DNA of 64,000 bases. Origin: Roseobacter sp. MH60115 (GTDB lineage: Bacteria > Pseudomonadota > Alphaproteobacteria > Rhodobacterales > Rhodobacteraceae). Shown here piece after piece: positions 1 through 64,000 of the stretch. The notes below the pieces were generated by a model. The model had not been told where the DNA came from. It saw only the letters and a program-made list of their open reading frames with translations, and did not search any database. The translations under genes were made by a program, and so were the position numbers. The number at the start of each line of letters is the position of its first letter. Position 1 is the stretch's first letter. The stretch covers positions 744,001-808,000 of the forward strand of contig NZ_JADOBQ010000002.1 of assembly GCF_015644665.1 (NCBI RefSeq), in the 5' to 3' direction.

Positions 1-771
1 TACAAGCGGGTTCCGGCAAACGATCCCGCCTACCACGCTGCCGAGCTTGGCCGGGCCGAAGCATTGCGCCGCTCGGACAGACCCGAAGCCTCGATCGAGG
101 TACTGGAACAGCTGGCGCGCAGCCACGGGCATCTGGCGACCGTTCATTCGGCACTGGGCGACGCGCAGCGCCAGCAGGACCGTTTTGCCGAGGCCGTTGT
201 TGCCTATGACAAGGCGGCGGCCCTGGTCGAAGATCGGGGCGGACCAAGCTGGTTCCTCTACTACGCCCGTGCGATTTGCCATGAACGGCTGGGCAACTGG
301 GAGGCTGCCGAAGCGGATTTTCGCGCGGCCCTGGAGATCAACCCGGGCCAGCCGCAAGTGCTCAACTACCTCGGCTATTCGCTGGTCGAGAAACAGATCA
401 AGTTGGATGAAGCGCTGGAGATGATCGAGCGCGCGGCCGCGGCGAGCCCGGACAGCGGATACATCATCGATTCATTGGGCTGGGCGCTCTACCGTCTGGG
501 CCGCTACGATGAGGCGCTGCCGCACATGGAACGGGCGGTCGAGCTGATGGCCGTCGATCCGGTGGTGAACGATCACCTTGGCGATGTCTATTGGGCCGTT
601 GGCCGCAAACGCGAGGCGGAATTCCAGTGGGCGCGCGCGCTGTCTTTTGTCGATGAGACTGATCCGATGAGCGAAGCCAAGCCCGAGCGGATTCGACGCA
701 AGCTTGAAGTCGGTCTCGACGCCGTGCTGGCCGAAGAGGGCGCGGAGCCGCTGCAAGTTGCCAGGGACTGA
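1..771 (+). CDS. TPR repeat protein, 5' end outside window
   Basis: The reading frame is open from base 1, so the start lies upstream and only the C-terminal 256 residues are seen. They form consecutive tetratricopeptide repeats; clear examples contain AEADFRAALEINPGQP and DEALPHMERAVEL, with the spaced W/L/G/Y/A/P pattern of the family. TPR arrays are protein-binding scaffolds, and no enzymatic domain is visible. The 3' end overlaps the likely start of ispE, which suggests co-transcription. In related bacteria a TPR protein often precedes ispE. The partner and cellular role cannot be read from the sequence. Confidence 0.85.
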   Translation, partial: YKRVPANDPAYHAAELGRAEALRRSDRPEASIEVLEQLARSHGHLATVHSALGDAQRQQDRFAEAVVAYDKAAALVEDRGGPSWFLYYARAICHERLGNWEAAEADFRAALEINPGQPQVLNYLGYSLVEKQIKLDEALEMIERAAAASPDSGYIIDSLGWALYRLGRYDEALPHMERAVELMAVDPVVNDHLGDVYWAVGRKREAEFQWARALSFVDETDPMSEAKPERIRRKLEVGLDAVLAEEGAEPLQVARD

Positions 772-1663
772 GGCCCGCCTGCCACATTCTGTGGACGTCT
801 TTGCACCTGCCAAGATCAATCTGACATTGCATGTCGTCGGCCAGCGGGCCGACGGGTACCATTTGCTGGACAGCCTTGTCGCCTTTGCAACGGTGGGTGA
901 CCAGTTGGGCGTGCAGATGGACAATGGGTTTTCCCTGAAAATGCAGGGTTCAGAGGCCGCGACACTGCCCGAGGACGCCTCAAATCTCATCTTGCAGGTT
1001 GCGGACCTCTTTGATCACCTTCCGGGTGCGGCGTTTCACCTGACCAAGGAGTTGCCGGTGTCTTCGGGGATTGGCGGCGGGTCTGCAGATGCTGCCGCCG
1101 CGTATCGCGCCCTGTCCGCCGTCGCCAGAGAGGCGGACATTCAGATCCCCACGCCCGAGACACTGCTGAAGCTGGGCGCGGATGTTCCGATGTGTCTGAC
1201 CAGCAGGGCTGCGCGTATTGGCGGCATTGGCGAACAGATCACACCCGTTGCGTTACTGCCAGCGCTGCCTGCGGTGCTGGTGAACCCGCGCCGCGAAGTT
1301 GCCACGCCGGCTGTCTTCAAGGCGATGACGACGCGGCAAAACGCGCCCATGCCCCGAGATCTTCCCACGTTCAACGGCACCCGCGATCTGGCCAACTGGT
1401 TGCGCGGACAGCGGAACGATCTTGAGCCTGCAGCGTCGCAGCTTGAACCGATGATTGATGTCGTGAAAGCAGCGATTTCCACGCAGCCGGACTGCCTGCT
1501 CTCCCGGATGTCCGGGTCGGGTGCTACCTGTTTCGGTCTTTTCCCGACACTGGCGGCAGCGCAAAAGGCGGCAGCCGCCATCGCGCGCCATCAACCGGAG
1601 TGGTGGGTCAAACCGACGGAGCTGGGCTCGCAGAATGAGCGGGCACAGCCCCGGCTCAGTTGA
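758..1663 (+). CDS. ispE: 4-diphosphocytidyl-2-C-methyl-D-erythritol kinase
   Basis: Catalyses the ATP-dependent phosphorylation step of the non-mevalonate (MEP) isoprenoid pathway. The N-terminal APAKINLTLHV motif and the GHMP-kinase ATP loop SSGIGGGSADAA are diagnostic, and a C-terminal MSGSGATCFGLF motif is present. The start is uncertain: TTG at 758 has a GGAG about ten bases upstream and overlaps the TPR gene by 14 bases; GTG at 791 would begin just before the conserved motif. The 3' end overlaps the convergent polyprenyl synthase by 8 bases, so two isoprenoid genes face each other. Function is confident, start is not. Confidence 0.93.
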   Translation: MPGTEARLPHSVDVFAPAKINLTLHVVGQRADGYHLLDSLVAFATVGDQLGVQMDNGFSLKMQGSEAATLPEDASNLILQVADLFDHLPGAAFHLTKELPVSSGIGGGSADAAAAYRALSAVAREADIQIPTPETLLKLGADVPMCLTSRAARIGGIGEQITPVALLPALPAVLVNPRREVATPAVFKAMTTRQNAPMPRDLPTFNGTRDLANWLRGQRNDLEPAASQLEPMIDVVKAAISTQPDCLLSRMSGSGATCFGLFPTLAAAQKAAAAIARHQPEWWVKPTELGSQNERAQPRLS

Positions 1664-2657
1664 TCCGTTCGACCACGTAATCCGCCAGATCGCTCAGCAT
1701 TTCCTTGATCTCATGGTCGGGCAGAGGCGCAATGGCAGCTTTTGCCTTGGACGCCCAGCTTCGTGCCGCCTCTGCTGTCTCGGTGAGCGCATCATGCTTG
1801 TCCAGTAAGGCCCTGGCCGTGCCGAGGTCGTCATCGGTCTGCTTGCCCTTTTCGATGGTGCGCTCCCAAAAGGCGCGCTCCTCGGCATCCGCTTTTGCGA
1901 CCGCCTTGATGAGCGGCATGGTCAGCTTGCGCTCGCGGAAGTCATCTCCGATGTTCTTGCCGATGGCCCCTGCATCACCCTGAAAATCGAGAAGATCGTC
2001 GACGATCTGGAAGGCCACGCCCAGAGCATCGCCATATTCGTAGAGCGCGCGCACCTGCGCATCCGGCGCGTCTGCGATCACACCGCCAACTTCGGTTGCC
2101 GCCGAGAACAGGGCCGCTGTCTTGCCACGGACCACCTGAAGATAGACCGCTTCGGTGGTAGCAAGATCCTGACTGGCCGTCAGTTGCAGCACTTCCCCTT
2201 CCGCGATGGTCGCAGACGCGTTGGAGAGAATGTCGAGCACGCGCAGCGATCCGGTTTCCACCATCAGCTGAAAGCTGCGGGAGAAGAGATAGTCGCCCAC
2301 CAGCACCGATGATTTATTGTCCCACAGCAGGTTGGCGGTTGGCCGCCCGCGCCGCTGGCCGCTCTCATCGACCACGTCATCGTGCAGCAGGGTCGCGGTG
2401 TGAATGAACTCCACCGTTGCCGCCAGATTGATGTGGTACGGCCCGTCGTAGCCGCAAAGGTGGGCCGCCGCCAGCGTCAGCATGGGGCGCAGCCGCTTGC
2501 CGCCCGCCTCGACCAGATGGGCGGTGACTTCGGGAATGCGCGGCGCATGTTCAGAGGCCATTCTGGCGCGGATCAGTGCGTTCACCGCCTCAAGGTCAGC
2601 AGCCAGAAAGGCGGCCATTCGATCATGCGGTTTCTGCGAATTCTCGGTCTTCGGCAT
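1656..2657 (-). CDS. Long-chain polyprenyl diphosphate synthase
   Basis: Trans-isoprenyl diphosphate synthase of the octaprenyl/decaprenyl type, making the side chain of ubiquinone from IPP units. Both aspartate-rich motifs are visible: LLHDDVVDESGQRRG (first) and FQIVDDLLDFQGD (second), together with the GGKRLRP motif. The 333-residue length fits IspB/DdsA proteins. ATG at 2657 is preferred over the TTG one codon upstream, with GGGAAG just upstream. Chain length, and so ispB versus ddsA, cannot be decided by eye; ubiquinone-10 is usual in this group, which favours decaprenyl. The first gene upstream is the divergent DUF2007 gene, 55 bases away. Confidence 0.92.
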   Translation of the reverse strand: MPKTENSQKPHDRMAAFLAADLEAVNALIRARMASEHAPRIPEVTAHLVEAGGKRLRPMLTLAAAHLCGYDGPYHINLAATVEFIHTATLLHDDVVDESGQRRGRPTANLLWDNKSSVLVGDYLFSRSFQLMVETGSLRVLDILSNASATIAEGEVLQLTASQDLATTEAVYLQVVRGKTAALFSAATEVGGVIADAPDAQVRALYEYGDALGVAFQIVDDLLDFQGDAGAIGKNIGDDFRERKLTMPLIKAVAKADAEERAFWERTIEKGKQTDDDLGTARALLDKHDALTETAEAARSWASKAKAAIAPLPDHEIKEMLSDLADYVVERIN

Positions 2658-2712
2658 CAACTTCCCAACTGCAGGCTCGACATCACCGCCAGCTTGCCCT
2701 TACATCCCTGAT

Positions 2713-2928
2713 ATGAAGGAACTTTTGCGCAGCACAGACCCGACGATCATCGCCTTTGCCACGGCCCTTCTCCAAGGCGAGGATATAGACTGCTTTGAGT
2801 TGGACGTAAATATGAGCGTGCTCGAAGGTGGCATCGGAATCTTCCCCCGCAGGCTCATGGTACGCACCGACGATCACGATGTCGCGACACGGGTCATGCA
2901 CGACAACGACATCCCACTGGGCAAATGA
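2713..2928 (+). CDS. DUF2007-type small protein
   Basis: A 71-residue protein starting MKELLRSTDPTIIAFATALL, with a compact alpha/beta pattern and the FELDVNMSVLEGGIG region typical of the DUF2007 (putative signal-transducing) family. The ATG lies 55 bases from the divergent polyprenyl synthase, and its stop overlaps the next methyltransferase start as ATGA, so the two are probably translationally coupled. The family function is not established; it may modulate the neighbouring enzyme, which is only inference from coupling. Confidence 0.8.
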   Translation: MKELLRSTDPTIIAFATALLQGEDIDCFELDVNMSVLEGGIGIFPRRLMVRTDDHDVATRVMHDNDIPLGK

Positions 2929-3665
2929 CGCCGGACCTGACCCGGGATGCATTTCTGGGCGGGCGGCTGCACTTATATCAGCCTCGATTGGGCTATCGCG
3001 CCGGGGTGGATCCGGTATTGCTGGCCGCCAGTGTGCCAGCTCGGGCGGGGCAATCGGTGCTCGATCTGGGCTGCGGTGTGGGGGCTGCGGCTTTATGCCT
3101 CGCCGCGCGTGTGCCCGGTTTGGCGCTGACGGGTGTGGAAATGCAACCGGAGTACGCAGCCCTTGCGCGGCGAAACGGAGGGGGCGACCTGGAAGTTGTC
3201 ACTGCCGATATCAACGCGCTACCGCTTGAGCTGCGGCAGCGGCAATTCGATCATGTGATCACGAACCCCCCGTATTTTGACCGGAGCGCCAGCGGCAGCG
3301 CCCGCAACGCCGGGCGCGAGGCGGCCCTTGGCGAAACGACACCCTTGGCGGATTGGGTGAAGGCCGCGGCCAAACGGCTGAAACCGAAGGGATACGTGCA
3401 TATCATTCATCGCGCAGAACGTCTTCCGGACACCCTCGGTGCGCTGCCGAACGGGATGGGCAGCATCGAGGTTTTGCCGCTGAGCCCGCGCGTGGGGCGG
3501 CTGGCGGAGCTGGTCATCGTGCGTGCGCGTAAGAACGGGCGCGGGGCATTCAAACTGCATCCGCCCTTGATTCTTCACAAGGGCGCGCGTCACGAAAGCG
3601 ACGCTGACAGCTACGTCCCACGGGTCAAATCGGTCCTGCGGGATGGCGCCGCACTTGATTTTTAA
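2925..3665 (+). CDS. tRNA1(Val) m6A37-type methyltransferase (TrmN6-like)
   Basis: Class I SAM-dependent methyltransferase of 246 residues. The SAM-binding loop is VLDLGCGVGAAALCLAARVP and the catalytic N6-adenine motif is NPPYF, preceded by DHVIT. This combination matches the TrmN6/YfiC group, which methylates A37 of tRNA1(Val), but NPPY is shared with other nucleic acid and protein methyltransferases, so the substrate is inferred. It starts within the stop codon of the DUF2007 gene. The last residues lie 110 bases before a small YdcH gene that has its own ribosome binding site. Confidence 0.8.
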   Translation: MTPDLTRDAFLGGRLHLYQPRLGYRAGVDPVLLAASVPARAGQSVLDLGCGVGAAALCLAARVPGLALTGVEMQPEYAALARRNGGGDLEVVTADINALPLELRQRQFDHVITNPPYFDRSASGSARNAGREAALGETTPLADWVKAAAKRLKPKGYVHIIHRAERLPDTLGALPNGMGSIEVLPLSPRVGRLAELVIVRARKNGRGAFKLHPPLILHKGARHESDADSYVPRVKSVLRDGAALDF

Positions 3666-3776
3666 GCACATTAATACAATCTTAACGGGTATCATGCGCA
3701 TGCTGCCTATGCGGCGTGACTTGATTCACAAGGTGTGGTCAACTGAACGCCATACCGTTGCACACAGGAGGAATGA

Positions 3777-3941
3777 ATGAGCGTTACTGCACATGTCGAT
3801 CAGCTGAAGAAGAAGCATCAGTCCCTGAGCGAAGCCGTAGAAGAAGCCCAACGCGCCCCCGGCATCGATGATCTTGCAATCGCAGACCTGAAAAAGCAGA
3901 AACTCCGTCTCAAAGAAGAAATCACGCGCCTGTCGAGCTAG
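3777..3941 (+). CDS. YdcH/DUF465 small helical protein
   Basis: A 54-residue protein, almost entirely charged and helical, ending LKKQKLRLKEEITRL. This KKxKLxLKDxI signature is that of the YdcH (DUF465) family. A strong AGGAGG lies 4 to 9 bases before the ATG at 3777. The last 20 bases overlap the 3' end of the convergent EamA gene. A second member of the same family is found at 53748-53972. The family has no settled function; its lysine-rich helical hairpin suggests a binding role. Confidence 0.82.
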   Translation: MSVTAHVDQLKKKHQSLSEAVEEAQRAPGIDDLAIADLKKQKLRLKEEITRLSS

Positions 3942-4806
3942 CATTTTTACGCAGACTGGCGCGCGCCGCGATCATTGCGCCGCCAGTCACGAGAATCGCC
4001 GCGATGCCCAATGTCGCCGACAACGGGGCAACGCCAGCCATGACAAGCACCAAGGTCGATAACAAGGGGGCCGCGTAGGACGCAGCGCCCAAGAGTTGTA
4101 TATCGCCCTGTTTGACGCCGATGTCCCAGACGAAAAAGGCCAGCCCCACGGGGCCGAGGCCAAGCAGAAGCGTTGCACTCCAGCCCAGAGCGGACTGTGG
4201 GAAAACCGTGTCTTCGAATATCAGGTGCAGCGGCAGGGACAGGGCGGCTGCCCCTAAGCAGAACACGGTGACGGACTGTGTCGGCGCGTCGCCCACCAAA
4301 CGGGAAAGCACCGAGTAGCTCGACCAGGTGAGTGCGCAGATCAGCGCCAGCCCATAGCCGGGCAGATAGTCGATGCGGAAACCACTGCCGCCGCCCGAGA
4401 TGATCAGCGCTGCGCCTGTGAAGCCGATGGCCGCGCCGATGAGATGACCTCTGCGCACTTCTTCGCCGGGCAGCAGACCGGACAGGATGACGATCAACAA
4501 AGGCCAAAGGTAGGCGATGAGCCCTGCCTCGGCAGCCGGTGCGAGACGCAGGGCAGAGAAATAGAGCGCGTGGTAGCCAAAAAGCCCAAGCGTACCAGAG
4601 ATATAGACGCGTAAGGGCACAGATCGCAGCATCGCAAACCCGCCCGAATGATATGTCCAGATCAAGCCGCAGGTGCCACCGATGGTGAAACATATGGTGT
4701 TGAGCAACAGCGGTGGCGTCGGCGCGGACCCGACGGTCAGCAGCGCAAGCAGGGCCCAAAGGATCACCGCGACAAATCCGATCAGCGTTGCGCGCATTCT
4801 CGTCAT
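3922..4806 (-). CDS. EamA/DMT-family exporter (YddG-like)
   Basis: A drug/metabolite transporter of 294 residues with about ten hydrophobic segments in two EamA halves; the second half starts near the GYGLALICALTWSSYSVLSR segment. The overall character resembles YddG aromatic amino-acid exporters, but the substrate is inferred only. ATG at 4806 overlaps the stop of the upstream LysR gene as ATGA, so regulator and exporter are translationally coupled and probably function as one unit. The 3' end runs 20 bases into the convergent YdcH gene. Confidence 0.85.
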   Translation of the reverse strand: MTRMRATLIGFVAVILWALLALLTVGSAPTPPLLLNTICFTIGGTCGLIWTYHSGGFAMLRSVPLRVYISGTLGLFGYHALYFSALRLAPAAEAGLIAYLWPLLIVILSGLLPGEEVRRGHLIGAAIGFTGAALIISGGGSGFRIDYLPGYGLALICALTWSSYSVLSRLVGDAPTQSVTVFCLGAAALSLPLHLIFEDTVFPQSALGWSATLLLGLGPVGLAFFVWDIGVKQGDIQLLGAASYAAPLLSTLVLVMAGVAPLSATLGIAAILVTGGAMIAARASLRKNASSTGA

Positions 4807-5747
4807 GGAAGGGGGTCTTCTACAGTCACGACGCGCAGGCTGTCGGTGATATAGGTCGTCTTGCTGATTTCGCGCAGCATCCACTCGCGGAACGCTTTGA
4901 CCTGCGGACGATTTTCAGTGCCTTTCGGACAAAGAAAGCGAAACCTGGCGCCGGTGGACAGGGCCATGCCGTAAGGGGTGACCAAACGGCCTTCGTCGAT
5001 ATCCTTGACCACCAGAGCGCGCCGTCCCAGCACCACACCGACCCCGGCAAGGGCCGCATCCACGGCGTGATCCGCCTGGCTGAAATGGGGCCCGTGCGTT
5101 GGATCAAAATCGATACCCATCTCGGCAAACCATGCCTTCCAGTCACACCGCGGGTATAGAAAGTTGATCGAATCGTCAAAGATCAGCGGCGCCTCGACCA
5201 GGCTTTGTGCGTCCGGAAACCTTTCGGCGAGAGCAGGCGTCATAACCGGCGCAACCCATTCCTCCGCCAAGGGCACGCTGTAGAGATCCTCATCCTTGTC
5301 ACGCCCAAACCGAATGGCCACGTCAATGGCATCACGTCCGAAGTCCATGATCTTGAGAGAGGCTGAGAAGCGCAATTCGATTTCTGGATGCGCCTGGGCA
5401 AACTCGTAGAGCCGTGGGGCCAGCCACTTTGCGGTGAATGCCGGCCCGGCGGTGATCGTGAGGGACTGGCTGTCCTGTAGGCGTTGTGCTGCGCGCCAGG
5501 CATTCGCCAGTGTCTGAAACCCATCCTGGGCCCCTGGTGCCAGCGCCACGCCTGCTTCGGTGAGTTCCACGGCGCGATTCAAACGCCTGAAGAGGGGCGC
5601 GCCAAGGTGTTCCTCAAGGGACTTGATCTGAAAGCTCAGCGCAGCCGGTGTCACGGAGAGTTCTTCTGCCGCCTTGGCAAAGGACATGTGCCGTGCTGCC
5701 GCGTCGAAGGCACGCAAAGCAGTCAGAGGTGGCAGGCGGTCGATCAT
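4803..5747 (-). CDS. LysR-family regulator, GcvA-like
   Basis: A 314-residue LysR transcription factor. The N-terminal winged helix reads LTALRAFDAAARHMSFAKAA then LSVTPAALSFQIKSLEEHLG, typical of the GcvA branch; the rest is a periplasmic-binding-like effector domain. It is the first gene of a two-gene unit with the EamA exporter, so it may respond to the exported compound. A divergent 37-residue ORF begins 115 bases away, and a palindrome TTAAG-N5-CTTAA lies 7 bases before its start codon; this is a plausible autoregulatory site. Effector unknown. Confidence 0.88.
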   Translation of the reverse strand: MIDRLPPLTALRAFDAAARHMSFAKAAEELSVTPAALSFQIKSLEEHLGAPLFRRLNRAVELTEAGVALAPGAQDGFQTLANAWRAAQRLQDSQSLTITAGPAFTAKWLAPRLYEFAQAHPEIELRFSASLKIMDFGRDAIDVAIRFGRDKDEDLYSVPLAEEWVAPVMTPALAERFPDAQSLVEAPLIFDDSINFLYPRCDWKAWFAEMGIDFDPTHGPHFSQADHAVDAALAGVGVVLGRRALVVKDIDEGRLVTPYGMALSTGARFRFLCPKGTENRPQVKAFREWMLREISKTTYITDSLRVVTVEDPLP

Positions 5748-5753
5748 ATTCAG

Positions 5754-5768
5754 TTAAGTACAGCTTAA
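5754..5768. promoter_or_regulatory. Candidate LysR box
   Basis: Inverted repeat TTAAG-TACAG-CTTAA directly upstream of the LysR start, containing the T-N11-A spacing expected of LysR-type operators. It sits in the divergent gap between the regulator and a 37-residue ORF, where such sites usually lie. Inferred by position and symmetry only. Confidence 0.45.
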
Positions 5769-5861
5769 GTGAGTGGATGGAAAGTCTCGTTTGTCGGCTT
5801 CGTTAGCGCATGCCATATATGTCTCAGATCAATTGAGTTTATGCACGCAAGGAGCAACGCC

Positions 5862-5975
5862 ATGTTCGAAGCTACCACAAACAGCGACACCCGCAACGCC
5901 ATGCAGCGCGCTCACGAAGAGCGGGCACAAGCGATGAAAGATGCCTGGAACTGGCTGTTTCACTCTTCCCGCTGA
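5862..5975 (+). CDS. Small 37-residue protein, divergent from LysR
   Basis: Starts MFEATTNSDTRNAMQRAHEE and ends with DAWNWLFHSS. It is short, charged and probably helical, with an aromatic C-terminus. Support for it being real: a GGAG seven bases before the ATG, a strong rho-independent hairpin 30 bases after the stop, and a location in the gap divergent from a LysR gene. I do not recognise its function. A longer in-frame start at 5769 lacks a comparable ribosome binding site. Confidence 0.6.
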   Translation: MFEATTNSDTRNAMQRAHEERAQAMKDAWNWLFHSSR

Positions 5976-6002
5976 TCGACTGCAGCGATCTTACGGGATG
6001 TG

Positions 6003-6035
6003 AAAAGGGCCGGTGATCATCACCGGCCCTTTCTT
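6003..6035. terminator. Bidirectional rho-independent terminator
   Basis: Perfect nine-base stem GGGCCGGTG / CACCGGCCC around a five-base loop (6007-6029), flanked by AAAA on the left and TTTCTT on the right. It can stop transcription of the small ORF on the plus strand and of phaB on the minus strand, whose stop is 26 bases away. Confidence 0.85.
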
Positions 6036-6054
6036 CATTCTGGATGTGAAGACG

Positions 6055-6777
6055 TCAGACGAAGAACTGTGCTCCATTCGCGGAAATGGTCGAGCCATTG
6101 ATGAAACCCGCATCATCCGAGGCGAGGAACACAACGCAGCGCGCAATTTCTTCAGGTTCGCCCAGCCGTCCGGCGGGAATTTGCCCGATGATGGATTCGC
6201 GTACCTTCTCTGGCACCGCCATAACCATTTCCGTTGCGATGTAGCCCGGGCAGATTGCGTTGGCGGTGATGCCTGCGCGCGCGCCCTCTTGCGCCAATGA
6301 CTTTACGATCCCCAGATCGCCGGCTTTGGTCGCGGCATAGTTCACTTGCGCAAACTGGCCTTTCTGACCGTTGATCGAGCTGATCACGATCACCCGACCG
6401 AACTTGCGCTCGCGCATGCCGGGCCAGATCGGATGCACCGTGTTGAAGACGCCCGTCAGGTTGGTGTCGATGACTTCCTGCCACTGCTGCGGCGTCATCT
6501 TGTGGAATGGCGCGTCCCGGGTGATCCCGGCATTTGCCACGACGACATCGATGGGGCCAAGGTCGGCTTCGACGCCCGCGATGCCCTCTTTGCACGCGTC
6601 ATAGTCGGCCACGTTCCATTTGTAGGTCTTGATGCCTGTTTCATCGGTGAACTTGGCGGCTGCCTCGTCATTGCCTGCATAGGTGGCAGCGACGGTGTAG
6701 CCGGCATCTTTCAGGGCGTTGGAAATAGAGGCACCGATGCCTCGGCTGCCTCCAGTGACAAGTGCGACGCGGGACAT
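6055..6777 (-). CDS. phaB: Acetoacetyl-CoA reductase (PHB synthesis)
   Basis: Short-chain dehydrogenase of 240 residues that reduces acetoacetyl-CoA to (R)-3-hydroxybutyryl-CoA with NADPH. The cofactor loop is TGGSRGIG, the NAG motif is ANAGITRD, and the catalytic set is S in ISSINGQKGQ with YAATK. The C-terminal SANGAQFF matches PhaB proteins. A clear AAGGAG precedes the ATG. It follows phaA on the same strand with a 139-base gap holding a hairpin and a 21-base palindrome, so phaB may have its own regulated promoter. Confidence 0.93.
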   Translation of the reverse strand: MSRVALVTGGSRGIGASISNALKDAGYTVAATYAGNDEAAAKFTDETGIKTYKWNVADYDACKEGIAGVEADLGPIDVVVANAGITRDAPFHKMTPQQWQEVIDTNLTGVFNTVHPIWPGMRERKFGRVIVISSINGQKGQFAQVNYAATKAGDLGIVKSLAQEGARAGITANAICPGYIATEMVMAVPEKVRESIIGQIPAGRLGEPEEIARCVVFLASDDAGFINGSTISANGAQFFV

Positions 6778-6828
6778 GTGGGATTCTCCTTCGTGTTTCT
6801 GATAATCTTGTTACGGATTGATTTCAGG

Positions 6829-6849
6829 TTGCGCAACAATATTGCGCAA
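6829..6849. promoter_or_regulatory. Palindromic operator-like site upstream of phaB
   Basis: Two perfect TTGCGCAA half-sites, each itself palindromic, separated by CAATA. The element lies 52 bases upstream of the phaB start codon in the phaA-phaB gap. PHB genes in related bacteria are controlled by PhaR, which prefers TGC/GCA-rich repeats, so a PhaR operator is a reasonable guess but unproven. Confidence 0.5.
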
Positions 6850-6884
6850 GTAAATCCAGCAAGCAGGTGTTTTTGGAGTGTTTA

Positions 6885-6906
6885 GGCGGCGCGATGCTGC
6901 GCCGCC
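6885..6906 (-). terminator. GC hairpin after phaA, weak terminator or attenuator
   Basis: Perfect eight-base stem GGCGGCGC / GCGCCGCC with a six-base loop, 11 bases after the phaA stop. There is no good run of T after it on the minus strand, so it may only reduce read-through from phaA into phaB. Confidence 0.4.
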
Positions 6907-6916
6907 TTGATCTGAA

Positions 6917-8092
6917 TCAGGGGCGCTCAAGGCACATGGCAACGCCCATGCCGCCGCCGATGCACAGGGTCGCAAGGCCTTTCTTGGCATCGCGGCGCTT
7001 CATTTCGAACAGCAGCGTGTTCAGAATACGCGCGCCTGATGCGCCGATCGGGTGACCGATGGCAATGGCGCCGCCGTTCACGTTCACCACATCCGGGTTC
7101 CAGCCCATGTCCTTGTTGACGGCACAAGCCTGCGCCGCGAAGGCCTCGTTTGCTTCGACCAGATCGAGGTCTTCGGCCTTCCACCCGGCTTTTTCCAGCG
7201 CTTTCCGGCTGGCAAAGATGGGACCCGCGCCCATGATGGCCGGGTCGAGACCAACGGTGGCATAGCTCGCAATGCGCGCCAGGGGCTCAATGCCGCGTTT
7301 TTCGGCTTCATCCGCTGTCATCATCAGCGCGGCCGCTGCGCCATCGTTCAAGCCAGAAGCATTTGCTGCCGTGACCGAACCGTCCTTGGTGAAGGCGGGG
7401 CGCAGTTTTTGCATAGCTTCCACCGTTGCGCCGTGGCGGATGTATTCGTCCTGATCGACCACGGTATCGCCTTTGCGGCCCTTGACCGTGAAGGCCATGA
7501 TCTCATCCGCAAACTTGCCGGCTTTCTGGGCCGCTTCGGCCTTGTTCTGCGAAGCAACGGCGAATTCGTCCTGCTGCTCGCGGCCGATCTGCCATTTTTC
7601 GGCAACATTTTCCGCAGTTTGCCCCATGTGATAGCCGTTGAAAGCATCCCAGAGACCATCACGGATCATCGTGTCGATGTATTTCATATCGCCCATTTTG
7701 TGGCCAGCGCGCAGCGAGGCAGCGTGAGGGGACAGTGTCATGTTTTCCTGACCCCCCGCGGCGACGATCGATGCATCACCCAACTGGATGTGCTGTGCTG
7801 CCAGGGCAACGGCGCGCAGACCGGAGCCACAGACCTGATTGATGGTCCAGGCCGCACTTTCCTGTGGCAGGCCGGCATTGATATGCGCTTGTCGCGCCGG
7901 GTTCTGGCCCTGCGCTGCGGTCAGCACCTGACCCAGAATGGTTTCGGAAACTTCGGAAGCATCGACGCCTGCACGTGCCACGACTTCTTTCAAAACTGCG
8001 GCACCAAGGTCATGGGCGGGCGTGGTTGCGAAAGATCCGCCAAAACTGCCAACGGCGGTGCGTGCTGCGGATGCGATAACGACATTCGTCAT
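6917..8092 (-). CDS. phaA: Acetyl-CoA C-acetyltransferase (beta-ketothiolase)
   Basis: Condenses two acetyl-CoA to acetoacetyl-CoA, the first step of PHB synthesis; it also works in the reverse, degradative direction. The 391-residue length is normal. The nucleophile cysteine lies in [10 protein letters not shown], the thiolase signature [19 protein letters not shown] is present near the C-terminus and the second catalytic cysteine is in [10 protein letters not shown]. Followed by phaB on the same strand. The polymer synthase phaC is not in the window. Confidence 0.95.
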
Positions 8093-8257
8093 ATGGATTG
8101 GTCCTTTGCCAGTTCTGGAAAAGGGGCGTTCTCGCCGGGCCTTGGTTTTCAGGGCCCTGACCCCTCACCTTCAATGGTTCGGTCCATAGACTATTCACGT
8201 AAGGGCAGCAACCAAATGGCGCGTCGCAGCAGGTCTGGCCCTCGGATGGCCTGCATC

Positions 8258-9103
8258 TCAGACGGCTTTTTGTTTTTCGACGTTGCGCAGCCAATGAGGA
8301 CGCGTTGACGCAGCGGCAAAGTAATGACCCTGCAGGCAGTCCACACCGAGCCCGATGAGTGTTTCCGCATCTTCCTTGTTTTCGACGAACTCGGCGACGG
8401 TCAACATGTCGAAGTGGCGTGCAATGGAGACCAGCGCCGCCGTCAGCGCCTGATTGTCAGGGTCGGATGCGATCCCCTGGATGAACTGACCGTCAATTTT
8501 GAGAATGTCGAAATAGAAGTCCTTGAAGTAGCGCAACGCTGTATAACCCGCGCCAAAGTCATCCATGGCAAAGCTGATCCCCTCGATCTGCAACCGGTCC
8601 ATGAAATCCACCACCAGCTCCGGCACCAGCATGGCCGAGCTTTCCGTGATCTCCAGGATCAGCCGCTCGGCAATCATGGCGTTGCGGCTCAGCCAGCGAT
8701 CCAGCGTGCGGTTCCACTGGCGGTACCCGATGGAGCGCGCGGACATATTGATTGCAAGCCTCAGCCCCGGGTTGTCGTTCAGGGCCCGCAGCCCCAAACC
8801 CAAGGCCAGCGTATCAAGTTGACGGCCCAGTTCTGTATTCTCGATTGTGTCCATGAAGTCGCTGGCCGGAATGACACGGCCCGTTGAATCCAGAACACGG
8901 ATCAGGCCCTCGTAAAAGGCCACCTTGTCGGGCGCGCGGGCTTGCATGACCGGTTGGAAGGCCAGAAGAACCTGTTTGTGCTTGATGGCCTCTGCAACCA
9001 TGTCCACGGTGTTCCTGTCGCGCTGGGACAGGGCGAACTGCAGAGGGTTTTCCGCGCCTGGCGGCACGTCCGCAAATCGCTTTTTTCTCGGTCCGGCCAT
9101 CAT
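8258..9103 (-). CDS. EAL-domain cyclic-di-GMP phosphodiesterase
   Basis: A stand-alone EAL protein of about 281 residues that should hydrolyse cyclic di-GMP. The signature residues are all visible: YEGLIR (EGL in place of EAL), INMSARS, LEITES, MDDFGAGYTALRYF, DILKIDGQF, AEFVEN and LQGHYF. It is therefore likely active rather than degenerate. No GGDEF, sensor or membrane segment is present, so it is a cytosolic single-domain enzyme. Start unclear: adjacent ATGs at 9103 and 9100 follow GAGGG closely; another in-frame ATG at 9145 has a poorer site. Confidence 0.87.
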   Translation of the reverse strand: MMAGPRKKRFADVPPGAENPLQFALSQRDRNTVDMVAEAIKHKQVLLAFQPVMQARAPDKVAFYEGLIRVLDSTGRVIPASDFMDTIENTELGRQLDTLALGLGLRALNDNPGLRLAINMSARSIGYRQWNRTLDRWLSRNAMIAERLILEITESSAMLVPELVVDFMDRLQIEGISFAMDDFGAGYTALRYFKDFYFDILKIDGQFIQGIASDPDNQALTAALVSIARHFDMLTVAEFVENKEDAETLIGLGVDCLQGHYFAAASTRPHWLRNVEKQKAV

Positions 9104-9233
9104 GCCCTCGCATTGAAGTGGTTGCGTCACTCTATGACCACACATCCTAAAATCGCGTAAATATTCTCATTTTGTTCTAATTTGATTTGTGCTTTAATCG
9201 ATTGAAAACTAACGTAAACAAAAGGAAAACCCG

Positions 9234-9812
9234 ATGGAGCGGTGCGGTTGGGCAGGGCCAGAAGAAATCTATCTTGAATACCACGATACGGATTGGGGCG
9301 TGCCCGAGTATGACAGTCGTGCGCTGTGGGAAAAACTGGTTCTGGATGGATTTCAGGCCGGGTTGAGCTGGCTTACCATTTTGAAAAAGCGGGAGAATTT
9401 TCGCGCTGCCTTCGCGGGGTTCAATCCAGATGTGATTGCAGGCTGGGGCGAAGGTGAGATCGAGACCTTGCTCGCGGACCCCGGTATCATACGCCACCGG
9501 GGCAAGATCGAGGCGACGATCAGCAATGCTCGTGTCTGGCAGGAGATCGAAGCGCGTGAGGGGTTCGACAGATTTTTGTGGACCTATGTGGATGGCGCGC
9601 CGCTGCAGAACCAATGGCGGACACTGGAAGAGGTCCCGGCCTTCACGCCGCTTTCCACGCAAATCTCCAAGGACCTCAAGAAGGCAGGCTTTCGATTCTG
9701 CGGGCCGACAATCGTCTACGCCTTCATGCAGGCGGTCGGTATGGTCAATGATCATCTGGTGACCTGCCCGCGTCACAGGGCCGTTACGGATATGGCGGTA
9801 AAGGGGCGTTGA
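9234..9812 (+). CDS. tag: DNA-3-methyladenine glycosylase I
   Basis: Base-excision repair enzyme of 192 residues that removes 3-methyladenine from alkylated DNA. The N-terminal CGWAG, YHDTDWGVP and LDGFQAGLSWLTIL segments and the C-terminal HLVTCPRH contain the zinc ligands and active-site residues of the Tag family. Upstream is an AT-rich 130-base gap shared with the divergent EAL gene. The stop codon overlaps the -35 element of the rpsD promoter. Confidence 0.95.
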   Translation: MERCGWAGPEEIYLEYHDTDWGVPEYDSRALWEKLVLDGFQAGLSWLTILKKRENFRAAFAGFNPDVIAGWGEGEIETLLADPGIIRHRGKIEATISNARVWQEIEAREGFDRFLWTYVDGAPLQNQWRTLEEVPAFTPLSTQISKDLKKAGFRFCGPTIVYAFMQAVGMVNDHLVTCPRHRAVTDMAVKGR

Positions 9813-9836
9813 CTCTGCCTTTTTGCAAAGTATAAG
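9809..9836 (+). promoter_or_regulatory. Sigma-70-type promoter for rpsD
   Basis: TTGACT and TATAAG hexamers with a 16-base spacer. The -35 box overlaps the tag stop codon, so rpsD starts its own transcript with a leader of about 100 bases. Confidence 0.7.
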
Positions 9837-9842
9837 CGCGGT

Positions 9843-9944
9843 TTCATTGGTGTTGGTGGCCCCCGCAAGGGACAGCCTGTCAGGCGCAAGCCAGAGGACA
9901 ACGCCCTTCACGCCCGTCTGGGCATCTTTAGAAGGAGATCAGCC
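9843..9944 (+). promoter_or_regulatory. Structured rpsD leader
   Basis: The untranslated leader holds three compact hairpins: CCC-GCAA-GGG (9862-9871), GGC-GCAA-GCC (9883-9892) and GCCC-GTCT-GGGC (9912-9923). They are followed by AAGGAG before the GTG start. S4 represses its own synthesis through mRNA structure in other bacteria, so an autoregulatory element is possible. A 32-codon frame starting GTG at 9850 ends in a TGA overlapping the rpsD GTG, which may be chance. Confidence 0.4.
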
Positions 9945-10565
9945 GTGACCAAACGCACGTCTGCCAAGTACAAAATCGACCGCCGTATGGGCGAAAACAT
10001 CTGGGGCCGTCCGAAATCCCCGGTGAACCGCCGCGAATATGGCCCCGGCCAGCACGGTCAGCGCCGCAAGGGCAAACTCAGCGATTTCGGCATTCAGCTG
10101 CGCGCCAAGCAGAAGCTCAAGGGCTACTACGGCGACCTGACCGAAAAGCAGTTCCGCCGCATCTACGCCGAAGCCGAGCGTGTCAAAGGCGACACCGGTG
10201 AAAACCTGATCGGTCTGCTGGAGCGTCGCCTGGACGCCGTCGTCTATCGCTCCAAATTCGTTGCAACCGTTTTCGCGGCACGCCAGTTCGTGAACCACGG
10301 CCACGTGAAAGTGAACGGCAAGAAGGTCAACATCCCGTCCTACCGCGTGCAGGAAGGTGACGTGATCGAAGTCCGCGACCGCTCCAAACAGATCGCCGTC
10401 GTGCTCGAAGCGACACAATTGCCTGAGCGTGACGTGCCGGATTACATCGAGGCCGATCATTCCAAAATGACCGCGAAATTCGTGCGCACACCGGCCTTGG
10501 GCGACGTGCCCTACCCGGTGATGATGGAACCGAACCTCGTCGTCGAATTCTACGCGAAAAACTAA
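9945..10565 (+). CDS. rpsD: 30S ribosomal protein S4
   Basis: Primary 16S rRNA-binding protein that nucleates 30S assembly. All of the 206 residues match the S4 layout: N-terminal [26 protein letters not shown] (given as its two parts [10 protein letters not shown] and [11 protein letters not shown]), then the S4 RNA-binding domain with [11 protein letters not shown] and [19 protein letters not shown]. Start is GTG at 9945 with AAGGAG eight bases upstream. It is monocistronic between its own promoter and a strong terminator. Confidence 0.98.
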
Positions 10566-10585
10566 GGTTTTTCCCAAGCCGTTTC

Positions 10586-10624
10586 AGAAAGCCGCGTCGC
10601 ACGTCCGACGCGGCTTTCTTTTTG
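10586..10624 (+). terminator. Rho-independent terminator of rpsD
   Basis: Fourteen-base perfect stem AGAAAGCCGCGTCG / CGACGCGGCTTTCT with a six-base loop, followed by a T run. It starts 20 bases after the rpsD stop and abuts the end of the convergent methyltransferase gene. Confidence 0.92.
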
Positions 10625-10625
10625 C

Positions 10626-11246
10626 TCAGACTGCCCGTGCAACAACGCCGAAACTGGTCCTCGACGGCGGTCCGGCGGGAAAGCTGTAATGCGCCTCGAC
10701 GGCGAAACCCGCAGCCCGCAACAGCTCGTCGATTTCCCGCGGTCGAAATGTCCGGTGCCGCCATTGCAGCCAGATGATCACGTTGCACCAATGGGGCTTG
10801 GAGACGGACATCCACAGCCGCGCCCCGGGGCGCGCCATCGACCGCATCGCCTTAAGTGCGCTGAGCGGATCGTCGAAATGTTCGATGACATGGGCGGCAA
10901 GCAGCACGTCAAACGAACCCAGCCGGGCCTCTTCAAGACCGATATCGCAGGTTTCGGAGTTGACCCCGCGCTGCGCCAATGCGCCTTTGGCAAATTTCAG
11001 CATCGCCGGCGAGCGATCCAGCAGCACCATCCGGTCAGGCGCGCCGTGCAGGGCTGTCCAGGCCTCGGCCATGGCGCCGGTCCCGGTCCCGATGTCGATC
11101 ACCTCGATGCGCGCGGGCAGGTCGGGTCTGCGATCCGACAGAAACCCCAGATAGCCGTCGTAATAGCCCAAAACCCGCATCTTGTCGGACCAATTTGGCG
11201 CAACAGCTTCGTAAGGATCTTCAGGGCCCGAACCAACATGTTCCAT
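10626..11246 (-). CDS. Class I SAM-dependent methyltransferase
   Basis: A 206-residue methyltransferase. Motif I is VIDIGTGTGAMAEAW, followed by the acidic VLLDRSPAML and a motif IV-like AAHVIEHFDDPL, typical of the UbiE/MT11-like small-molecule group. ATG at 11246 gives the start MEHVGSGPEDPYEAVAPNW; an upstream TTG at 11294 is less likely. Convergent with rpsD and monocistronic. The substrate cannot be predicted. Confidence 0.8.
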   Translation of the reverse strand: MEHVGSGPEDPYEAVAPNWSDKMRVLGYYDGYLGFLSDRRPDLPARIEVIDIGTGTGAMAEAWTALHGAPDRMVLLDRSPAMLKFAKGALAQRGVNSETCDIGLEEARLGSFDVLLAAHVIEHFDDPLSALKAMRSMARPGARLWMSVSKPHWCNVIIWLQWRHRTFRPREIDELLRAAGFAVEAHYSFPAGPPSRTSFGVVARAV

Positions 11247-11430
11247 GGCATGTTTCTCGCATGGATGAGGTGGGGTGAAAAGGGCGCCGTCCAAGGGAGG
11301 TCAGCCGGGCAAATCGATCAAGTTACGTTACGTTGGAAACAGTCTGTTGAGCGGTTCTCCGCTTGACCGAAAGGCAGCGGGAACATAACTGGAACTTTGA
11401 AAATACAGTAAAAATTTTATGGAGTGCGTA

Positions 11431-12192
11431 ATGAGTATCAACAAGGTGGCTCTTGCAGCCGTTCTAACCCTGGCCAGCACCTTTGGTGCCAGTGCCGCGA
11501 CAATCACAGTCTCGACCTTCGATACGGCAACCTACAACGGTGGCTTCGGGGCGCCGGGCAATGTCGGAGAAGATTTCGAGCGGCTGGGTGGGTCCAAAGG
11601 CGAGGGCGAGGTTGGTCCCGCACTTTCCACCTCCGTGGGCACATTCAAGACGCTGGGCGGCACAGGCTCGGGCGGGTCCGTGATCGGCACCGGTACAGAG
11701 CTCGCGCTGCGGGACGGCAAGGTCTTTGGCCGCAAGAACACGGTCCCGCAGGGCGGATCGTGGTTCCTGGACAGCAACGACACCTGGGGCATGAACTGGG
11801 CGGTCAGCACGGGCGGATTGTTCAACCGGTTGTCCTTTGTCCTGAACGACGGCAGTGACCAGGGCGCCTTCCTGCGCATCGTCGCTGGCGGTATCTCCAA
11901 GGAGTTGCGCACTGGCGGCAGGCTGCCTAACGGCAACGCACGCACGGTAGAGATCGATTTCGGTCAGGCGGTGTCCTCTGCGGAAATCGTTCTGGGCAAT
12001 TTCTTCACGTCCGGCGGCGACAGATACAAGCTGAACGATGGCTTCTCCATCGATGGCATTGCGGTCACTTCCGTTGACGATAACAACCAGCCTGACCCGG
12101 TGCCGCTGCCTGCATCTGCTCTACTGCTGGGGGCCGCAGTGGGCGGGCTTGGCTGGGCTGGCCGCCGCAAGGCCAAAGCGCGCAAGGCCTGA
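11431..12192 (+). CDS. Exported VPLPA-CTERM protein
   Basis: A 253-residue secreted protein. Residues 1-26 form a signal peptide ending near ASAATI. The body is glycine- and serine-rich without a recognised domain. The C-terminus has VPLPASALLLGAAVGGLGW followed by GRRKAKARKA, which is the VPLPA-CTERM sorting signal: short motif, hydrophobic helix, basic tail. Such proteins are processed by an exosortase and are usually linked to exopolysaccharide production; no exosortase is in this window. ATG at 11431 has GGAG seven bases upstream. A possible promoter, TTGACC (11363) with CATAAC (11384), lies upstream. Monocistronic with a terminator. Confidence 0.85.
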   Translation: MSINKVALAAVLTLASTFGASAATITVSTFDTATYNGGFGAPGNVGEDFERLGGSKGEGEVGPALSTSVGTFKTLGGTGSGGSVIGTGTELALRDGKVFGRKNTVPQGGSWFLDSNDTWGMNWAVSTGGLFNRLSFVLNDGSDQGAFLRIVAGGISKELRTGGRLPNGNARTVEIDFGQAVSSAEIVLGNFFTSGGDRYKLNDGFSIDGIAVTSVDDNNQPDPVPLPASALLLGAAVGGLGWAGRRKAKARKA

Positions 12193-12274
12193 CCACCGAG
12201 ACGCTGCCGTCAGGTAGGGTTCCTGTACAGACCCGACACCTCTCGAGGTGCGGGGTGATCGCCAGAATATGAAG

Positions 12275-12303
12275 AGGGGTCCGCACAGTCGGGCCCCTTT
12301 TTG
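12275..12303 (+). terminator. Rho-independent terminator
   Basis: Eight-base stem AGGGGTCC / GGGCCCCT (one G-T pair) with an eight-base loop, followed by TTTTT. It lies 83 bases after the VPLPA-CTERM gene. Confidence 0.75.
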
Positions 12304-12406
12304 TTGCCATGCGGAGCGGATGGGGCGCTTATGCGGAGGGCGGTAACTTTGACGGTGGCACAGCGTGCGGCACATCGCTAATGTCCGCCGGACAGGAGAT
12401 GACCCC

Positions 12407-13492
12407 ATGACGACTGCAATCCGCGTACAACCCGGCATAATGGATATCGCCCTTTACCAGGGCGGTGCTTCCCAGATTGACGGGCAGGCCGATCCGCTCA
12501 AGCTGAGCTCCAACGAGAACCCTTTTGGCGCCAGCCCCAAGGCTGCGGAGGCGGTCGCGGACGCTGCCCTGAAGCTGCATCGTTACCCCTCGACCGACCA
12601 TGCGCGTTTGCGCCAGTCCATCGCGGAGGTGCATGGGTTAGCGCCGGAGCGGATCATCTGTGGTGTGGGTTCTGATGAAATCCTGACGCTGCTTGCCATG
12701 GCCTTTGCCGGGCCGGGGGATGAGGTGCTCTACACAGAGCACGGGTTTTCGCTCTACCGCATCTTCGCGCTTTCCGCCGGAGCGACGCCCGTGGTGGCCC
12801 CTGAAACAGACCGCCGCGTCGACGTGGATGCGCTGATTGCGAAGATCACACAAGCGACACGCCTGATCTACATTGCGAACCCGGCGAATCCCACGGGCAC
12901 GGCGCTGGATAGGGTAGAGCTTACCCGACTGGCGGACGCGGTGCCCGAGAATTGCCTCTTGGTTCTGGATGGTGCCTATGCGGAGTTCTTCGACGGCTAT
13001 GATGGTGGCGCTTCCCTTGTCACAGCGCGCGCCAATGTGGTGATGACCCGCACGTTCTCCAAGCTCTATGGGCTTGGGGGGCTGCGCGTCGGGTGGGGCT
13101 ATGCATCCCGGGACATCATTGACGTGCTCAACCGTATTCGGGGGCCCTTCAACATGTCGAGCGTCGCGCTATCCGGGGCGGAGGCGGCGGTAAACGACCG
13201 CCGTTTTGTAGAGACCTGCCTGACAGAGAACGCGGAACAGCGCGCCCGGCTTGTCGGCGGGCTGCGCCAGCTTGGTATTGCCTGCGATGACAGTCAGGCC
13301 AACTTCGTGATGGCTCGTTTTGCCGATGAGGATGAGGCACTGGCCGCAGATGCGCATCTAAAGTCGGTGGGCATTCTCGTGCGTCTCGTGAAAGGCTACG
13401 GCTTTCCCGAGGCGCTACGGATCACCGTGGGCCGGGCCGAAGACGTCACGCGCGTGCTCGACGCGCTTGCGAACTTCAAGGGCGCGGCATGA
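12407..13492 (+). CDS. hisC: Histidinol-phosphate aminotransferase
   Basis: PLP-dependent class II aminotransferase of 361 residues. Visible motifs are LSSNENPFGASPKA at the N-terminus, NPANPTGT, VLDGAYAEF, and the PLP lysine in TFSKLYGLGGLRVGWGY. HisC works in histidine synthesis, and members next to a cyclohexadienyl dehydrogenase often act on prephenate or phenylpyruvate. Here the stop overlaps tyrC as ATGA, so an aromatic amino-acid role is plausible. ATG at 12407 has AGGAG eight bases upstream. Confidence 0.92.
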   Translation: MTTAIRVQPGIMDIALYQGGASQIDGQADPLKLSSNENPFGASPKAAEAVADAALKLHRYPSTDHARLRQSIAEVHGLAPERIICGVGSDEILTLLAMAFAGPGDEVLYTEHGFSLYRIFALSAGATPVVAPETDRRVDVDALIAKITQATRLIYIANPANPTGTALDRVELTRLADAVPENCLLVLDGAYAEFFDGYDGGASLVTARANVVMTRTFSKLYGLGGLRVGWGYASRDIIDVLNRIRGPFNMSSVALSGAEAAVNDRRFVETCLTENAEQRARLVGGLRQLGIACDDSQANFVMARFADEDEALAADAHLKSVGILVRLVKGYGFPEALRITVGRAEDVTRVLDALANFKGAA

Positions 13493-14409
13493 GCGTGATC
13501 TATGATCGGGTGGCCCTCATCGGGCTCGGGTTGATCGCCTCCTCAATGTTCTGGGCCATGAAGCGGGGCGGGCTTGCGGGCGAGGTGACGGGCTATGCCC
13601 GTAGCGTCGAGACCCGCGACACTGCCCGCCGCATCGGTCTATGTGACCGCGTGTGCGACAGTGCCGCCGATGCCGTGGAAGGTGCCGATCTCGTAATCCT
13701 CTGCGTGCCGGTGGGCGTCATGGGTGCGATTGCAGCCGAAATTGCAGACAGCCTGAAACCCGGCGCGACCGTTACCGATGTCGGCTCCGTCAAGCGGGAT
13801 GTGATCGAGAATGTCGCACCACATCTGCCCGACACCGTTCATTTCATCCCCGGCCATCCCCTTGCCGGAACCGAGCATTCAGGCCCCGAATCCGGCTTCG
13901 CGGAGCTTTTTGACAACCGCTGGTGCCTATTGGTGCCGGTGCCCGGCTCAGACCCGGCGGCCGTTGCGCGACTGCGCGCGCTCTGGGAAGGCCTGGGCAG
14001 CAACGTCGAAGAGATGGAGGCGGATCACCACGATCTGGTGCTCGCCGTGACCAGCCATGCGCCGCACCTGATTGCCTACACGATGGTGGGCGTGGCGGAC
14101 GACCTGCGCCGCGTGACCGACAGCGAGGTCATCCAGTATTCCGCCGCCGGATTTCGCGACTTTACCCGCATCGCCGCCAGTGACCCGACCATGTGGCGCG
14201 ATGTGTTCCTGACCAACAAGGATGCGACACTGGAAATTCTGGGGCGCTTTACGGAGGAATTGTTCGCGTTACAGCGCGCCATTCGCACCGGCGACGGCGA
14301 TCATCTGCACGATTACTTCACTCGCACCCGTGCGATCCGCAGGGGCATCATCGAGGCGGGGCAGGACACGGACGCGCCCGATTTCGGACGGGCAAAGAAA
14401 TCCTCGTGA
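13489..14409 (+). CDS. tyrC: Prephenate/arogenate dehydrogenase
   Basis: A 306-residue TyrA-type dehydrogenase of the cyclohexadienyl class in tyrosine synthesis. The N-terminal Rossmann loop is VALIGLGLIASSMFWAMKRG, and the catalytic histidine lies in the GHPLAGTEHSGP motif. No chorismate mutase or ACT domain is present. It overlaps hisC upstream (ATGA) and the extensin-like gene downstream (GTGA), forming a tight three-gene unit. Prephenate versus arogenate as substrate cannot be told from the sequence. Confidence 0.9.
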   Translation: MSVIYDRVALIGLGLIASSMFWAMKRGGLAGEVTGYARSVETRDTARRIGLCDRVCDSAADAVEGADLVILCVPVGVMGAIAAEIADSLKPGATVTDVGSVKRDVIENVAPHLPDTVHFIPGHPLAGTEHSGPESGFAELFDNRWCLLVPVPGSDPAAVARLRALWEGLGSNVEEMEADHHDLVLAVTSHAPHLIAYTMVGVADDLRRVTDSEVIQYSAAGFRDFTRIAASDPTMWRDVFLTNKDATLEILGRFTEELFALQRAIRTGDGDHLHDYFTRTRAIRRGIIEAGQDTDAPDFGRAKKSS

Positions 14410-15206
14410 AAGCCTGGGTGCTTCTTTTCACGGTCATTGCCGGTGTTGCGCTTGCTGAGGTGCCCGATACCTCCAAACGGCCTGTGGGCCGCCCGGGGTC
14501 AACCGCAGGCGGGGCACTTCCCGTCAATCTGGACCCTTCCGGGGCCATCACCTCTCCCGCCCGTTCGCCTGAGGCACAGGTCACGATGGTGCGGGGCAAT
14601 GCTCCCAGAACATCGCTGAGACCCCAGAAACGCACCCGGGCCGTCCGTAGACTCATACGTCAGCACCAGAAATTGCGCGCAAGAGGCGCGGTGTGTGGTG
14701 ATCCCGATATTCAGGGCGACGTTATCGGTCGCGTGCCGGGCAGGATTTCCGGCTGCGGGGTGACGCAGGCCGTGCGGGTGAAATCGGTGTCTGACGTGAC
14801 GCTCAGCCAGCGGGCGATCATGGACTGTGGCACGGCGCAGGCGTTGAAGACGTGGATCGAAGGGTCGGTGAAACCCACGCTCCGCACATCCGGTGGCGGG
14901 GTCGCGGGCCTGCGGGTGGCGGCGCATTACGCCTGTCGGACACGGAACAACAAGAAAGGCGCGCGGATTTCCGAGCACGGCAAGGGGCGCGCCATCGATA
15001 TCTCGGGGTTTCGGCTGCGAGATGGCTCGACCATCTCCGTTCTCAAGGGTTGGACCGCGCGGGGCAGCAGCCAGGCCCTGCGCCGGATGCACCGCGATGC
15101 CTGCGGGCCGTTCGGGACGGTTCTGGGGCCGAATGCCGATAGGTTTCACCGCGACCACTTTCACTTCGATACGGCGCGGTACCGCAGCGGTACCTACTGC
15201 CGTTAA
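14406..15206 (+). CDS. Exported extensin-like peptidase-fold protein
   Basis: A 266-residue protein with a 17-residue signal peptide (MKAWVLLFTVIAGVALA) and a basic, proline-containing linker. The C-terminal extensin-like domain has paired cysteines and SEHGKGRAIDISGF plus HRDHFHFDT, matching the zinc ligands of M15-type D-Ala peptidases. It may act on peptidoglycan in the periplasm. The GTG start overlaps the tyrC stop. The 3' end overlaps the convergent DUF2125 gene by 4 bases. Start chosen because it gives a clean signal peptide. Confidence 0.85.
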   Translation: MKAWVLLFTVIAGVALAEVPDTSKRPVGRPGSTAGGALPVNLDPSGAITSPARSPEAQVTMVRGNAPRTSLRPQKRTRAVRRLIRQHQKLRARGAVCGDPDIQGDVIGRVPGRISGCGVTQAVRVKSVSDVTLSQRAIMDCGTAQALKTWIEGSVKPTLRTSGGGVAGLRVAAHYACRTRNNKKGARISEHGKGRAIDISGFRLRDGSTISVLKGWTARGSSQALRRMHRDACGPFGTVLGPNADRFHRDHFHFDTARYRSGTYCR

Positions 15207-16207
15207 CGCAAAACCAGCTGCGGCGCTTGGCCCAGTGGCACAAACCCCAATAAAATCAGACCTTTCCTGAGCGTTAGGTCCACATTAATGGACCGTGGAT
15301 CGCCCGTGGCCTGAGCGAGAGCGGACAGCACGCTTTCGGCTTGAGGCCGCACGGCAGACGGTAGCACGCCGGCGGCTTCGGCCAGGGTGAGCATCTCCCG
15401 CCAGTTGCGGGCCTGCAGGGACAGGGTGCCCTCCGGTGTGCCCTGCGCATCGATGGTCAGATCTGCGGCGGCACGCAGCTGCAGATCCCCCCACGCGGCC
15501 TCGGCCAGGTCGATCCGGAGGCTACGGGGTTGCGGGCGCGCAACCTCGATGGCGCGACGGTCCCAAACCCGGTCGAAGGCAACCTGCATGTCCAGCGCAA
15601 ACTTGTCGAATGTCAGTGGCCAGTTTGTCGGAACGCGCAAGGCCGTACGCGGCACCGTGCCGGGTTGCAGACCGGCGGCGTTCAGGGCAACGGTATAGCT
15701 GGCCTGGCCCGCCGCGACCTGCTGCACGGAGACGTTCAGATCGGCGGCGGAAAGAACATCCCCCATATGCGCGCTCAGCGACCATGCACCGGAGGTGACC
15801 TGCGCCGCTTCGAGGTCCAATGCGCTGCCGGGTTTCAGGCGCAAATGTGCCACGGCCTGATCCATGTCCAGGGTGGCGCGGCCCTCCGGGCTGGCGAAGG
15901 TGACCGGATCCTGCGGCAGTCGCACCGTCACGTCACCGGGCCACCATGCGGGAGCGGAGAAGGTGACGCCGCTGGTGGTCACCGCCACGCCGGTCTCGGG
16001 GTCCACAAGTGCCGGCAGCGTCATCACGGCGTCGAACCGCAGCGGAAAGCCGGAGACATCCAAACCGCCGAAATCGGCCTGCCAGCCTTCCGCGCGGCGA
16101 TCTGCGAACCACTGCTCTGTTGCCTGTCGCGCGGCCTGCGCCGCCCAGATCCACCAGCCACCCCAGATCAGTGCCAAAACCAAGGCCGCCCAAATCACCC
16201 GACGCAT
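15203..16207 (-). CDS. DUF2125 envelope protein
   Basis: A 334-residue protein with an N-terminal hydrophobic helix (ALVLALIWGGWWIWAA, residues 8-23) and a long beta-rich body. The FADRRAEGWQADFGGLDVSG segment, followed by GFPLRFD, is typical of DUF2125 proteins of Alphaproteobacteria. It is probably anchored in the inner membrane with its body in the periplasm. AGAGG lies eight bases upstream of the ATG at 16207. The family function is unknown; its repeated beta pattern resembles lipid-handling AsmA-type domains, which is only an impression. Confidence 0.8.
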   Translation of the reverse strand: MRRVIWAALVLALIWGGWWIWAAQAARQATEQWFADRRAEGWQADFGGLDVSGFPLRFDAVMTLPALVDPETGVAVTTSGVTFSAPAWWPGDVTVRLPQDPVTFASPEGRATLDMDQAVAHLRLKPGSALDLEAAQVTSGAWSLSAHMGDVLSAADLNVSVQQVAAGQASYTVALNAAGLQPGTVPRTALRVPTNWPLTFDKFALDMQVAFDRVWDRRAIEVARPQPRSLRIDLAEAAWGDLQLRAAADLTIDAQGTPEGTLSLQARNWREMLTLAEAAGVLPSAVRPQAESVLSALAQATGDPRSINVDLTLRKGLILLGFVPLGQAPQLVLR

Positions 16208-16273
16208 CGCAGACCTCTTTGCGTTTTCCGTTGATTTGAGGTTTACGCAATGCAGCCAAGGAGAACCAGTAAG

Positions 16274-16804
16274 ATGACGATGTGGGTATTCGGCTACGGC
16301 AGCCTGTTGTGGAACCCCGGATTTGACGTGGCCGAGCAGGTGGTGGCCAAGCTGCCCGGCTATTCGCGATCCTTCTGCATGTGGTCCATTCACCATCGCG
16401 GCACCGAAGACGATCCGGGTCTTGTGCTGGCCCTGGATGAGGAACCCGCCCATGCCTGTGAGGGTGTGGCCCTCGCCGTGCGGGCGGGTGCAGAGGAGGC
16501 CACACTGACCTACCTGCGTGAGCGCGAGTTGATCTCTTCGGCTTACCTTGAACGGGAACTGGACGTCGATCTGGTGGACGGACGTCGGGTACAGGCGCTG
16601 GCCTACATCATCAACCGCGAGCACCGCCAGTATTGTGGGGGCATGCCGCTGGAAGAGCAGGCGCAGATCATCGCCCGCGCGGCCGGTGGCATGGGGCCGA
16701 ACACCGAATATCTCTACAATACGGCAAGCCATCTGACAGAGATCGGTCTGCATGATCCCGACCTTGAATGGCTGAGCCAGCGGGTGCGCCATCTGAGCGC
16801 ATAA
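16274..16804 (+). CDS. ChaC-type gamma-glutamylcyclotransferase
   Basis: A 176-residue enzyme that likely splits glutathione into 5-oxoproline and Cys-Gly. The N-terminal substrate loop VFGYGSLLWNPGF is diagnostic, the catalytic glutamate lies in LRERELIS, and QYCGGMPLEEQA is a ChaC feature. It is divergent from the DUF2125 gene and sits 76 bases before the MotA-like gene. Acting in the cytosol, it fits glutathione turnover, as does gloB at 22.6 kb. Confidence 0.9.
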   Translation: MTMWVFGYGSLLWNPGFDVAEQVVAKLPGYSRSFCMWSIHHRGTEDDPGLVLALDEEPAHACEGVALAVRAGAEEATLTYLRERELISSAYLERELDVDLVDGRRVQALAYIINREHRQYCGGMPLEEQAQIIARAAGGMGPNTEYLYNTASHLTEIGLHDPDLEWLSQRVRHLSA

Positions 16805-16880
16805 ATCCTTGGCGCTTGCGCTGGTTTTCAGTGTAAGCTGCCGCCAGAGCAGAAGAATAAAGCGCGGGGAGCAATTGCGC

Positions 16881-18065
16881 ATGGCGTGGCCCAACCAAGA
16901 GGCGAGACCGGTCTTTTCGCAACCGGTGCGGCAAATCTCGCTGATGCTGATCGTGCTGGCCCTTTCCGGCTTTGGCGGTTTTCTGGCCTTGCCCCGCGTG
17001 CTGCCGGTTTTCGAGGCGAACCCCTATCTGAACGGCTTCATCATTTTCGTCTTTTTCATCGGGGTGCTGGCCTGCTTCTATCAGGTGTTTCAACTGATCG
17101 GTTCGGTGCGCTGGATCGAACGATTTGCCTCCGACACCCAGGACACGAGTATTCAGGCACCGCAGCTTCTGGCGCCGCTCGCTTCGCTGTTGCGGTCGCG
17201 CGGGGCGCGCATGCAGGTCAGCGCAACCTCGACCCGGTCGATCCTCGATTCAGTGGCAACCCGTATCGATGAAGCACGCGAAATCACGCGATACATCGTC
17301 AACATGTTGATTTTCCTGGGCCTTTTGGGAACCTTCTACGGCCTTGCCACGACGGTTCCGGCGGTCGTGGACACCATCCGCAGCCTCGCACCGCAGGATG
17401 GCGAAGGCGGGGTGCAGGTCTTCAACCGTCTGATGACCGGGCTTGAGGCGCAGCTCGGCGGGATGGGCGTCGCCTTTGCCTCCTCGCTCCTTGGTCTTGC
17501 AGGGTCTCTGATCGTGGGGCTGCTGGAGCTCTTTGCCGGGCATGGTCAAAACCGGTTTTACCGCGAACTGGAAGAGTGGTTGAGTTCCATCACCCGCGTC
17601 GGCTTTACCTCGGGCGACGAGGCGGCAGGAGATCAGGGTGTGCTTGCCAGTGTGGTTGAGCACATGGTGGAACAGATGGAGCGCCTGCAGGAGATGTTCC
17701 AGCATTCCGATGTCAGCCGGTCCGAGATCAACGAAAACCTCGGCACCCTGGCGGGATCCATTGAGCGTATGACACAGAAGATGGACGGCATGGATCCGGC
17801 CAGCGCGGCCCTTGAACGGGTCGCTGCGGGGCAGGAACGGCTGATTTCCGCGCTTGAAAATCAGGGGCAGGGCGACGGGATTGATGCAGAGAGCCGCATG
17901 CGCCTGCGGTCCATCGACGTTCAGATGCTGCGCATTCTCGAAGAAATCTCCGCCGGGCGTCAGGAAAGCATGGCCGAACTGCGCATGGACATCTCCCGGT
18001 TGGCGGAAGCGATGCGCGGGAAACGGCCCCGCAGCGGTAACACGACCCTCGCAGGGGATGGATAA
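16881..18065 (+). CDS. MotA/TolQ/ExbB-like proton-channel protein
   Basis: A 394-residue inner-membrane protein. Transmembrane helices are near residues 19-37, 50-70, 139-160 and 195-219; the latter two carry the TolQ/ExbB pattern with LLGTFYGLATTVP and GVAFASSLLGLAGSL. Residues 220-394 form a cytoplasmic tail, largely helical. The next gene starts 2 bases after the stop and encodes the matching MotB-like partner, so they should form a proton-driven complex. Not flagellar: no flagellar genes are nearby. ATG at 16881 follows GGGGA at a 10-base distance. Confidence 0.82.
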   Translation: MAWPNQEARPVFSQPVRQISLMLIVLALSGFGGFLALPRVLPVFEANPYLNGFIIFVFFIGVLACFYQVFQLIGSVRWIERFASDTQDTSIQAPQLLAPLASLLRSRGARMQVSATSTRSILDSVATRIDEAREITRYIVNMLIFLGLLGTFYGLATTVPAVVDTIRSLAPQDGEGGVQVFNRLMTGLEAQLGGMGVAFASSLLGLAGSLIVGLLELFAGHGQNRFYRELEEWLSSITRVGFTSGDEAAGDQGVLASVVEHMVEQMERLQEMFQHSDVSRSEINENLGTLAGSIERMTQKMDGMDPASAALERVAAGQERLISALENQGQGDGIDAESRMRLRSIDVQMLRILEEISAGRQESMAELRMDISRLAEAMRGKRPRSGNTTLAGDG

Positions 18066-18067
18066 CC

Positions 18068-19912
18068 ATGGCGCTGTCGCGACGCACTGGCACACGTTTT
18101 CAGGCGTCCATCTGGCCGGGTTTTGTCGATGCGATGACCGGTCTTTTGCTGGTGCTGATGTTCGTGTTGACCATCTTCATGGTGGTGCAATTCGTCCTGA
18201 CAGAGCGGATTACGGGTCAGGAAACCGAACTCGACCAACTCGCAGGTGAAGTCGCCGCCCTGGCGCAGGCGCTGGGTCTGGAGCGGCAGACCTCGGCAGA
18301 TCTGGAAGGCCGGATGGGAGAGTTGCGCACCTCTTTGACGGACGCGGAGGCGCGGATCGCGACCCTGACTGCGACGCGCGACGCTCAGGCCGCAGCCCTT
18401 GATGAGGCCGCCGCGCGGATCACGGGTTTCGAGGCGCAGGTGGCCGCATTGATTGCGCAGCGTGACACGGCATTGGGCGATGTCAGTGCTCTGGAAGCAG
18501 AGCAAGCCGAGCTTTTGAGCGCGCAGGAAGCGCTTAACCTGGCCCTATCCTCCGCGCGCAGTGAGATTGATGCGCAGGAGGAGGCCGCCCGGCTGGCGGC
18601 CGCGCGACGGGATGCTTTGAACGCTTTGGTTGCCGATCTGCGCGCCCGCAACGCCGAGGCGCAGGGGCAGGTTGATACGTTAGGTGCGGAACTGGACGAC
18701 GCACGTGAGGCGCTCAGCGCCGAGGAGGCGGCGCGCCTTGCCGAAGCCGCGGCCGCCGAGGCGCTGCGGGATCGGCTGCGGAATGCTGATGCAGAGTTGA
18801 CAGCAATGACGCTCGCGCTCGAAGCGCAGCGCAAGGAGGCAGAGGATACGCTGACACTGCTGGCCGCCGCGCGGGCGGCGGAGCGCGATCTCGACACGCA
18901 ATTGGCGGCAGCACTGCTTCGGATCGAAGGGCTGGAGGAAACGGCGGATACGGCGGGTGAGGAAATCGACAGCCTGCGTGCCGCAGAACGCGCGCTCCAG
19001 GCTGAACTGGATGCAGCTGCCGAGCAATCCTTAGCGGAGCGTGAAGATCTGCGGGCGCGTCTGGCCGAAGCGCTCGCTGCAAAACTGGCGGCGGAAACCT
19101 TGGCCGCAGACAACAGCACCGATGCCGAACGCCGCGCGGCGCTTTTGGCACAGGCCCGTGCGGCGCTTACCAAAGAGGAAGAGATCAGCGCCGAAGCGCA
19201 GCGACAGACAGAGCTGCTCAACCAGCAGGTTGCAGCGCTGCGCGCGCAGCTTGGCGATTTGCAGGCCTTGCTGGACGATGCAGTGGCACGGGATGCTGCG
19301 TCGCAGGTTCGCTTGCAGTCGCTGGGGTCGGATTTGAACACCGCCCTTGCCCGCGTGGCTGCCGAGGAGCGCCGCCGTGCCGAACTGGAGGAGGCGGAGC
19401 GCAAGCGGCTGGCCGAAGAAGCCGCGCGCCTGGCAGCAGAGACAAAGGATCTGGAGCAGTACCGGTCCGAGTTCTTTGGCCGTTTGCGCGATGTGCTCGG
19501 CCGCCAGGAAGGGGTGCGGATCGAGGGCGACCGCTTTGTATTTTCGTCAGAGGTGCTTTTTGCCCCTGCCAGCGCGACCTTGTCGCCGGAAGGACGTGAA
19601 GAGGTGGCCAAAGTCGCGGAGATTATCTCCAGCGTTGCAGACGACATCCCGCCGGAGATCAACTGGGTCCTGCGGGTCGATGGGCATACAGACGACGTCC
19701 CATTACTGGGCACCGGGCGCTATGCGGATAACTGGGAGCTCAGCCAGGGGCGGGCGCTGTCGGTGGTGAAATACATGGTGGAGGCTTTGGGCATTCCTCC
19801 CGAGCGCCTTGCCGCCAATGGTTTTGGGCAGTATCAGCCGGTGGCTTCGGGGAGCAGCGAGGCGGCCCGCGCCCAGAACCGACGGATCGAGTTGAAATTC
19901 ACCGAACGTTGA
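18068..19912 (+). CDS. MotB-like OmpA-domain protein with long coiled coil
   Basis: A 614-residue protein. One helix near residues 18-43 starts FVDAMTGLLLVLMFVLTIF; Asp21 corresponds to the proton-carrying aspartate of MotB. Residues about 50-475 are an extended alanine/glutamate-rich coiled coil. The C-terminal 130 residues are an OmpA peptidoglycan-binding domain with LFAPASATLSPEG, VDGHTDD and ANGFGQYQPV. The design places the coiled coil in the periplasm between channel and cell wall. This pair is common in related bacteria but has no settled function. It resembles ZorAB in outline, yet no Zorya effector genes follow. Confidence 0.85.
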   Translation: MALSRRTGTRFQASIWPGFVDAMTGLLLVLMFVLTIFMVVQFVLTERITGQETELDQLAGEVAALAQALGLERQTSADLEGRMGELRTSLTDAEARIATLTATRDAQAAALDEAAARITGFEAQVAALIAQRDTALGDVSALEAEQAELLSAQEALNLALSSARSEIDAQEEAARLAAARRDALNALVADLRARNAEAQGQVDTLGAELDDAREALSAEEAARLAEAAAAEALRDRLRNADAELTAMTLALEAQRKEAEDTLTLLAAARAAERDLDTQLAAALLRIEGLEETADTAGEEIDSLRAAERALQAELDAAAEQSLAEREDLRARLAEALAAKLAAETLAADNSTDAERRAALLAQARAALTKEEEISAEAQRQTELLNQQVAALRAQLGDLQALLDDAVARDAASQVRLQSLGSDLNTALARVAAEERRRAELEEAERKRLAEEAARLAAETKDLEQYRSEFFGRLRDVLGRQEGVRIEGDRFVFSSEVLFAPASATLSPEGREEVAKVAEIISSVADDIPPEINWVLRVDGHTDDVPLLGTGRYADNWELSQGRALSVVKYMVEALGIPPERLAANGFGQYQPVASGSSEAARAQNRRIELKFTER

Positions 19913-20053
19913 TTGGCGTGCCCCGCGCGAAACCCCGAGGGTTGTTGGCGGGCCTTGGGGTCTCACGTTGTGGATCAACGGGTGGCAGTTTCGGTCTTGG
20001 CCCTGTTGGGGCGCTGCTAGAACAGCGTATTACATTGTTCTTCTGATCCAAAC

Positions 20054-20087
20054 AAAAACGCCCCCGCCGGTTGATCCGGCGGGGGCG
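20054..20087 (-). terminator. Rho-independent terminator of clpA
   Basis: Perfect twelve-base stem CGCCCCCGCCGG / CCGGCGGGGGCG with loop TTGAT. On the minus strand it is followed by TTTTTG, and it lies 20 bases after the clpA stop. Confidence 0.93.
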
Positions 20088-20106
20088 CAAATCTCATCAG
20101 ACAGGT

Positions 20107-22428
20107 TTACTCCGCAGTCAGCAGCGGCGGCTTGTTGCCGGAGAGACGGGGCTTGTCCGGGCCTTCGATCTTCAGATCAATCTCGCCAGCCTTTATGCCA
20201 ACCTTCACGATGCCGCCTTTGGCGAGCTTGCCAAAGAGCAGGTCCTCCGCCAGTGGCTTCTTGATGTGCTCCTGAATGACCCGACCCAGTGGGCGCGCGC
20301 CCATCTTGCTGTCATAGCCCTTGTCTGCCAGCCATTCTGCAGCTGGTTTGGTGAGCTCGATGGTCACATTGCGATCCATCAACTGGGCTTCCAGTTGCAG
20401 TACGAACTTTTCGACAACCCGCAGGATGACCTCTTTCGGCAGCGGTGCGAAGCTGATGACGGCATCCAAGCGGTTGCGGAATTCCGGTGTGAAAGTCCGC
20501 TCAATGGCTGCCGTATCCTCGCCCTCGCGGCGATCACGCCCAAAGCCGATGGCCTCCTTGGCCTGCTCAGCTGCGCCAGCGTTCGAGGTCATGATCAGCA
20601 CCACGTTACGGAAATCTACCGTGCGCCCGTTGTGATCGGTCAGCTTGCCGTGATCCATCACCTGCAGCAGGATGTTGTAGACATCCGGGTGTGCCTTCTC
20701 CATCTCGTCGAGCAGCAGCACGCAGTGCGGGTGCTGGTCCACACCATCCGTCAGCATGCCGCCCTGGTCGAAGCCGACATAACCAGGAGGCGCGCCGATC
20801 AGGCGGGAAACCGCGTGTTTCTCCATGTACTCAGACATATCGAAGCGCAACAATTCCACGCCAAGCGTATCCGCCAGCTGTTTGGCCACTTCCGTCTTGC
20901 CCACACCCGTGGGTCCAGCAAAGAGATAGTTCCCAATCGGCTTCTCAGGTTCCCGCAGACCCGCGCGCGCCAGCTTGATCGCCGACGACAGTGCTTCGAT
21001 TGCGTTGTCCTGGCCGAAAACGACGCGTTTTAGCGAGGCTTCGAGGTCTTTCAGCACCTCCGCATCGTCCTTGGAGACGTTCTTCGGCGGAATGCGGGCG
21101 ATCTTGGCCACTACATTCTCGATCTCCTTGGTGCCGATGGTCTTGCGGCGCTTCGCAGCGACCACCAGATGCTGAGCGGCACCCGCCTCATCGATCACAT
21201 CGATGGCCGAATCTGGTAGCTTGCGATCATTGATGTACCGCGACGCCAGCTCCACCGACGTCTTGATCGCATCAGCCGTGTATTTCACCGAGTGGTGATC
21301 CTCGAAATAGGGTTTCAACCCGCGCAGGATCTTCACTGCATCCTCGACTGACGGTTCGTTCACGTCGATTTTCTGGAACCGGCGGCTCAGCGCGCGGTCC
21401 TTCTCGAAGTGTTGGCGGAACTCCTTGTACGTGGTCGAGCCCATGGTGCGCAGCTTGCCGCCCGCGAGCGCGGGTTTCAGCAGGTTCGACGCATCCATCG
21501 CACCGCCTGAGGTGGCGCCTGCGCCGATCACCGTATGAATCTCGTCGATGAAGAGCACCGCATCCTCATGCTGCTCCAGCTCCGCCACCACGGCCTTCAG
21601 CCGTTCCTCGAAATCCCCGCGATAGCGTGTACCCGCTAACAAAGCACCCATATCGAGCGAGTAGATCGTCGTATTCTCCAACACTTCCGGCGTCTCTCCA
21701 GCAACGATCTTGCGCGCCAGACCTTCCGCAATAGCGGTTTTGCCCACACCCGGATCACCCACCAGCAGCGGGTTGTTCTTGCGGCGGCGGCAAAGCACCT
21801 GAATGCAACGCTCCACTTCCGCATCGCGGCCAATCAGCGGGTCAATATCGCCCTCGCGGGACTTGGCATTCAAATCCACGCAGTATTTCTCAAGCGCGCT
21901 CTCTTTCTTTTCGCCCTCGGTGACGCCCTGCGCCTCTTCCTCATGCTCTGGCGCACCGGAAACGGGGCGTTGTTCGCCATAAGCGGGATCTTTCGCGACC
22001 CCATGGGCAATAAAATTCACCGCGTCATAGCGGGTCATATCCTGCTCCTGCAGGAAGTAGGCGGCATTGCTCTCGCGCTCGGCAAAGATCGCGACCAGCA
22101 CATTGGCACCGGTAACCTCTGTGCGCCCGGAGGACTGCACGTGAATGGCGGCGCGTTGAATGACCCGCTGGAAAGCGGCGGTGGGCACGGCCTCGGAGCC
22201 GTCCACATCCGTGACCAGATTGCTGAGGTCCTCATCAACAAATTCCACCAGCGTGGCCCGTAAATCGTCGATATCGACGCTGCAGGCCTTCATGACGCGG
22301 GTCGCGTCCGGTTCGTCGATCAGGGCCAGCAAAAGGTGCTCAAGCGTGGCGAATTCATGGCGCCGGGCATTGGCCAGCGCCAGCGCGGAATGTATTGCCT
22401 GTTCCAGTGTGGTCGAAAATGAAGGCAC
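20107..22428 (-). CDS. clpA: ClpA ATPase of the ClpAP protease
   Basis: A 773-residue unfoldase that feeds substrates to ClpP. The Clp N-domain lies in residues 1-145 ([14 protein letters not shown]). Two AAA modules follow, with Walker [11 protein letters not shown] and [10 protein letters not shown] and Walker B sites LFIDEIH and LLLDEME. The ClpP-docking loop AIGFGRD is present, and the length and lack of a middle coiled domain exclude ClpB. GTG at 22428 is chosen because AAGGAG sits eight bases upstream; longer in-frame starts lack a site. Monocistronic; the adaptor clpS is not nearby. Confidence 0.96.
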
Positions 22429-22603
22429 GGGCTGTGCTCCTTCTGATCGGGGTCGGTTGAGGATCTGATTGATGCCGATCCGTAAGCCGACCATGGCCTC
22501 ATAGTATTAGAGTTTGGTTGATCGCAGCGCCGCTTCAAGTTTTTTCTTCACTTTTGCGGTCACAAATTGTGTGAACCGGACATGAAAGACTGCGATTTCG
22601 GCG

Positions 22604-23371
22604 TTAGAAGGCGTCCTTGCGGGCGCGTATTTCGGCGAAGACCTCGACATCACGTGCGTCTGTCATGCCCAGGCGGGCGCGAATATCAGGGTCAGATGCG
22701 CGCAGAAACGGGTTTGTTGCCATCTCAAGCGCCAAGGTTGAAGGAACTGTCGCCTTGTCAGCAGCACGAGCTGCAGCAATTGCGTCGCTCCGAGATATAA
22801 GCTCGGTATTATGAGGATCAATAGTTAAGGCGAACTTAGCATTGGACGCGGTGTATTCATGACCGGAACACACGATTGTGTCCGCCGGTAGCGCCATCAG
22901 GCGGCTCAACGATCCCCACATCTGTTCTGCCGAGCCTTCGAAGAGCCGCCCGCACCCGAGCGCCATCAGGCTGTCTGCCGTGAAAACCGCGCCTGCGGCC
23001 GCCACGTAATACGCGATGTGACCGATTGTGTGGCCGGGGACATCAAGGACCTGCACCTTGTGCCCAGCGAATTCGAATTGATCTTCCCCGTCGTGGGCCA
23101 CATCGAGCGGGGGCAGGCGATGCTTGTCTTTGGCTGCCCCGCGCACGGTGGCCTTGTGCGCGTTCAGGATGTCGCCAAGCCCCTGAACATGGTCATCATG
23201 GTGATGGGTGATCCAGACCTCGCTGATCTTCCAACCCCGTTCTTGCGCGGCCTGCAGGATCGGGGCGGATTCCGGCACATCGATAAGGGCGGTTTCGCCG
23301 GTCTCGCTGTCGTGCAGCAAAAATGCGTAATTATCCGACAGGCAGGGGATGGTTGCGATTTCAAGAGCCAT
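22604..23371 (-). CDS. gloB: Hydroxyacylglutathione hydrolase (glyoxalase II)
   Basis: A 255-residue metallo-beta-lactamase-fold enzyme that hydrolyses S-lactoylglutathione, the second step of methylglyoxal detoxification. The metal motif is THHHDDH, with further ligands in VPGHTIGH and the SGHEYT motif near the C-terminus; the last 60 residues match the glyoxalase II helical domain. ATG at 23371 has GGAG at a good distance; an ATG two codons upstream is too close. Divergent from a methyltransferase gene 63 bases away. Confidence 0.94.
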   Translation of the reverse strand: MALEIATIPCLSDNYAFLLHDSETGETALIDVPESAPILQAAQERGWKISEVWITHHHDDHVQGLGDILNAHKATVRGAAKDKHRLPPLDVAHDGEDQFEFAGHKVQVLDVPGHTIGHIAYYVAAAGAVFTADSLMALGCGRLFEGSAEQMWGSLSRLMALPADTIVCSGHEYTASNAKFALTIDPHNTELISRSDAIAAARAADKATVPSTLALEMATNPFLRASDPDIRARLGMTDARDVEVFAEIRARKDAF

Positions 23372-23434
23372 GGCCATTCTCCGACAGGTTTGCGACACTG
23401 TCTGCAACAGTGACCGATGAAGAGACCGGCTGCA

Positions 23435-24169
23435 ATGCATCTGGACGTGCAAGACCTGCGTAATTTCTACTACCGCTCCGCGCTTGGCCGCGCGGCGCAG
23501 GCGAGCCTGCGGGGGCGCATGCTGGAGCTCTGGCCCGAGGCCAAGGGGCAGACGGTGGTGGGATACGGGTTTGCAGCACCCCTGTTGCGCCCGTACCTAA
23601 AGGAGGCGCGACGGGTCATGGCGCTGATGCCGGGGCCGCAGGGGGTGATGCCCTGGCCTGCCAATATGCCGAATGTTTCGGTGCTGACCGAAGAAACCTG
23701 CTGGCCGCTGGAAACGGGCCATGTCGACAAGCTGGTGGTCCTGCACGGGTTAGAAACCTCTGAGCGCGCTTTTGATCTGCTGGAAGAATGCTGGCGGGTG
23801 CTGGGGCCGGGGGGCAGGGCGCTCTTCATCGTGCCCAACCGCGCAGGCCTCTGGGCCAGACGGGACCGTACGCCCTTTGGCTTCGGGCGGCCCTATTCGC
23901 CGGGACAACTGGAAACCCAGCTGCGCAAACACCAGTTCCTGCCGGAACGTCACCTTGGCGCGCTCTATCAGGTGCCCTCGACCAAACGGTGGTGGATGAA
24001 ATCCGGCACTGCATTCGAGAAGATGGGGCGCAGGCTGCCGACGATGATGGCGGGGGGCGCCTTCATGGTCGAAGCCACGAAACTGGTCTACCCGCCGAAG
24101 GGAAAAGTCGAACCCGCGCGGAAATTGCGTGCGCCCGGTGTGCTGGAACCAACGGCCAAGCCGGTTTAG
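23435..24169 (+). CDS. SAM-dependent methyltransferase-like protein
   Basis: A 244-residue protein starting [19 protein letters not shown]. The core is methyltransferase-like with [14 protein letters not shown] in place of motif I and [20 protein letters not shown] as motif V, followed by [10 protein letters not shown]. The glycine loop is degenerate compared with the usual E/DxGxGxG, so the activity is uncertain. It is divergent from gloB, an arrangement typical of related bacteria. An ATG at 23417 would add six residues without a better ribosome binding site. Confidence 0.75.
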
Positions 24170-24483
24170 TGATTAAACGATCCACGCCGTGCGCTGTCTA
24201 TCAGGCCGTTTGCCAAAATTCGGGGCGTGGGAATCGCAAAACGCCGCAATAATTGCGCCATTTCGCAAACTTTCTGAGAGGCCAAACGGTCGCACCCGGG
24301 CCAAACGCCTGAAATCATGGGAAAAGAGCCAAAAACGCTCTACACTATCTCATGTTGCGGGGTGTGAGCCTCTCTGCTACATCACCGCTGATTTCGACGT
24401 CTTGAGTTAATTCAAGCCGCGCCAACACTCTCGGTGACGCGATTTTTTCGCATATCCGGGGCCAGAACATCGGAAGGGTGGAC
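24170..24483. other. Intergenic region upstream of the ATP synthase operon
   Basis: About 310 bases without a gene, AT-richer than its flanks. A 16-base near-palindrome CTTGAGTTAATTCAAG lies at 24401-24416, about 70 bases before atpH. The operon promoter must be in this stretch, but no pair of -35/-10 hexamers stands out by eye. Confidence 0.6.
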
Positions 24484-25044
24484 GTGTCAGAACCAGCTTC
24501 GATTTCCACAAGTATTGCCGAGCGCTATGCCACGGCAGTCTACGAGATTGCCAAGGACGGCAAAGCTCTAAAATCTCTCGAAACTGATCTTGATGCGCTG
24601 CAGTCTGCCCTGGCAGACAGCGATGATTTCCGTGCCTTGATCCATTCGCCGATCTATTCGCGCGACGAGCAGGGCACTGCCATTGCCGCCATCGCGAAGA
24701 AGATGGATCTCTCGGACACGCTGGCCAATACGCTGGCGCTGATGGCGCAGAAGCGGCGTCTCTTCGTGCTGCCGCAACTGGTCAAAACCCTGCGGGACAT
24801 CATTGCCGCCGAGAAGGGCGAGGTGACCGCCGAGGTGGTTTCCGCCAAGGCGCTGACGAAAACGCAGGCTGAAAAGCTGGCCAAGACACTGAAAGCCTCC
24901 ACAGGCAAAACCGTAACACTCAATGCGACCGTGGATGAAAGCCTCATCGGCGGTCTTATTGTCAAAGTTGGTTCGCGCATGGTTGATACCTCGATCCGCG
25001 CGAAACTGAATTCTCTCCAGAATGCAATGAAAGAGGTCGGATAA
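24484..25044 (+). CDS. atpH: ATP synthase F1 delta subunit
   Basis: A 186-residue stalk protein linking F1 to the Fo b subunits. Visible: [14 protein letters not shown] at the N-terminus and the C-terminal family motif [24 protein letters not shown] (read as [12 protein letters not shown] and VDTSIRAKL). It is the first gene of atpHAGDC. GTG at 24484 is favoured, with GGAAGG six bases upstream; GTG at 24478 is the alternative. atpA begins immediately after its stop. Confidence 0.95.
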
Positions 25045-26583
25045 ATGGGTATCCAAGCAGCAGAGATTTCTGCGATCCTGAAGGACCAGATCAAGAACTT
25101 CGGCCAGGAAGCCGAAGTGGCCGAAGTGGGCCGTGTGCTTTCCGTCGGTGACGGCATCGCGCGCGTCTATGGTCTGGACAATGTTCAAGCCGGTGAGATG
25201 GTCGAATTCCCCGGCGGTATTCAGGGCATGGCGCTGAACCTCGAATCCGACAACGTGGGCGTCGTGATCTTCGGCTCCGACCGCGACATTAAAGAAGGCG
25301 ACACCGTCAAGCGCACCAACTCCATCGTGTCCGTCCCGACAGGGGACGAACTGCTGGGCCGTGTTGTGGACGGTCTGGGCAACCCGATTGACGGCAAAGG
25401 CCCGATCAACGCCAAGACCTCCTCCGTGGCGGACGTGAAAGCGCCGGGCATCATCCCGCGTAAATCAGTCCACGAACCGATGGCGACTGGCCTTAAAGCG
25501 GTCGACTCGATGATCCCAATTGGCCGTGGCCAGCGGGAGCTGATCATCGGGGACCGTCAGACTGGCAAGACCGCCGTGGCGCTGGACGCGATCCTGAACC
25601 AGAAATCCTACAACGATGGTGCGGGCGACGATGAGAGCAAGAAGCTCTACTGCGTCTACGTTGCTGTGGGTCAGAAACGCTCCACCGTGGCGCAGCTGGT
25701 GAAAAAGCTCGAAGAGACCGGTGCGATCGACTATTCCATCGTTGTGGCCGCGACAGCCTCCGAGCCTGCACCGATGCAGTTCCTCGCACCTTATGCCGCG
25801 ACGGCGATGGCCGAGCACTTCCGCGACAACGGTCGCCACGCGCTGATCATCTATGATGACCTCTCCAAGCAGGCTGTGTCCTACCGCCAGATGTCCCTGC
25901 TGCTGCGCCGTCCGCCCGGTCGTGAAGCCTATCCGGGTGACGTTTTCTACCTCCACTCCCGCCTTCTGGAACGCTCCGCGAAGCTGGGCGATGACGCGGG
26001 CAACGGCTCGCTGACGGCCCTGCCGATCATCGAGACGCAAGGCGGCGACGTGTCGGCCTTTATTCCGACCAACGTGATTTCCATCACCGACGGCCAGATT
26101 TTCCTCGAAACCGAACTGTTCTATCAGGGCATCCGTCCCGCCGTGAACACAGGTCTGTCGGTCTCCCGCGTGGGCTCCTCGGCCCAGACCAAGGCGATGT
26201 CCTCGGTCGCCGGCCCGGTGAAACTGTCCCTCGCGCAGTATCGCGAAATGGCGGCCTTTGCGCAGTTCGGCTCCGACCTCGACGCCTCCACCCAGCAGCT
26301 GCTGGCCCGGGGCGCACGTCTGACCGAGCTGATGAAACAGCCGCAATATTCGCCACTGACCAACGCCGAGATTGTCTGCGTGATCTTTGCAGGCACCAAC
26401 GGCTACCTCGACAAGGTCGACGTGAAAGAGGTAGGTCGTTTCGAGGCCGGCATGCTGGCGCATCTGCGCTCCAAGCATCAGGCGCTGCTCGACGACATCA
26501 CCAACAACGACCGTAAGGTGAAAGACGATCTGGCAGACAGCATCAAATCGGCACTCGACGAATTCGCCGCTGATTTCGCTTAA
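25045..26583 (+). CDS. atpA: ATP synthase F1 alpha subunit
   Basis: A 512-residue non-catalytic nucleotide-binding subunit of the F1 hexamer. The P-loop is GDRQTGKTA, and the sequence has the family segment [17 protein letters not shown]. The start codon directly abuts the atpH stop. Length and order are standard; nothing unusual was seen. Confidence 0.98.
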
Positions 26584-26594
26584 GAGGTAGGCCC

Positions 26595-28915
<2,321 letters not shown>

Positions 28916-28926
28916 GGAGGCCTCTG

Positions 28927-29343
28927 ATGGCAGATACAACGCAATTCGATCTGGTGTCGCCCGAGCGGCGGTTGGCCTCGGCTGCCGTCACTGCGGTGCA
29001 GATTCCCGGCGCTGACGGTGACATGACGGCAATGGCGGGGCATGCCCCCACGATCACCACCCTGCGTCCCGGCGTGCTCAGCACCGAAGGCCCTGACGGC
29101 ACTTCCGAATATGTGGTCACCGGCGGTTTCGCCGAGATCACGGCGGCGGGCGTCACGGTGCTGGCCGAACGCGCCATGCCCAAGGCCGAGGTGACAGCGG
29201 ACGATATGGCCGCGCTGGTCAAAGAGGCCGAAGAGGCGCTGGCACATGCCAAGGAGACCTTTGTCAACGAGCCGGGCCCCGTCGATGACGCCGCCAAACT
29301 GCTCGCCGATATGGTGGCCGTGGGCGATCACATCCGCGTCTGA
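28927..29343 (+). CDS. atpC: ATP synthase F1 epsilon subunit
   Basis: A 138-residue subunit with the N-terminal beta barrel ([26 protein letters not shown]) and a C-terminal helical part. It can regulate ATP hydrolysis. It is the last gene of the operon: a strong terminator follows 25 bases after the stop. AAGGAGG lies upstream of the ATG. Fo genes (atpBEF) are absent here, the split arrangement usual in Alphaproteobacteria. Confidence 0.96.
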
Positions 29344-29353
29344 TCCCGCGTCT

Positions 29354-30286
29354 TCAGGATTTACAGGAAGCCCCCGCAGCGCCGGGGGCTTTTTTCATTT
29401 CGTGGTCCTGTTCCTGTCGGGCCACTTTGCGCAGCCACGCCATGAAGGTCCGCAGGTGGGGCGTGCTGCGCCCCGGCACCGTGACCATGTGATAGCCCAG
29501 CCCGTTGTCCTTCAGCTCAAAGAGCTTCACCAGCTGCCCACTGCGCACATCCCGCTCGACAATCGAGCTGGGTTGCACGGTCACCCCAAGCCCCGCCAGC
29601 GCCGCAGAGAGCGCGAGATCATTGGTGCTCAGCAAGGTGACATCGAGCCCCGCCAGATCAATCCCTTCGCCCTCCAGCACCCGGTGCTGCTCGCGCTCAT
29701 AGCTGTCCATGACCCAGGGCAGGTCGGCCAGGTCGTGCAAGCTGCGCACCTTGCGCCCGGTGATCAGATCGGGATGCGCCACCGCGCAATAGGCCGCTGC
29801 GGTCAGCATTTCCGCCTCCAGCTTCGGCCAGTCGCCCGCGCCATAGCGCACGCCCATATCAAACCCCTCCTGCCGCAGGTCCATGACCGAGCAACTGGGG
29901 TTGATGTTCACCTGGATCTCTGGGTGCTTTGACCAGAACTCCCCGATGCGCGGCATCAACCAGCTGCCCGCAAACCCGGGCGTGACGGTGATGTTGATGG
30001 GCCGGTCTGCGTTGCGGTCGCGCAGATCGCCCACGGCCTCGGCGATGGTCTGAAACCCGTCGCCCAGCCGCTCGGCCAGTGCACGCCCCGCTGCTGTCGC
30101 CGCCACACCGCGCCCCTGTCGCACAAGCAGGCTGTCCGAGAATTCCTGTTCCAGCGCGCGCACATGCTGCGCGATGGCTGCGTGGGTCACATTCAACTCG
30201 CGCGCCGCAGCACTCAGACTCTGGTGCCGGGCGGCGGCTTCAAAGGCCCGCAGGGCCGCAAGTGACGGGATGTAGTGCCAATCCAT
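29354..30286 (-). CDS. LysR-family regulator, GcvA-like
   Basis: A 310-residue LysR protein. The DNA-binding domain has LAALRAFEAAARHQSLSAAA and LNVTHAAIAQHVRALEQEF; the effector domain runs to near residue 295. The last 14 residues (KKAPGAAGASCKS) are encoded by the atp terminator hairpin region and look unlike a folded domain. A 54-residue ORF is divergent, and a palindrome TTCAA-N8-TTGAA lies 9 bases before the start. Targets unknown. Confidence 0.88.
   Translation of the reverse strand: MDWHYIPSLAALRAFEAAARHQSLSAAARELNVTHAAIAQHVRALEQEFSDSLLVRQGRGVAATAAGRALAERLGDGFQTIAEAVGDLRDRNADRPINITVTPGFAGSWLMPRIGEFWSKHPEIQVNINPSCSVMDLRQEGFDMGVRYGAGDWPKLEAEMLTAAAYCAVAHPDLITGRKVRSLHDLADLPWVMDSYEREQHRVLEGEGIDLAGLDVTLLSTNDLALSAALAGLGVTVQPSSIVERDVRSGQLVKLFELKDNGLGYHMVTVPGRSTPHLRTFMAWLRKVARQEQDHEMKKAPGAAGASCKS
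29368..29395 (+). terminator. Rho-independent terminator of the atp operon
   Basis: Nine-base stem AAGCCCCCG / CGGGGGCTT with a six-base loop, then a run of T. It lies inside the last codons of the convergent LysR gene, so the same DNA encodes the C-terminal tail of that regulator. Confidence 0.92.
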
Positions 30287-30294
30287 ACTGTTAG

Positions 30295-30312
30295 TTCAAC
30301 TCACATATTGAA
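30295..30312. promoter_or_regulatory. Candidate LysR box
   Basis: Inverted repeat TTCAA-N8-TTGAA immediately upstream of the LysR gene in the divergent gap. Position and symmetry suggest autoregulation; not tested. Confidence 0.4.
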
Positions 30313-30384
30313 AGCCATATTACTTTGCAGATAACTACATCAGGAACCTATGTTGATCCCAGACAGCAAGGTTGGGAGATCAAC

Positions 30385-30549
30385 ATGTTCGCCATACTTT
30401 CAGATACGATCAGAATTGCAACCCTGCAAGACGCCTGGAGTAGCCGCCGCGACTACCCGGAAGTCAACGGGTTGATGTCCGAGATGGAGCGCCGGGCAGG
30501 CAGCAGAACGGGCCGATGGGCGCATTCTGACAAGCGCGTTCAGCGCTGA
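30385..30549 (+). CDS. Small 54-residue protein, divergent from LysR
   Basis: Starts MFAILSDTIRIATLQDAWSS and is rich in arginine towards the C-terminus (MERRAGSRTGRWAHSDKR). GGGAG lies before the ATG. Its location divergent from a GcvA-like LysR matches the 37-residue ORF at 5862-5975, though the two proteins are not evidently similar beyond a MF start and a DAW motif. Function unknown; may be a real regulator target or chance. Confidence 0.5.
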   Translation: MFAILSDTIRIATLQDAWSSRRDYPEVNGLMSEMERRAGSRTGRWAHSDKRVQR

Positions 30550-30588
30550 AACGCGAGCTGTTTCACGGACTGACGGGGCAGTGACGTG

Positions 30589-31161
30589 CTACTCGACCGT
30601 GTCGATGTAAAGCTTCACCGCCGCATACCAATCGGCATAGGCGCGAATTTCTGCGTTGGTCAGATCGGCAGCGACCTCGGTCATCACCTCATGGGTGCGC
30701 TGCCCGGATCGAAACGCCTTGAGCTGTGTGTCGATATAGATGTTGGTCTCACCGGCGAGGTTCGGCACATCATCTGCCAGATGCATGCCATCGGCACCGT
30801 GACAGGCCACGCAGAGCTCAGGAGCGCCGGACGGGTCTTCGGTCAACTCCGCCCGCGCCCCATGGCCGCCGTACCACGCCGCGAGGTCCGCGATCTGTTG
30901 GTCGCTGAGGTTCGCAGCGACGATGGTCATCATCTCATGCTCGCGCGTGCCATCGCGAAAGGCGGTGAGCTGCGCGCGCAGATAGCTCTCGGGTTCGCCA
31001 CCGATATGCGGGGCAATGGGGATCGTCGCGAAGCCATCCGCTCCGTGGCAGGTGCGGCACTGACCGGATATCTTGCGCCCCGCGTCGCGGTCGCCCACGA
31101 GCTCGGCGGCCAAGGGCCCGGCGCACAACAGCGCGCCGGACAGGATCATCAAAAGCCTCAC
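30589..31161 (-). CDS. Diheme c4-type cytochrome c
   Basis: A 190-residue periplasmic protein. The signal peptide ends near LLCAGPLAAE. Two heme sites are visible, CRTCH (residues 35-39) and CVACH (near 117), each in its own similar half, with methionines later in each half (MMTIVAAN, VMTEVAAD) as likely axial ligands. The start overlaps the dehydrogenase stop by 4 bases. It probably carries electrons from that dehydrogenase to the respiratory chain. Confidence 0.88.
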   Translation of the reverse strand: MRLLMILSGALLCAGPLAAELVGDRDAGRKISGQCRTCHGADGFATIPIAPHIGGEPESYLRAQLTAFRDGTREHEMMTIVAANLSDQQIADLAAWYGGHGARAELTEDPSGAPELCVACHGADGMHLADDVPNLAGETNIYIDTQLKAFRSGQRTHEVMTEVAADLTNAEIRAYADWYAAVKLYIDTVE

Positions 31162-32411
31162 CGCGTGTACGCGATGCGCCAGATGGCACCCGCGAAGTCA
31201 TCCGAGACCAGCATCGAGCCATCTTTCAGGAAGGCGATGTCCATGGGCCGCCCACGGTACTCGCCCGTCTCTTCATTCAGCCAGCCATCGGCAAAGACCT
31301 GCGCCTCGACTGCATCGCCGGTTTCGGGATCAAGGGCCGTGAACATCACACGCGCGCCCACCGGCGTTGTGCGGTTCCACGAGCCGTGCTGCGCCCAGAA
31401 AATCCCGCCATCGTAGGTGTCCGGGAAGCTCGACCCCTCATAGAACTTCATGCCGAGATCTGCCGCATGCGCGGTCAGCTCCAGCTGCGGCTCAACGAAT
31501 TCCACGCCTTCGGGACGCGGGTGCTCACTTTCGGACATGATCTCCACGCGGCTGTTGGTCCAGGGGAAGCCAAAGTGCTGACCCGCCGCCGTCTGACGAT
31601 TCAGCTCGCCTGACGGAATGTCATCCCCCATGCCGTCCACCTGGTTGTCGGTCCACCACAGATCACCCGTCTCGGGATGGAAGTCCTGACCGACCGAATT
31701 GCGGACCCCGCGGGTGAAGACCTCGCGGCCCGTGCCATCGGTGTTGATGCGGATGATGCCGCCGATGCCGATCTTGTCGTACATCTCGACCTTTGCCGCG
31801 GGCTGCACGTTGTGCGGCTGACCCAGCGAGATATAGAGTTTGCCGTCCGGGCCCACGTCACAGACCCGTGCGGTGTGGTTGAAGCTCTCTTCTTCTACCG
31901 GCACCAACTCCCCCTGGGGGACCACAACGGCGACCGCCGGGTCGGGCCCTTCAAAGAAGAATTCCGCGGCGGGAAAATTCAGCACACGGTTGCGTTCGGC
32001 AATGAAGAGGAAGCCATCCTTGGAGAAACACGGCCCATTGGGCACGTCGAAGGTCACGGAAGGCGCGAAATCCATGACTTCATCAGCCACTCGATCCCGG
32101 TCGCGGTCGACGACGGACCAGACCTTGTCCTTGCGGGTGCCCACGAAGGTCACGGTGCCCTGTGGGGCCACGGCCATCGATCGCGCGTCGGGCACAACAG
32201 CATAGAGGCTGACCTCAAACCCGTCCGGAACCTTGATATGCGGGATAATCTTCTTCAATGCCTCGGCTCGCTCGCCGGACTGATCGATCATCGTGAAGGT
32301 TGCGTCGGTGCGCTGCATATTGGACAGTTTGTCCATATTGTCCTGCGCAACAGCACCCCCTGCCATCGCGACGCTGAGAACAGCGCCCGTGGCGAATTGC
32401 ATTACTGTCAT
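31158..32411 (-). CDS. PQQ-type sugar (L-sorbosone-like) dehydrogenase
   Basis: A 417-residue exported protein with a signal peptide (AVLSVAMAGGAVAQ). The beta-propeller body has VPDGFEVSLYA, GPDGKLYISLGQPHN, FTRGVRNSVGQDFHPETG and WWTDNQVDGMGDD, the pattern of soluble PQQ glucose/sorbosone dehydrogenases. Its gene overlaps the diheme cytochrome, forming a two-gene periplasmic oxidation module. The sugar substrate and use of PQQ are inferred from the family; no pqq genes are nearby. Confidence 0.85.
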   Translation of the reverse strand: MTVMQFATGAVLSVAMAGGAVAQDNMDKLSNMQRTDATFTMIDQSGERAEALKKIIPHIKVPDGFEVSLYAVVPDARSMAVAPQGTVTFVGTRKDKVWSVVDRDRDRVADEVMDFAPSVTFDVPNGPCFSKDGFLFIAERNRVLNFPAAEFFFEGPDPAVAVVVPQGELVPVEEESFNHTARVCDVGPDGKLYISLGQPHNVQPAAKVEMYDKIGIGGIIRINTDGTGREVFTRGVRNSVGQDFHPETGDLWWTDNQVDGMGDDIPSGELNRQTAAGQHFGFPWTNSRVEIMSESEHPRPEGVEFVEPQLELTAHAADLGMKFYEGSSFPDTYDGGIFWAQHGSWNRTTPVGARVMFTALDPETGDAVEAQVFADGWLNEETGEYRGRPMDIAFLKDGSMLVSDDFAGAIWRIAYTR

Positions 32412-32638
32412 GAAATTCCTCCCAGATTTCTTGTGTCAGAGTTCCTGCTCGGTCAGGCTTGGCCTCCCTTGTTTGACTGCCATCGCAAAGTATCGGCGCC
32501 AAAGGTTAACGCTGTCAACAACCGCCGCGTATGGCTTTTGGTCGTTTGGTGCAGACTTTGGTCGCAATAAAGGCGGCGCCGACGCCAGCCGGTGAGGGAG
32601 GTCGCAGCCTGGTCACAGAGCGGACAAAGGCTAGAGGG

Positions 32639-33658
32639 CTACTCGGCGGCGTAGGTCCCGTCATAGATCGGGCTGAGGGTGTCTGCCTCGAAGAGCGAGG
32701 AGACGGACGTGCCGCTCCAGATGTTCAGGATCGCCTGCGCAAAGACAGGCGCGGTGGGCACGACGCGGATGTTCGGAGCCTTCTGGATGGCCTCGGTGGG
32801 GGCAATTGAATCCGTGATGACCAGCGATTTCATCACCGAGTTGGTCACCCGCTCCACCGCCGGGCCGGACATAATGCCGTGGGTAATGTAGGAGTGCACT
32901 TCCTTGGCCCCGTTTTCGATCAGAACTTCGGCCGCCTTGCAGAGCGTGCCAGCCGTGTCGCACATATCATCCACAATCAGGCAGGTTTTCCCCTTCACGT
33001 TCCCGATCACTGTCATTTCTGCGACCTCACCGGGTTTCTCACGACGCTTATCCACAATTGCGAGGGGGGAGTTGATCCGCTTGGCCAACTCGCGCGCACG
33101 CGCGACACCGCCGACATCGGGTGAGACGATCATCAGCTCGTTCATGCGCTTTTTGAACGCCGTTCGGATGTCCAGTGCAAAGATCGGCGAGGCATAGAGG
33201 TTGTCCACCGGAATGTCGAAAAACCCTTGAATCTGAGCGGCATGCAGGTCCATCGTCAGCACCCGCTCGATGCCGGTACCGACCAGCATATTGGCCACCA
33301 GCTTGGCGGTAATCGGGGTGCGCGCCTTGGTGCGGCGATCCTGCCGGGCGTAACCGAAATAGGGCAGCACCGCCGTGACCCGTGCCGCGGACGACCGGCG
33401 CAGCGCATCCGCCATGATCAGCAATTCCATCAGGTTATCATTTGCCGGATTCGAGGTCGACTGCAGGATGAACATGTCTTCGCCGCGCACATTCTCGAAG
33501 ACTTCCACAAAAATCTCACCATCGTTGAACCGCTCGACCCGCGCGTCCACCAATCCGACCTGCTTGCCCCGGTGCATCGACATCCGCCGCGCGATGGCAT
33601 TGGCCAAGGGCATATTGGCATTGCCAGCGATCAGTTTTGGTTCTTGGAGTTGGGGCAT
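32639..33658 (-). CDS. prs: Ribose-phosphate pyrophosphokinase
   Basis: Makes PRPP from ribose 5-phosphate and ATP, feeding purine, pyrimidine, histidine and NAD synthesis. All landmarks are present in 339 residues: [33 protein letters not shown], the metal site [13 protein letters not shown] and the PRPP loop [15 protein letters not shown] at 33658 has AGGAAG eight bases upstream. Monocistronic with a 227-base gap before the dehydrogenase operon. Confidence 0.97.
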
Positions 33659-33775
33659 GTGGAACACTTCCTGAAGAGCAGCGGGGGGAGGTTTGTGACA
33701 GATTCGTGATGTTGACTTCACCTAACACGGCCTTACCAATCGGCAAAGAACCTCACACCTGTCAGGAGCCTCAAA

Positions 33776-34375
33776 ATGGCGCATATCGATCTCTTTTTCT
33801 CTACGCTCTCGCCCTATGCCTACCTGGCCGGGAATCGGGCCGAGGAAGTTGCCGCAAAGCATGGGGCAACGCTGACGTACAAGCCTTTCGATATCCTGGC
33901 GCTGTTTCCGCGGACAGGGGGAACGCCGCCCAAGGACCGGCATATCAGCCGGGTGGAGTACCGCGCACAGGAACTGGTGCGTCAGGCCAAGAAACTGGGT
34001 CTGCCATTCAACCTGAAGCCCGCGCATTGGCCGACGAACGGTGCGCCGTCGTCTTATGCATTCATTGCCGCGCAAAACGCCGGAGGGGGCGATCTGGGCA
34101 AGCTGATGTTCGCGATCTGCCGTGCGGTCTGGGCGGAAGAAAAAGACATCGCCGAAGATGCAGTCGTACGGGCCTGCCTGGAAGAGGCTGGCTTTGATCC
34201 GACGCTTGCCGACAGCGGGTTGCTGGAAGGCGCGGAGACCTATGCGGCCAATCTGGAAGAAGCTGTTGAGCGCGGCGTCTTCGGATCCCCGTTCTATATC
34301 ACGGACAGCGGTCAGCGGTTCTGGGGGCAGGACCGGATCGACGACCTGGACGCGCATCTCGCCGGAGAGCTATGA
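33776..34375 (+). CDS. 2-hydroxychromene-2-carboxylate isomerase-like (DsbA fold)
   Basis: A 199-residue thioredoxin-fold protein of the kappa-GST/HCCA isomerase family. The N-terminal active-site motif is FFSTLSPYAYLAG, with serine in place of the DsbA cysteine, and VFGSPFYI is the family cis-proline loop. It may bind glutathione and isomerise an aromatic ring-fission product, but no aromatic catabolic genes are near. The stop overlaps the next hydrolase start as ATGA. Confidence 0.85.
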   Translation: MAHIDLFFSTLSPYAYLAGNRAEEVAAKHGATLTYKPFDILALFPRTGGTPPKDRHISRVEYRAQELVRQAKKLGLPFNLKPAHWPTNGAPSSYAFIAAQNAGGGDLGKLMFAICRAVWAEEKDIAEDAVVRACLEEAGFDPTLADSGLLEGAETYAANLEEAVERGVFGSPFYITDSGQRFWGQDRIDDLDAHLAGEL

Positions 34376-35166
34376 CCTCGACGCCCAGGGCCCACGTCCG
34401 GAGGTTCGGGCATGGGAAAAGGGCGGCGCTGACAATCCACTGCACGCTTGCGCATTCTGGTGCCTGGCGTGGCTTGGGTGCAGCATTGGAAGACCACTTT
34501 ACGCTCACCGCGATTGACCTGCCCGGTCATGGCAAAAGCGAGGACTGGGACCGGCGGCGCGATCTACACGCAGAATGCAGAGATGCCGCCCTGGCGCATC
34601 TTGCGACACCGATGGATGTTATCGGCCATTCCTTCGGCGCGACAGTCGCGTTGAGGATTGCCGTCGAGCATCCGCATTTGGTGCGCAGCCTGACGCTGAT
34701 CGAACCGGTTTTCTTCGCGGCGGCTATCGCAGATGCGCCGGAAGCGATGACAGCGCATGAGATCGAGGCGCAACCGTATTTCGCTGCGCTGGCCGAGGGG
34801 GATACCATGGCAGCGGCGCGGCTTTTCAATCGCTTCTGGGGCGACGGCACCAAATGGGATGAGATTCCTGACGGGACGCGCCGCTATATGGCGGACCGGA
34901 TGCACATCGTGCCAGCGCAGTCCGATGCCATTATTGAGGACAATGCACATATCATGGCCCCCGGTGCTCTGGCCAAGGCCGCGATGCCGACCCTGCTGAT
35001 CCAGGGGGATCAGACGGCTGACATTATCGATGTGGTTAACAGAAGCCTTGCTGCGCGGATGCCGAATGTCCGGCGGGCCTGGATCGCCGGGGCGGGACAT
35101 ATGGCGCCCCTTACCCATCCAGAGGCGGTGGCGGATGAACTCCTAAGACTGGTCGAAATGGCTTAG
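34372..35166 (+). CDS. Alpha/beta-fold hydrolase
   Basis: A 264-residue hydrolase. The oxyanion region HCTLAHSGAWRGLG and nucleophile elbow VIGHSFGATVAL mark the fold; the catalytic histidine is likely in GAGHMAPLTHPEAV. Translationally coupled to the HCCA isomerase-like gene, hence maybe acting on the same substrate. The 3' end overlaps the convergent threonine aldolase by 24 bases. Confidence 0.88.
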   Translation: MTSTPRAHVRRFGHGKRAALTIHCTLAHSGAWRGLGAALEDHFTLTAIDLPGHGKSEDWDRRRDLHAECRDAALAHLATPMDVIGHSFGATVALRIAVEHPHLVRSLTLIEPVFFAAAIADAPEAMTAHEIEAQPYFAALAEGDTMAAARLFNRFWGDGTKWDEIPDGTRRYMADRMHIVPAQSDAIIEDNAHIMAPGALAKAAMPTLLIQGDQTADIIDVVNRSLAARMPNVRRAWIAGAGHMAPLTHPEAVADELLRLVEMA

Positions 35167-36189
35167 GAACAGATCGATCTGCTCCGCGCTGATCGACCAG
35201 TCGCAGACCAGACGTGCGGCCAGCATTTCCTCCGGGTCGTCTCCCGCCAGCGACCCTTCCCAGATGTAGTAATGCGCCCCCGCATCCTGCAGCCGTTGGT
35301 GGATGCGCCGCGGAAACCGCGCAAAGATCATGTTGGCTTGCGGTTCGTGCAAAAATTCCGCCCCACGGGTGCGGAGACCCTGCGCCAGACGCGCGCAGTT
35401 CTCATTGGCGGCCCGGGCGGCCGTCAGCCAGGTGTCATCCTCCAGATAGCCCGCCATCTGCGCCGAGAGATACCGGTGCTTCGAGAAAAGATGCGCGCCG
35501 CGTTTGCGTCTCAGCTCGAACTCCCATGCCTTGGATGGATCGAAAAAGACAACGGCTTCCACGCCGAGGCAGCCGTTCTTGGTGCCGCCGAAACTGACGA
35601 CATCGACACCGGCCTTCCATGTCATCTCGGCCGCCGTACAGCCCAGAGCGACCAGCGCATTGGCAAACCGCGCGCCGTCCAGATGTACCGGCAGATCGAA
35701 GGATTTCGCCACGGCTGTCAGGGCGCGCAACTCCTCCAGCGTGTAAACACCGCCGCGTTCGGTCACCTGCGTGAGGGAGACGGGCCCGCGTTGTGGTCCG
35801 TGCACGCCGCGCACTTCTTCGGCTGCAATCCGCGCCTGCAGCGCCTCGGGGGTCATCTTGTCGCCGCCCGGCACAAGGCTCAGCTTGGCGCCACCGCTGT
35901 AGAATTCGGGCGCGTTGCACTCGTCTTCCTGGATATGCGCCACGTCCGTGCAGAAAACCGTCTGCCAGGGTTGGCTGTAGCAGGCCAGAGCGAGGGCATT
36001 CGCCGCCGTGCCGGTTGCGACAAGATAGACCGCTGCCTCCGGCGCTTCGAAAAGGGTGCGGATGCCGGTGCGCACGTCATCCATGAGCACATCGGCCCCG
36101 TAGGGCATGGCGTATCCCTCGTTGGCCGCGAGGACACGTTGCATCACCTTCGGATGGGCGGGGCCTGCGTTGTCGGAAGCGAAAAACAT
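35143..36189 (-). CDS. ltaE: Low-specificity L-threonine aldolase
   Basis: PLP enzyme of 348 residues that splits L-threonine into glycine and acetaldehyde. The N-terminus MFFASDNAGPAHPKV, the cofactor site VHLDGARFANA, and the PLP lysine in SFGGTKNGCLG are typical. ATG at 36189 shares one base with the stop of the upstream YcgN gene, so ribF-ycgN-ltaE form one minus-strand unit. Overlaps a convergent gene at its 3' end. Confidence 0.9.
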   Translation of the reverse strand: MFFASDNAGPAHPKVMQRVLAANEGYAMPYGADVLMDDVRTGIRTLFEAPEAAVYLVATGTAANALALACYSQPWQTVFCTDVAHIQEDECNAPEFYSGGAKLSLVPGGDKMTPEALQARIAAEEVRGVHGPQRGPVSLTQVTERGGVYTLEELRALTAVAKSFDLPVHLDGARFANALVALGCTAAEMTWKAGVDVVSFGGTKNGCLGVEAVVFFDPSKAWEFELRRKRGAHLFSKHRYLSAQMAGYLEDDTWLTAARAANENCARLAQGLRTRGAEFLHEPQANMIFARFPRRIHQRLQDAGAHYYIWEGSLAGDDPEEMLAARLVCDWSISAEQIDLFLSHFDQS

Positions 36190-36659
36190 CAGACAGGTTC
36201 CTCTATGATGTGCTCTTCCCATTCGTCTTCGGGGACATCGAACTCGCTCAGTGTCCATCCCTGAACCGACACGCCCGCGTCATGCACCGATTGCGCGGTG
36301 CCACTGATCAGCGGGTGCCAGTCGGGCAGGGGATCGCCCTGCCATAGCAAGCGATAAGCGCAGGTTTCGGGCATCCAATAGGCGTGTGTATCCAGGTTGT
36401 CGGGCTTCAGAACGATGCAGTCGGGCACGAACTGATGGCGATTTCCATAGTGGGCGCAGCGACAGGTTGAATCATCCAGCAGACGGCAAGCGATGCGGGT
36501 CAGGGCCACCGCGCCACTCTCCTCATCCTCAAGCTTGTTCAGACAGCATTTCCCGCAGCCATCACAAAGCGATTCCCACTCCTTCTGGGTCATCTTCGCA
36601 AGCGGTTTGCGTTCCCAGAACCGGTCTTTCAATCCGCTGCGGTCAATCGGGTCGCTCAC
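36189..36659 (-). CDS. YcgN/UPF0260 cysteine-cluster protein
   Basis: A 156-residue protein with the cysteine cluster CDGCGKCCLNK (about residues 32-42) plus C in TRIACRLLDDSTCRC and VPDCIVLKP, the YkgJ/YcgN family pattern likely binding a metal or Fe-S centre. It begins within the ribF stop (ATGA overlap) and ends at the ltaE start. Function is not known; coupling to ribF hints at a flavin or iron link, which is speculative. Confidence 0.85.
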   Translation of the reverse strand: MSDPIDRSGLKDRFWERKPLAKMTQKEWESLCDGCGKCCLNKLEDEESGAVALTRIACRLLDDSTCRCAHYGNRHQFVPDCIVLKPDNLDTHAYWMPETCAYRLLWQGDPLPDWHPLISGTAQSVHDAGVSVQGWTLSEFDVPEDEWEEHIIEEPV

Positions 36660-37588
36660 AGCGCGCTCAATATGTTGCGCGCCGCTGCGCTGTCGGCATC
36701 CATCTGGGCGATCAGCGCCTCTAGACCGTCAAACTTTTCTTCCGGGCGCAGATGCTCGACCAGGCCGACGGAGAGGGGGGTGCCGTAAAGATCCCCCTTG
36801 AAGTCGAAAATGAAGGTCTCCAGATTGGGTCGGTTTTCGCCGAACATCGGCCGCACGCCCATGGAGGCGACACCATGATAGCTGCCCTGATGCGGTCCTT
36901 CGAGCACGTCCACAAGTACCGCGTAGACGCCGAAGGCAGGCGGGTGAAGCCCGTCGATCGACATATTGGCGGTTGGATATCCCAGTTCCCTCCCGCGCTG
37001 TTCACCGCCGATCACCGGCCCCTCGATCCGGTGCCAGTGCCCCAGCATCTTTGCCGCCAGCCGAGGATTTCCATCGCTCAGCGCCGTTCGGATCGCGGTG
37101 GAGGAAACCGTATGATCCGAATGCGCAATCAGGGGGGCGATGGTGACGCCGAACCCCATTTCCTTCCCAAACGCTTGCAGATGCTCAGCCGTCCCGGCAC
37201 GCCCTTTGCCAAAGCAGAAATCGGCGCCCACGATCACATGGCGCAGGCCAAACCCATCGGAAATGACCTTGCGGGCGAACTCCTCCGGCGAGAGGGCCGC
37301 AAGGGCGGCGTTGAAATTCAGCTCATAGAGCCGTTCCACGCCGAGCTTTTCCAATCGGCTTGCGCGCGCTTCAGGGCCCATGAGCCGGAAGGGCGGCGCG
37401 TCGGGTGCAAAGAAACTGCGCGGATGCGGCTCAAAAGTGACGATGCCCAACGGTGCGGCGGGCTCCGCACTGCGTGCCAGATCAATCACCGACTGGTGCC
37501 CCAGATGCACGCCGTCAAAGTTGCCAATCGCGGCACTGGCCCCACGGTTTTCGGGAGCGACAAACTGGTAATCTCGGATGATCTTCAT
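36656..37588 (-). CDS. ribF: Bifunctional riboflavin kinase/FAD synthetase
   Basis: A 310-residue enzyme that makes FMN and FAD from riboflavin. The N-terminal adenylyltransferase domain has IGNFDGVHLGHQSV; the C-terminal kinase domain has GYPTANMSI and FDFKGDLYGTPLSV. First gene of the ribF-ycgN-ltaE unit, with 4-base overlap to the next gene. Upstream there is a 78-base gap to the MaoC gene on the same strand. Confidence 0.95.
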   Translation of the reverse strand: MKIIRDYQFVAPENRGASAAIGNFDGVHLGHQSVIDLARSAEPAAPLGIVTFEPHPRSFFAPDAPPFRLMGPEARASRLEKLGVERLYELNFNAALAALSPEEFARKVISDGFGLRHVIVGADFCFGKGRAGTAEHLQAFGKEMGFGVTIAPLIAHSDHTVSSTAIRTALSDGNPRLAAKMLGHWHRIEGPVIGGEQRGRELGYPTANMSIDGLHPPAFGVYAVLVDVLEGPHQGSYHGVASMGVRPMFGENRPNLETFIFDFKGDLYGTPLSVGLVEHLRPEEKFDGLEALIAQMDADSAAARNILSAL

Positions 37589-37666
37589 CCGTCTTGCCTA
37601 GCCGTCACGCGCAGGACACGCAAGCGCGCGCTTACGATCCGAGCGGGTCAGACGGGCGCAAGGAAA

Positions 37667-38110
37667 TCAGTCGAATTTGCGGGAGGGGGCCATGACCGTG
37701 GCTTCGCCGATCAGAACCTTCTTGCCGTCCACTTCGCAATGGCATTCCAGCTTCACGCGGCGCTTCGACACCTCGATGTCGATCACCTTAACCTCGGCAT
37801 GTACGAGATCACCGGGGCGCACGGGCGCGAGAAACTTCAAAGATTGCCCCATGTAGACTGTGCCGTGCCCGGGGAGCTGTTCGCCAATTACCGCCGAGAT
37901 CAACCCGGCGGTCAGCATCCCGTGGGCGATCCGCCCCTGAAAGATCGTGTCGCGGGCATAGTCATCATCCAGATGCACCGGGTTCCGGTCTGTCGAGATC
38001 TGCGCGAACATCTCGATGTCTTCGTCGGTCACCACCTTCTGCAGGTAGCGTGACATCCCCATTTCAATGTCTTCGATGCAGATCGTGCCGCGGGGCAAAT
38101 TGTCCAACAT
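37667..38110 (-). CDS. MaoC-like (R)-enoyl-CoA hydratase
   Basis: A 147-residue hot-dog-fold protein. The hydratase motif is seen as FAQISTDRNPVHLDDDYA (catalytic D and H) followed by GRIAHGMLTAGLIS. The single-domain length fits PhaJ-type (R)-specific enoyl-CoA hydratases that can supply PHB monomers; other MaoC substrates are possible. GGAAGGG lies upstream of the ATG. Two tandem palindromes in the gap before the gene suggest repressor control. Confidence 0.88.
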   Translation of the reverse strand: MLDNLPRGTICIEDIEMGMSRYLQKVVTDEDIEMFAQISTDRNPVHLDDDYARDTIFQGRIAHGMLTAGLISAVIGEQLPGHGTVYMGQSLKFLAPVRPGDLVHAEVKVIDIEVSKRRVKLECHCEVDGKKVLIGEATVMAPSRKFD

Positions 38111-38137
38111 GATGGCCCTTCCGGTAATTTTCTAATC

Positions 38138-38175
38138 ATTACGTCGTAATTGTTGAAACTTAATTACTTCGCAAT
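38138..38175. promoter_or_regulatory. Tandem operator-like palindromes upstream of MaoC gene
   Basis: ATTAC-GTC-GTAAT at 38138-38150 is perfect; ATTAC-TTC-GCAAT at 38163-38175 has one mismatch. Centres are 25 bases apart. They lie 28-65 bases before the MaoC start codon. Paired 13-base sites suggest a dimeric repressor such as a TetR or GntR protein, not identified here. Confidence 0.5.
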
Positions 38176-38200
38176 TGCAGAAAAGCAAGCGAAAAATAGG

Positions 38201-39073
38201 TCAGCGAAGGTACCCTATTGTGTAGGTCGGATTGGACATTTCTTTTTGTAGATAAGCGGTTAGCGCGTCCGGGTCCGGTTGGGTTTCTGTTCTGGTCTCC
38301 GCGGCTGCAAGGCCGCCAGAGATGAAGAGCGAATCGATATCTTCGCCCATGGCACCTGCGATGTCCGTCAGAACGCCATCGCCGATAGCCAAGATGCGGC
38401 TGTCGGGGATATCCGTGCCAAGCGCGGAAAGCCTGCGCCGCGCCAGATCGTAGATCGGCGGATGCGGTTTTCCGAAGTACAGGCTTTCACCACCCATCTC
38501 GGCATATAGCTGCGCAAGCGCACCCGCACACCATTCGCGTTGTTCGCCCCGGTCGACGACAATATCCGGGTTGGCGCAGAGCAGTTTGAGCCCGCTTTGC
38601 TTGGCCATCAGGAACTCCGGGCGCATCACCGACGGGTCGGCCAGTGGATCACGCGGACCGGTGCAGACGATGCCCTCCGCCTCTTCCAAAGGCACCATGC
38701 GAATGTCCACCGGATCTTCGACCACACCGATGGGTTCAAAGAATTTCTCTTCACCCGGATAGCCGATATGCCAGACCTTCTCGCCGACGATGCCGCGGTA
38801 CATGGCAGAGCGGGCGCTGTCCCCCGACGTGGCAATCGTGTCCCAACTGTTATCCGGCACCCCAAAGGTGATCAGTTGCTTTTCCACACCTGCCCGTGGA
38901 CGGGGCGAGTTGGTGACCAGCACGACCTTGCCCCCCTGCGCGCGGTAGTTTTGCAGGGCGCTTACGGCCTCGGGCAGGGCGTTGACACCGTTGTGCACGC
39001 AGCCCCAGAGGTCCACGAAAAGCGCATCATATTGCGCGGAGATCTCGCTCAGTTGAGTGACAATTCGGCTCAT
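38201..39073 (-). CDS. HAD-type sugar phosphatase-like hydrolase (TIGR01459-like)
   Basis: A 290-residue HAD hydrolase of the NagD-like subfamily. Motif I is VDLWGCVHNG, with the usual first aspartate and a Trp-Gly-Cys in place of DxDG; motif II is VLVTNSPRPR; the late metal site is ILAIGDGVLTDIAGA. In related bacteria these are annotated as TIGR01459 family hydrolases. Substrate unknown. It is followed by the MaoC gene across a 90-base regulated gap. Confidence 0.87.
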   Translation of the reverse strand: MSRIVTQLSEISAQYDALFVDLWGCVHNGVNALPEAVSALQNYRAQGGKVVLVTNSPRPRAGVEKQLITFGVPDNSWDTIATSGDSARSAMYRGIVGEKVWHIGYPGEEKFFEPIGVVEDPVDIRMVPLEEAEGIVCTGPRDPLADPSVMRPEFLMAKQSGLKLLCANPDIVVDRGEQREWCAGALAQLYAEMGGESLYFGKPHPPIYDLARRRLSALGTDIPDSRILAIGDGVLTDIAGAMGEDIDSLFISGGLAAAETRTETQPDPDALTAYLQKEMSNPTYTIGYLR

Positions 39074-39120
39074 GGACGGTCTGCTCCTATGATGTGAGAC
39101 AGGCGCAGCGGCCCGGCAAG

Positions 39121-39142
39121 GCCCGGCGCGAAGACGCCGGGC
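39121..39142 (-). terminator. GC hairpin after ppaC, weak terminator
   Basis: Perfect eight-base stem GCCCGGCG / CGCCGGGC with loop CGAAGA (TCTTCG on the minus strand). It lies 8 bases after the pyrophosphatase stop but has no T run, so at best a partial terminator. Confidence 0.4.
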
Positions 39143-39149
39143 GCTGAGG

Positions 39150-40070
39150 TTATACCTTGAGGTTGGGAATGATCTGCTTCTTGCGGCTCATGATGCCGGG
39201 CAGAACGACCGTGTCACCGGAAACCGTAGCGTCAAAGCTCTTCTCCGCCACGGTTTTCACCAGATCGTTGGGCACCAGCAGGGTTGCCTCTTCTTCCAGA
39301 ATATCGACCACGAACAACAGTACCTGATCGGCGCCATCTTCTTCGGCCACACCGGGCATCGCGGCCATCAGCGCGTCTTTGCGGTCCAGCACCATCTGCG
39401 GCGAGGTGGTTTCCAGCACGGAGACGCGGAACTGTTTGCCGTCCACTTCATATTCCTTGCTGTCCATCCGCAGCAATTCCGCCTCGGAGAAAGCGGAGAC
39501 ATCGGATTTCGCGGCGAACATCTCGGCCGCATAGGCCTTGATATCGACGCCGAGGTCTTCGGCCAGTTCCCAGGCGATGGCCTTGTCCTCATTGGTGGTT
39601 GTCGGGCTGCGAAACTCCAGCGTATCGCTTAGGATGCACGACAACATCGCCCCTTTGATCTCCGTTGGCATCTGCGCCAGGTTCTTGCCGATCATCTTCC
39701 ACATGATCGTCGCGGTGCAGGCCAGCGGCTCGATACGGATATCGATCGGGCCCTTTGTTTCCAGCCCGCCAACCAGCTTGTGGTGGTCAATGATGCCCTG
39801 AATATCCGCATCGTTGATGTTGTCCGGCAATTCGGCGGGGTTGTTGGTATCGACAATCACAACGGGCGTGTCCGCCGCCAGTTCCGTGATGATCTCCGGC
39901 TTGTCCAGCGACCAGCGATCCAGCATGAAAAGCGCTTCGGTGTTCGGTTCGCCCAGCAGCACGGGCTTGGCGGCGACACCTTTGATCTGGTTGAGGTACC
40001 ACGCCCAGATGATGGGGGATCCGGTGCTGTCCGTGTCTGGAGATTTATGGCCAAAAACAAGCGTGCTCAT
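39150..40070 (-). CDS. ppaC: Manganese-dependent inorganic pyrophosphatase (family II)
   Basis: A 306-residue DHH-family enzyme that splits pyrophosphate. Metal and catalytic motifs are FGHKSPDTDS, VIVDTNN, IDHHKL and, in the DHHA2 part, SRKKQIIP. Family II enzymes use Mn2+ or Co2+ and are less common than family I in Gram-negatives, but are known in marine Alphaproteobacteria. Monocistronic. Confidence 0.95.
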   Translation of the reverse strand: MSTLVFGHKSPDTDSTGSPIIWAWYLNQIKGVAAKPVLLGEPNTEALFMLDRWSLDKPEIITELAADTPVVIVDTNNPAELPDNINDADIQGIIDHHKLVGGLETKGPIDIRIEPLACTATIMWKMIGKNLAQMPTEIKGAMLSCILSDTLEFRSPTTTNEDKAIAWELAEDLGVDIKAYAAEMFAAKSDVSAFSEAELLRMDSKEYEVDGKQFRVSVLETTSPQMVLDRKDALMAAMPGVAEEDGADQVLLFVVDILEEEATLLVPNDLVKTVAEKSFDATVSGDTVVLPGIMSRKKQIIPNLKV

Positions 40071-40207
40071 CAGAGATTCCTAGCATTTCAAGGGTCATTT
40101 TGCGCGCCTTATAGGAGGCGTGGTCAGCGATGTCACGCCCTGCCGACATCGGCCTTAATGCGGCTTGTCGCTTGGCCTGTGATTTCGATTGGTGATAGGT
40201 CTTGCGT

Positions 40208-40888
40208 ATGTCGAAGCCACGCGAAACCGATCTCTATCCGCCAATCAAATCCTTCCTGGAAGAACAGGGGTATGTGGTCAAATCGGAAGTCGGTGCGGTG
40301 GACGTCATGGCGGTGCGTGGTGGGGAGGCGCCGGTGGTGGTCGAGTTGAAGCTCGGGTTCTCGCTGTCGCTCTTCCATCAATGCGTGGCCCGTCAATCGT
40401 TGACGGAAGACGTCTATCTGGCGGTGCCGCGTCAGACCGGCAAGCGATTTGCCAAGTCTGTCAAAGACAATCTGAAACTTGCGCGCCGCTTGGGGCTTGG
40501 CATGATCACCGTGCGTCTGTCGGATGGATTGGTTCAGGTGCATTGCGACCCGGGTCTTTACCAGCCTCGTAAATCCAAGCAGCGCGAAGGCGCTTTGCTG
40601 CGCGAATTTGCCCGGCGACGGGGCGATCCCAACGATGGGGGGCAGACGCGCAGTGGGCTTGTAACGGCGTACAGGCAGGACACGCTGAAGATCGCGCTCT
40701 ACTTGTATGAGGCCGGTGCAAGCAAGGGGGCCGATGTGGCCCGCGAGACCGGTGTTCCACGCGCCACGCGCATGATGGCCGATGACCATTATGGTTGGTT
40801 TGAACGGGTGGAGACCGGGATATACGGTTTGACACCGGCTGGTGCTGCAGCAGTTGCCGAGAGCGCCAAGGTGCTGGGCGCGGACTGA
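40208..40888 (+). CDS. DUF2161 PD-(D/E)XK-like phosphodiesterase
   Basis: A 226-residue protein. The N-terminal half has the nuclease-like core SEVGAVDVMAVRGG then VVVELKLGFSLSLFHQ: D, ExK and Q in the order expected for PD-(D/E)XK nucleases. The C-terminal half (TLKIALYLYEAGASKGADVA, then GVPRATRMM) looks like a winged helix for DNA binding. The family is DUF2161, annotated as putative phosphodiesterases; no experimental function known to me. Stand-alone gene; ATG at 40208 chosen over a TTG two codons upstream. Confidence 0.8.
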   Translation: MSKPRETDLYPPIKSFLEEQGYVVKSEVGAVDVMAVRGGEAPVVVELKLGFSLSLFHQCVARQSLTEDVYLAVPRQTGKRFAKSVKDNLKLARRLGLGMITVRLSDGLVQVHCDPGLYQPRKSKQREGALLREFARRRGDPNDGGQTRSGLVTAYRQDTLKIALYLYEAGASKGADVARETGVPRATRMMADDHYGWFERVETGIYGLTPAGAAAVAESAKVLGAD

Positions 40889-40951
40889 GCTATTGCTGCG
40901 ATGCAGCAGGCAAAAACCGGCAAATGGCATGAATTTTCACAAACCGATTGG

Positions 40952-40980
40952 TTGACAGGCCGATGGCACATGCCTAGCTA
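40952..40980 (+). promoter_or_regulatory. Possible groESL promoter
   Basis: A consensus TTGACA lies at 40952-40957, 31 bases before CIRCE. A -10 box at the right spacing is poor (TAGCTA at 40975), so the exact promoter and sigma factor are unsure. Confidence 0.4.
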
Positions 40981-40987
40981 TGCGCCG

Positions 40988-41014
40988 TTAGCACTCAGAT
41001 GAGTTGAGTGCTAA
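40988..41014. promoter_or_regulatory. CIRCE operator (HrcA site)
   Basis: Perfect inverted repeat TTAGCACTC-N9-GAGTGCTAA, the canonical CIRCE element bound by the HrcA repressor. It is 69 bases before the groES start, so groESL should be derepressed on heat shock. Confidence 0.97.
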
Positions 41015-41083
41015 CGACCCGGGTGCAAGGCAATGTCGTTCGGGTCAACTGGGAGAAACTTTGAGCCTTAAGGAGCTGCAAAG

Positions 41084-41371
41084 ATGGCATTGAAACCGCT
41101 TCATGACCGCGTGCTGGTACGCCGCACGGAAAGCGAAGAGAAAACTGCTGGCGGGCTGATCATCCCCGATAGTGCAAAAGAGAAACCATCCGAGGGCGAA
41201 GTTGTCGCCGTGGGTGCCGGTGCACGCAAAGACAGCGGCGAGCTGATCGAGATGGCCGTCAAAGCCGGTGACAAGATCCTGTTCGGCAAATGGTCCGGTA
41301 CGGAAGTCACGCTCGACGGTGAAGAACTGCTGATGATGAAGGAAAGCGACATCATGGGGATCATCGAGTAA
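41084..41371 (+). CDS. groS: Co-chaperonin GroES
   Basis: A 95-residue heptameric lid of the chaperonin. It begins [20 protein letters not shown], followed by the mobile loop ending in [16 protein letters not shown], and ends [16 protein letters not shown], all standard. AAGGAG lies before the ATG at 41084. Transcribed with groL from the CIRCE-controlled promoter. Confidence 0.98.
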
Positions 41372-41414
41372 GCCGTCGCGCTGCTCTGATTTTCAATCGC
41401 TGAACTCGAAATAG

Positions 41415-43082
<1,668 letters not shown>

Positions 43083-43107
43083 GCCACGCCACCAGGCAAA
43101 AATGGAG

Positions 43108-43135
43108 GGCTCGCCGCAAGGCGGGCCCTTTTTTG
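43108..43135 (+). terminator. Rho-independent terminator of groESL
   Basis: Nine-pair stem GGGCTCGCC / GGCGGGCCC (one G-T pair) closed by a GCAA tetraloop and followed by TTTTTT. Confidence 0.93.
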
Positions 43136-43243
43136 TCTGGAAGGCGCTGTTTTGAGAGCAAACAGGCCCATCTGGGGGAAAACCCTTGCGCGAGTGTCGA
43201 GAGAGACGGGACCAGAATCGCGTGATCCCGCTTTCATCAGTTG

Positions 43244-43681
43244 TCAGGTCGGCAACTCGACAATCCTCGAATAACTGCCCAGCATCTCCAACGCTTCCGA
43301 GAATGTTTCACTCGGGTTTTCCTTGACCAGATAACCGGCAACGTTTTTGCTGTAAGCCGATTGGATGTCATGCGGCATGTCGGAGGTGGTGAACACGAAT
43401 ACGACTGTTCGTTGAAGAGCCGGATCCGCGCGGATAGACTCCAGAAACTCCAACCCATTCATACGCGGCATGTTGAGATCCAATGTCACGATGAATGGGG
43501 GCAATCCACTCGGCCCCTCCCGTGCGGCGGCCTGCAGAATGTCCAGAGCTTCCTGTCCGTCTTTCGCAACCAGTGTTTTGTTCACAATCTTCAGTTTTTT
43601 TAACGCCCGTTTCATCGCCATGATGCTGATGAGATCGTCATCCACCAGAAGGAACGTGGCTTCTTTTGTTCTATCCTGCAT
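43244..43681 (-). CDS. Single-domain response regulator (Rcp1-like)
   Basis: A 145-residue receiver without an output domain. Acidic pocket VDDD, phospho-acceptor aspartate in LDLNMPRMNG, T/S in FVFTTSDM and lysine in GYLVKENP are all present. The class resembles Rcp1 partners of phytochrome-type kinases. It follows the membrane histidine kinase on the same strand by 30 bases, so the two likely form an operon; it may act by protein contact. ATG at 43681 has AGAGG upstream. Confidence 0.9.
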   Translation of the reverse strand: MQDRTKEATFLLVDDDLISIMAMKRALKKLKIVNKTLVAKDGQEALDILQAAAREGPSGLPPFIVTLDLNMPRMNGLEFLESIRADPALQRTVVFVFTTSDMPHDIQSAYSKNVAGYLVKENPSETFSEALEMLGSYSRIVELPT

Positions 43682-43711
43682 CGTCAAAACCTCTTGTTAA
43701 GGTGTCACTTC

Positions 43712-45661
43712 TTATGCCGCATCAGCCTGTGTTGCTTGTGAGGTTTCAGCGCATTCCTCAGCAGGGAAGCTGAAACGGAAACGAGCGCCGCGTCCCTTTT
43801 CCGGATTGGAGTCCAGCACGATGTCAGCCTTGTAGCGGTCCAGTAGTTTACGAATGATTGCGAGGCCCAATCCGCTGCCCTCTACCTCGTCGCGCGGGCG
43901 CAGGGTCTGAAACAGCTGATAAATCCGCTCCTGATACTCCTGTGGAATGCCGGGACCATCATCCGCGACCTCGACAAAGAACTGGTCGCCCTCAAAGTGT
44001 GCCGAAACCGTGATGTTGCCAGTGGTGCAATCATGATGCTTTATCGCGTTTGAAATCAGGTTGATCAGAATTTGTGTCAAAGGCGTTGTATGTGTTCGAA
44101 TTTCGCCGACCTCTCCGGTGTACTTGATCCTGAAGCCGTCCTTGGGATTCAACATGGTGGAAATCTGATCGATCAGTCGCGCCATGTCCAAATCGGCGAG
44201 ACCATCGTTCTCTTGCCCGGCGCGCGCATAGTCCAGAAGGTCGGTTAGCAGCCTGTCCAGTCTCTTTGCCCGGCTCTGCATCATTTCGAGATAGCTGCGG
44301 CTGTCGGTCGACAGTGCGTTTTCCTCATCCTCCAGCGTCCATTCTGCCAGATCATACACAGCGCGGAGTGGCGAGCGCAAATCGTGGGCTGCAACATATG
44401 CGAAGCGTTCAAGATCCACATTGGAGCGCTTCAACTCCTCGGCATTCTGTTTGAAAATCGACAGCGCGCGTGCCAGATCGCCCAGTTCATCTTGCCCCCC
44501 GACGTCGATCTTATGATCAAGGTTGCCCTCTGCAATCTCGCGCACTGCATGATGCAGGCGACCCATTCTGCTGTTGATTTGCTTTTCGATGATGATCGAG
44601 TTGCCGACCAGCGTGGTCATGGCGGCCAGAAGCAGGGATACCGCCAGAACCAGCGATAACAGCTGTGTTGCAGTGTTCAAAAGCTGAGATTTCTCGGCAA
44701 CCGATGCGACCGACTGCTCTGTCAACACTTCAACGAATTGCGATATCTCGCTTGCAAGTGCCACTCGCGCCTGCCGCAGCGCAATTAGCTTTTCCTTGTG
44801 AGCGAGCCGCGCTTCCCCGATCGCGATCAAACCCGCGTCGCCGAGCAGCCCGGAATTCAGTCTGATCGTCAGCCCTGCGAGTTCCGTTCGCTGTGCGCTC
44901 GGATTGATCTGCGCAAGAATAGAAGCGATACGCCTCAGCTTGCGCTCCAAAGTGGTGCGCAGTTGAAAAAAAGTTTTTGCAGTTTCATTACCTTGATCGA
45001 ACCTTGCCAGGTCGATTACGGTTTCAATATCCATAGAGAGGCTGTTGAGGTTGAGAGAGGCCAGAAACAGATCGGAGAACAACTGGTCAATGATGTCGAC
45101 AGATTCGATGCTCCCCTCGCGTGCTTGGCTCAGTAGGGCTTCAATCTCTACGGTGATTTGATAGTTCAGGCTTTCAAGCGCCTTACGTGCATCGGTCCTG
45201 ACGCCGGTGAGTTCTCGCTTGAGAGCCTCAAGCTGAGCTTCTGTCCGGAAAAGCGTTTTTTTCTGTTCAAAAAGCTCTTCAGTTGAGCTTTCCAAACGAT
45301 CGAGCCTGGCAATCAGGCGGTCGGTCAGGTCAGAGTGTTCACGCGCCTCCGCAACATCTAAGACCTGGTCACGAAAGCCCTGAATCTTCAACAGCAATTC
45401 GTCTTGCGCTTTGCTCAGTTGACTTGCGTTCTCGGCAAGGGTTGCGCGTTCCAACGACATGAACATGTTGCTTAATTCGCGCTCAACCGCTTGCGTTTGA
45501 ATCAGAACCGGCAGGGCGCCCTGGGTCAAAGCCCTATGTGCGGACGAGATATCCCGGAGTTGCACAAAACCGGCAAGGCAGGCCGCAACGGTGACGAGGC
45601 CCCCCACCAACAGAAGCAACCGCAATCGGGTGACAATTCCGGAGAACAGGCCGCGTTTCAT
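43712..45661 (-). CDS. Membrane sensor histidine kinase with long periplasmic domain
   Basis: About 649 residues. Transmembrane helices lie near 15-35 and 333-353, enclosing some 300 residues of helical periplasmic sensor with coiled-coil character. A HAMP linker (about 364-417) is followed by the H-box AAHDLRSPLRAVYDL (His near 426), N-box ISNAIKHHD and G-boxes DDGPGIP and EGSGLGLA. It ends with a TLRPRDEVEGSG motif also found in the second kinase at 47281. Divergent from a Tat-exported solute-binding protein gene, which is its likely partner. Start uncertain (GTG at 45688 possible). Confidence 0.88.
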   Translation of the reverse strand: MKRGLFSGIVTRLRLLLLVGGLVTVAACLAGFVQLRDISSAHRALTQGALPVLIQTQAVERELSNMFMSLERATLAENASQLSKAQDELLLKIQGFRDQVLDVAEAREHSDLTDRLIARLDRLESSTEELFEQKKTLFRTEAQLEALKRELTGVRTDARKALESLNYQITVEIEALLSQAREGSIESVDIIDQLFSDLFLASLNLNSLSMDIETVIDLARFDQGNETAKTFFQLRTTLERKLRRIASILAQINPSAQRTELAGLTIRLNSGLLGDAGLIAIGEARLAHKEKLIALRQARVALASEISQFVEVLTEQSVASVAEKSQLLNTATQLLSLVLAVSLLLAAMTTLVGNSIIIEKQINSRMGRLHHAVREIAEGNLDHKIDVGGQDELGDLARALSIFKQNAEELKRSNVDLERFAYVAAHDLRSPLRAVYDLAEWTLEDEENALSTDSRSYLEMMQSRAKRLDRLLTDLLDYARAGQENDGLADLDMARLIDQISTMLNPKDGFRIKYTGEVGEIRTHTTPLTQILINLISNAIKHHDCTTGNITVSAHFEGDQFFVEVADDGPGIPQEYQERIYQLFQTLRPRDEVEGSGLGLAIIRKLLDRYKADIVLDSNPEKGRGARFRFSFPAEECAETSQATQADAA

Positions 45662-45771
45662 GGGCTGGAGTGTCTTTGGCGTTTTCACACCGGAGGGAAT
45701 ACACAGGATGGTTTAAACTTATCTTAAGTGCAGAAAACTAGGTTCATGGCACCGCCGGGAGGATTGCGCGC

Positions 45772-47262
45772 ATGTCGAACCTGAAAATAACCTCTAGGGC
45801 GTCTTTATCGCGCCGATCGCTTTTGCAGTCAGCTGCGGCGCTTGGTGTCTCGGGTGTACTGCCGGTAGGCGCGATGGGCCAATCCAGTCTGCCGTTGCAT
45901 GCGCAGGTCGCCGCATGGGTGAAGGATGTTGTCGGTGCCAAACCGGGTGTTTTGTCCGTGTTGTGTCCTGATGGCTCTCAAAAGAATCTCGAACCGATCG
46001 CGCGGGCATTCACGGAGATGACGGGCGTGGAAATCAAACTCCGCATCGTCCCATCCGAGAGCTTGAATACACAGATCGCGCTGGAAGTGATCGCGGGTGA
46101 GAGCCAGTTCGACGTCGCCTTGCCGGCGACCTTTGGGGTTGCTGATCTGGTCGCATCGGATGTCGTGTTGCCGCTCGATACATTCGTTTCGGAGTATGAG
46201 CCGGCGTCGTTCCGCGATGACGCCCTCTATCGTATCGGCGACAGTTTTGATCACAAAACATATGGATTTCAGGCGGATGGTGACGCCTATCTCATGTTCT
46301 ATCACAAGGACATGCTTGAAAATCCGACGGAGGCGGCTGGGTACGAAGACAGGTTCGGCACCTCTCTGGATGTACCGCAAAGCTGGGCGGAACTGGACCG
46401 TCAGATGGAGTGGTTTCACCGTCCCGAAGACAATCAATGGGGCGGCATGCTTCTGCGGGCCTCCGGATATCTTGCTTGGGAGTGGTGGGTGCGCTTTCAC
46501 GCATATGGTGTATGGCCGTTTTCGGAAGATATGGTCTCTCAGATCGACTCGGTGGAAGGTCAGGCCGCTCTGGACGACATGATCCGGTCAGCTGAATTTC
46601 TTCATCCAGATGCAAAAAATTCAACGTTTTCAGAAACATGGAGGACGTTTGCTGAGGGGAGATCCTATTGCAATATCGGCTGGGGTGGGTCGCAGAAATA
46701 CTACAATCGGTCTGGCTCTGCCGTGAAAAACCGATTGAGCTATGGCCCGACACCGGGTGGGGCGATTGGCCCCGGCGGCGCCGTCGTGCCGATTCCCTAT
46801 TTCAACTGGGGATGGAGTTACGTGATCAACCGGGCCTCGACGCAACCTCGCGTCGGATATCTGTTTTCGCTTTTTGCCTCGAGTCCGGAAATGTCGACAA
46901 GGGCGGTGCGCGAAAGTGGCGGCTTTTTCGATCCGACCCGGCCTGAGCATTACAATGACCCTGTTATTCAGGACGTGTATTCCAAGCCGTTTCTGGATGT
47001 GCACAAGGACAGCTTACAACAGGCGATTCCCGATCTCTACCTGATGGGCCAGGCCGAGTACTTCCGTGTTCTGAACGAAGCGCTGGCCGATGCGATCAAT
47101 GGAAATGTCACGTCAAAGAACGCGCTGAAACGCGCCTCGCAGCTTTGGGAAATGATTACCAGCCGCATCGGGAGGGCTGCGCAAATCAACAGATGGCAAC
47201 AACTGAGAGCGAAATACCCCCCTGCCGTCTCCCAATACTTGCGAGACAAAAATGAAGCGTGA
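45772..47262 (+). CDS. Tat-exported ABC-type solute-binding protein, no transporter nearby
   Basis: A 496-residue periplasmic binding protein of the extracellular family 1 type. The N-terminus carries a twin-arginine signal, SRRSLLQSAAALGVSG. The fold is supported by TEMTGVEIKLRIVPSESLN, FDVALPATFGV, and GFQADGDAYLMFYHKDML. Permease and ATPase genes are absent; instead histidine kinases lie on both sides. That suggests a sensing role, ligand presentation to a kinase, rather than uptake. Ligand unknown; sugar or polyol binding would fit the family. Confidence 0.85.
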   Translation: MSNLKITSRASLSRRSLLQSAAALGVSGVLPVGAMGQSSLPLHAQVAAWVKDVVGAKPGVLSVLCPDGSQKNLEPIARAFTEMTGVEIKLRIVPSESLNTQIALEVIAGESQFDVALPATFGVADLVASDVVLPLDTFVSEYEPASFRDDALYRIGDSFDHKTYGFQADGDAYLMFYHKDMLENPTEAAGYEDRFGTSLDVPQSWAELDRQMEWFHRPEDNQWGGMLLRASGYLAWEWWVRFHAYGVWPFSEDMVSQIDSVEGQAALDDMIRSAEFLHPDAKNSTFSETWRTFAEGRSYCNIGWGGSQKYYNRSGSAVKNRLSYGPTPGGAIGPGGAVVPIPYFNWGWSYVINRASTQPRVGYLFSLFASSPEMSTRAVRESGGFFDPTRPEHYNDPVIQDVYSKPFLDVHKDSLQQAIPDLYLMGQAEYFRVLNEALADAINGNVTSKNALKRASQLWEMITSRIGRAAQINRWQQLRAKYPPAVSQYLRDKNEA

Positions 47263-47280
47263 AATTCACTCCCGTTAATA

Positions 47281-48075
47281 GTGTATTCAGCGCTCTTTCC
47301 TATGCTGCAGCGGACAAGAAATCTCAGGGCCCTTTTTTCCATGACACGACATGTTTCTTCGTATGGTGCAACTGCGAAATCCACACCGGTGATGACATCT
47401 CCTTCATCGAAGGATTTTGAGGATTTTATCTATCTCATCAGTCATGATGTGCGCAATTCCGTGCGCGCACTGATCGAATTGCCACAATGGATCGCGGAAG
47501 ACCTGACGGAGGCGGGGGTGCGTGTAGAGGGCTCTGTTGCTGAGAGCATCGATCTGATGAACAGGCACACTGGTCGGCTGGATCGCATGCTGGTTGACCT
47601 GCTGACATTCTCACGGGTGGGACGCATGCAGTCCGTTGAAGAGGTCGATCTCAACCAAGCGCTGAATGATGTGCTGGAGGAGATGCATATCCCGTCTGGC
47701 TTCAAAGTCGTGCGCGCCTTGGATTGTGATCGGATCAGCATCGGGGACAGGGACATCCTGACCCTGCTCACAGCGCTCATTTCCAATGCGATCAAGCATC
47801 ATGACCGAACCGTTGGAAAAGTGATTGTTTCCTCGTACCGCGACAATGACCAAATCGTCGTTTCGGTCCGTGACAACGGCCCTGGCATTCCGGCAGGATT
47901 TCACGAGAAGGTTTTCGGCGCAATGACAACGCTGCGGCCGCGCGATGAGATTGAGGGCAGCGGTATGGGCTTGGCCGTCACGCGCAAGATAGCGCAATAC
48001 TATGATGGGGACGTCCGCATTATCGAAAATCCCGAAGGCCGCGGGGCCACAATTGAAGTGCGCCTCGCCGCTTAG
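47281..48075 (+). CDS. Soluble histidine kinase without sensor domain
   Basis: Up to 264 residues, with no membrane segment. The H-box is YLISHDVRNSVRALIEL (His55 from this start), where the usual proline after the conserved R/S is a valine. N-box ISNAIKHHD, G1 DNGPGIP and G2 EGSGMGLA are intact. TTLRPRDEIEGSG matches the membrane kinase, showing common origin. It follows the binding protein by 18 bases, likely in one operon. The start is unclear: GTG 47281, ATG 47302, 47341 or 47392 all lack good ribosome sites. Confidence 0.8.
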   Translation: MYSALFPMLQRTRNLRALFSMTRHVSSYGATAKSTPVMTSPSSKDFEDFIYLISHDVRNSVRALIELPQWIAEDLTEAGVRVEGSVAESIDLMNRHTGRLDRMLVDLLTFSRVGRMQSVEEVDLNQALNDVLEEMHIPSGFKVVRALDCDRISIGDRDILTLLTALISNAIKHHDRTVGKVIVSSYRDNDQIVVSVRDNGPGIPAGFHEKVFGAMTTLRPRDEIEGSGMGLAVTRKIAQYYDGDVRIIENPEGRGATIEVRLAA

Positions 48076-48830
48076 GCACAACCCGTCCCAAAGCATATAC
48101 AAAAACCGATAGCTAACTTTACTTCTAGTGAAGATGTCGCCCGTGAATGCCTCTTGTCTGGGCATGTCGACGAAAGAGTTCTAGCCTATTTGAGACCTGT
48201 CAGCATTTCCGGTTTGTACGACGGATTTCTCACGCGGGTCGCCTTCTGGTTTCGCCGCATCGATCCATCCTGCCTCCACACTGGTCTAGAAAACGTCCAA
48301 GACGGAAGCGTGTCGCGAACGTATAGTGGCATGTGGTCCAAACTCCGGTGCCTCTCTTTTCCCCCGTTTCGCGGCGGCAGCAATCAACAGGGCAGGATAA
48401 GAATTGGAAGCACTCGAATTGCTCGCCAAAGCAACCAAAGTTCGCCGGATTTGACCTTCAATGCGAGGAGGCGCTCATGCTGCTTCGCTTAGCGTAGTAC
48501 AGCAAAAGCCCCCACCGGAGCGGAACCTATGATGGTCCCCGCAAAGAGGGTCGGCTGGTATGGTTGAGGTGCCTATGCTGACCGATTGCACCTCGCGAAA
48601 AAGCGGGACGGTCGGAAGAATAAACGCAGTCGAAAGGGCTGTGTGAAAAAGAGTGGGAAGGTCAAACAAGCAAACTGAGAAGGGATGTATTGAAGGCAAG
48701 AAGACTCCGCCTCTACCTAAGTACAGCGGGCTTCTGCCAACTTCATTCGCGACGCCGAGCCAGTACCAGCTGCAAAATTCAATGATGAGAATGGGTTGGC
48801 GACTGGGAATGGAACGTCTATTGCGGTGTG
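48076..48830. other. 755-base stretch without a convincing gene
   Basis: No frame here shows a family motif or a good start. The longest plus frame (48154-48492, 112 codons) looks non-coding: cysteine/arginine-rich with no ribosome site. Base composition is more mixed than the flanks. A GGGCTGTGTGAAAAA string at 48637-48651 resembles insertion-sequence ends, but no partner end or transposase remnant was found. A degraded gene or small RNA is possible. Confidence 0.5.
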
Positions 48831-49679
48831 ATGCGCTTGTTTCTTTTGACGTCCCTTACGATGATCGCCTTTGCGGCCAATTCTGTCCTAACGCGGATGG
48901 CAGTTGATGGCGGGCACATCGATCCAAACAGTTTTGCCATTATCCGCGTCCTCGGCGGCGTGGTCGTGCTGTGCGCTATCACGACTTTGAAGGGCGGCAA
49001 GCTTCAGCTGCTGCAGCGCGGCCGCGTGGCTGGAGCCATCAGTCTCGCAGCCTATATGGCCGGGTTTTCCCTTGCTTACCTGACCCTTGACGCGGGCCTT
49101 GGGGCGTTGATCCTCTTTGGGGTCGTGCAAATCTCAATGTTTGCCCACGCCGCGATGACGGGCGCGCACCCGAATAGTCGGCAACTGTTTGGCGCGGGGA
49201 TTGCCTTTCTGGGGCTGCTTCTTGCCTTGTGGCCAGGCCCGGGCGGCCAGTCGGATGTCATTGGCGCCGCATTCATGATCGTCGCTGGGCTCGGCTGGGC
49301 GGTCTACACAATCTCCGGACGGGGGGCGGCCAACCCGCTAGCGGCCACAACGGCAAACTTTATCCTCTGCCTGCCCATTGTCACGATGGCCTTGGTTGGG
49401 TTTGCGGCGCAGACAACCGCTATCGGCTGGGGATTGGCGATCCTGTGCGGCGGGGTCACATCGGGTCTCGGCTACGCGCTTTGGTACAGCGTGTTGCCTC
49501 AGCTTCCACAGAACCTCGCGCCCGTGGTGCAACTGAGTGTTCCGGTCATCGCCCTGATCGGTGGCGCGATTTTGCTGGGCGAGCCTGTCACCATCATTGT
49601 GGCCATCGCCGCTGTGATGGTGATCTGCGGCATTGCACTGGCCATCACATCACGATCCGTTCAAGAGGGTCGTAGCTGA
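48831..49679 (+). CDS. EamA/DMT-family transporter
   Basis: A 282-residue membrane protein with about ten hydrophobic segments in two EamA repeats. Landmarks include NSVLTRMAVDGGHIDPNSFA at the N-terminus, LGWAVYTISGRGAANP at the start of the second half, and VIALIGGAILLGEP near the end. Substrate unknown. ATG at 48831 directly follows an in-frame GTG. The 3' end overlaps the convergent NUDIX gene by 35 bases. Not closely similar by eye to the EamA protein at 3922. Confidence 0.87.
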   Translation: MRLFLLTSLTMIAFAANSVLTRMAVDGGHIDPNSFAIIRVLGGVVVLCAITTLKGGKLQLLQRGRVAGAISLAAYMAGFSLAYLTLDAGLGALILFGVVQISMFAHAAMTGAHPNSRQLFGAGIAFLGLLLALWPGPGGQSDVIGAAFMIVAGLGWAVYTISGRGAANPLAATTANFILCLPIVTMALVGFAAQTTAIGWGLAILCGGVTSGLGYALWYSVLPQLPQNLAPVVQLSVPVIALIGGAILLGEPVTIIVAIAAVMVICGIALAITSRSVQEGRS

Positions 49680-50100
49680 TCTGTGGGGTGCGCGCAAAGG
49701 CGACGCCAACCAGGCTATCGGGTTTGATGTGCAACCCAGAGGCTTCGGTTTCCCTGGCCCATACATGCCGGTCGACAATCCTTTCCGGATCCTGCCAAGT
49801 CTGGGGGATGACCGGGCTACCTTTTATACTGCATCGAAAGAATATCTCGACCTGATGAAAGCCACTGCTCGGATCGTGAAACTCATTGACCAGACAGGGC
49901 GCGCCCACCTTAACAGTGAGCCCCGTCTCTTCCTCAACCTCACGGGCCAGATTTTCCGTCAGCGATGCCCCCACTTCGACACCGCCGCCCGGGGCGCAGA
50001 GCAAAGTGCTGCGCCCGTTTGCCCAGGCATTGACCAAAAGAAGGCGTTTCTCGTGAACAATCACTGCCCGTGCTGCCAAACGCACCGCTTTTGATGACAT
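49645..50100 (-). CDS. NUDIX hydrolase
   Basis: A 151-residue protein with the NUDIX box region [18 protein letters not shown] followed by REVEEETGL. The metal-binding REVEEETG core is intact, but the upstream glutamate of the box appears as alanine (GAS instead of GES), a variation seen in some members. Substrate not predictable. Single gene, overlapping the EamA 3' end. Confidence 0.87.
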   Translation of the reverse strand: MSSKAVRLAARAVIVHEKRLLLVNAWANGRSTLLCAPGGGVEVGASLTENLAREVEEETGLTVKVGAPCLVNEFHDPSSGFHQVEIFFRCSIKGSPVIPQTWQDPERIVDRHVWARETEASGLHIKPDSLVGVAFARTPQISYDPLERIVM

Positions 50101-50171
50101 AAACCCTCTTTCGTCAAATACGCGTGACGTTACACTGTTTTCATGGCCACATTCGCATTATCTCCGTAGTC

Positions 50172-50963
50172 ATGACCAGAACTGCAAAAATTCTGCTGAC
50201 CGCCTGTGCCTTCGTCGTCGCGGCAACGACGGCCCAGGCAAGATGTGCCATCCTGTTGCATGGATTGGCGCGTACCGAGCTTTCCTTCGCGGTCATGGAA
50301 GCGGCGCTGAATGCCGAAGGCTACACGGTCGTGCGCCCCGGCTACCCGTCAACCGAAGCGCCCGTTGCAGAGCTCGTTGCGCAGACGCTGCCCGATGCGA
50401 TGGCAAACTGCGGCCCGCGCGGAAAGGTCGACTTCGTGACCCACTCCATGGGCGGTATCCTGTTGCGGCAATGGGTGGCGAGCACGGACGCCGCTCGGAT
50501 TGGTCGCGTCGTGATGCTGGCCCCGCCCAACCAAGGGAGCGAAGTCGTGGATGCACTGGACGATATCGAAGCCTTTGACTGGATCAGCGGTCCGGCGGGC
50601 GCGCAGCTGGGCACGGGGCCAGAGGATCTTCCGCGTCGCTTGCCGCCGGTCACGTTTGATCTGGGCGTGATCGCCGGGGACCAGTCGCTGAACCCCTACT
50701 TTTCCTCCCTCCTGCCGGGACGTGACGATGGTAAGGTGTCGGTGGCGTCAACCCGCGTGGCGGGCATGAACGATCACATCGTCCTGCCGGTGACCCATAC
50801 TTTCATGATGAACAACCCGCGGGTGATTGCGCAGACGGTGGCCTTTCTGAACACCGGGCGTTTTGATCGCTCGCTGACCTGGTTTGATGCGGTCCTGTCT
50901 CAGCTTGGCTGCCCGAATGGCAATTGTGTGCCGAGTGTGGGGGAAATGATTGGCCGACCTTAG
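50172..50963 (+). CDS. Exported lipase/esterase-like alpha/beta hydrolase
   Basis: A 263-residue protein with signal peptide ([17 protein letters not shown]). The oxyanion motif [12 protein letters not shown] and nucleophile elbow [13 protein letters not shown] identify an EstA/triacylglycerol-lipase-type fold, and the family segment [12 protein letters not shown] follows. Late histidine in LPVTHTFMM. Probably periplasmic. The 3' end overlaps phnM by 14 bases. Confidence 0.87.
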
Positions 50964-52095
50964 GTTTCAGGGCGGACAGGTGTTGCGGAGGGAAGGGTTG
51001 TGCGTCGATGACCTGTCCCTTTCGGATGGTGTTCTTGTTGACGGGGTGGCTGGAAGGTCGGTGAACCTTGACGGTTATCTTGTCCTGCCGGGCATTGTTG
51101 ATCTGCACGGCGATGGGTTTGAACGTCACCTCGCGCCGCGCCGGGGCGCCATGAAGCAAATGGCCGAAGGCCTTGTCGCTGCCGAGGCGGAACTGGCCGC
51201 GAATGGCGTCACCACCGCCGTGCTGGCACAGTTTGTCAGCTGGGAAGGCGGGTTGCGCGGCCTCGCGTTTGCAGATCAGGTTTTTGGCGCGATCCGTGAC
51301 GTCCGCCCGTCGCTGGTGACGGACCTGCGGGCGCAATTGCGGTTCGAAACCCACCTTCTCGACCTCTATGACAGCCTGCCTTCACGCGTGGATGCGTGGG
51401 GTGTGGACTACGTGGTTTTTAACGATCACTTGCCCCATCAGCGGCTCTCCGAGGGGCGTAAACCGCCGCGTATGGTGGGCCAGGCGCTCAAGGCCGGGCG
51501 CAATCCGGATGATCATTTCGCGATGATGCAAAAGCTGCATGCGCAGACAGACATGGTTCCGGAGGCGCTGGATGCGCTCTGCGCGCGACTGCGTGCGCAG
51601 GGCAAGCAGATGGGCAGCCATGACGACGCGAGCCGGGAGCAGCGCAAAATCTGGCATGACCGGGGCGTGCTGATTGCCGAGTTTCCCGAAACGCTGGAGG
51701 CGGCGGAGGCGGCAAAAGCGTCGGGTGATCCCGTGGTGCTGGGTGCGCCCAACGTGGTGCGCGGCGGATCGCACAACGGCAACGTCTCTGCGTTGGAGCT
51801 GATCAGCATGGAGCTGTGTGACGCGCTCGCCTCTGACTACCACTATCCCAGCCCGCGCCGCGCGGCGCTGATATTGCAGAAATCGGGGGTCGCCAGCTTG
51901 GCCGAGAGTTGGCGATTGATTTCGGAGGGGCCTGCACAGGTGCTCGGCCTGACCGACCGGGGGACCCTGACGCCGGGCAAGCGTGCGGATATCGTGATCC
52001 TTGATGCCGCAACACAACGCGTTGCCGCGACACTTGTCGCAGGCCGCTTCAGTCACTTGTCAGGTGAGATCGCCGATCGCTTTTTTGCCGCCTGA
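50950..52095 (+). CDS. phnM: PhnM, ribose-1-methylphosphonate triphosphate diphosphatase
   Basis: A 381-residue amidohydrolase that releases PPi from alpha-D-ribose 1-methylphosphonate 5-triphosphate in C-P lyase metabolism. Metal motif [33 protein letters not shown], and [16 protein letters not shown] are PhnM features. TTG start at 50950 is preceded by GGGGGA and overlaps the lipase gene. No other phn genes are present, so the gene is separated from the C-P lyase cluster or works alone. Confidence 0.92.
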
Positions 52096-52103
52096 GTGCC
52101 GCT

Positions 52104-53171
52104 TTACTTCACAACACGGTTCACGTGGCCCATCTTGCGTCCCGGCTTTGTGTCGGCCTTGCCGTAAAGATGCAGCGCCGTATCCGCCTGCCGGGAATAC
52201 CCAGCCACACGGTCTATATCGTCGCCGATCAGGTTTTCCATGACCACATCTGCATATCGCGTACCGTCCCCAAGGGGCCAACCTGCAATGGCGCGGATGT
52301 GTTGCTCGAACTGATCGACAACGCAGCCATTCTGCGTCCAATGGCCGGAGTTGTGCACGCGCGGTGCGATTTCATTTACGATCAATCCTTGGCCCGTGAC
52401 GAAAAGTTCGACGCCAAGGACCCCAACGTAGTCGAGCGCGTTCAGGATTTTAGCGGCGATCAGCACAGCATCGGTTCGATGCGACGCGCTCAGGCGCGCG
52501 GGCACGGTTGTGGTGTGCAGAATACCGTCACGGTGCACGTTTTCGCCTGGGTCATAGCAGGCGACGTCGCCCCGTGGGCTGCGCGCCGCGATCACTGAAA
52601 CCTCGTGGGTGAAATCGACGAAACCTTCCAGAATGGCCGGTTGATCCGCCATATCCGCCCATGCCGTCTCCATGTCTTCGGCGGCCTTCAAGCGGGCTTG
52701 CCCCTTGCCATCATAGCCAAAGCGCCGGGTTTTCAGGATCGATGGCGTCCCGATTTTCGAGACAGCCGCGCGCAGGGCTTCCGCATCTGCAACATCCGCA
52801 AAAGGGGCCACATTCAGCCCGAGATCTTGCAGGAACGTCTTTTCCGTCAGCCTGTCCTGGCTGATGCGCAGCGCCTCACGCCCCGGCCTGATCGGTTTGA
52901 GCGCTTCGAGGATGTCCAGCGCAGCCGTGGGAATGTTCTCAAATTCGTACGTCACCACATCGACGCCACGCGCAAAGCGTTGCAGTGCCGCAGCGTCATC
53001 ATACGCAGCCGTTGTCAGCTGGTGGCAGACATGTCCGGCAGGCGGTTCCGCCCCGGGTTCAAAGACATGCGTGCGAAACCCAAGCCGTGCCGCGGCCACT
53101 GACAGCATACGGCCCAACTGTCCACCGCCCAGAATGCCGATTGTTGCGCCGGTGGGCAGCGGATCAGTCAT
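52104..53171 (-). CDS. purK: N5-carboxyaminoimidazole ribonucleotide synthase
   Basis: ATP-grasp enzyme of 355 residues in purine synthesis, converting AIR and bicarbonate to N5-CAIR. N-terminal [27 protein letters not shown], the ATP-grasp part [11 protein letters not shown] and [14 protein letters not shown] are diagnostic. ATG at 53171 overlaps the purE stop by 8 bases, so it is coupled to purE. Convergent with phnM, separated by 8 bases. Confidence 0.96.
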
Positions 53172-53652
53172 CAGTCGGAACCTCGGGGATGGAGGCGGAA
53201 AGTGCGGCGCGCCATGCGTCCAGCCGCCCCGCCAATGCCGCATCCTGCAAAGCGAGAATGCCCGCCGCCATCAGCCCGGCGTTTGCGGCACCTGACGCGC
53301 CGATGGCCATCGTGGCGACCGGGTAGCCACGCGGCATCTGCAGAATGGAGTAGAGCGAATCCACACCCGACAGCGCCTTGGTCTGCACCGGCACGCCGAT
53401 CACCGGCACCCGTGTTTTCGACGCCATCATGCCGGGCAGATGGGCCGCCCCACCGGCGCCTGCGATGATCACCTGCACCCCGCGTTCAACGGCCGTGCGC
53501 CCATAGTCCCACAGCCGATCAGGGGTGCGGTGCGCCGAGACGATGCGTTTCTCAAAGGCGACGCCCAACGTGTCGAGCAGGTCGGCAGCTTCGCGCATTG
53601 TGGGCCAATCCGACTGGCTGCCCATGATGATGCCCACAGCGGGTCCGGTCAT
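53164..53652 (-). CDS. purE: N5-CAIR mutase
   Basis: A 162-residue enzyme following PurK in the pathway. The [12 protein letters not shown] site, SAHRTPDRL, and [12 protein letters not shown] are the class I PurE motifs. The first gene of purEK. Confidence 0.97.
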
Positions 53653-53747
53653 GTGAAAGCCTCCCTCGGCCCAGGTTCAGGAAGCGGCACTATAGCCAAA
53701 GAAAAAGCGGAGGCAATGCGCAGTCATCGGTGTTTTTTTGGGGCCGC

Positions 53748-53972
53748 TCAGGCGATGATGTCGGGTGTCAGGCGATCTTCGATCTGGGCGATCAGATCCT
53801 TCAGCCGCAGTTTGCGTTTCTTGAGCCGCTGCAGGGTCAGCTGATCCCCCATGCCCTTCTCGGAAAGCGCATGAATGGCTTCGTCCAGATCGCGGTGCTC
53901 ACGCTGGAATACCGCAAGCTCAACGCGCAACACGTCATCGGTTTTCATCGACAGGTCAGTGGGTGCGTTCAT
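53748..53972 (-). CDS. YdcH/DUF465 small helical protein
   Basis: A 74-residue protein ending LQRLKKRKLRLKDLIAQIEDR, the YdcH signature, with a longer N-terminal helix than the copy at 3777. It precedes purE in the same direction with a 95-base gap. Function unknown. Confidence 0.82.
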   Translation of the reverse strand: MNAPTDLSMKTDDVLRVELAVFQREHRDLDEAIHALSEKGMGDQLTLQRLKKRKLRLKDLIAQIEDRLTPDIIA

Positions 53973-54036
53973 AAATCCGTGATTCCGTTGAGCGGGTGGC
54001 TCTCATCATACGCGTTCACCAACTCTCCGCATAGCC

Positions 54037-54065
54037 CTTGCGTCAGGGCCTGTTGCTCCCCATAT
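54037..54065 (+). promoter_or_regulatory. Sigma-32 (RpoH)-type promoter for hsp20
   Basis: CTTGCG and CCCCATAT with a 15-base spacer closely match the heat-shock consensus. The expected start is about 60 bases before the hsp20 ATG. Confidence 0.72.
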
Positions 54066-54131
54066 TTAGGCTACGGGCCGCCGAAACGGGACCCGAAACT
54101 GACTGTCGCTTGACTGATAAGGACGTGTCGC

Positions 54132-54545
54132 ATGACGAAAATGACCCTGGGTTCCTACCCCCATATGTTGGGGTTCGAGCAACTTGAAAGACTGCTGGAG
54201 CGTACTGCGAAATCCGGTAACGAAGGCTACCCGCCGTTCAATATCGAACAGACGTCGGATTACTCCTACCGCATCACGCTTGCCGTGGCAGGCTTTGCCG
54301 AAGACGATCTTTCGATCACCGTTGAGGACCGGCAACTGGTCATCCGGGGACGACAGAGCGAGGACACGGACAACCGGGTTTTCCTGCATCGTGGCATTGC
54401 CGCGCGGCAATTCCAGCGCAGCTTTGTGCTCGCCGATGGCGTCGATGTGGGGGAAGCGATCATGGAGAACGGTCTGCTGCACGTGGACCTGACCCGTGCG
54501 AAACCACAGACCGTCGTGCAGACCATCAACATCAAGAAAGGGTGA
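54132..54545 (+). CDS. Hsp20-family small heat-shock protein
   Basis: A 137-residue alpha-crystallin-domain chaperone (IbpA class). PPFNIEQTSDYSYRITLAVA, GFAEDDLSIT, the A-x-x-n-GvL motif seen as MENGLLHVDL are typical. Preceded by a sigma-32-like promoter and followed 4 bases later by the DUF1150 gene, the usual pairing in this group. Confidence 0.93.
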   Translation: MTKMTLGSYPHMLGFEQLERLLERTAKSGNEGYPPFNIEQTSDYSYRITLAVAGFAEDDLSITVEDRQLVIRGRQSEDTDNRVFLHRGIAARQFQRSFVLADGVDVGEAIMENGLLHVDLTRAKPQTVVQTINIKKG

Positions 54546-54549
54546 CAAC

Positions 54550-54774
54550 ATGCAAGAACCATTTGAAACAGCGCCCGTTGAGAACCGCATCGTCTATGTG
54601 AAAGCCGTCGATGTGACCGATTTGCCAAGCGAGGTGCGCGATCAGGCAGGCGATCTGGATCAGCTCTACGCGGTCCATGACAGCGATGGCCAGCAACTGG
54701 CCCTGGTCGCTGACCGCAAGCTGGCCTTCAAGCTGGCACGTCAGAACGATTACGAGGCTGTCGCGGTGCATTGA
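54550..54774 (+). CDS. DUF1150 family protein
   Basis: A 74-residue protein with VKAVDVTDLPSEVRDQAG and LYAVHDSDGQQLALVADRKL, matching DUF1150, a small family found next to Hsp20 in Alphaproteobacteria. Likely heat-induced from the same promoter. Function unknown. A terminator follows 30 bases downstream. Confidence 0.87.
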   Translation: MQEPFETAPVENRIVYVKAVDVTDLPSEVRDQAGDLDQLYAVHDSDGQQLALVADRKLAFKLARQNDYEAVAVH

Positions 54775-54804
54775 CGCCCCGCCCACGGCGTGAAAATGAT
54801 CGAC

Positions 54805-54833
54805 AAGGCCGCAGGGTGCTGCGGCCTTTTCTG
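54805..54833 (+). terminator. Rho-independent terminator of hsp20-DUF1150
   Basis: Perfect ten-base stem AAGGCCGCAG / CTGCGGCCTT with a GGTG loop, followed by TTCTGTTT. It ends 16 bases before the PhzF start codon. Confidence 0.85.
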
Positions 54834-54849
54834 TTTCAAGGGGGCGCCG

Positions 54850-55731
54850 GTGCAGTTTGACTTTGATTGGGTGGATGCGTTTTCAAAGGTCGCCTTTGGC
54901 GGAAACGGCTGTGCTGTTGTCCATGACGCCGCAGGTGTCCCAGACGACGTCTGCATGGCCTACGTCCGCGAAACATCTTTGGTGGAGTGCACGTTCACCG
55001 GCCCGTCGGAGGTGGCGGATATCCGGGTGCGATACTTCCTGGCCAGCCGGGAGATACCCTTTGCCGGACATCCGACCATTGCCACCGTCGCCGCGCTGCG
55101 GGCGCGCGGGATTGTGCAGGATGGGTCGCTGACGCTTGAGACGCAGGCCGGGCTCATTCCCGTTGAGGTGTCGGGCACAGAGGTCAAGATGACCCAGATT
55201 GCGCCTGAGTTTGGTCCCGAGGCTCCCGCCGACCTCGTTGCGGCCGTTGGTGGGATCCGGGCGGAAGACATCGTCGCGCCGCCCCAGATCGTCTCCACCG
55301 GGTTGCCGTTCTGCGTGACCGTTCTCAAGGATCGCACAACAGTTGAAAACCTGCAGTTCGATGGCGCGGCCCTGCAGGCGCTCTGCGCCCATATGGGGCA
55401 ATCTGACAGCAACATGATGGAGCCGTTCTGGGTCGCACGGTCAGGCGCCACGCCATCCGGTGATACCTTCAGCAGGCTGCTGCTGGCGCCGCCAAGCCCT
55501 GCTGAAGACGCCTTTACCGGCTCTGCCACCGGGGCGATGGCGTCGTATCTTTGGGCGCGCGGGTTGATCGACAGCCCTGACTTCACCGCCGAACAAGGCC
55601 ATGGCATGGGGCGCCCGGGCAGCGCTCAGGTGCGTGTTCTCGGACCCAGGGATGCGATCACTGGCGTCGAGGTCTCAGGGCACGGTGCCATCGTCATGTC
55701 GGGCACGGTCCACTTGCCACGCAGTCTTTAG
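54850..55731 (+). CDS. PhzF-family isomerase-like protein
   Basis: A 293-residue protein of the diaminopimelate-epimerase fold. Family motifs: VDAFSKVAFGGNGCAVV, SLVECTF (catalytic Glu), REIPFAGHPTIAT, and FTGSATGAMASYLW. GTG at 54850 with AAGGGGG upstream; a longer reading would run through the terminator hairpin. No phenazine genes nearby; substrate unknown. Confidence 0.88.
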   Translation: MQFDFDWVDAFSKVAFGGNGCAVVHDAAGVPDDVCMAYVRETSLVECTFTGPSEVADIRVRYFLASREIPFAGHPTIATVAALRARGIVQDGSLTLETQAGLIPVEVSGTEVKMTQIAPEFGPEAPADLVAAVGGIRAEDIVAPPQIVSTGLPFCVTVLKDRTTVENLQFDGAALQALCAHMGQSDSNMMEPFWVARSGATPSGDTFSRLLLAPPSPAEDAFTGSATGAMASYLWARGLIDSPDFTAEQGHGMGRPGSAQVRVLGPRDAITGVEVSGHGAIVMSGTVHLPRSL

Positions 55732-55735
55732 ACGC

Positions 55736-55770
55736 AAAAAGCCGCCGATCCATCCGGATGGCGGCTTTCA
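55736..55770. terminator. Bidirectional terminator between PhzF and sat-cysC
   Basis: Stem AAAGCCGCC / GGCGGCTTT enclosing a smaller ATCC/GGAT stem, flanked by A and T runs, so it can serve both convergent genes. Confidence 0.75.
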
Positions 55771-55789
55771 CTTCGGGCATCAAAACCGA

Positions 55790-57508
55790 TCAGCTACGAC
55801 CGGCGATCAGCCCCATGCTTTCCAGTTTCAAAAGCACCTGATGGGCGCAGCTGTCCACATCGACGTTCTCCGTTTCCACACGAAGTTCTGGATCGGCAGG
55901 CACGTCATAGGGATCTGAAATCCCTGTGAATTCCTTGATCTTCCCTTCACGCGCCAGCTTATAAAGCCCCTTGCGGTCACGGCGCTCGCATTCCTCGATC
56001 GAGGTGGCGACATGCACCTCCACAAAGGCACCGAAGGATTCGATGTCTTCGCGCACGGCCCGGCGGGTGGTGGCGTAAGGCGCGATGGGCGCGCAGATGG
56101 CGATGCCACCGTTCTTGGTGATCTCGGATGCCACATAGCCGATACGGCGGATGTTCAGATCACGGTGCTCCTTGGAGAAGCCCAGTTCGGAGCTGAGGTT
56201 CTTGCGGACAATATCACCGTCGAGCAGGGTCACCGGACGCCCGCCCATTTCCATCAGCTTGACCATCAGCGCGTTGGCGATGGTGGATTTGCCGGAGCCG
56301 GAGAAACCGGTGAAGAAAACGGTAAAACCCTGCTGGCTGCGCGGCGGACGCGTGCGGCGCAGCTCGGTGACGACCTCCGGGAAAGAGAACCATTCCGGAA
56401 TTTCCAGCCCTTCGGCCAGACGGCGGCGCAGCTCGGTGCCCGAGATGTTGAGGATCGTGACCTTGTCTTTGTCCTTGATCTCATCTGCCGGTTCATATTG
56501 CGCGCGTTCCTGGACCCAAACCATGTGTTTGAAGTCGACCATTTCGATGCCCATCTCTTCCTGATGCTCGCGGAAGAGGTCTTGTGCATCGTAGGGCCCG
56601 TAAAAGTCTTCGCCGGCGGAATTCTTGCCGGGGCCTGCGTGGTCGCGACCTACGATGAAATGCGTGCAGCCGTGGTTCTTGCGGATCAGACCGTGCCAGA
56701 CCGCTTCACGCGGGCCTGCCATGCGCATGGCGAGGTTGAGCAGGGACATGGATGTCGTCGCCGCCGGGTATTTGTCCAGAACGGCCTCGTAGCAGCGCAC
56801 GCGGGTAAAGTGATCCACGTCACCCGGTTTTGTCATCCCGACAACCGGATGGATCAGCAGGTTGGCCTGTGCTTCGCGGGCGGCGCGGAAGGTCAGTTCC
56901 TGATGCGCGCGGTGCAGCGGGTTGCGGGTCTGGAACGCCACGACGCGTTTCCACCCCACCTTGCGGAAAAAGGCTCGCATTTCGTTCGGCGTGTCGCGAC
57001 GGGCGCGGAAATCATAGTGCACAGGCTGTTGGATGCCGGTCACGGGACCACCGAGGTAAATCTTGCCTGCGTGATTGTGCAGGTAGTTCACGGCAGGATG
57101 GGCTTCGTCATCGGCGCCAAACACTTTTTCAGCTTCGAGCGCCTTGTTCGGTGTCCAGCGGTCCGTAACGGTCATGGTGGCCAGAATCACGCCTTCCTGA
57201 TCGCGCAGCGCGATGTCCTGACCGACCTCAAGCTGGTCCGCGAAGGCGTCATTCACGTCCAGCGTGATCGGCATGGGCCACAGCGTGCCATCGGCCAGAC
57301 GCATCTTATCCACGACGCTGTCGTAGTCAGCCTCCGACAGGAACCCTTTGAGCGGATTGAAACCGCCGTTCATCAGGAGTTCCAGATCGCAGATCTGGCG
57401 GGGTGTCAGATCCCAACTCAGCAGGTCGCCGGCCTCAAGCTTCAGCTTTTGGGCGGATTCGTAGGACACATAGAGTTCGGAAATCGGAGAGAGGGGCGCT
57501 GTAGTCAT
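55790..57508 (-). CDS. Bifunctional sulfate adenylyltransferase / APS kinase
   Basis: A 572-residue fusion. Residues 1 to about 390 form ATP sulfurylase with QTRNPLHRAHQELT and VGRDHAGPG active-site motifs; the C-terminal 180 residues form APS kinase with P-loop TGFSGSGKST and LLDGDIVR. The fusion turns sulfate into PAPS for assimilation in one polypeptide. Both active sites appear intact. ATG at 57508 preferred to a TTG one codon upstream. Monocistronic; other cys genes are not nearby. Confidence 0.95.
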   Translation of the reverse strand: MTTAPLSPISELYVSYESAQKLKLEAGDLLSWDLTPRQICDLELLMNGGFNPLKGFLSEADYDSVVDKMRLADGTLWPMPITLDVNDAFADQLEVGQDIALRDQEGVILATMTVTDRWTPNKALEAEKVFGADDEAHPAVNYLHNHAGKIYLGGPVTGIQQPVHYDFRARRDTPNEMRAFFRKVGWKRVVAFQTRNPLHRAHQELTFRAAREAQANLLIHPVVGMTKPGDVDHFTRVRCYEAVLDKYPAATTSMSLLNLAMRMAGPREAVWHGLIRKNHGCTHFIVGRDHAGPGKNSAGEDFYGPYDAQDLFREHQEEMGIEMVDFKHMVWVQERAQYEPADEIKDKDKVTILNISGTELRRRLAEGLEIPEWFSFPEVVTELRRTRPPRSQQGFTVFFTGFSGSGKSTIANALMVKLMEMGGRPVTLLDGDIVRKNLSSELGFSKEHRDLNIRRIGYVASEITKNGGIAICAPIAPYATTRRAVREDIESFGAFVEVHVATSIEECERRDRKGLYKLAREGKIKEFTGISDPYDVPADPELRVETENVDVDSCAHQVLLKLESMGLIAGRS

Positions 57509-57667
57509 CAATTCACTCGCTTACAAATTCAGTGGCATTTCCCCCCAAAAATGCCTTCCGCTGGCCCTTAGCGCGTCAAGCGAGGTGTTTTCAAGCAAAG
57601 AATGGATCAGCTCAGCGCAATTCCCCTATCCGAGACATGCATACCGCAGGACGACGGCGGGTCCTGA

Positions 57668-58987
57668 TCAGGCAGGTGAGAGAAGGATAGGCAATCCACC
57701 TTTCGGTTTCGGGATCGGCATGCGCTGCCATTCCGGTGCAGCGGCGGCCAGTTGCACGCGGCGTTTGCGCAGCAGGGTGGCCACGAAGAGCTTCACCTGC
57801 AGCGTGGAAAAATGCATGCCGATGCATTTATGTGCGCCCCCACCGAAAGGTGTCCAGGCGAACTTGTGGCTCTGGTCTTCTGCGCGCTCAGGGGTAAATC
57901 GATCCGGGTCAAAGGTGGTCGGGCTGGTGAAGTGCTCAGGCGAGAGCATCGTCACGCCCGGGTTCAGCGCCAGCGAGGTCCCCGCCGGGATATCGAACCC
58001 GCGCCAGTGAAAATCGCGCGTGGCTTGCCGGGGAATGAAGGGTACGGGCGGCACCAGGCGCAGTGCCTCGCGGAAGACATTGTTCGTCTGGGTCATCTTG
58101 GCCAGCGCGTCTTCGTCCAGGGGGCCGTCCCCAAGCCCCGCAACTTCGTCAGCCAGCCGGTCTTGCCAATCCGGGTGAGAGGCCAGTGCTTCGATCATCA
58201 CGGTCAGGGCGGTGGCGGTGGTGTCATGGGCGGCCATGATCAGCAGGTTGAACTGATCTAGGATCTGGTCCTCATCCCATCCGCGCCCGTCTTCATCCCG
58301 TGCAAGGCACATCTGGGAGAAGAAATCATCGCCCCCTTGTGCCCGGCGTTCGGGGATCAGCTTGCGGAAGGTTTCGCGCAGGAAGTGCCGCCCGCGCACG
58401 CCGCGCCACATTGGCGTTAAGGGGATGGGGTGGCGGATCACGGCCAGAGAGGCGCGGATTTCATCCTGAATGGCTCGGTTGACCTGACGGGCCAGCGGGC
58501 CATCCAGCGGCAGGCCCATGAAAACGGCGCCACCCAGCCGCAGGGTCAAATCCTTGACCGCCTTGTAAAAACAAAATGGTTCGCCGTTGGGCCAGCTTTC
58601 CAGCAGATCCGCCATCGCGCCGGTCATCCGCAGCCGGTAGTCGCGAATGGCCGAGGCCCGGAACGCCGCCTGCATGATCCGGCGGTTTGCCCGATGATGG
58701 TCAAAGTCCTGCAGCAGCAATCCACCGGGGTAAATCCGTTTGAGCGCGTCCCAGCCGCCTTCGGAAGAGAACAGCTCCTTGCGGTCGAGCAGCACCAATT
58801 CCATGGCATCCGCGCCGCAGAGGTTCACGCGCCAGACCCCCAGCATGTTGGTTTTATACACCGGGCCGTAGCGGCGGATGTAGTCCTGCTGTGTACCATA
58901 GCTGTCCTTCACAATGGTCAGCGTGTGGCCGATGAGCGGCAGGGCAGGCGGGCCGGGAATATGCGCAAGGGCGGCTTTGGTGGGCAT
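57668..58987 (-). CDS. Cytochrome P450
   Basis: A 439-residue soluble P450. The heme cysteine lies in FGGGAHKCIGMHFS, the oxygen-activation helix is MAAHDTTATAL, and the ExxR lies in REALRLVPPVP (start FREALR). No membrane anchor is visible. Proline-rich start IPGPPALPLIGH is typical. ATG at 58987 has CGAGG upstream. Substrate unknown; no partner ferredoxin gene is adjacent. Confidence 0.92.
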   Translation of the reverse strand: MPTKAALAHIPGPPALPLIGHTLTIVKDSYGTQQDYIRRYGPVYKTNMLGVWRVNLCGADAMELVLLDRKELFSSEGGWDALKRIYPGGLLLQDFDHHRANRRIMQAAFRASAIRDYRLRMTGAMADLLESWPNGEPFCFYKAVKDLTLRLGGAVFMGLPLDGPLARQVNRAIQDEIRASLAVIRHPIPLTPMWRGVRGRHFLRETFRKLIPERRAQGGDDFFSQMCLARDEDGRGWDEDQILDQFNLLIMAAHDTTATALTVMIEALASHPDWQDRLADEVAGLGDGPLDEDALAKMTQTNNVFREALRLVPPVPFIPRQATRDFHWRGFDIPAGTSLALNPGVTMLSPEHFTSPTTFDPDRFTPERAEDQSHKFAWTPFGGGAHKCIGMHFSTLQVKLFVATLLRKRRVQLAAAAPEWQRMPIPKPKGGLPILLSPA

Positions 58988-59092
58988 GAGTGAACCTCGC
59001 TGAGCAGGAAAATCGGGATGCGCCACAAGAGGCACAAACCGACTTATCCCGTCAGGAGATGTGAGGGCTCTTAACCCACCGCGCGCACGCAA

Positions 59093-59113
59093 CACCCCGG
59101 CACAACCGGGGTG
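59093..59113 (-). terminator. GC hairpin after trxB, weak terminator
   Basis: Perfect eight-base stem CACCCCGG / CCGGGGTG with a five-base loop, 33 bases after the trxB stop. No clear T run. Confidence 0.4.
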
Positions 59114-59145
59114 CCGGTACGTGCAGCATTCTCGGAGAGACGTGG

Positions 59146-60147
59146 TTACTCTGCGGCGCTTTCGGCCACTTCGGCGCCGTAGCCCAATGGCAATGAGATC
59201 TCGGCCCCTTCATTTTCGGCGAGGAACCGTTCCGCCTCCAGTGCGGCCATGCAGCCCATGCCGGCCGAAGTCACCGCCTGACGGTATTTGTGATCGGTCA
59301 GATCGCCTGCGGCAAAAACGCCCGGAATGGAGGTTTCCGTGCTGTCGGGCTTCGTGACCACGTAGCCACCCATGTGGGTGTCCAGAACGTCCTTGACCAA
59401 TTCGTTGGCGGGCGCATGGCCGATGGCGACAAAAACGCCTTTGGCCGGGATCTCTGTAACTGCACCGGTCTTGGTGTGCTTGACGCGCACGGCCTCAACC
59501 CCCAGCGGATTTTCCGTGCCGACGACTTCATCCAGCTCGTGGAACCACAGCGGCTCGATCTTGGGGTTCTTCATCAGCCGGTCGATCAGGATTTTCTCGG
59601 CCCGCAGCTCATCGCGGCGGTGCACAAGCGTCACCTTGGAGGCAAAGTTGGTCAGGAACAGCGCCTCTTCTACGGCGGTATTGCCACCACCGATGACGAC
59701 AATTTCCTGCCCGCGATAGAAAAAACCATCGCAGGTGGCACAGGCGGACACACCAAAGCCCTTGAATTTCTCCTCAGACGGCAGACCCAGCCATTTGGCG
59801 CGTGCGCCTGTTGCCAGAATGACCGCTTCGGCGATGTAGGTGGTACCGCTGTCGCCCTTGGCCACAAACGGGCGTTGGGACAGATCAAGATCGGTGATGA
59901 TATCGCCAATGATTTCGGTGCCCATGGCCTTGGCGTGCTCCTGCATCCGGATCATCAGATCCGGGCCCTGCACTTCGCTGTCACCGGGCCAGTTCTCAAC
60001 CTCGGTGGTGGTGGTCAGCTGGCCGCCGGGTTCGATCCCCTGCACCAGAATGGGGTTCAGCATCGCGCGGCTCGCATAGACACCTGCGGTATACCCGGCA
60101 GGTCCCGATCCGATGATCAGCACGCGTGTTTGTCTTGTCTCAGCCAT
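59146..60147 (-). CDS. trxB: Thioredoxin-disulfide reductase
   Basis: A 333-residue NADPH-dependent flavoenzyme that keeps thioredoxin reduced. FAD motif IIGSGPAGYTAGVYASRA, redox site SACATCDGFF, NADPH motif VIGGGNTAVEEA and C-terminal AAGDLTDH are present. ATG at 60147 has GGGGA five bases upstream. Divergent from an Lrp-type regulator, the same arrangement as trxB-lrp in E. coli. Confidence 0.97.
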   Translation of the reverse strand: MAETRQTRVLIIGSGPAGYTAGVYASRAMLNPILVQGIEPGGQLTTTTEVENWPGDSEVQGPDLMIRMQEHAKAMGTEIIGDIITDLDLSQRPFVAKGDSGTTYIAEAVILATGARAKWLGLPSEEKFKGFGVSACATCDGFFYRGQEIVVIGGGNTAVEEALFLTNFASKVTLVHRRDELRAEKILIDRLMKNPKIEPLWFHELDEVVGTENPLGVEAVRVKHTKTGAVTEIPAKGVFVAIGHAPANELVKDVLDTHMGGYVVTKPDSTETSIPGVFAAGDLTDHKYRQAVTSAGMGCMAALEAERFLAENEGAEISLPLGYGAEVAESAAE

Positions 60148-60345
60148 AGGAGTCCCCAATCGATGTCATAACAGCCCTCCGGATATATAGCGGGCGGGGC
60201 CGCTCTTAAACCCCCGCCGTGCTTGCCGTGGCTGCAAGTCCGGGTTGCAGGTTTCGGGGGTGGCGGAAAGAATCTTGCGCGTTTACGAAATATTATTGCG
60301 CGTGCTGGGCGCGGTGGTATAACAACCGAAAAATCCGGGGGCGAT

Positions 60346-60846
60346 ATGGCTGTAACACGACTGGATCCGATTGATCGAAAGATTCTCGCCGAATTGCAGG
60401 CAGATGGTCGTATGACCAATGTGGAATTGGCCAAGCGTGTGGGTATCTCCGCGCCGCCCTGTTTGCGCCGGGTGCGCACGCTGGAGGAAGCGGGATACAT
60501 CAAGGGCTATCATGCCGAGGTGGACGCGCGTGCGTTGGGGTTCGAGGTGCAGGTTTTCGCGATGGTCGGGCTGGCGAGCCAGGCGGAGGCGGACCTGACA
60601 GCCTTCGAGAATCGCTGCCGGGCCTGGCCGCTTGTCCGGGAGTGTCACATGCTGAACGGTGAGGTGGATTTCATCCTCAAATGTGCCGCCCCTGATCTAT
60701 CCAGTTTCCAGCGGTTCCTGACGGGTGAATTGCTCACGACCCCGAATGTGGCGAGCGTGAAGACATCCCTCGTTATTCGCGGGGCCAAGGACGAGCCGGG
60801 CGTCCCGTTTGACGTGTTGGAAGAGCGGTTGAGCACCTCCGCCTAG
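60346..60846 (+). CDS. Lrp/AsnC-family regulator
   Basis: A 166-residue regulator. The helix-turn-helix part is LDPIDRKILAELQADGRMTN then ISAPPCLRRVRTLEEAGYI; the C-terminal RAM domain follows. ATG at 60346 is preceded by CGGGGG. It lies divergent to trxB and convergent with the Hint gene, 7 bases apart. Likely amino-acid responsive; targets unknown. Confidence 0.93.
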   Translation: MAVTRLDPIDRKILAELQADGRMTNVELAKRVGISAPPCLRRVRTLEEAGYIKGYHAEVDARALGFEVQVFAMVGLASQAEADLTAFENRCRAWPLVRECHMLNGEVDFILKCAAPDLSSFQRFLTGELLTTPNVASVKTSLVIRGAKDEPGVPFDVLEERLSTSA

Positions 60847-60853
60847 GAACGGC

Positions 60854-61624
60854 TCACACCGGGGTAGGATCACCTTCTTCATCGGTGCGGTCATAGGCCA
60901 TTGGCCCGAACGCGCTGATGTCCGTCAGATGCGGAAAGAGCGACAGAAAGACGGACTGCAGCGTGTGAGAGAGCGGGCGCATCGGATCGACGCCGGGGTG
61001 ATATGTCTCGACTTCCAGCCCCCCCGCGATCACGGCGGTGTGGCGATCAAGGCTGAGATGGAACATCCGAACCGGTGTTGGCGGCGTGACCTCGATGATG
61101 TTGACACCATCCACAAAGCCGCTGGCCAGGGTCATGCGTTGCTTGCCACCCGTTTCAGCCCGCAAATGCGGTGGTGTTTGCAGCAGACGCGCCGCAGGGC
61201 CAAGGCTGAGAAAACTGTCTGGTCGGTTGATCCCGAAGCAATCCGCCATCAAGCGGGTTACGACGTGGCGACGCGACCGGTCCGAGGGCGCAAAACAGGC
61301 GGAGCCGATCCACGCTACCTGTCGGGCGCTGCCGTCCACGGTTAGGACGCGATCCCCCGGTTGCAGGTCTTCGATGGCGACGAATCCTGCGCTGGTCTGC
61401 AACGGTGTGCCGCGCGCGAATGCCGAGAATGCATTTTCGAAAATCGGAAGCGTCGGGATCTTGTGTTGACTGGTGATGATATTGCCATCGCCCTGCAGTG
61501 CTTTGACATCAACGATTCTGACGTCAAGCGTGCCCGCTGTGGCAAGAGGCTGCGACGAGGCGTGTGCCTGACCCGAACGATCGCGATGGAAGGTCGGCGT
61601 TGCGGCGGACGGCGGGGTGGTCAT
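60854..61624 (-). CDS. Hint-domain protein lacking the nucleophile cysteine
   Basis: A 256-residue protein. FARGTPLQTSAGFVAIEDL, then PGDRVLTVDGSARQVAWIG, is the start of the Hedgehog/intein (Hint) domain common in Rhodobacterales. Active Hint domains have a cysteine or serine one residue before the FARGT segment; here it is Ala68, so self-cleavage is unlikely. The N-terminal 60 residues are unrelated. Possibly a structural or regulatory relic. Single gene, convergent with lrp. Confidence 0.8.
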   Translation of the reverse strand: MTTPPSAATPTFHRDRSGQAHASSQPLATAGTLDVRIVDVKALQGDGNIITSQHKIPTLPIFENAFSAFARGTPLQTSAGFVAIEDLQPGDRVLTVDGSARQVAWIGSACFAPSDRSRRHVVTRLMADCFGINRPDSFLSLGPAARLLQTPPHLRAETGGKQRMTLASGFVDGVNIIEVTPPTPVRMFHLSLDRHTAVIAGGLEVETYHPGVDPMRPLSHTLQSVFLSLFPHLTDISAFGPMAYDRTDEEGDPTPV

Positions 61625-61841
61625 GCAGATCCCTTTTCAGGTTGGTCACATTCCATGTCGACCCCACCGGCGATCAAGGAAAAGACATCGAATGTACTTT
61701 CGAACGGGTTGATCTCCAAGATGCCCGCCTCGGCCGGAGCCTGTCAAAAACGCCGTGCCATTGGCGTCCCGTTACGGATAAATGCACCCTGAGGTGCGAT
61801 TTGTTTCCTGCCGCACGAACCCGTTGCCACAATCGGACAAG

Positions 61842-61873
61842 AAAAACCCCCGAACGAATCGTCATCCGAGGGG
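61842..61873 (-). terminator. Rho-independent terminator of the small cysteine-motif gene
   Basis: On the minus strand CCCTCG / CGGGGG with an inner ACG/CGT pair and then TTTTT. It lies 44 bases after the stop of the 48-residue gene. Confidence 0.6.
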
Positions 61874-61916
61874 CGCGTTCTTTGGAGGGAACGAATGGGG
61901 TGCTGGATTTCCGCCC

Positions 61917-62063
61917 TTAGCTGGCGGCGCCTACACTCTTCACCGCGTCGGTGGATTTGGCATGGCAGGCGGTCGGGCACTTGGCACATGCCCACGGCAT
62001 GACCGCGTCCGATTGCGCCGCGGTGTCGGTGATCGATTTGATAAAGCGTATGTTTGTTTTCAT
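61917..62063 (-). CDS. 48-residue protein with CxxCxxxCH motif
   Basis: Starts MKTNIRFIKSITDTAAQSDA and carries WACAKCPTACHAKS at residues 24-37: three cysteines in a CxxCxxxC arrangement followed by histidine. Support as a gene: AGGA seven bases before the ATG, an own terminator 44 bases after the stop, and isolation between two genes. It has no signal peptide. It may bind a metal, or act as a peptide precursor; I do not recognise the family. Confidence 0.6.
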   Translation of the reverse strand: MKTNIRFIKSITDTAAQSDAVMPWACAKCPTACHAKSTDAVKSVGAAS

Positions 62064-62358
62064 GGTTGTTCCTGCTCGATTTGGGTCTGAAGGCTTGCCC
62101 TTGGTTAACCATGAAAGTGGCGGCTCATTCGGGCCGCATTAGGGCAATTTGAAAGATTTTCGCCAAGAATTCTTGCCTGAGTTCTGTCAAATGCGCAGGT
62201 TTTGCCGCAATTCGCTGGGCCCCTTGTTTTTCGGACGGAAACGAGGTGTGATTTGCTTGAACTCGTACCTAATCCACGAGCCATGCCCGGATTGTTCACA
62301 GATATTGCGGCATCCGCGTGGCAGGAGGTGCCAAGGTTTCGCCTCTATTCAAAAGCTC

Positions 62359-63114
62359 TCACAAGGCGATGGCGGCGATGAGGCGACCGTAGTCAGCTTC
62401 CTTTGCATGCGTGGTGCGGCGATAGGAATAAAAGCGATCAGGGTCGGAGTAGGTGCAGTGTCGTGTCCATTCCGCATCGCCCACACCCGCCTTGCGCAGC
62501 CGGTGCAACCCAAAGCCCGGCAGGTCAAAAAACATCCGGTCGTCGTGACCATTGGCAAAAAACCGGGCGTTGTCGGCATCTTCCGCCAGAAAGGTATCGA
62601 AAAACTCGGGCCCGACCTCATAGGCGCGCTGCGATATAGAGGGCCCGATGGCCGCGTGGATGGCGCCGCGGTCTGCGCCGAGATCGCACATCGCATCCAC
62701 AGTGGCCTCCAGCACACCGTCCAATGCTCCGCGCCATCCTGCATGCGCAGCACCGATGACCCCGGCGGTTGCATCGGCAAAAAGCACCGGTTGGCAATCC
62801 GCCGTCAGCACCGAGAGAGCCAGGCCCGGTTTGTCGGTCACCAGCGCATCGGCACGCGGCTTGTCCCGGAAAGGACCGTCAACCGTCACCGCGTCGGCGG
62901 AATGCACCTGATGCACGCTGACCAGATTTTCATGCGCCACGCCCATGGCATCCGCCACGCGGGCCCGGTTGATGGCGACGATTTCCGATTGGTCCGAGCT
63001 GCCCTGACCGCAGTTCAACCCGGCGAAAACGCCGGAGGACGCGCCACCCCGCCGTGTGAAAAACCCGTGACGCACGGGGGCAAGGCTGTCTGAAGTCAAT
63101 ATTTCGAGCGTCAT
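62359..63114 (-). CDS. pgeF: Peptidoglycan editing factor / polyphenol oxidase family
   Basis: A 251-residue member of the YfiH/PgeF (laccase-domain) family. Metal and active-site motifs VHQVHSADAV, LTADCQPVLFAD and GAAHAGWRGAL are present. The family has been linked to purine nucleoside handling and cell-wall editing. ATG at 63114 overlaps the upstream methyltransferase stop as ATGA, a conserved pairing in this group. Confidence 0.92.
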   Translation of the reverse strand: MTLEILTSDSLAPVRHGFFTRRGGASSGVFAGLNCGQGSSDQSEIVAINRARVADAMGVAHENLVSVHQVHSADAVTVDGPFRDKPRADALVTDKPGLALSVLTADCQPVLFADATAGVIGAAHAGWRGALDGVLEATVDAMCDLGADRGAIHAAIGPSISQRAYEVGPEFFDTFLAEDADNARFFANGHDDRMFFDLPGFGLHRLRKAGVGDAEWTRHCTYSDPDRFYSYRRTTHAKEADYGRLIAAIAL

Positions 63115-64000
63115 TGATCCAACCCCGGCGGCGGACTGCACCCGGCTGGAAACAGACCCATCACCTTGAACAGGTTTCCCATTTCGTCGGGGTGCGTCAA
63201 GCGCCGATGTGCCGCGATGTGTGCTTCAAGCGCTGATCCGCGAAGCCCGGTGGCGAGCGATTGTGCACGTTGGGTGATCCCGAGCCTTTCGAGGAAAACG
63301 CCCTGGGGTGTCAGGCGGGTGATTTCACAGGGTGCCGCTGTGGCCAGCGCTTCGAAATCCACATGCGCGGTCAGATCGGCTGTGCCCGGATCGACAAGTG
63401 GATCCACCGGCTGATGATCCTTGAGCGCCTGAAACGTGTCTCCAAGGCTGCGCCAGTCGCCGTAGTCAATGATCAGCCCAATCCCGCCGTGGCGGGCAAT
63501 CCTGCCCCCGATGGCATCCATGATGGGGCCAACCGCCGGGGCATACTCAACCATGTCGCCGTCCCTTGTGTCTTGCAGGCGATCTTTCAGAGCGGGTTGC
63601 GGCAGTGCGGGTCCTTGCCCCAGCACCAGATCCTCTCCCGACAGGCCGATCTGGGTCTCCCGCCACCGCTGACCGGCCCGGATGAACTGCCTGATCGGCA
63701 GGGCGTCGAAAAACTCATTGGCAATCAGGAACAGCGGCTGGTCGGCCATCTCGTCCGCGCTTGCGACGTGGGTGATGTCGAAACCGGCCAATAGTTCCCG
63801 TTGTTGCCGCGCCAGCTGAGAGGAGGCTTCCACCAGTGTCACGGTGGCCGCCTCGTGAAACGCCGGAACCCCGCGCGTGGCCCGCAGGACATCCGCCATC
63901 AATGTGCCGCGTCCGGGGCCGAGTTCTGCCAGGGTAAAGGGTTTGGGTGCGCCCTGATCCATCCACGCCTGGGCGAGGCACAACCCGACCAGCTCGCCAA
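63111..64000 (-). CDS. MidA-type SAM-dependent methyltransferase, 5' end outside window
   Basis: The frame stays open to the right edge, so the N-terminus is missing; 296 residues are seen. LAELGPGRGTLMADVLRA is motif I, and IANEFFDALPIRQF and IIDYGDWRS match the MidA/NDUFAF7 family, whose mitochondrial member methylates complex I subunit NDUFS2. In Alphaproteobacteria the gene often precedes pgeF, as here (4-base overlap). Arginine methylation of a complex I subunit is plausible but inferred. Confidence 0.88.
   Translation of the reverse strand, partial: GELVGLCLAQAWMDQGAPKPFTLAELGPGRGTLMADVLRATRGVPAFHEAATVTLVEASSQLARQQRELLAGFDITHVASADEMADQPLFLIANEFFDALPIRQFIRAGQRWRETQIGLSGEDLVLGQGPALPQPALKDRLQDTRDGDMVEYAPAVGPIMDAIGGRIARHGGIGLIIDYGDWRSLGDTFQALKDHQPVDPLVDPGTADLTAHVDFEALATAAPCEITRLTPQGVFLERLGITQRAQSLATGLRGSALEAHIAAHRRLTHPDEMGNLFKVMGLFPAGCSPPPGLDQ

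Follow-up and report, generated by a model that had tools for sequence, protein, structure and literature searches.

Four adjacent genes in the window (the whole stretch of 64,000 nucleotides of Roseobacter sp. MH60115 that was analysed) probably encode a three-component sensory system, in which a solute-binding protein (SBP) signals through a membrane histidine kinase (HK1) to a response regulator (RR), with a second, soluble kinase (HK2) acting on the same receiver. We give this reading a probability of around 0.7. The computations identify the genes, the pairing of the SBP with the sensor of HK1, the kinship of this sensor with that of TorS, the presence of another kinase type beneath the kept sensor in some relatives, and the kinship of HK1 and HK2. 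The pairing spans genomes of the Rhodobacteraceae, other alphaproteobacterial families and one contig of the Bacteriovoracaceae, which argues for the three-component reading.

All four open reading frames reported in the initial annotation are present (Table 1), and Pfam agrees with the assignments as membrane kinase, single-domain regulator and soluble kinase. HK1 has a long helical N-terminal region followed by HAMP, HisKA and HATPase_c. HK2 matches HATPase_c, with a HisKA match below the cut-off, and its start codon is unsure because conservation begins near residue 40. The only Pfam content of RR is Response_reg, and it is an Rcp1-like single-domain receiver (no output domain, kin to Rcp1 and DrRR). 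Its best match in the PDB is 6xvu (E 1.1e-23), with RcpA, RcpB and Rcp1 also among the best; the alignment of RR took in 15 neighbours of HK1 relatives. The start listed for RR is a TTG, and an ATG two codons in is equally likely. The predicted Tat export of the SBP is consistent with a TAT_signal match below the Pfam cut-off (E 0.013) and with twin arginines conserved in at least 90% of 25 aligned SBPs. The region between the divergent HK1 and SBP genes is likely to hold both promoters. The cluster is flanked by a groEL-like gene on one side and an EamA-type transporter gene on the other (judged by eye), and Rfam gave no matches in the window at gathering scores.

Table 1. Features of the sensory cluster (positions in the window).
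Feature	Position	Strand	Description	Basis
RR	43244-43687	-	single-domain response regulator, Rcp1/bacteriophytochrome-receiver type, C-terminal VELP end	
HK1	43712-45688	-	membrane histidine kinase: TM, periplasmic helical domain, TM, HAMP, HisKA, HATPase_c	Pfam; alignment A1
HK1 periplasmic TorS-like sensor domain	44699-45556	-	~residues 45-330, limits approximate	profile, model, profile-profile chain
HK1/SBP divergent intergenic region	45689-45771	no strand	83 bases	ORF coordinates
SBP	45772-47262	+	MalE-like solute-binding protein, Tat-type export predicted	Pfam SBP_bac_1/SBP_bac_8
HK2	47281-48075	+	soluble histidine kinase, no sensor domain, H-box HDVRNSVRAL	Pfam, kinase tree, H-box comparison

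We counted 26 SBP loci (38-82% identical) from relatives, the family, the class and named genomes. The genus search gave six (19 genomes, own included), the family search 15 further loci in 14 other genomes (394 searched), and the class search four in three other families (337 searched). One locus lies on the Bacteriovoracaceae contig, and a phylum-wide draw of 349 genomes gave no further ones. Roseobacter is the recorded source of three of the four named loci that the SBP search gave. The distribution is patchy: 6/19 in the genus and 15 of the 394 genomes in the family. These counts leave aside the SBP of G1055 (two overlapping pieces in different frames), G696 (29%), L061, L062 and plasmid records (28-32%, transporter-linked; three of nine plasmid records read), and 12 weaker matches (at most 27%), G020 among them. 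L027, near-identical to L025, was omitted from alignments A4 and A5.

The contig ends at the SBP in L047, L050 and L074, and the upstream flank could be read at the other 23 loci. A histidine kinase adjoins the SBP at 22 of these, divergent and directly upstream at 21, making the SBP and the membrane kinase a conserved pair. In L022 the kinase lies directly downstream of the SBP, the two genes overlapping, and its sensor is unrelated; in L073, whose SBP is 42-44% identical, the SBP adjoins a permease and there is no kinase. Of the 21 divergent kinases, 20 have a receiver gene beside them (L060 judged by eye); none was seen at L056. The SBP is thus kept next to a membrane kinase, mostly with a receiver beside it, and without an adjoining transporter, L073 being the exception. 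Downstream of the SBP, 25 loci can be read (all but L056); HK2 is present there at 12 and absent from 13. Where both sides can be read (22 loci, counting the own genome), 11 loci have all four genes in the window's order, and the arrangement is therefore not due to chance. The co-occurrence for which the initial annotation proposed to search is found for SBP, kinase and receiver, but much less regularly for HK2 and the full set.

Four loci (L053, L055, L057 and L060), termed type-2, carry a kinase core of the HE(V/I)RTPLN kind. These cores scored 44-69 bits against a core profile of the window's HK1 and HK2, a range that also holds five of six other kinases of the own genome (L080, the remaining one, scored 138); the 17 other divergent HK1s scored at least 118 bits and the L022 kinase 56. 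The type-2 receivers, of which L053 and L057 were aligned and L055 and L060 inspected, resemble CheY, have fewer residues and lack the VELP end; the type-2 SBPs form one clade (support 92/92). In profile comparison the type-2 sensors, taken together, reach 97.2% against the type-1 sensors (290 columns). A profile of the type-1 sensors alone finds L055 (E 1.6e-15) and L053 (8e-5); the match to L060 (0.79) is not significant, and the L057 sensor was not found with it. That the sensor is kept where core and receiver are of the other type points to the SBP and the sensor as a unit, and one change of kinase and receiver beneath this unit is the simplest reading. The exchange of kinase type had escaped the initial annotation.

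The motifs NAIKHHD and RDE(V/I)EGSG are indeed common to HK1 and HK2, from which common descent had been proposed. In the kinase tree, which comes with a program warning about long branches, all 12 HK2 group in a single clade (100/99). They nest with 16 of the 17 non-type-2 HK1s (L072 lies outside) in a clade of 28 rows with moderate support (87/85), and the six other own-genome kinases tested fall outside it. Common descent is thereby upheld at moderate support, HK1 and HK2 being closer to each other than to these six, and HK2 a diverged sister of HK1.

We take H+7, +8, +11, +12 and +15 to be the positions of partner recognition. They read RADLW in HK1 and RAELW in HK2, each in 9 of 11 same-locus pairs. 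Every HK1/HK2 pair is identical at three to four of these five positions, whereas the surrounding 36 residues agree at only 9-14. The residues of phosphotransfer specificity, which the initial annotation had singled out for checking, are thus near-identical in the two kinases. Type-2 kinases have NAGLL or similar at these positions, and none of the four has an HK2 beside it. There is direct evidence, reported for DrBphP, of a role of the arginine at +7 in receiver binding (PMC8292422).

HK2 might serve mainly as a phosphatase dedicated to the shared receiver, whose baseline it would set, with HK1 as the ligand-controlled kinase. This would refine the three-component reading rather than exclude it, and we consider it a doubtful but serious possibility. 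Serine at H+5 replaces the H-box proline in all 12 HK2, as opposed to proline in all 22 HK1-position kinases, and this proline is reported to cause the kink of the DHp domain (PMC3904827). At H+4, seven of the 12 HK2, including that of the window, have the asparagine that, or else threonine, is described as needed for the phosphatase activity of HisKA kinases (PMC3510030). The other five have serine, glycine or alanine, however, and all 12 retain the acidic residue at H+1 that kinase activity requires. Moreover, the H+4 residue alone decides nothing, because phosphatase activity was reported lost when that of DrBphP, a kinase relative, was changed to threonine or asparagine (PMC8292422).

Some relatives encode a second receiver of about 170-270 residues near HK2 or behind HK1 and RR (L024, L046 with two copies, L048, L051, L054, L058 and L059), a feature that the initial annotation did not mention. 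It is also found behind the HK1 of G137 (L150), and six of these proteins were confirmed as Response_reg. Behind the HK2 of the window, L025, L026, L027 and L052 no such receiver was recognised, and a search of the window for a remnant of one also gave none.

The SBP may still serve uptake, with a permease and an ATPase coded elsewhere and the adjoining kinase merely regulating that uptake. SBPs at 28-32% identity are indeed ordinary partners in ABC sets with two permeases and two ATPases (five loci read), and BctC of Bordetella is reported to do both jobs (PMC9602780). The subfamily is also not purely sensory, since the SBP of L073, a close relative, adjoins a permease and no kinase. Yet, L073 is the only one of the 26 loci, as far as readable, with a permease directly beside the SBP; the ABC set of L023 lies a few genes downstream and includes its own SBP. 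None of the 88 PF00528 permease matches of the genome lies within the window (C12:744001-808000), as the initial annotation had it. The L073 permease has its nearest own-genome match at only 31% identity, and the best 13 of its 19 matches each have their own SBP (six found with the SBP profile, seven with Pfam). A dedicated transporter elsewhere, the possibility against which the earlier claim had been set, did not appear among these 13. We therefore regard continued uptake as improbable.

Across 25 SBPs, 42 columns are invariant (including Q167, D169, D171, W236, E237, W304, N345 and W346), and this conservation suggests that the ligand site is functional. Among solved structures, the SBP profile has its best relative in a trehalose/maltose-binding protein. 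An AlphaFold model of the SBP (5 sequences) had a pLDDT of 44.3 and was not used. We claim no ligand from gene context: L073 neighbours a histidinol-dehydrogenase family gene and a LacI-like gene (by eye), L074 a thiamine-pyrophosphate enzyme and an Amidohydro_2 protein, and the two disagree. Nor do we take a hint from the PhnM-like gene that lies downstream in the window, since the clusters of L023 and L046 stand in other surroundings.

The periplasmic domain of HK1 is distantly related to the TorS sensor. A profile of 21 HK1 N-terminal regions matched TorS of Escherichia coli (3i9w) over nearly its full length (E 2.9e-5) and the TorS chains of V. parahaemolyticus (E 0.002); the better-scoring matches were HAMP regions of chemoreceptors and the rest HAMP domains and helical proteins. 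The predicted structure also points to a TorS fold. In a Foldseek search of the PDB with an AF2 model, the first six matches were TorS sensor chains (best E 9.3e-6, TM by target 0.54-0.74), followed by weaker matches that include the ligand domain of McpS. This model, built from 4 sequences, was the best of five (pLDDT 39.8-68.8), and its pLDDT of 68.8 is middling. The window's HK1 has no match at E 0.1 to PF21689, the Pfam model for the TorS sensor domain, and among relatives L071 reaches 46.1 bits (cut-off 27) and L072 25.3, just below. Profile comparison links the type-1 sensors to L071/L072 at 97.0%, and L071/L072 to TorS-type kinases at 96.7%. Compared directly with TorS-type kinases, the type-1 sensors reach 73.4%, the type-2 sensors 61.4% and the group of L054, L056, L058 and L059 40.5%, with controls (reversed, unrelated) at 0.1-2.0%. 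The initial annotation had not noticed the TorS kinship.

The sensor alignment (A4) was searched against the same 394 family genomes as the SBP, with at most five candidates per genome scored for the sensor and at most three for the SBP. Matches at E 1e-5 occurred in 42 genomes and strong ones (E 4.5e-50 or better) in 14, all among the 15 genomes with an SBP of at least 40% identity; the 15th, G254, is 64% complete and has its SBP at the end of a contig. For 13 of the 14 genomes the high scores arise by construction, because their sensors are part of A4. G137 is not in A4 and was found anew, its sensor and SBP being on different contigs, with the SBP ending its own. The informative outcome is that none of the 394 family genomes gave a strong sensor match without having the SBP. 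Next in rank comes G181 (E 4.3e-23), whose HK1-like gene is interrupted by two in-frame stops; the SBP search at E 1e-50 gave nothing in this genome, and no SBP was recognised near the gene.

It is quite improbable that HK1 senses a ligand or stress directly, with the SBP as a mere genomic companion: direct binding of small ligands does occur in helical periplasmic domains with a related fold, and McpS ligand-binding structures are among the further fold matches, but the pairing of SBP and sensor is close to strict both ways, the SBP stays with the sensor where the kinase type differs, and in L022 it adjoins another kinase with an unrelated sensor, which ties the SBP itself to signalling. The earlier claim that the binding protein reports to the membrane kinase was sustained in part, by the near-strict pairing, the TorS kind of sensor and the own SBPs at the best 13 of 19 permease loci.

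In the three-component system as we propose it, the exported SBP would bind a small periplasmic solute, probably sugar- or polyol-like to judge from its family and invariant aromatic residues. It would then dock on the TorS-like helical head of HK1 and shift the kinase through its HAMP domain between kinase and phosphatase activity, as the TorS kinship and the strict pairing suggest. HK1 would pass phosphate to the neighbouring Rcp1-like receiver, given gene order and kinase type. The sensorless HK2, coded behind the SBP, probably acts on the same receiver, which the initial annotation had it share or tune, and its near-identical recognition residues are consistent with this. Against this reading stand the L073 permease, the lack of a PF21689 match in the window's HK1, the direct score of the type-1 sensors to TorS-type kinases, a receiver without an output domain, and the loci from which HK2 is absent.

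The TorT-TorS-TorR system (trimethylamine N-oxide; E. coli, Vibrio), where TorR is the DNA-binding partner of TorS, also has a binding protein without transporter beside a kinase with a homologous helical sensor, in a gene neighbourhood of three parts. TorT belongs with the Peripla_BP_1/4 proteins, whereas the SBP belongs with SBP_bac_1/8. As a hybrid kinase, TorS includes a receiver and Hpt, whereas HK1 ends with HATPase_c and its receiver has no output domain. The second kinase is a further difference, and with such an SBP and kinase the cluster falls outside TorTSR. In cells, TorT was reported to bind TorS (PMC3795677). CuaD-CuaS-CuaR of Ruminiclostridium cellulolyticum (cellobiose) likewise has a signalling binding protein, reported to bind its kinase CuaS, beside a two-component pair (PMC10384115). 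This system, likened to ours by its description, is Gram-positive and controls a neighbouring ABC operon, and the available account describes no second kinase (PMC10384115). The receivers of DrBphP/DrRR and Cph1/Rcp1 are of the kind best matching RR in the PDB, and the core of HK1 has its best PDB matches in bacteriophytochromes; unlike in phytochrome kinases, the input would be a periplasmic protein-coupled sensor and not light, and a chromophore domain is absent from HK1. The SBP shares its family with MalE-type ABC binding proteins (28-32% identity) but has a kinase as neighbour instead of transporter genes.

Kinases activated by SBPs are thus known, e.g., TorT-TorS, XylFII-LytS and LuxP-LuxQ (PMC6321045) and BctC-BctE, and only about ten such SBPs were counted as characterised by 2022 (PMC9602780). 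The view of the initial annotation, which named the cluster as the best candidate for an undescribed system in the window, finds no support in that form: its kind is known from TorT-TorS and CuaD-CuaS, and HK2 is not a fixed part. By title or the start of the abstract, no paper in the literature searched deals with this cluster, which is weak evidence of absence as most subscription papers lie outside that search. A few bacterial systems are known to work on this principle, and the present combination of parts looks like a new variation on it.

Weaker matches of the sensor adjoin binding proteins of other classes: Peripla_BP_6 (L139, L141, L144, L149), Peripla_BP_1/4 (L142, L145, L148, L152) and SBP_bac_11/6 (L147). 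These nine loci come from 15 stretches, which also include two members of the present family (L143 and L150) and, outside the count, L138, L140, L146 and L151. PF21689 is above its cut-off in L142, L148 and L152; L139 and L149 are chemoreceptors and match over only half of the sensor model. In this bacterial family, TorS-type heads adjoin proteins of all these classes and of SBP_bac_1/8. Tentatively, and at less than even odds, the TorS-type head may be a general adaptor that reads unrelated classes of binding proteins on behalf of different kinase cores and perhaps chemoreceptors; in the present cluster the SBP would then be a dedicated signaller, and HK2, a sensorless duplicate without the H-box proline, would set the baseline of the output-less receiver.

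In marine relatives of Roseobacter, it seems that an ABC-type binding protein has given up transport to serve as a dedicated sensor. The set is compact and recurs with a natural change of kinase type while SBP and sensor are retained, and the step from binding protein to sensor can therefore be tested with defined partners.

The solute-binding protein of the window (SBP) has a relative with 43% identity on a Bacteriovoracaceae contig (L022), whose gene overlaps that of a hybrid kinase. No relevant Pfam family matched the N-terminal part of this kinase, and L022 is a case of an SBP of the window's kind lying next to a different sensor.

Some relatives encode an extra, second receiver protein close to the membrane kinase HK1 and its receiver, or to the soluble kinase HK2; several of these proteins are extended at the C-terminus by a part without any Pfam match. 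No second receiver was recognised behind HK2 in the window. At a single divergent locus (L056), no receiver was seen adjoining HK1; there, an ORF judged by eye to be transposase-like sits directly behind HK1. The family genome with a broken HK1-like gene, G181, had no SBP match at E 1e-50, and has perhaps lost the whole SBP–HK1 system. A PhnM-like gene (by eye) recurs as a neighbour in several relatives; in the window, no other phosphonate genes were noticed between it and the cluster.

Coordinates of the features, local to each locus
Feature	Position	Remark
SBP and overlapping hybrid kinase genes	L022 2255-5727	Bacteriovoracaceae contig
HK1-like gene, two in-frame stops	L143 5746-7863	genome G181
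ORF resembling transposase piece (by eye)	L056 4097-4768	directly behind HK1
Second receiver	L024 8448-8972	
Second receiver	L046 4484-5185	one copy
Second receiver	L046 about 10682-11206	other copy
Second receiver	L048 4421-5236	
Second receiver	L051 9780-10187	
Second receiver	L059 10961-11713	
Second receiver	L150 2447-3187	
Chemoreceptor and Peripla_BP_6 genes	L139 3407-7478	own genome, contig C12 (contains the window), about 931-935 kb
Chemoreceptor and Peripla_BP_6 genes	L149 3475-7477	
PhnM-like gene (by eye)	window 50950-52095	

Large TorS-type kinases were each found alongside a divergent Peripla_BP_1/4 protein (L142, L145, L148, L152), and the TorS sensor family PF21689 was present in all three that were scanned. 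Genes in their vicinity resemble, by eye, betaine-type ABC binding proteins. At L139 and L149, the sensor half of a chemoreceptor matches the profile built from HK1 periplasmic sensors, and a Peripla_BP_6 binding protein gene directly adjoins the chemoreceptor at both loci.
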